Shown here: piece by piece, positions 1 to 20,124 of the stretch
Position numbering within the stretch: position 1 is the stretch's first letter
Layout of the letters: every line of letters begins with the position of its first letter
From: a virus
Strand: one strand, 5' to 3'
Length of the DNA: 20,124 nucleotides
IMG/VR virus record: IMGVR_UViG_3300045016_000006
Coordinates: 1 to 20,124 of that record
Notes under the pieces: model-generated
What the model saw: the letters and a program-made list of their open reading frames with translations, nothing else
Told to the model about the DNA's origin: nothing
Database searches by the model: none
Position numbers and translations under genes: made by a program

Positions 1-963
1 AGCTAACTCAAGTTGTAATTGAGTAAAGACATCCTGCTTAGCCTTAGCCTTCTGCATATTCTCAGCCATAGATCCTGGAGGAAGTCCTAAAAATGCAGCT
101 TGCTGAGCTGCCTGTTTATCAATCTTTTCAAAAAGAAGATCCTGTTCAAATTTAAACTTAGCCTCGGTTGATTTATTAACATCCCTAAGAACTGTTAATA
201 AATCAGTCTTATGTTTATCTGTCTGTATATCTGCAGCCTCAAGAGCATCAAGCACTGCAAAACCAGTCTTATCTATTTCAGTCATTACATCTTGAAAACC
301 AGCCTTTAACTCTGCTTCATTGGCCCCATACTTAGACATTAAATCATCAACGTTCTTAATGATAGTATCCTTAATAGGAGTTATAAATTTATCTATCTGC
401 GCCTCTTGTTCATCAGTATATGAATAATCTCCAGACACAAACTTCTTTAAGTTCTTTAAATAATCCGCTTCTACTCCAGCCATAGTATTGGCCTTGTCAA
501 CTTCTTCTTGAAATATTCTATCTTCTACGGCTTTAACTTGAGGAGAACCTTCACCGAATTTATTAATCGCATCCTGCACTCTTGGGTCTGGTTTCTTTTT
601 AATATCATATTTCGTATAAGTTGTTTGAGGCAATCCAGACAATTCAGACTCTTGTTTATAAACGTCCTGCTGATATTTAGTCTGTTGTGCAATACGAGGA
701 TCTCTTCCTGAACCTCTATATGGATTATTCTGAATATCAGCTGTAACCTCATCTAATTTAGATTGAGAAAATTTTATCTGGCTTTTTAATTTATCGGCAG
801 CTGCCTGGTCTTGGTATTCTGTAACCTCTTTCCCTTCATAAGCGTAACCAGACTCGTCAAGCTGAGATAGTATCATGCCTTGCATAAGACTATCATACTC
901 TCTACCTCTGGCCGACAGTTGACCAGTTTCAACAGTTGTTGTACTGGAAGAAGATGAACTCAT
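1..963 (-). CDS. Large helical virion protein, C-terminus beyond window (probable internal/ejection protein)
   Basis: The frame stays open from an ATG at 963 to base 1 (321 codons), so the gene is partial and its 3' end lies outside the window. The N-terminus is a Ser/Thr run (MSSSSSSTTTVETGQ) followed by charged, Gln- and Lys-rich sequence typical of alpha-helices and coiled coil. No signal peptide or membrane segment is visible. Its ATG overlaps the TGA of the upstream riboflavin-kinase-like gene (ATGA), with AGGGGTG just upstream as ribosome site. In short-tailed phages the large helical proteins encoded after adaptor, nozzle and fibre genes are often internal core or DNA-ejection proteins. 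That role is inferred from position and composition only, since no named domain was recognised. Existence of the gene is well supported by 963 bases without a stop. Confidence 0.8.
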   Translation of the reverse strand, partial: MSSSSSSTTTVETGQLSARGREYDSLMQGMILSQLDESGYAYEGKEVTEYQDQAAADKLKSQIKFSQSKLDEVTADIQNNPYRGSGRDPRIAQQTKYQQDVYKQESELSGLPQTTYTKYDIKKKPDPRVQDAINKFGEGSPQVKAVEDRIFQEEVDKANTMAGVEADYLKNLKKFVSGDYSYTDEQEAQIDKFITPIKDTIIKNVDDLMSKYGANEAELKAGFQDVMTEIDKTGFAVLDALEAADIQTDKHKTDLLTVLRDVNKSTEAKFKFEQDLLFEKIDKQAAQQAAFLGLPPGSMAENMQKAKAKQDVFTQLQLELA

Positions 964-1235
964 ATATCACCCCTATTAATTTGACTGCATAGATCCGTAA
1001 GTAAACTTGGAATCCTCTTAATATTTTTAACTATCAATTCCTCTCCATAAATATCTTTATCAAATCCTATAATATGAACCTCTATCTCTGAAGGATTGTC
1101 AACAAATATAAGGCATCCACCATATTCACAAGTCCCGGTATAAACACCCCTCTTAAGCTCACCTTTTATATTAGCAGTTGGAAATCCTCTTTTATTGGCA
1201 ACTCCTTTGCCTTTATATACATTTCCTATTATCAT
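960..1235 (-). CDS. Minimal riboflavin-kinase-like (flavokinase domain) protein
   Basis: A 91-residue protein matching the core of the riboflavin kinase (RFK/RibF C-terminal) barrel, which phosphorylates riboflavin to FMN. Visible landmarks in order are the N-terminal Gly-rich strand GNVYKGKG (4-11), GFPTAN (17-22, where PTAN binds the ATP-Mg), GVY (30-32), and EVHIIGF-x2-DIYGEEL (52-67) with the Glu of ExH at position 52 expected to be the catalytic base. Family domains are usually about 120-150 residues. This one lacks the loop that normally carries a G-x-R-P-T-F motif between GVY and the catalytic Glu, and has a short C-terminal helix. There is no adenylyltransferase domain. It overlaps the GNAT gene upstream and the helical protein downstream by ATGA junctions, so it is embedded in the tail operon. 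Activity is uncertain, and it may be a repurposed barrel. Confidence 0.75.
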   Translation of the reverse strand: MIIGNVYKGKGVANKRGFPTANIKGELKRGVYTGTCEYGGCLIFVDNPSEIEVHIIGFDKDIYGEELIVKNIKRIPSLLTDLCSQINRGDI

Positions 1236-1696
1236 ATTAAAATATAATAATTACTGTGGAAAGGTTTAAATCCTTTATCTTTATAAATCTCCGTTATATC
1301 ATCTTCACTAACATGAACGTGCCTACCTACCACCATAGCCTTACAATCATTTGCCTTGCCCCACTTATAAAGCTCAGCTAAAAGTTTATTATATATTCCC
1401 CTGCCACGATACGCCTCATCTATTCTTACATATCTTTGTTCAACAATTGGAGTAGTAGAAAATATTATCTTTGTTTTAGCGCCCAACAATATCCCTATCA
1501 CTTTATCTTCATCATAGCAAGCAAAGGTAACATGGTCTTTATTTTCTATAGATCTAACAAACTCAAAGCTTATCATAGCTGGGTCAAAAGTTATACCTAT
1601 CTCAGCGTACTTTGGCTCCAATATAGAATCCTTTACGAATTCAGGAAATGTAGTATTCGTAAAAAAGCTATGATCCTTTATTTGCTTTATCTGCAT
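1232..1696 (-). CDS. GNAT-family N-acetyltransferase (possibly T7 gp13-like role)
   Basis: A 154-residue protein from the ATG at 1696. The GNAT acetyl-CoA binding motif A is clear: strand YVRIDEAYRGRGIYNKLLAE with R97-G98-R99-G100 (Q/R-x-x-G-x-G/A type), followed by the helix and a later strand ending in YKDKGFKPF (138-146), a usual motif-B ending. The frame extends to a TTG at 1738, but that start would overlap the previous gene by 71 bases and has no good ribosome site. The ATG leaves 29 bases of overlap and is preferred, although its own ribosome site is weak (AAAGAA). GNAT-like proteins occur in the tail/internal-protein cluster of T7-like phages (gp13 family), so a virion-assembly role is possible. 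Modification of host proteins is the alternative. The substrate cannot be read from sequence. Confidence 0.8.
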   Translation of the reverse strand: MQIKQIKDHSFFTNTTFPEFVKDSILEPKYAEIGITFDPAMISFEFVRSIENKDHVTFACYDEDKVIGILLGAKTKIIFSTTPIVEQRYVRIDEAYRGRGIYNKLLAELYKWGKANDCKAMVVGRHVHVSEDDITEIYKDKGFKPFHSNYYILI

Positions 1697-1973
1697 ATTC
1701 TTTAGCAAGCTGACATATTTTAAACCATCTATTATCAAACTTTACCATGCAACTTGACACGGGGATGCAAAGCAATTCATTGTTTTCTTTTAAATTAAAT
1801 TCCCAAAACGGAGCATAATGAGCAGTTATAAACTTACCCTGTTCAAATATTTTATCAATTATTCTATGTTGAACAATTTCAATGATAAATGGTTTTGATC
1901 CTAAAAGAGTTATCTCAACCCCATAAGAATCTGGCATTCCTTCTATGTCTTTAGGAATAAATAGCTGTATCAT
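1668..1973 (-). CDS. Small protein of unknown function in tail operon
   Basis: A 101-residue protein that I do not recognise. Its start codon overlaps the collar-fibre stop in a TAATG junction, with GAGGG about eight bases upstream, and its 3' end overlaps the GNAT gene by 29 bases. The sequence alternates hydrophobic and polar residues (MIQLFIPKDIEG; PFIIEIVQH; AHYAPFWEFNL), suggesting a small alpha/beta fold, and it contains two Cys (LLCIPVSSCM). There is no signal peptide or membrane segment. Its place between fibre and GNAT genes suggests a late protein, possibly an assembly factor for the fibre, but nothing in the sequence shows this. Confidence 0.7.
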   Translation of the reverse strand: MIQLFIPKDIEGMPDSYGVEITLLGSKPFIIEIVQHRIIDKIFEQGKFITAHYAPFWEFNLKENNELLCIPVSSCMVKFDNRWFKICQLAKEYADKANKGS

Positions 1974-3100
1974 TATAAAACCCTCATTATAAATCTCACC
2001 CTTATAGACCTAGGCTGTACATCCTGCGCCGTAGAACCGCTATTAACGTTTGTAATAGTATGTGTATGAGATACTGTATGAGTATGCGCACCCTGAGAAT
2101 CGGTGGTACTTGTATTTGATCCTGTTGATGTTGGCCCATCACTCGCTGTTGTTCCGGTTCCGTCTTTAGTATAAAAAGTATATGGACCAGTTCCATCTGG
2201 TTTTGCATCAAGACCTCTTTGTCCTCCACCATCTCCAGCCTCTCCATCGGTTATTTGATGAGCAGTACCATCACTATCATAAGCATAAAAATGTACTGCT
2301 GTTCCTGCGTCACATTGCATTGTTTTAAATTGCAATGATCCAGCTCCGTGAGTGTGTTGAGCAATAGAATGAATATGACCAGCTACAACATGATCATGAG
2401 ATCCACCTGAAGATGTTGTTGGTGCATTAGTAGATAAAGTATTTGCGTGACTATGTTGTAAATCAACCTGATGAGAAGCGTTTCCTATTGGAGCAGCATT
2501 CCAAGCCGCAGTATCTATGTCTCCACCACCCTCCGTTCCAAAACCAACCAAATATCTATTAGATAAATCTGGTAGCGTTAATCCATCAAGAGGAGATGCA
2601 GCGTAAGCTAAAACAGATCCATCACAATATCTCCAATAATCTGTATCAAATGTTACCGCAGCATTAAAATCATAGAATGGTATTATCGATCCTACTGGAA
2701 CAGAGGCACCAATTATAGAAACAAGATCCGATGTTAATGCAACTGTTCCAGAAGCATCTGGAAGTTGATGCGTTCTAACATCTGTTAGTAAGCTGGTAGA
2801 TAAAGTAGAACTATTACCATCACTATTAATTATCCAAGTGTCAGAAGTTGTCCCGGTTATAGGAGTAGCACCAGTTATAACGTTGGTAATATATTGATAA
2901 AGATAAGTTCCTATTGTTTGATTACCATCATTATTAAATTCATAATTGCTAGGAAAAAGGTCTTTAGCAAGTTGTGTAAGGTTTAAATTTAAAGTGGCAA
3001 ATGCTTGTTCGGTTGTCTGTCTCCAAGCATCTAAATTTTCTTCAAATAAAACTCTGCCATCTTTATATTTTTTAGGCAAAGAAACATCTATAAGAGACAT
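1973..3100 (-). CDS. Tail fibre protein with phage tail-collar domain and HxH-rich tip
   Basis: A 375-residue receptor-binding type protein. The N-terminal ~65 residues contain QLAKD (43-47) and FNNDGN (55-60), a motif shared with the next gene upstream, and probably anchor it to the tail. A tail-collar domain follows at about 134-190: VPVGSIIPFYD, then W156-RYCDGS and LPDLSNRYLVGFG. The C-terminal part holds six His-x-His motifs (216-218, 235-237, 242-244, 249-251, 339-341, 345-347), Gly/Thr/Ser-rich linkers, and ends in QDVQPRSIRVRFIMRVL, close to the usual collar-domain ending. In the T4 long-fibre tip, HxH motifs from three chains bind iron in a needle, so a trimeric metal-bound tip is inferred. 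The ribosome site is weak (GGTGAT), so translation may be coupled to the gene just upstream. Confidence 0.88.
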   Translation of the reverse strand: MSLIDVSLPKKYKDGRVLFEENLDAWRQTTEQAFATLNLNLTQLAKDLFPSNYEFNNDGNQTIGTYLYQYITNVITGATPITGTTSDTWIINSDGNSSTLSTSLLTDVRTHQLPDASGTVALTSDLVSIIGASVPVGSIIPFYDFNAAVTFDTDYWRYCDGSVLAYAASPLDGLTLPDLSNRYLVGFGTEGGGDIDTAAWNAAPIGNASHQVDLQHSHANTLSTNAPTTSSGGSHDHVVAGHIHSIAQHTHGAGSLQFKTMQCDAGTAVHFYAYDSDGTAHQITDGEAGDGGGQRGLDAKPDGTGPYTFYTKDGTGTTASDGPTSTGSNTSTTDSQGAHTHTVSHTHTITNVNSGSTAQDVQPRSIRVRFIMRVL

Positions 3101-3104
3101 ACGA

Positions 3105-3860
3105 TCACCATACCTTTATGGCAGAGAAGAATGATACTGTATGTATCAGATCTAAATTGCCTGTGCTTGTTTGATAAACAAAAGCTTCATAGTAATCATT
3201 GACCGCAGCTTCATCTTGATAATGAAGATTTAGCGTAGTTTGTTGAGCAGCATTAGGAGAAAATTCCTTTGTTTCACAAACCTTAGATCCATTCTTATAA
3301 ATAGCCAACGTTCTATACCCAGTTGCGTTAGCATCAAACGTAGCTTGAGCATTAAATATATAAAGCCCAGTATTCCCTGTAGCTACTGTTATCCTTGAAG
3401 GGTTAACTCCATTGTCATGTAAATTTCCAACATCATATGATTCAGCTCCCATACTCATAGCTGTTAATGTAGCATGAGCAATGGTTTGATTTGCCGAAGG
3501 AATATAAGCTCTACACCTCGGTTGACCAGGAAATGTGGCCTTAGATGAAGCACCACCAGTAATGCTAGCGTTAAAAGTAGTTGCTCCACTAAATGACCAT
3601 TGACCAGTAACAGTTTCATTTTGAGCCAACTGAGCCATGAGATCAATGAGAGGAGTGGCTAAGAAAGGATTCCCATCATCATTAAATGTATAAGTTGCAT
3701 TATCCATTACATCTTTTGCAAGCTGAATAATATTAAGACGGAGTTTAACGTTACAGTAAGTTTCTGTATCACTTACTGCTAAGTTAAGTTGAGCTTGAGT
3801 AAGCACTGTTAAAGCTGCATACCCTTCGGTTACGTTCAGACTGGTTATTGTGATTGCCAT
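3105..3860 (-). CDS. Tail fibre/spike protein with C1q/TNF-like C-terminal domain
   Basis: A 251-residue protein in two parts. Residues 1-85 form an N-terminal module with QLAKD (46-50) and FNDDGN (59-64), matching the neighbouring collar-fibre protein. From about residue 110 the sequence follows the C1q/TNF-like jelly-roll pattern: a strand with CRAYIPSANQT, then the Gly-Leu-Tyr-Ile-Phe strand, alternating strands such as TLAIYKNGSKV, and the closing SFFSAIKVW. Such domains form trimers and occur at the tips of phage fibres, so host-surface binding is inferred. Its start overlaps the nozzle stop (TAATG), with AGAGGG upstream. I see no catalytic residues, which makes a depolymerase unlikely. 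Confidence 0.8.
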   Translation of the reverse strand: MAITITSLNVTEGYAALTVLTQAQLNLAVSDTETYCNVKLRLNIIQLAKDVMDNATYTFNDDGNPFLATPLIDLMAQLAQNETVTGQWSFSGATTFNASITGGASSKATFPGQPRCRAYIPSANQTIAHATLTAMSMGAESYDVGNLHDNGVNPSRITVATGNTGLYIFNAQATFDANATGYRTLAIYKNGSKVCETKEFSPNAAQQTTLNLHYQDEAAVNDYYEAFVYQTSTGNLDLIHTVSFFSAIKVW

Positions 3861-5422
3861 TATGCTACCCTCTTTCCTGTACCTTTGTTTATAGGTTCTA
3901 AATCTATTAATATACCCAATAATTCAAAATCAACTCCATCATCAGTATCATCATCGTGAGTAATTATCAATTGATACATCATTCCATTTCCACCTATTCT
4001 TACTTTATCAAGAACTACTGTTGGCATTCCTCCTAAAATGGATCTACCCATGACAAAATCTTCTCCCAAAGCATCTCCTAAAGAAGAATCAACCATATCA
4101 AATTCTTGTACGTTGGTAGTTATTCCATCAATTTTCATTGTTACAGTAAACTTGCCTGACGGCTGCGGAACAAAAATAGGAGTTATATATTTAAACTCAT
4201 ATTCTTCATCCGGCTGTCCAGACGGGCAGATAATACCAGATTTCAAATAAATTGAAACAGGTTTATTATAATCCCTAAAAACTTTATGATCAATATATCC
4301 GATCTCTCCAACAGAAGATCCTGCCGCCGACACAAGATTCTTATCAGTATAATTCATATAACGACATATTGCTGTCTGATTATATTCAGGCCAATGATAC
4401 CACTTCTTAGCTGTCAACGAAAAACCCCATGCACTAGTCGGATAATTAAATGAATCCGCAGGGTAAATACATATAATAGAGTTAAGCTGTCTGTCATAGA
4501 CAGACTGCATATATTTAGCTCTATTAAAATTAACTCCATCTCTCCACAATGGCTGAATGTCCAAAGATAAAAGACTAGTGTCAATCTCAGAAATTTTATC
4601 GGTACTTTCAAACTGATGCCATCCCCAATCAGATGGAAAGAAAATGTTCTTTTCAGTAGCTACTACAGCATTATGCGATATACAACCTATGCCATCAGAA
4701 ATCTTAGAATAAGTAAATACAGTATCTGTTTCAAACTGAATTGGAGTTACTTTATAAAGCGACAATCTTTTTGAAACATATAAATTACCAAAGAACGGCG
4801 GGAATATGGCCGTTATTCCATCAGGATCTCCATCATTTGGGTCAAGATCTAAAGCAAATGCGTCACCTGTAGTAAAATCTGTGGGGTCTCCAGTCTTGCT
4901 GAATAATATCCTGCCAGGAATACTTGGATCTGGAACAATCAATCTATTCAACCAAACCCTTCCAAACGACGCAAGTGGAGCGGTTGGAGATAAATTTTGA
5001 ATAAATCCCGATTGTGTCCAATATTTTGGTATAGTATTATTATCCTGAAAGAAAATAATAACTACACCGTAGTATGGTACAAAAGTTACAGCCTCATCGG
5101 TGGGTAAAACAAAACCATTGTTTAAGTTGTCAATGTTCTGCGTAAGAGGATTAATAGCTTGCAACTTCTGTCCATCCCACGTTATCAAACGCTGCGTCCC
5201 TAAACGCCAGTAATCATACATACCTATCATTCTTCTATGAACCGTATTTAAATCATCAAATAAATATGTAAGCCCCGGACGCTTTTTCTTGGTAGTGTAA
5301 GTAGTATAAACTATATTTCCAGAATAAGATACATCTTCTGGCTTTATAAGAATAGGATTCTTCGTTGAATCCTGACCACCGTCATAAGGATATATCTTAT
5401 GCTGTAAATATGATTCGCCCAT
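3860..5422 (-). CDS. Tail nozzle protein (T7 gp12 / P22 gp10-like, beta-propeller type)
   Basis: A 520-residue, strongly beta-rich protein without signal peptide or membrane helix. Its N-terminus has the signature of phage tail nozzle/hub proteins, GGQDSTKNPILI followed about 30 residues later by KKKRPGLTYL, where the usual form is G-G-x-x-x-x-x-x-P ... RKRPG. The middle contains repeated aromatic strands (MYDYWRLG, RLITWDGQKL, WGWHQFES, WGFSLTAKKWYHWPEY) consistent with propeller blades. It follows the adaptor gene by two bases and has no recognisable Shine-Dalgarno sequence, so re-initiation coupled to the adaptor is likely. In T7 and P22 the equivalent protein extends the adaptor ring and closes the DNA channel. 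The family call rests on the N-terminal pattern, length and position. Confidence 0.82.
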   Translation of the reverse strand: MGESYLQHKIYPYDGGQDSTKNPILIKPEDVSYSGNIVYTTYTTKKKRPGLTYLFDDLNTVHRRMIGMYDYWRLGTQRLITWDGQKLQAINPLTQNIDNLNNGFVLPTDEAVTFVPYYGVVIIFFQDNNTIPKYWTQSGFIQNLSPTAPLASFGRVWLNRLIVPDPSIPGRILFSKTGDPTDFTTGDAFALDLDPNDGDPDGITAIFPPFFGNLYVSKRLSLYKVTPIQFETDTVFTYSKISDGIGCISHNAVVATEKNIFFPSDWGWHQFESTDKISEIDTSLLSLDIQPLWRDGVNFNRAKYMQSVYDRQLNSIICIYPADSFNYPTSAWGFSLTAKKWYHWPEYNQTAICRYMNYTDKNLVSAAGSSVGEIGYIDHKVFRDYNKPVSIYLKSGIICPSGQPDEEYEFKYITPIFVPQPSGKFTVTMKIDGITTNVQEFDMVDSSLGDALGEDFVMGRSILGGMPTVVLDKVRIGGNGMMYQLIITHDDDTDDGVDFELLGILIDLEPINKGTGKRVA

Positions 5423-5424
5423 AA

Positions 5425-6459
5425 TTAATATTCTAAAGCTCTAGAGATCCTAAACATTCTATCAGAATCAGATTGCATCGTACTATAGCGCCTGTATCTT
5501 AAAGAACTTGGTATAAACCTGGGTTTAGTTTGGCCATTTCTATGTTCATTGCGCATCTCACGAAGGATCATTTTACCATCTCTTAATTGTTTTTCAGCTT
5601 CAGTTTTTTGGCCCTTATCACTAAACCATTCATAAAGAGCAAAGTGAACAAGCATCCAACGATTATCCGAAGGTATAGCCGGCTCATCGTTTTCATTTAA
5701 AAGAGGAGTAAAGGTCTTACAATAATTCAAATGTATAGGTCTAATTTTATCAGGTTCTATAGGAAATATTCTAAGCCTTTCTGTCTTAGATTGAACATCT
5801 CCACCCAAAAAATCATAGTCTAATAACATCTCATCTAACGGTGGCAAATATGAATTAATATAAGTTTTACCATCTCTACAATACCCAGTAGGAGCGCCAA
5901 CCCATGTAGAATTTATTGAAAGATTTCTATTGAATTCAGGTAAACTTAATTCAGTTAACTCTCCTTCGTTTATATTTAATCCAAATTCATTATAAATATA
6001 AATATTATTTATTGCATCACAATCAGGCGGTAACGGAAATTCATATCCATATAATCTAAAAGTAGCCAAAGCATTATCATCATCTGCATAAGCAGACTCA
6101 AGATACATCTTATTAGTAGATGTATTAACTCCTATTATACGATACAACTCATCAGTGCCATCTATGCGTATAGATCTTCCAAGATAAATGTTGCTTACAG
6201 TTAAACCAGCAAATGTTATTATTTTACTACCCTGAGTAACTGCCACAGTTCCGGTTGTTATAGCCGGTTCAATGTTAAAAGACCTATCAAAGGATCTCCA
6301 TGGCCAATTACGCTCTGTAGTAATACGTTCATTATATTCTTGAATATATCCCTTTATAAGATCCCGATCATTTTCTTTAACCGTACCTATAATACGACCC
6401 CTCGCTTCACATATTTCAAGAATATTTTGAAATGTCTTAGCTACTGTTGGTACTGACAT
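5425..6459 (-). CDS. Head-to-tail adaptor (T7 gp11 / P22 gp4-like)
   Basis: A 344-residue protein. The N-terminal helices (VAKTFQNILEICEARGRI, then YIQEYNERITTERNWPW at about 38-54) match the helical bundle of adaptor proteins that bind below the portal. A beta domain follows, with the common pattern of GTVAVTQGSKIITFAG, LGRSIRIDGTDELYRI and then NKMYLESAYADDD (about 75-125). Near the C-terminus IPSDNRWMLVHFALYEWFSDKGQ and a long basic helix recall the usual closing helix of this family. It is encoded immediately before the nozzle, the canonical order in short-tailed phages. The ribosome site GGAAAGG lies near the ATG. This gene is the main evidence for podovirus-type morphology. Confidence 0.85.
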   Translation of the reverse strand: MSVPTVAKTFQNILEICEARGRIIGTVKENDRDLIKGYIQEYNERITTERNWPWRSFDRSFNIEPAITTGTVAVTQGSKIITFAGLTVSNIYLGRSIRIDGTDELYRIIGVNTSTNKMYLESAYADDDNALATFRLYGYEFPLPPDCDAINNIYIYNEFGLNINEGELTELSLPEFNRNLSINSTWVGAPTGYCRDGKTYINSYLPPLDEMLLDYDFLGGDVQSKTERLRIFPIEPDKIRPIHLNYCKTFTPLLNENDEPAIPSDNRWMLVHFALYEWFSDKGQKTEAEKQLRDGKMILREMRNEHRNGQTKPRFIPSSLRYRRYSTMQSDSDRMFRISRALEY

Positions 6460-6460
6460 A

Positions 6461-6691
6461 TTAACCTTTCCATTTTACTTTTATCCACTCCCACATCATT
6501 GTAATGAAAACGCCAATGGTAGCACATACTCCCATTCCCCACTTTATATAACCATCATGTTTATCAACTCTGGAATGGAGCTTATCTAATTTACCTTCAA
6601 AACACTTATGAGACTCTACTAAATGGGTGACATTGGAGGCTATCTCCGCAGTCTTTCCATACATCTCAAGTATTATTTTTTCGGTATCCAT
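6461..6691 (-). CDS. Small C-terminally anchored membrane protein (holin/XhlA-like candidate)
   Basis: A 76-residue protein. Residues 1-48 are amphipathic and coiled-coil prone (ASNVTHLVESHKCFEGKLDK and on), residues about 51-70 form one hydrophobic helix (WGMGVCATIGVFITMMWEW), and a short basic tail KVKWKG follows. This soluble-helix-then-membrane layout resembles XhlA-type holin-associated proteins. The start overlaps the stop of the preceding small gene (TAATG), with a weak AAAAGAAA ribosome site, so the two are translationally coupled. A lysis or membrane-anchoring role is inferred; no endolysin is visible in this window to confirm it. Confidence 0.7.
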   Translation of the reverse strand: MDTEKIILEMYGKTAEIASNVTHLVESHKCFEGKLDKLHSRVDKHDGYIKWGMGVCATIGVFITMMWEWIKVKWKG

Positions 6692-6879
6692 TATTTCTTT
6701 TCTGTAGCTACGAGTTTACCTTCTTTAATGGCATTGCCTACCTCAGTCTGACATTGCTGAAATCCCTTGATCATCAAGGATTGTTTATATCCTTGAGTCA
6801 TCTGAAATAAGATATAAGCGTTAAATATCAAGGATGCTGCAAGAACTACCAAGCCAACTATCAACGGAACCTTTTTCAT
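6691..6879 (-). CDS. Small N-terminally anchored membrane protein, unknown (lysis-associated candidate)
   Basis: A 62-residue protein starting MKKVPLIVGLVVLAASLIFN, with one hydrophobic helix at about 5-28 followed by a polar tail containing a single Cys. It is a signal-anchor type protein: the helix is long and no clear signal-peptidase site follows it. The start is firm, with TAAGGAG six bases upstream. It is coupled to the next membrane protein by a one-base overlap. Paired one-helix proteins of this size are often holin or spanin-like parts in phages, but the sequence itself gives no specific match. Confidence 0.68.
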   Translation of the reverse strand: MKKVPLIVGLVVLAASLIFNAYILFQMTQGYKQSLMIKGFQQCQTEVGNAIKEGKLVATEKK

Positions 6880-6919
6880 CTTTTCTCCTTAGTCTGTTAT
6901 CTCATTATAACTACCCATT

Positions 6920-7486
6920 CTATCGAATTGTTTGAATCATCAATCTTAATCGCTCTTCTCCATTCTTTCTTCCATTAATTTTCATTCTTCTTCTCCATTC
7001 CCTTTTTCTTTTCACAACACAATCTACGCACCAACTATCGTAAAACCTTCTTCTAATTTCAGACTTTGGATTATTAAGTCTAAAACAAAACTTGGACAAT
7101 GGTTTAACTTTTCCACATAGACTGCATGGTTTTTTATTCTTCCATTCAACAGCATGTTCGATACGATGTTTCCCATTAGTCATTACCTTTAAGTTTTCAA
7201 TTCTATTATCTGTCTTGTTACCGTTTATATGATGTATATGTTCCGTTATCAATAACTTCCTACCCAAATGTTGTTCCATCACATATCTATGTTCCTTAAC
7301 AGACTTACCTTGTATCCGTATCTTTTTATATCCATATCCATCAACATAACCAGTCCCACGCTTTCTACTCTTTTCTGTTTCTGGAACTCCATTTCGTTTC
7401 CATACTTGATAATGTTTACTACAAAAACCTTTTGCTAAATGATCTCTTTCGCATCCATTTACAGAACATTTTCTAATTTCATTCAT
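6920..7486 (-). CDS. Free-standing HNH endonuclease (homing type) with two zinc motifs
   Basis: A 188-residue protein with an HNH_3-type core: EHRYVMEQHLGRKL (65-78), then HIHHINGNKTDNRIENL (83-99), giving the catalytic His pair H85-H86, N88, and N94 and N98. It is flanked by two probable zinc sites, C7-x4-C12-x9-C22-x2-H25 at the N-terminus and C121-x2-C124 with C153-x2-C156 at the C-terminus. A very basic tail (KRKREWRRRMK) fits DNA binding. The gene is visibly AT-richer than its neighbours, sits between an accessory protein and the membrane-protein pair, and carries its own promoter and a hairpin over its ribosome site (AGGAGG at 7491-7496). These features fit a mobile homing endonuclease inserted between genes rather than a structural component. 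Confidence 0.9.
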   Translation of the reverse strand: MNEIRKCSVNGCERDHLAKGFCSKHYQVWKRNGVPETEKSRKRGTGYVDGYGYKKIRIQGKSVKEHRYVMEQHLGRKLLITEHIHHINGNKTDNRIENLKVMTNGKHRIEHAVEWKNKKPCSLCGKVKPLSKFCFRLNNPKSEIRRRFYDSWCVDCVVKRKREWRRRMKINGRKNGEERLRLMIQTIR

Positions 7487-7512
7487 ATATCCTCCTTTTT
7501 AGGAGAATATAT
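7485..7512 (-). promoter_or_regulatory. Hairpin over the ribosome site and start codon of the HNH gene
   Basis: Bases 7485-7496 and 7501-7512 are inverted complements over 12 positions (11 Watson-Crick pairs and one G-U in the minus-strand RNA) around a four-base AAAA loop. The 3' arm includes the AGGAGG and the first two bases of the ATG. The 5' arm contains the -10 box of the HNH promoter. RNA that reads in from the upstream gene would fold and hide the start, while RNA started at about 7499 would lack the 5' arm. Confidence 0.6.
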
Positions 7513-7534
7513 TTTAAATCATACCAGTTGTCAA
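7506..7534 (-). promoter_or_regulatory. Sigma70-like promoter for the HNH gene
   Basis: On the minus strand TTGACA (7529-7534) is followed by exactly 17 bases and then TATATT (7506-7511), a perfect -35 box and a 5-of-6 -10 box at ideal spacing. Transcription would begin near 7499, giving a leader of roughly 13 bases that still contains the AGGAGG. It is one of only two promoter-like sequences noticed in the window and serves only the HNH gene and whatever is read through downstream. Confidence 0.6.
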
Positions 7535-7547
7535 TAAACTAATTGTC

Positions 7548-10500
7548 TCAGTTGCTCGATCTGGAAACTTCATACCAATCTGAATCTCCAGAATCCCACG
7601 CAAGCGTAAGGGTGTCTCCCTTACCAAGCGTCATGCTAACGCCACCAGAAAGTTGAATGTTAGTATTGTCTGCGAAGGTAACCGTGTTAGTATCATTGGT
7701 TCCTTGAATAATAAGGAACTGACCATCATCCTGACCATTCGCAACTGAAGGACTCGTATCCAAGACAACCGCTCCACCACTTCCAACAACACGCATAATT
7801 GCTTTAGTAGGAGTCATTGTTGCGTCATTAGCTAACGATGTATCACCAGAAGGATTGAATGCCTGTTGGCCTCCATTGTAAATATCTCCGGCTTGTCCAT
7901 AGAACGAGTAGTTTATTACATCGCTACCTGTTGCGTTACCCAAAACGCCGACATTCCATCCACCAGAATGGGCTGTTATGGCTTGACCTTCAACACCTAT
8001 TGAAGAATCAGTATCAGTAGAAAGTCCGGGCCTTGCAAAACCAGCCACTCCTATTGCAGATGTATCTGCGTCTCCCTTTGCGCTACCAACTATGGCCATG
8101 GTATCTTTATCTGAGTTCGCAACAGCTTCAACAACCAAGCCAATCTCATTGCCTGTAAGTGTTTGAGTTGCTTCACCTTCGGATATGCCTACAAAGAAAC
8201 TACCCCAATCTGCCGCAACAAAAGTAGAACCAATGACAACTTCATCCTCGTTATAAATTTGTCCTTCTGTCCCGTAGAACGAATAATTGGTAGCTCCGCC
8301 AGAAGCATCTCCCCAAACTGCTGCGTTCCTTCCACCTACATGCGTGGCAGTTGACAAACCCTTAAGTCCTATAGCGTCCGCATTGTCTGCGGTGTTATCT
8401 ACAAGAGCAACGCCTCTTACTCCAACGCCATCTTTGCCTGCTAGGGTCTGACCGATACCATGAATACCAACACCTTCTATTACCCCTCCAGCCTTCGCTT
8501 CTCCAACAACACCGATATTATCTACAGAGGTCTGCGCAGTATTAGCGGTTGAGAAGAAAGCCTCTGCCGCAGCAAAGTCTGCAAAGTTAGCCGCAGAACC
8601 TGCGGCAACTTTCTCTAGATTGAATAAATTTCCAAGAAGCCCATAGAACGAATAATCTTCATCTCCACCAGAAGCAGTAGAAAAAACTCCTATATTATCT
8701 CCAGCAGAATGTGACGACGTGGCATTAGCGACAACTCCGTAAGCGGTACCGCTATCCGACGCACCTGTTTGAACCGTTGCCGTACCAGCTATACCAACTG
8801 CAAATTTATTGTCTGTGACTCTTGCAAACCCACGCACTCCGTAAGCATTGTATGTTCCATCGGCTTCTGCTTCAGCTACAATGGCAATATTGGAAGCGGT
8901 ATCTGTAACTCCCGTGTTGTCCATGCTAAAAATAGAAAACGCTTCTGGGAAATCAACAAGGCTGGCATCGACTCCTTCTATAAAACCACCTTCCGCAGTC
9001 ATAAAGCCAATTTTTTCAGAAGCCTCAAAATCAAATTCCCACTTATCTCCTACGGTATAAACAGTCCCCATTGGATTGTCTTGATAATTTGTAACGTAAA
9101 CTATAACCCCATTGTTTAAATTATAAGGGCCAACAACAGATGCGGCTATTAAGTCAATGCCTGAATCTTCCCATGTAGCACCATTATCATCAGACCATCT
9201 AAATGTAGGATTTGGAGAACCAGCATCTATTTCAATTACATACTGAGTAGGAGCCACTCCAGTATAAACGTTTTCAACAATAGAAATAGTAGATTCAACG
9301 CTGTCTGTTACTGAAACATCTATTCCGGTAACACCAAACCCAACAATAGGGCCATTATAAAATTCTAATAAATCAGATTCATAAAGAAGCTTGAAAGTAT
9401 TCCCGATTTTTATCGCCTCAGCCCCAGCTGAATCTGGAGTATGCCCCTGTATTTTAAGGTCATCTATAAAGGCTTCGAGCATGTCTGCCTTTATATAATC
9501 ATCGCTCATCGCAAATGAAGGATTTGAACCATGTGTAAACGACCATTCACTTTCGCCTCCAACATCAGGGTCTAAAAACATATCCCATGTCTGATCTGAG
9601 TTGAACGTTACAGCTCCATTAGTAGATGTCCCATCTGGTATCCTAATCTGGTCACCAAACCTAGTTTTTCCTTCATTAACAATACCAAACGCATTAGTAA
9701 TGGTGGCTCCCGTGCTTGCAATCGGGTCGTCTTTAATATAAACTGTCGAAGCTTCTGTGATAGTCCCGCCACCACCAGCGATCCTATAAGTAGGAGCATC
9801 AATATACATATTGTGCTGGGCTGCAATATTACCTTCGAGCCACTCTTTAGTCCCTGAATCAAACCAGAATTCTGGACTTATCAACGTGGCCGCTATCCCG
9901 TCCATCGTCCCACCATACAAGTATAGAACTTGTGGGGCCGAGCTTCCAGTGGTGTTATCCTGTATAACTCTAATGCCTCCGTGGTTGATGATGCCAAACC
10001 TGTTATCATAAACTGGAGAACCAGCAACAACACTCAAAGTATCAACAACTCTAAACAAATATCCCTCATCCCAATCCGTGGTCGGGCCAATTATAAAAGC
10101 ATCTTTACCGGCACCACTTGTGGCTGCGTTATAAATATAAGTACCATCAGAATCATCTGGATATATTGAAGTGTGCCATGAATAACTACCAAGTGAATTA
10201 AGGTATATGTCAACTGAACCGTTATTAGCTACACCGAACGGAGTTCCTACTCCAAGATTTATATATCCTCCGTTATTGGCTCCCGCTGGTCCTACACCAT
10301 AACTAGCATTAATCATAATATCGTTACCAGCAGAAGAACCAGCCGCATCCGGTGCATCTATCTCTCCACCGCCATCTACACCATTGGGAGAGAAATGAAA
10401 GAAGTTGGTTCCATCTACCCGCATATCCACCTTACCCTCATCACCAGCACCGCTTTCATCACCGGCATTTAATATTATATCTCCGCCGTCAGTATCACCA

Positions 10501-11339
10501 GTACCACCTGAAGCGGCGTTTAATTCAACACTACCACCAGCTGTAGCTGGAGGAGCATCAGCAGACCCAAGGATTAAACCGTTGGAACCGTCATATCCGA
10601 TGAAACCAAAACTTGTTCCATTTCTTTCAAACTCTAACGAACCCCATTCTGCCGTCCCAGTATAGACTCCAACATCGAATATGATAGAACCACCGTCATT
10701 GTTACCGGCTCCTTTTGCATCTCCAGCAGAGAAGCTTATATTACCACCTACTCCTCCGGTAGTATCAGTTCCAGCATCTCCAGCCTCCAAGAAATATCCA
10801 TAACCATCTTCAACAACAGCACCTTTATCCGTAACTGAATCCAAAACACCAGATGCACTTCCCGTTCTATCAAGATATTCAACGCCGCCGTTCCAAAACC
10901 TAGTTGTGTCATCATCGGCAGTTTGTTCAACTGTGACTAAGGTATCTTTATCTGCGTCGTAGATTAGAGCGGTTTCCTTAATACAAGTACCACTAAAATC
11001 GGTATAACCAGATGCGCAAGAAGTACAAGTTGCTCCAGCATACCCGACATCGCAGTTGCAGTATGCCGCATTCCACGCAGCATTAAATGCTGTTAATAAA
11101 CAGTTCACGCCGGAGCCGTGAGTCAACGCATCACAATACAAATCCCACGATGCTTTAGATGAAGCAGTAGGGTCTCCGGCATCAGTGTCTGGAGCGCAGT
11201 TCAAGCCCAACATTACGTTATTTCCGGCACCGCAGTTCTGACCGGCATAAGATGTATAACATTGGTAAGGAGTGGACCAGGCTGTTGTCGCCATTGCCAT
11301 TATAATGGCAACCAAGAACGAAGTTAGTATCTTTTTCAT
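7548..11339 (-). CDS. Giant exported repeat protein (1263 aa) with signal peptide and EGF-like Cys cluster
   Basis: The start at 11339 is firm (AGGAG six bases upstream). Residues 1-22 are a Sec signal peptide (MKKILTSFLVAIIMAMATTAWS, with cleavage possible after A20 or S22). Ten Cys follow between 27 and 119, the last five spaced C94-x-C96-x8-C105-x2-C108-x10-C119 like a laminin-type EGF module. Residues about 190-315 are Gly/Asp-rich short strands (GGSIIFDVG, GGDIILNAGDESGAGDEG), probably a beta-helix or beta-roll. The last third carries three ~124-residue repeats, and the C-terminus (TNTVTFADNTNIQL, then MTLGKGDTLTLAWDSGDSDWYEVS) is a beta closing domain. No membrane anchor or protease motif is seen. 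It is likely a secreted fibrous surface or virion-surface protein. A signal peptide is unusual for a virion component, so release to the periplasm or cell surface is possible. The function is unknown. Confidence 0.85.
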   Translation of the reverse strand: MKKILTSFLVAIIMAMATTAWSTPYQCYTSYAGQNCGAGNNVMLGLNCAPDTDAGDPTASSKASWDLYCDALTHGSGVNCLLTAFNAAWNAAYCNCDVGYAGATCTSCASGYTDFSGTCIKETALIYDADKDTLVTVEQTADDDTTRFWNGGVEYLDRTGSASGVLDSVTDKGAVVEDGYGYFLEAGDAGTDTTGGVGGNISFSAGDAKGAGNNDGGSIIFDVGVYTGTAEWGSLEFERNGTSFGFIGYDGSNGLILGSADAPPATAGGSVELNAASGGTGDTDGGDIILNAGDESGAGDEGKVDMRVDGTNFFHFSPNGVDGGGEIDAPDAAGSSAGNDIMINASYGVGPAGANNGGYINLGVGTPFGVANNGSVDIYLNSLGSYSWHTSIYPDDSDGTYIYNAATSGAGKDAFIIGPTTDWDEGYLFRVVDTLSVVAGSPVYDNRFGIINHGGIRVIQDNTTGSSAPQVLYLYGGTMDGIAATLISPEFWFDSGTKEWLEGNIAAQHNMYIDAPTYRIAGGGGTITEASTVYIKDDPIASTGATITNAFGIVNEGKTRFGDQIRIPDGTSTNGAVTFNSDQTWDMFLDPDVGGESEWSFTHGSNPSFAMSDDYIKADMLEAFIDDLKIQGHTPDSAGAEAIKIGNTFKLLYESDLLEFYNGPIVGFGVTGIDVSVTDSVESTISIVENVYTGVAPTQYVIEIDAGSPNPTFRWSDDNGATWEDSGIDLIAASVVGPYNLNNGVIVYVTNYQDNPMGTVYTVGDKWEFDFEASEKIGFMTAEGGFIEGVDASLVDFPEAFSIFSMDNTGVTDTASNIAIVAEAEADGTYNAYGVRGFARVTDNKFAVGIAGTATVQTGASDSGTAYGVVANATSSHSAGDNIGVFSTASGGDEDYSFYGLLGNLFNLEKVAAGSAANFADFAAAEAFFSTANTAQTSVDNIGVVGEAKAGGVIEGVGIHGIGQTLAGKDGVGVRGVALVDNTADNADAIGLKGLSTATHVGGRNAAVWGDASGGATNYSFYGTEGQIYNEDEVVIGSTFVAADWGSFFVGISEGEATQTLTGNEIGLVVEAVANSDKDTMAIVGSAKGDADTSAIGVAGFARPGLSTDTDSSIGVEGQAITAHSGGWNVGVLGNATGSDVINYSFYGQAGDIYNGGQQAFNPSGDTSLANDATMTPTKAIMRVVGSGGAVVLDTSPSVANGQDDGQFLIIQGTNDTNTVTFADNTNIQLSGGVSMTLGKGDTLTLAWDSGDSDWYEVSRSSN
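7875..9010 (-). repeat. Three tandem ~124-residue repeats inside the 1263-aa protein
   Basis: Each repeat is built of short G-V/I-x-G-x-A strands and ends in a near-identical tag: DYSFYGLLGNLFN (about 8619-8660), NYSFYGTEGQIYN (about 8250-8290) and NYSFYGQAGDIYN (about 7875-7915). The DNA coding for the tag is itself conserved (CCATAGAACGA-like on the plus strand at 8641, 8272 and 7897), spaced 369 and 375 bases. Between tags, AxxADFA/AADW segments and IGV(V/L)xEA also align. The pattern suggests duplication of a trimerising beta-structured unit. Confidence 0.75.
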
Positions 11340-11351
11340 TTTATTCTCCTA

Positions 11352-11975
11352 TTAGCCCTTGCAACACGCATACTTCTTGCTCATTGCGCACCCTGACAAA
11401 TAAGCCTTGTCAGTGTTGAGATTCCAATACGCTCCATAATATCCAACTGCCACCGAGGTCCACCCGTCGCAATCGTTAGAGAATGAAGTGTACCCTGGGG
11501 CGCCATCAAGAACCCATACTTCATCAGTGGCTCCACCAAATGTTTCTCCATCAGCCATTAAAAAAGCTATATCAAGATCGGTGCATGGACGGGCATCTGC
11601 ATCTGCAGTGTCTGTGGCACACTGAGTTGTTATTGCGGTATAAGATCCCATGGCATCGCCATCGTAGGTTGCTGTAGTAAGACCTACATAACTTACTTGG
11701 CCTACGGGAGTAATGCCTCCAGATGTTATTTGAATAACATTGCAAGCCGGGCTGGATGACATGTAATAAAGCTCAGTAACGCCCGCCAACTCTTTAGTAA
11801 AAATAACGCCCCTATCTGCTTGGCAAGTAGGATTAGAACTTTGCTCATAAAACCAACGAGGACCAGTATATTCAATGTTTGGCCCAGCGGATGGAGTTGA
11901 TTCATCAATGTTGGGACCACCCGCAGCTATTAACATTGGCAAAACAGCCAACAACAAATATTTAATTTTAAACAT
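11352..11975 (-). CDS. Cys-rich secreted protein, lectin-like C-terminus
   Basis: A 207-residue protein with an N-terminal signal peptide (MFKIKYLLLAVLPMLIAAGG) and no Cys at the cleavage region, so it is not an obvious lipoprotein. Short GPNI repeats follow (GPNIDESTPSAGPNIEYTGP). The mature part contains eight Cys, consistent with disulphides formed outside the cytoplasm. The C-terminal ~45 residues (C-D-G-W-T-S, then GYYGAYWNL, YLSGC, KKYACC) look like a small C-type-lectin-like or adhesin fold, but I cannot assign a named family. It is encoded between the beta-rich 143-residue protein and the giant exported protein, with GAGGT as ribosome site and 12 bases between it and the next gene. 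Co-export with, or binding to, the giant protein is a guess from gene order. Confidence 0.75.
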   Translation of the reverse strand: MFKIKYLLLAVLPMLIAAGGPNIDESTPSAGPNIEYTGPRWFYEQSSNPTCQADRGVIFTKELAGVTELYYMSSSPACNVIQITSGGITPVGQVSYVGLTTATYDGDAMGSYTAITTQCATDTADADARPCTDLDIAFLMADGETFGGATDEVWVLDGAPGYTSFSNDCDGWTSVAVGYYGAYWNLNTDKAYLSGCAMSKKYACCKG

Positions 11976-11978
11976 TTT

Positions 11979-12410
11979 TTACCTCGCTATGTCATGTACT
12001 TCGGCATTAATGGTAAAAGTTCCACTTGCAGCACCAGCTCCAACCTTAACGTTCCAAACTCTAAAATATTTATAAGTTGTCTCAGTATCTATGGGAATAG
12101 GAATGTTAGATTGAGATGCCGTAAATCTATAAACTCTATTGTGTGGAATTAAAACGCCACCACCTATAGACTCCCAAGACTGTTCCCTTCCCGCCGTACC
12201 AGTCTTTGTTCTATAAAAAGTAACCCATATATCAACTCCATCTTCTGTCCCCTTTGTATAATCAAGCCAGAGAGTAAAAGACTCTCCAGTTAAATTACTT
12301 TGAACATCACCAACAGCTGTTGCAGCATCAGCCACAGGATCAGAAGATCCACTATGCAACTGTTTGGTGGTACTAATTATTTCATGTAAATTGTGAGCTA
12401 AGCCACCCAT
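11979..12410 (-). CDS. Beta-rich putative virion protein, unknown
   Basis: A 143-residue protein without signal peptide or membrane segment. A short N-terminal helix (MGGLAHNLHEIISTTKQL) precedes a beta-sandwich-like pattern: SFTLWLDYTKGTEDGVDIWVT, then VYRFTASQSNIPIPID and TTYKYFRVWNVKVGAGAASG. This composition is common in small phage cement, tail-terminator or fibre-attachment proteins. The ribosome site TAGGAGGT lies only a few bases after a strong terminator-like hairpin, so it needs read-through transcription or a promoter I cannot see. The following gene starts three bases after its stop. Confidence 0.72.
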   Translation of the reverse strand: MGGLAHNLHEIISTTKQLHSGSSDPVADAATAVGDVQSNLTGESFTLWLDYTKGTEDGVDIWVTFYRTKTGTAGREQSWESIGGGVLIPHNRVYRFTASQSNIPIPIDTETTYKYFRVWNVKVGAGAASGTFTINAEVHDIAR

Positions 12411-12424
12411 ATCAACCTCCTAGA

Positions 12425-12466
12425 AAAATAAAACCCGATAAGTCCTTGCCTATCGGGTTTTATTTT
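12425..12466. terminator. Bidirectional rho-independent-like terminator after head module
   Basis: A perfect 16-bp inverted repeat (12425-12440 and 12451-12466) encloses a 10-base loop. The stem centre is CCCGATA/TATCGGG, and the outer part is A-rich on one arm and T-rich on the other (GGGTTTTATTTT). On the minus strand the hairpin is followed by more T residues (TCTA). It lies between the beta-helix gene of the head module and the ribosome site of the 143-residue protein gene. A-T symmetry makes it usable on both strands. Confidence 0.8.
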
Positions 12467-12514
12467 ATTCATTCGTTGTTCTCTTTTTTTTAAAAAAATC
12501 ATTCCACCTCAAAA

Positions 12515-13495
12515 TCATGCACCAGCCATAATACCACCAGCGGCATTCGATTGAGGCTGATCTGTAAATACTGTATCGGCGCCAGCACTATCCCACGCAG
12601 CATAACCCAGTGAAGAACAACCATGCATTACCAACTTACCATTGTTAGGAAGAGTTCCACCAACTAAACTGGTCTGATCAGAAATCACTCCTTCGTTATA
12701 GTTAGAGAAGTGGCAATTCATGAAATATTGATTGCGGTTAATAGCGTCACCAGCTCCATCAAACCTAATACCAAGATGTCCGGCCTGACCTGATGTTGTC
12801 TGAGAAAGCGTAATACAATCTTTAAATACGTTACGAGCACAACCAGAAGAGAACTCTATATCATACGTTGTAAGAGTTCCAACTCTATTGATCGTATCCG
12901 TTCCAAATACGCATTTTTCAAAAGTATTTTCTGACGCACCTATAAGTTCAAGGTTAACTGCATCTGCAGCCGCCGAAGGCGTTGCATGACCAGCGCCTAC
13001 TGCATGAACGTTATAAAAATAGTTTCTATTTCCAGAAACTTGTAAACAACCAAGAGCCGCAGCATCTGATCCACCATTAAACATACTAAGATTGTAAAAA
13101 GCATTAGCGTGACCAGAAACCTTAATTAAATAAGGAGCCGTCAATAAAGTCGAAGCATTTGCAATTCTTGCTCTCTGAGCAAACATTGTAGGAGCAGTAA
13201 CGCCTACAACTGTTATGCCAGATTTAGTCCAATCAAGAGCTGCATCAAGATATGAAGTATGATCAGCTGATGTTGCTGACGCAAACGAAAGAAGTATTAT
13301 AGCATCACCACGACCAGTTACACACTTATCATATGCTGATTTCAACGTATTAAGCGGTTTTGCTTTTGTTCCAGGATTGCCAGCAAGACCTACTTTCGGA
13401 TCTACAAAGAAAACCTTACCACGAATCGCTGGAATGTTTCCATATACTGGAATACCAAAGCTCGTTATCCCATTAGGATAATTAGTAAAACTCAT
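12515..13495 (-). CDS. Parallel beta-helix protein encoded after the capsid gene (head fibre/spike candidate)
   Basis: A 326-residue protein. Near the N-terminus VFFVDPKVGLAGNPGTKAKP-x-NTLKSAYD (about 28-57) is the start pattern of pectate-lyase-like beta-helix proteins: a G-N-x-G-T element, P-x-x-T-L, then a helix and GDAIILL. The rest consists of short rungs ending in N or C (NAFYNLSMFNG, NYFYNVHAVG, NTFEKCVFG, NVFKDCITL, NQYFMNCHFSNYN), typical for a right-handed helix with Asn/Phe ladders. No signal peptide is seen. No clear catalytic triad could be picked out, so binding rather than polysaccharide cleavage is as likely. The start is firm (GGGAGG). Position right after the major capsid gene suggests a capsid-attached fibre, which is inference. 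Confidence 0.75.
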   Translation of the reverse strand: MSFTNYPNGITSFGIPVYGNIPAIRGKVFFVDPKVGLAGNPGTKAKPLNTLKSAYDKCVTGRGDAIILLSFASATSADHTSYLDAALDWTKSGITVVGVTAPTMFAQRARIANASTLLTAPYLIKVSGHANAFYNLSMFNGGSDAAALGCLQVSGNRNYFYNVHAVGAGHATPSAAADAVNLELIGASENTFEKCVFGTDTINRVGTLTTYDIEFSSGCARNVFKDCITLSQTTSGQAGHLGIRFDGAGDAINRNQYFMNCHFSNYNEGVISDQTSLVGGTLPNNGKLVMHGCSSLGYAAWDSAGADTVFTDQPQSNAAGGIMAGA

Positions 13496-13501
13496 AGTAA
13501 C

Positions 13502-13564
13502 CTCCCGTTATCGGTTAACCTATTTAGCTACAGATAGGTTAATGGGCGGGAGTTTCACCCGCCC
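13502..13564 (-). promoter_or_regulatory. Tandem RNA hairpins in the leader of the beta-helix gene
   Basis: In minus-strand RNA a 7-bp GC-only hairpin (GGGCGGG, loop UGAAACU, CCCGCCC; 13544-13564) is followed by a 9-bp hairpin (UUAACCUAU, 10-base loop, AUAGGUUAA; 13515-13542). The ribosome site GGGAGG comes next (13501-13506). CUCCCG within the first hairpin (13547-13552) is also complementary to CGGGAG at the ribosome site (13502-13507), so an alternative fold could hide the start. No long U-run follows the GC hairpin, arguing against a plain terminator. Confidence 0.5.
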
Positions 13565-13574
13565 TTTACCCAAT

Positions 13575-13619
13575 TTATTTACCGTAACCCTTACCCTTTT
13601 TACCTTTTTTCTTTTTCAC
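13575..13619 (-). CDS. Possible 14-codon Lys/Gly-rich mini-gene after the capsid gene
   Basis: A GTG at 13619 opens a short frame coding for MKKKKGKKGKGYGK, which stops at 13575. A GGAG six bases before the GTG, inside the last codons of the capsid gene, would serve as ribosome site. The frame is +1 relative to the capsid gene, whose stop lies one base upstream of the GTG, so it could alternatively be an extension reached by frameshifting. The peptide is extremely basic, like the tail of the 37-residue protein upstream. At this length it may also be chance, hence the low score. Confidence 0.35.
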   Translation of the reverse strand: MKKKKGKKGKGYGK

Positions 13620-13620
13620 T

Positions 13621-14538
13621 TTATGCTCCTGCGTTTCCACATATAGCTCTCCAGTTAGAATAACCAACATCCCAACGTGAGAAGCACATAAGTTCCCAAG
13701 CTCTTGCTTCTTTATCATAATCCGAATCAGTTGACATGGCTTCTCTGCTCATAAACATAAGCCAATGTTCAGCCTTATCACCAACCAAGAAGAACGCTGT
13801 GTCACTATCAAGGTACTGCCAATAATTACCAGGCAGCAATGCAATAGTATCATAAACCGTATTGATAGCGTTGTTCGCATCTTCGGGGTTATACTGCGAC
13901 TTCACTATTTCCTGACCTATATCCTGTAGTGCTTGAGGCAACACAAGGAACTTAGGCATGTACTTAACGAACTGTCCATCTTCGTTAAGCGTATTCTGGA
14001 ACAAATTGCGAAGATCACGATAAGATGTGATCGACAACTCTGCCGCCGTCCCAAGGTTATCACCAACTACGCCACCACCATTTTCAAGTGGATGCGAATT
14101 GGAGAACAAAGGAACGCCATCATAACCATTGGTCGTAAAGCCGTTATCAAATATATCGGCTGCAGCAATTTCCTTAACTTCAAACATGCCCTTAGAAAAA
14201 GACTTCGTAGCACGTTCAATGAAACCAAACTTACCATCATCCACCGCTTCCTTAGAAATCCTGTAGCCCGTTCCCCACTTCGTAGCTGTGTACGTTTTGG
14301 GATAGCCACTCTTGATCGTCTGGAACTGAACAGGAACGTTTTCACCAACCTGAATAGGATTCCTGAGTCCTGACATCGTTGTATGCTGAGCAATATCCGT
14401 AGTCATTCCTTCCTCGTTAAAGAGAATAGGAATCATACTAGGATACGATTCTGTCGTAGCTTCAATAACTGCTTGAAGCTCCGGCAATTTAGATGTACCA
14501 AAAAAATCTGCAAAATTTGAACGTAAGTTAGTTGCCAT
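13621..14538 (-). CDS. Major capsid protein (HK97 fold, Mu gpT-like type)
   Basis: A 305-residue protein, normal for a capsid subunit without a large cleaved delta domain. Landmarks: an N-terminal helix (LPELQAVIEA), a beta-strand E-loop region (PVQFQTIKSGYPKTYTATKWG, 69-89), then a long spine helix region followed by DIFDNGFTTNGYDGVPLFSNSHP (128-150). The D-G-x-x-L-F-S-x-x-H-P element is characteristic of Mu gpT-like HK97-fold capsid proteins. PKFLVLPQAL (195-204) and NNAIN begin the A domain. No prohead protease gene is visible in the window. It follows the decoration-like protein gene by nine bases with AGGAGG upstream of ATG. It would form the icosahedral shell around the scaffold. Confidence 0.92.
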   Translation of the reverse strand: MATNLRSNFADFFGTSKLPELQAVIEATTESYPSMIPILFNEEGMTTDIAQHTTMSGLRNPIQVGENVPVQFQTIKSGYPKTYTATKWGTGYRISKEAVDDGKFGFIERATKSFSKGMFEVKEIAAADIFDNGFTTNGYDGVPLFSNSHPLENGGGVVGDNLGTAAELSITSYRDLRNLFQNTLNEDGQFVKYMPKFLVLPQALQDIGQEIVKSQYNPEDANNAINTVYDTIALLPGNYWQYLDSDTAFFLVGDKAEHWLMFMSREAMSTDSDYDKEARAWELMCFSRWDVGYSNWRAICGNAGA

Positions 14539-14547
14539 ATGGCCTCC

Positions 14548-15051
14548 TTATGCTTTTATACACGTAGGTGTAATTTTAACTTCTAAAGCAACATTCGCCC
14601 CAAGCGAGTTGCCAACCGCATCCTGAGCTTGTGCTATCCTGAGAATAGAAACTGGTTTATCTGTAGCGTGGGAAGAATCACCGTCGATCTCAAAAATCGA
14701 ACGACGTGTTGTAGCATTAGGAGCACCAACAACAAAATCATAAGTAAGATCCATATCAGCCTGCGCTGCTATTGTTGCATCATCAACCTGCGCTCGCATG
14801 ACCAAACCATCTGCCGGGTAGTATTTTATGCTACCGCCGCTATTCGCAGCTTTATACTCAGCAGCCACACCAACCACCCTGGTCGATGCTGCTTGAGCTT
14901 GCTGGAGATAACCATCTGTATGCATCTCCAAAGGATCAAAATAACCTATAGCATTATTGCTAGCGGATATCAATCCTTCCTCTGTTGACAAGTCTCTGCC
15001 GTTCTCGTACTTCAGCGGCTCAAACCCACTCGGAAAATCTGTGTTGGCCAT
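14548..15051 (-). CDS. Probable capsid decoration/head-stabilising protein
   Basis: A 167-residue protein. The N-terminus MANTDFPSGFEPLKYENGR has the D-x-P-x-G-F-x-P form that opens many phage head-decoration or capsid-stabilising proteins, and the rest is beta-rich with a barrel-like pattern (RVVGVAAEYKAANSGGSIKYYP, LVMRAQVDD). It ends NVALEVKITPTCIKA. There is no signal peptide or membrane segment. The gene has a strong AAAGGAGGT ribosome site and lies directly before the major capsid gene, the usual place for this protein. The exact family is not certain; a minor head protein is the alternative. Confidence 0.75.
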   Translation of the reverse strand: MANTDFPSGFEPLKYENGRDLSTEEGLISASNNAIGYFDPLEMHTDGYLQQAQAASTRVVGVAAEYKAANSGGSIKYYPADGLVMRAQVDDATIAAQADMDLTYDFVVGAPNATTRRSIFEIDGDSSHATDKPVSILRIAQAQDAVGNSLGANVALEVKITPTCIKA

Positions 15052-15070
15052 ACCTGACCTCCTTTATTTA

Positions 15071-15610
15071 TTATGTTCCTTCTTCCGATGAAGAAACAAA
15101 ACCTTTTTCCAAATCTGCCTTGGGGCTAAATCCCCTCAAATTTGGATCAAGTGTGATGATCTCTGATATATCCCGGTTTCCATGCAATATTTCCCACTCC
15201 TTCTTTCTTAATTCATATTCTTTTCTAGGGAGATACGCTAAAACCATTTCGTTTCGGTGTATATAGTTATCAACACCCTTGTTAAATTTATCCCTAACAT
15301 CTTCAGTAAGATGTTCATTTGTCTTAAAAAGCTCGTAACCATTATGATGCCACATGCCTGACTTTTCTAACCGATTCATATTTACCCATACAAAATATTT
15401 ATCAGGATGAGCGTTTATTATTTCAGTCGGAATAGTAAGACGCATCTTTCGATTCAACGCCTTTATCATCATGTCACGCTTCGCCGTCACTTTATCAATC
15501 GTATTAGACATTCCAACCTTTGTCGGAGTATCAGTAGCTGCCTTTCTACGCCTTATTTGACTTACATTTGACGGTTCAATAACTTCAGAATTTTTTGGTT
15601 CCATGGTCAT
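15071..15610 (-). CDS. Conserved-looking head-region protein, function unknown
   Basis: A 179-residue protein that I cannot name. The first 40 residues are polar and probably disordered with an IRRRKAA basic patch. A compact central part (MRLTIPTEIINAHPDKYFVWVN, then GYELFKTNEHLTED and LAYLPRKEYELRKKEWE) looks like a small alpha/beta domain with an Arg/Lys-rich helix. The C-terminus is acidic and Ser-rich. Two in-frame Met are possible starts; the first (15610) has AGGAGG at the right distance. Located between scaffold and decoration genes, it is probably a minor head or assembly protein. Confidence 0.72.
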   Translation of the reverse strand: MTMEPKNSEVIEPSNVSQIRRRKAATDTPTKVGMSNTIDKVTAKRDMMIKALNRKMRLTIPTEIINAHPDKYFVWVNMNRLEKSGMWHHNGYELFKTNEHLTEDVRDKFNKGVDNYIHRNEMVLAYLPRKEYELRKKEWEILHGNRDISEIITLDPNLRGFSPKADLEKGFVSSSEEGT

Positions 15611-15620
15611 CTTTTTCCTC

Positions 15621-15649
15621 CTTATAACATGAAAAGTTTTTTTTGTAAA
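15621..15649 (-). promoter_or_regulatory. Promoter-like boxes ahead of capsid gene group (weak call)
   Basis: TTTACA (15644-15649) and TATAAG (15621-15626) are separated by exactly 17 bases on the minus strand, with TG one base before the -10 box (extended -10). The -10 box overlaps the AGGAGG of the 179-residue protein gene, so RNA starting about 15614 would lack that ribosome site and could serve only the decoration and capsid genes. AT-rich chance similarity is a real alternative. Confidence 0.3.
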
Positions 15650-15667
15650 GAAAATAATTACTTAGCC

Positions 15668-16384
15668 CTAATCCCTAGAATTTGCTTTAATTTTCTTAAG
15701 CTTCTCCTCAAACTTATCTTTCTTAACCCCAAAAGACGCAGCAAAATCAATAGCTTTTTGGCTTACCTTATCATCTGCCGCAGGCCTTGCCCCTCCAGCC
15801 GGACCCATTGCATTCATGCTTCGGATCGTCTTAATGTCTACAGGCATTATACCTAAAACATTAGCAGCCTTAATAACAGCAACCGAAGTGCCATCGGCAG
15901 ATTCCCTAACAGCCTTTGAAAGCTTCTGATACTCTATTTGAGATTGCTTAAAAAGCTCAGACTTTTTATTTAAAATCTGAGGATAAAGAGAAGCAACTTC
16001 AGACTCAGCAGTATCCTTATCCTTTTCATACTTAGAAAGAGCTTGAATCTCACCCTTTATTTCATTCTTAACCTTAGGATTTTCTTTAGTTAAAACCTTA
16101 TTAAAAATTCTAAGCAAAGCCTTAGCCTGGGTTTCATCAACCCTTAAATCCGAAAGATCATCTTCAAATTCTTTTAATGCGTCATCATAAGAAAATGAAC
16201 CAGGATCATCATCTTTAACTTGTTTCTGATCTGCTATCTTCTCAAGAACAGTATTCAATAATGAAGTGTTTTGATTCTTTATCTCTTCCATAAGCTCTTC
16301 CTTGTTAATTGTTTGAGGAACTTTAGAATCTCCTGACGAAGTACCGTCGGGCGGGGTTACAGTATTTTTATTGGGTTCTGTCAT
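15668..16384 (-). CDS. Capsid scaffolding-like protein
   Basis: A 238-residue protein of scaffold character: a polar disordered N-terminus (MTEPNKNTVTPPDGTSSGDS), a long acidic helical middle (SYDDALKEFEDDLSDLRVDE at about 65-84, then helices with EKDKDTAESE), and a short very basic C-terminal helix (KKDKFEEKLKKIKAN) of the type by which scaffold proteins hold the capsid protein. There is no signal peptide, enzyme motif or membrane segment. The ribosome site AAGGAG precedes the ATG. Position between the portal group and the capsid group matches the usual scaffold slot. The call rests on composition and position rather than on a sequence motif. Confidence 0.7.
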   Translation of the reverse strand: MTEPNKNTVTPPDGTSSGDSKVPQTINKEELMEEIKNQNTSLLNTVLEKIADQKQVKDDDPGSFSYDDALKEFEDDLSDLRVDETQAKALLRIFNKVLTKENPKVKNEIKGEIQALSKYEKDKDTAESEVASLYPQILNKKSELFKQSQIEYQKLSKAVRESADGTSVAVIKAANVLGIMPVDIKTIRSMNAMGPAGGARPAADDKVSQKAIDFAASFGVKKDKFEEKLKKIKANSRD

Positions 16385-16394
16385 TTTTTTCTCC

Positions 16395-16508
16395 TTATTT
16401 CTTTTTAGAACTTTTTTTCACCGAAGGCTTCTTTACCGACTTGGCACAAGAACATCCTTTCGGACCCTTCAAACGCATGTCTTTCATAGCTCTGCTGACG
16501 TTAGCCAT
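16395..16508 (-). CDS. 37-residue Lys-rich protein with CxC pair
   Basis: A short gene from ATG 16508 to TAA 16395, coding for 37 residues: MANVSRAMKDMRLKGPKG, then C19-S-C21, then a Lys/Ser tail ending VKKSSKKK. The ribosome site AAAGGAGAA is ideally placed and overlaps the last codons of the 122-residue protein gene, and the next gene (scaffold-like) starts ten bases after the stop, so it fits perfectly into the operon. Ten of 37 residues are Lys. It may be a DNA- or capsid-associated basic peptide; the CxC could bind metal. No family was recognised. Confidence 0.7.
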   Translation of the reverse strand: MANVSRAMKDMRLKGPKGCSCAKSVKKPSVKKSSKKK

Positions 16509-16509
16509 A

Positions 16510-16878
16510 CTATTCTCCTTTCTTTATATTGTCGTTCTCTATGATATATATATACCTTTTTAACAACTCTTCTCTCCTAAAACGCAGCGCCATCATTTGC
16601 TCATACCTTCCTTCATTCTTAGCCACTGCCTCACCATAACTCTTCTTCTTCTCAAGCTCTGTCGATACGTTAAAAATATTAGTCATGATCTCACCAATAA
16701 GATTGTTCTCAAATTCAAGATACTTCTTAAATTGAGGCATGCCTAAAAGCTCATGGAGCGCCCTTGCTATCTCTATCTCTTTATCAGAAATATTATACTT
16801 TATAGCCTTGCCTTTTTCTTTCACCTCCTTTCTGGCTTCAGCCATAACTTCATTCATCCTTTCAATATAACTACTCAT
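16510..16878 (-). CDS. Small helical protein after portal, unknown
   Basis: A 122-residue, nearly all-helical protein rich in Glu, Lys and Met (MNEVMAEARKEVKEKGKAIK; EIEIARALHELLGMPQFKKY; FRREELLKRYIYIIE). It has no membrane segment or signal peptide. Its ATG overlaps the portal TGA (ATGA), with GGGAGGT as ribosome site, so it is translated with the portal. Position suggests a portal-associated or assembly factor; no known family was recognised. Confidence 0.72.
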   Translation of the reverse strand: MSSYIERMNEVMAEARKEVKEKGKAIKYNISDKEIEIARALHELLGMPQFKKYLEFENNLIGEIMTNIFNVSTELEKKKSYGEAVAKNEGRYEQMMALRFRREELLKRYIYIIENDNIKKGE

Positions 16879-19151
16879 TGATTACCTCCCTGGGGTTGAG
16901 GCCGACCTTGGGGTGCCGGTCTCGGTTGCGGTTGTGGCGGTTGGGGTTGTTCTTGCTCCGGCGCTTCCTGCCCTTCATTCAAACCAAGCGTCGGACTCTG
17001 ATTGTTACCGTACGGATTCTGTACATTGCTCGGCTGCTGCATCATCTCAAAATATCTGGTGTGTTCTTTGATAGCTTGTTTCAATTTCTCCATAGCGTTA
17101 GGAGCTACCTTGCCATATTGAACTTCTAACTTAGCTTGATCAGGATCTATGGATTCATATACTTCGATCTTACTCTCATGCTCTGGATCGTTCGGAGCTA
17201 TCGGAGGCATCTGACCCTGCATTATCATTGCCAACTCCATATCAATCGGAAGCGCCCTGGCCTCTGTAGGCTTCTTAATGAAACGTTCAGGATTCAATGT
17301 CCCTATGCTTCTATGGAACTCTTCCATTATATTATAAACCTCGTTCGGCCCTACAATGCCAAGCTCTATCGGCAACTTCTGGAAACTAAATTGCGCCACC
17401 GCCGCAGCGTTCTCCTTGATCACATCTCTATTAATGTTCAAAGAGTTTGCATAAATACCAAAATGTACCTTTGTGGAAAGCTCACTTAACGTAATATCTT
17501 CCTTCATTAAATTGCCCTCTTCATCAACAAGTGGAGTTCCATCCATACCCGTCACCGTCAACTTCTGAACCTCCGGCATCCTGTCAAGACAATCAAGATA
17601 TAACCCCTCAAATAGATCAGATATGCAGATCTTCACCCTCTTAATTATAGGATCCATTATCATGGAAGCATTCCTGTCCAAAGCGTTCACACCACTCGTA
17701 GAACGCAACGCCCCAACCCTGGCGCCTACCTGCCCCATCTGGCTCGGCCCCATCCCAGTCAACTGCTGAGCCATTGATATTAAACTGCTCTGTATCCCTG
17801 ACGACCAATTAGGATTAACGTTCCATGTGAAAAACCTTATGTCACTGTTAGGATCGTCACACTTAATGCCAAGACCAGGACCTATCTTAACCTCTCCAGG
17901 ATCAAATGTGCTGTCACCCTTATATCCAAACATCGGATTGTTCGCTAACATGCCGGCATCTATCGACTGGTTAAGCAGTATATCTAAACCATCGTTAATA
18001 GAAAACATCGTGTGCGTTATACCTCTCCCTATACTGCACCTCGGCCTCCTGTATAAATGCGCCATGTGCAACGGTATCTTACCGTTTGAACTAACTCTGT
18101 CCAAATATGTCCACCTCGCTAAACTCTTCGTGTCTACATGAACATAATACTGTAACCTGTCCGCTAACTCCTTGTTCTTATCCTTAGGATCTAAATTCGT
18201 AGTATCGTAAACACAAAGAAATTCCCAAACACCACTGCTCGCAGAAGATGATTCAACGTTAACACCAGTCTGACGCTGCTCAACTCTTCTCCGATCACTG
18301 TCCAACCTCTGCCCACCTATCTTCAATGGAGGAGTTTCTAAAATCTTGTCCACAACCTCTTCATCCATCCATTCACTATCTTTAAAAGATATAAGTTCGT
18401 TCTGATTAAAATAACATACCTTGATAACAGTTTCATGCCTGTTCAGATCAGTACAATCAACAACATCACCCTGAAATAAAATAAATACAGGATTCTCCGC
18501 AGTAATGGTAGGCCCGTTGAAAACTGTTCTTATTATAGACTTCTCAACGTATGGCATATTAATAAACTCGTTAGCCAATATTCCAAAATCTTTCTCTTCA
18601 GTGTCATCTAACATCTTCTGCAAATTTAATCGCTGAGATTTGAAATCATCATTCTTCTCTATAGTGTAAAACCTTCTCTGTATAACATCCCAACCCCTGC
18701 TAAATATGGCCATACCCTCACCACAAAGATCGTTAGCCCAATCATCTACTGTTAAATAAATACCGTTGTGATAATTTACATACCGCTCCAATACATATTT
18801 CAAAAACCTCTCTATCTTCTTGATACGATACATGTCTATATCTTCCTGAGGATCTACATAGAACCACGGATATTGAAAAAATATAGCCTGCATGATCATG
18901 GCGTGCATCGCATTCTTCTGGATCTCCGTTAACGGAAAATGAAAATTAGCACTGCCTTCCCATAAACCCTTGAACGGAGAAGAAAGATAATCTTCACTGG
19001 AAAGATAGAACTGCTCCCTCCTCTTCATCCACTCACTTCTGTCATTCTCAAATTGCCCAAACTTCTCTATTGCCCTATTGACAAGATGTTGCGCATCAAT
19101 AGTTTTTTTCGGGATCCTGAATATAGGATCCACTGGCATTACTTTCCTCAT
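16875..19151 (-). CDS. Portal protein
   Basis: A 758-residue protein directly after the large terminase, with ATGA overlap. It follows the order of large podovirus-type portals: an N-terminal helical wing (NRAIEKFGQFENDRSEWMKR), an aromatic segment around IFFQYPWFYVDPQED, then ERFLKYVLERYVNYHN. The core contains GRGITHTMFSINDGLDILLN (the long clip/stem helix region) and SLISMAQQLTGMGPSQMGQV with ALRSTSGVNALDRNAS, like the usual G-x-x-x-x-T/S-A-x-x-x tunnel-loop segment. The last ~40 residues are Pro/Gln-rich (QPQPPQPQPRPAPQG) and probably disordered. It forms the dodecameric vertex ring through which TerL packages DNA and to which the adaptor binds. The length fits large portals of this type. 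Confidence 0.88.
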   Translation of the reverse strand: MRKVMPVDPIFRIPKKTIDAQHLVNRAIEKFGQFENDRSEWMKRREQFYLSSEDYLSSPFKGLWEGSANFHFPLTEIQKNAMHAMIMQAIFFQYPWFYVDPQEDIDMYRIKKIERFLKYVLERYVNYHNGIYLTVDDWANDLCGEGMAIFSRGWDVIQRRFYTIEKNDDFKSQRLNLQKMLDDTEEKDFGILANEFINMPYVEKSIIRTVFNGPTITAENPVFILFQGDVVDCTDLNRHETVIKVCYFNQNELISFKDSEWMDEEVVDKILETPPLKIGGQRLDSDRRRVEQRQTGVNVESSSASSGVWEFLCVYDTTNLDPKDKNKELADRLQYYVHVDTKSLARWTYLDRVSSNGKIPLHMAHLYRRPRCSIGRGITHTMFSINDGLDILLNQSIDAGMLANNPMFGYKGDSTFDPGEVKIGPGLGIKCDDPNSDIRFFTWNVNPNWSSGIQSSLISMAQQLTGMGPSQMGQVGARVGALRSTSGVNALDRNASMIMDPIIKRVKICISDLFEGLYLDCLDRMPEVQKLTVTGMDGTPLVDEEGNLMKEDITLSELSTKVHFGIYANSLNINRDVIKENAAAVAQFSFQKLPIELGIVGPNEVYNIMEEFHRSIGTLNPERFIKKPTEARALPIDMELAMIMQGQMPPIAPNDPEHESKIEVYESIDPDQAKLEVQYGKVAPNAMEKLKQAIKEHTRYFEMMQQPSNVQNPYGNNQSPTLGLNEGQEAPEQEQPQPPQPQPRPAPQGRPQPQGGNQ

Positions 19152-20124
19152 AACTGTATCTCCCTTCTATATGCACCATTGTAAGTGCGGGTTATAAAAT
19201 TTTGCTCGCCAGGCGTTATAAACTTCGGAGCTATCGACTCTATATACCTACTACAATCTATGCGTTCGTTATACTTCGGTATCGGCCTCACCTCCGATGA
19301 AGAAATGTTCTCCGGCCACTGATAATGCAATAACTCATATCTATACTTTGGAACCGAATGACGAAATAAATATTCAGTCGGCATCACCCTGTCACTTTCA
19401 GAAGCCTGCACTATCGGCTTGAAAAGATCCCGTAACTTCTTAATGCCAGGTAACAACCAACCCTTCTTAACTGCCATTACCGGCATAACCACCTCCCCAG
19501 CATCACGAAGAGAACGATTTAACTCGTCACGCATGTTTATCTTGAACTGCCAATCCTCTACGTTCACCGATGTGTCACTTACACTCTTTACCAACGTCGC
19601 ACCACCAGCAGTTAAACGCCTTCGCACCTTCGCTAACTCTTGGCCAAAATCATAGATACCACCATCAAAATCCAACTCCGCACATGAATAACGAAAATTG
19701 TTCCTGTCCAACGCCTTCCATAACGCAGCGTTAGGCTTACTCTCATGCGGATCTAAACCTTCAAAAATAACAAAATCTGAAGTTAACTCAAATTCATCTA
19801 TATCAGAAAACTCGGGACGATAACTGTCGATCACCACTCCCTGTAACTTCTTAAACAAACCTTCAATACGAACTTCCCTCTCCTGCGGAGTACATTCAGC
19901 TGCTAAAATGTCCAACGTCTTTTTGTTGACATATGGATTGTCGTAAGATGACCAGTTAAAACAATCTATGTATTCCTTCTGACCATGTACGCCAGGTAAC
20001 CATAACTCGTCATAGATCCACGCCTCTCGCAACGGCGTCATACTAAACCACATTAAACCACCACGATCTACTATACTTCGTAAATTCGCTATGTAAATGT
20101 TGCGCGGCGGCGGCTCGTCGAAAC
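19148..20124 (-). CDS. terL: Terminase large subunit, 5' part beyond window
   Basis: The frame is open to the right edge, so the N-terminal ATPase half with Walker A is outside. At the edge the translation reads FDEPPPRNIYIANLRSIVDR: D-E is the Walker B acid plus catalytic Glu, followed by SMTPLREAWIYDELW, the coupling motif (T-P-L-x-x-x-W) of terminases. The RNase-H-like nuclease follows, with FEGLDPHESKPNAALW holding the first metal-binding Asp (nt about 19753) and later acidic positions in AELDFDGG and SVSDTSVN. An internal ATG at 20053 is not the start. The protein cuts concatemeric DNA and drives packaging through the portal encoded next. At least 324 residues are present. Confidence 0.92.
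   Translation of the reverse strand, partial: FDEPPPRNIYIANLRSIVDRGGLMWFSMTPLREAWIYDELWLPGVHGQKEYIDCFNWSSYDNPYVNKKTLDILAAECTPQEREVRIEGLFKKLQGVVIDSYRPEFSDIDEFELTSDFVIFEGLDPHESKPNAALWKALDRNNFRYSCAELDFDGGIYDFGQELAKVRRRLTAGGATLVKSVSDTSVNVEDWQFKINMRDELNRSLRDAGEVVMPVMAVKKGWLLPGIKKLRDLFKPIVQASESDRVMPTEYLFRHSVPKYRYELLHYQWPENISSSEVRPIPKYNERIDCSRYIESIAPKFITPGEQNFITRTYNGAYRREIQL

Follow-up and report, generated by a model that had tools for sequence, protein, structure and literature searches.

The window analysed here is a stretch of 20,124 nt from the virus record IMGVR_UViG_3300045016_000006. Close to its left end lies a 91-aa ORF, which starts with ATG, has an intact frame and encodes MIIGNVYKGKGVANKRGFPTANIKGELKRGVYTGTCEYGGCLIFVDNPSEIEVHIIGFDKDIYGEELIVKNIKRIPSLLTDLCSQINRGDI (Table 1). 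In a Pfam search, the Flavokinase family PF01687 covers residues 2-75 of the product at 45.5 bits (cut-off 19.6; E 1.1e-11). This is far above chance for the 91-aa protein, and PF01687 is the sole family over its cut-off, with none other near. The earlier note on this DNA had proposed a minimal riboflavin kinase (RFK)-like domain lacking the FAD synthetase half. The Pfam score, together with the barrel of the AF2 model described below, bears out the first part. As to the second, a profile search found FAD_syn (PF06574) neither in the window nor in G003, a sequence of the same virus (99.9% identity) that adds about 6 kb upstream of the window and ends short of the RFK gene. The equivalog models for bifunctional RibF (TIGR00083, PRK05627) fall far below cut-off (31.6 bits vs 184), and the Pfam family of archaeal CTP-dependent riboflavin kinases (RibK/RbkR) is not matched. 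PHROGs, structural families included, contain no family for the protein.

Table 1. Features of the RFK gene and its surroundings in the window
Feature	Position	Strand	Evidence
Minimal stand-alone riboflavin kinase (Flavokinase) domain, 91 aa	960..1235	-	PF01687; AF2 model; solved RFKs are best matches
GFPTAN, ATP/Mg motif, residues 17-22	1170..1187	-	sequence; alignments
GVY element, residues 30-32	1140..1148	-	sequence; G30 and Y32 invariant in 60 RFKs
Shortened Flap II, FVDNPSEI (canonical RFKs: NxGxxPTF plus loop)	1083..1106	-	alignment
EVH, residues 52-54; E52 at catalytic base position	1074..1082	-	alignment to CaFADS E268, human E78
DIYG element, residues 61-64	1044..1055	-	sequence; alignment
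ATGA overlap, GNAT stop / RFK start	1232..1235	-	sequence
ATGA overlap, RFK stop / next ATG	960..963	-	sequence
GNAT acetyltransferase, directly upstream	1232..1696	-	PF00583 31.4 bits; phrog_1249 acetyltransferase E 2.6e-10
Downstream gene, partial (window end), no recognisable family	1..963	-	Pfam, PHROG
Upstream tail/virion block, same operon: tail-fibre-like, virion structural, tail stabilisation-like	1973..5422	-	PHROG matches

The gene is joined to both neighbours by ATGA overlaps. Upstream is a GNAT acetyltransferase gene with a 168-aa ORF, for which the ATG at 1696 is the probable start within a longer ORF extending to 1738. Most other genes of the window have a recognisable Shine-Dalgarno sequence; the RFK ATG has none, and since it also overlaps the GNAT stop codon, RFK translation is probably coupled to that of the GNAT gene. 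The next gene, which starts in the other overlap, has its own AGGGG-type site. Neither Pfam nor PHROG matches it significantly (the best PHROG, a family of unknown function, has E 0.009). Thus, although the two overlaps and the GNAT neighbour stand as first described, calling the second neighbour a virion gene was a guess. The placing of the gene in a phage tail operon is supported: the gene at 1973-3100 matches a tail fibre, and those at 3105-3860 and 3860-5422 match virion structural proteins; the last of these genes has a distant homologue in MW202601 annotated 'phage stabilization protein'.

Several other features of this genome were recorded. Within the structural operon lies a free-standing HNH_3 endonuclease gene (6920-7486, minus strand; 41.6 bits) whose ribosome-binding site is strong. 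The adjacent genes at 7548-11339 and 11352-11975 (both minus strand) encode N-termini that, by eye, resemble signal peptides (MKKILTSFLVAIIMAMATTAWS and MFKIKYLLLAVLPMLIAAGG), and the 1263-aa product of the former ends in a C-terminal domain of the phage depolymerase type (27.6 bits). Past the right end of the window, in contig L119 of the same virus, the terminase large subunit gene (935-3310, minus strand) is interrupted at the Walker A region by a 295-aa intein (GNR|C...HSN|SGKSE; Intein_splicing 28.8 bits, below the cut-off of 35.8). The other strand of the intein DNA contains the whole of a 243-aa HNH_3 endonuclease ORF (2350-3081, plus strand).

All the flavokinase elements first noticed by eye, namely PTAN, GVY and ExH...DIYG, are present within the 91 residues. 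In RFKs, PTAN binds ATP/Mg and a Glu that follows it acts as the base in catalysis, as does E268 in CaFADS (PMC5428420); the human enzyme has 25-PTAN-28 with Glu78 (numbering of PMC10086132). GFPTAN is invariant in the alignment that includes the window RFK. The protein also keeps F18, which aligns with F206 of CaFADS, a residue that stacks on the flavin isoalloxazine ring (PMC5428420). None of the 95 cellular RFKs compared lacks the catalytic Glu, and the window RFK and the phage RFK L013 described below have it too.

Two parts of the protein are trimmed: Flap II and, ahead of the last helix, the L6 loop. The spacing from PTAN to Glu is 29 residues, vs 33-47 in 20 Patescibacteria RFKs and 39-49 in 75 RibFs, and that from the DIYG Tyr to the helix Gln is 21, vs 25-28 in all others. 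This is the shortest RFK core among the 99 sequences compared. The missing G-x-R-P-T-F is, judged from the alignment, the start of Flap II; the pattern used for it, NxGxxPTF, occurs in 65 of 75 RibFs and is absent from the window RFK. In CaFADS, residues 259-264 of Flap II stand immediately ahead of E268 and are disordered in several structures; together with L1c-FlapI, L6c and helix alpha1c, Flap II closes the flavin site (PMC5428420). With so short a core, flavin closure may be impaired in the window RFK.

The flap was indeed missing, as the earlier note had it, but the oddness that this implied was lessened by comparison with cellular enzymes. In the Patescibacteria genomes surveyed, a Flavokinase domain is present in 33 of 116, usually within an open frame of 116-172 aa, and FAD_syn came over cut-off in only two. 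The NxGxxPT/PTF flap is lacking in 18 of 20 sampled RFKs from this group, mostly stand-alone, and its loss is therefore not unusual. The best genome matches to the window RFK are two Patescibacteria genes (L014:1-1119 and L015:3047-4360), both encoding an EamA-type transporter fused to riboflavin kinase, an arrangement which suggests that riboflavin uptake is coupled to its phosphorylation.

We weighed a Patescibacteria origin for the phage gene but did not retain it. It is favoured by the profile scores (63 bits with a Patescibacteria profile, 48-53 with a RibF profile), but in a tree of 60 domains the window RFK groups with RibF (98/97) and L013 with Patescibacteria; the domains are short, and the RibF set was chosen by similarity to the GFPTANIK stretch of the window protein. 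The major capsid protein had no match in 287 Patescibacteria genomes, a search which had no positive control, so that its empty result proves nothing.

An AF2 model from the single sequence was useless (pLDDT 37). When built on 60 aligned sequences, the window RFK and 59 homologues from fetched loci, the model reached pLDDT 81 and pTM 0.71. It gives the RFK barrel, the outcome for which the earlier note had proposed structure prediction as a check, in a model biased towards that fold by an alignment of RFKs; this structural support therefore depends on the family assignment. Solved RFKs head both structural comparisons (Foldseek, VIA), with TM values by query length of at most 0.74. The first seven matches, all RFKs, have Z scores from 10.0 to 8.2 (3op1, 10.0; 5a88, 8.9; human 1q9s, 8.4), and the best unrelated fold has 5.5. 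RbkR (5trd) is a distant match at Z 5.0.

Scans of viral contigs gave no direct relative either of the window RFK or of its GNAT neighbour, true phage relatives of the RFK were absent from INPHARED at the tblastn level, and a fixed-spacing motif scan was unproductive. Two INPHARED matches (L002, L003) were rejected as complete bacterial RibF genes amid bacterial genes; others (H7-H9, H30-H39) were weak and came from unannotated or bacterial records, one annotated RibF. L011, L125, L147 and L155 were rejected as ORFs of bacterial-type RibF. Eight scans of viral contigs yielded two further kinds of phage RFK gene. RFK domains are thus present in at least two other tailed-phage lineages, unrelated to the window phage, and PTAN is kept in all the distant phage relatives found.

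The first kind, L013, is a 125-aa stand-alone RFK with EAH, and so with the Glu kept, and without the PTF flap. It lies among replication genes, on a contig with ORFs named by inspection as PolA, ribonucleotide reductase and PhoH. It and the window RFK probably entered phages separately.

The second kind belongs to a separate phage group, comprising L144 and L153, whose contigs are 95% identical, and L139. Their terminase (TerL) shares 50% identity with its counterpart in Flavobacterium phage 11b and relates the group to Bacteroidota phages. The RFK-like gene (Flavokinase 59 and 50.5 bits) sits two genes upstream of TerL and encodes about 165 aa in L144 and L153 and 227 aa in L139. PTAN is intact, Ser replaces the catalytic Glu and there is no PTF flap. 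Between L144 and L153, the gene shows 12 synonymous and 13 non-synonymous differences (pN/pS about 0.27), and so looks, from this comparison, to be under purifying selection. In L139 (13415-14098, minus strand), extra segments interrupt the RFK domain, one of them weakly ParB-like (PHROG 723, E 0.008). That this group has lost the Glu shows that phages can retain an RFK domain lacking the usual base. In the regions examined of the related cultured phages 11b and phi10:1 and of Polaribacter phage P12002L, no RFK-like frame was seen. Structural neighbours in BFVD that are annotated riboflavin kinase are giant-virus proteins. No paper describing a phage RFK was found in a search that lay mostly outside the subscription literature; the two matches just tabulate read or gene annotations. 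We regard the window gene as coding for an unusually reduced riboflavin kinase, one of a rare, scattered set of RFK domains in phages.

The explanation we prefer, at a probability of roughly 0.55, is that the gene encodes a minimal kinase making FMN in late infection. The product would be a stand-alone, ATP-dependent riboflavin 5'-kinase, converting riboflavin to FMN, made late from the tail operon through translation coupled to the GNAT gene, and the FMN supplied would presumably benefit the phage. What the analysis shows of this is the homology, the intact frame, the catalytic and ATP-binding residues, the predicted barrel, the gene overlaps and the lack of an FAD-synthetase half. The kinase would have to be active despite its shortened Flap II and trimmed L6 loop, and its late timing and the use of its FMN are likewise conjectural. 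Of the two alternatives in the earlier note, an auxiliary gene making FMN or a reused barrel, the retained Glu and PTAN favour the kinase for this protein. The cellular precedent of small RFKs without a PTF flap, L013 and the annotated giant-virus RFKs also speak for a kinase. Against it, no flavoenzyme was recognised in the available part of the genome. A link to flavin-dependent dTMP synthesis was looked for, but ThyX was not found in the available sequence.

Confidence is kept near half mainly because a phage lineage without the Glu retains the domain. The main rival is a protein that descends from a kinase but now binds flavin or a nucleotide and has no kinase activity, for example as a sensor, a regulator or a partner of another phage protein. 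The trimming of Flap II and the L6 loop fits such a role, as do the protein encoded near the terminase in L144, L153 and L139, with Ser for Glu and PTAN kept, the low pN/pS of its gene and the ParB-like segment within the domain of L139. However, the window RFK keeps Glu, PTAN and Phe, it shows no alternative conserved site, and the Glu-less lineage is no close relative; we consider this role possible but doubtful. A wider version is rather unlikely in our judgement: that tailed phages repeatedly and independently took the RFK barrel and trimmed its flap, giving a small flavin- or nucleotide-binding module beside virion and packaging genes in which kinase activity is dispensable, with the window protein as the most reduced form.

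The gene could also be a recently captured fragment of a host gene, functionless and heading for loss, as the want of a close relative in the phage and viral collections searched and the shortest core seen might suggest. This is improbable, as the reading frame is unbroken and meets each neighbour in an exact ATGA overlap, no key residue is missing, and the G+C content (0.33; third position 0.21) resembles that of the neighbouring tail genes. More improbable still is a virion or virion-assembly component reusing the barrel: the gene does lie within the tail/virion block, overlapped at both ends, but the GNAT next to it is an enzyme of a non-structural kind, none of the structural families in PHROG matches, the catalytic residues would need no retention, and an RFK-like gene is missing from the region examined of MW202601, a distant relative of the window phage, so that this is not a conserved structural gene.

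Were the window protein active, it would rank as the smallest riboflavin kinase in this analysis and help to establish how small an FMN-making barrel can be. Its activity would also mean that the supply of flavin cofactor is a step over which some phages take control, one not found described for phages in the literature searched. If inactive, it would illustrate the conversion of a metabolic enzyme into a phage part.

Among known systems, the RFK module of RibF (CaFADS, 5a88; Thermotoga maritima, 1mrz; Streptococcus pneumoniae, 3op1) shares with the window RFK the barrel, GFPTAN, GVY, the catalytic Glu, E-x-H...D-x-Y-G and the C-terminal helix; the window RFK differs in lacking the FMN adenylyltransferase half and NxGxxPTF, and in having about five residues fewer before the last helix. 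The small Patescibacteria RFKs (116-172 aa), like the phage protein, usually have neither an FAD synthetase half nor the NxGxxPT flap, but the window RFK is shorter still. Eukaryotic monofunctional RFKs (human, 1q9s; Schizosaccharomyces pombe, 1n06) are also stand-alone, with the same fold and active-site motif, but are about 150 aa long and have full flaps. The giant-virus RFKs (Fadolivirus A0A7D3R2S5, 121 aa, TM 0.74 by query length; Indivirus A0A1V0SD03) are likewise virus-encoded and of the RFK fold, but their bearers are large viruses of eukaryotes, not tailed phages. The phage RFK-like proteins L013, L144/L153 and L139 likewise come from tailed phages, have PTAN and lack the PTF flap; they differ from the window RFK in setting, the first lying among replication genes and the others two genes before TerL.
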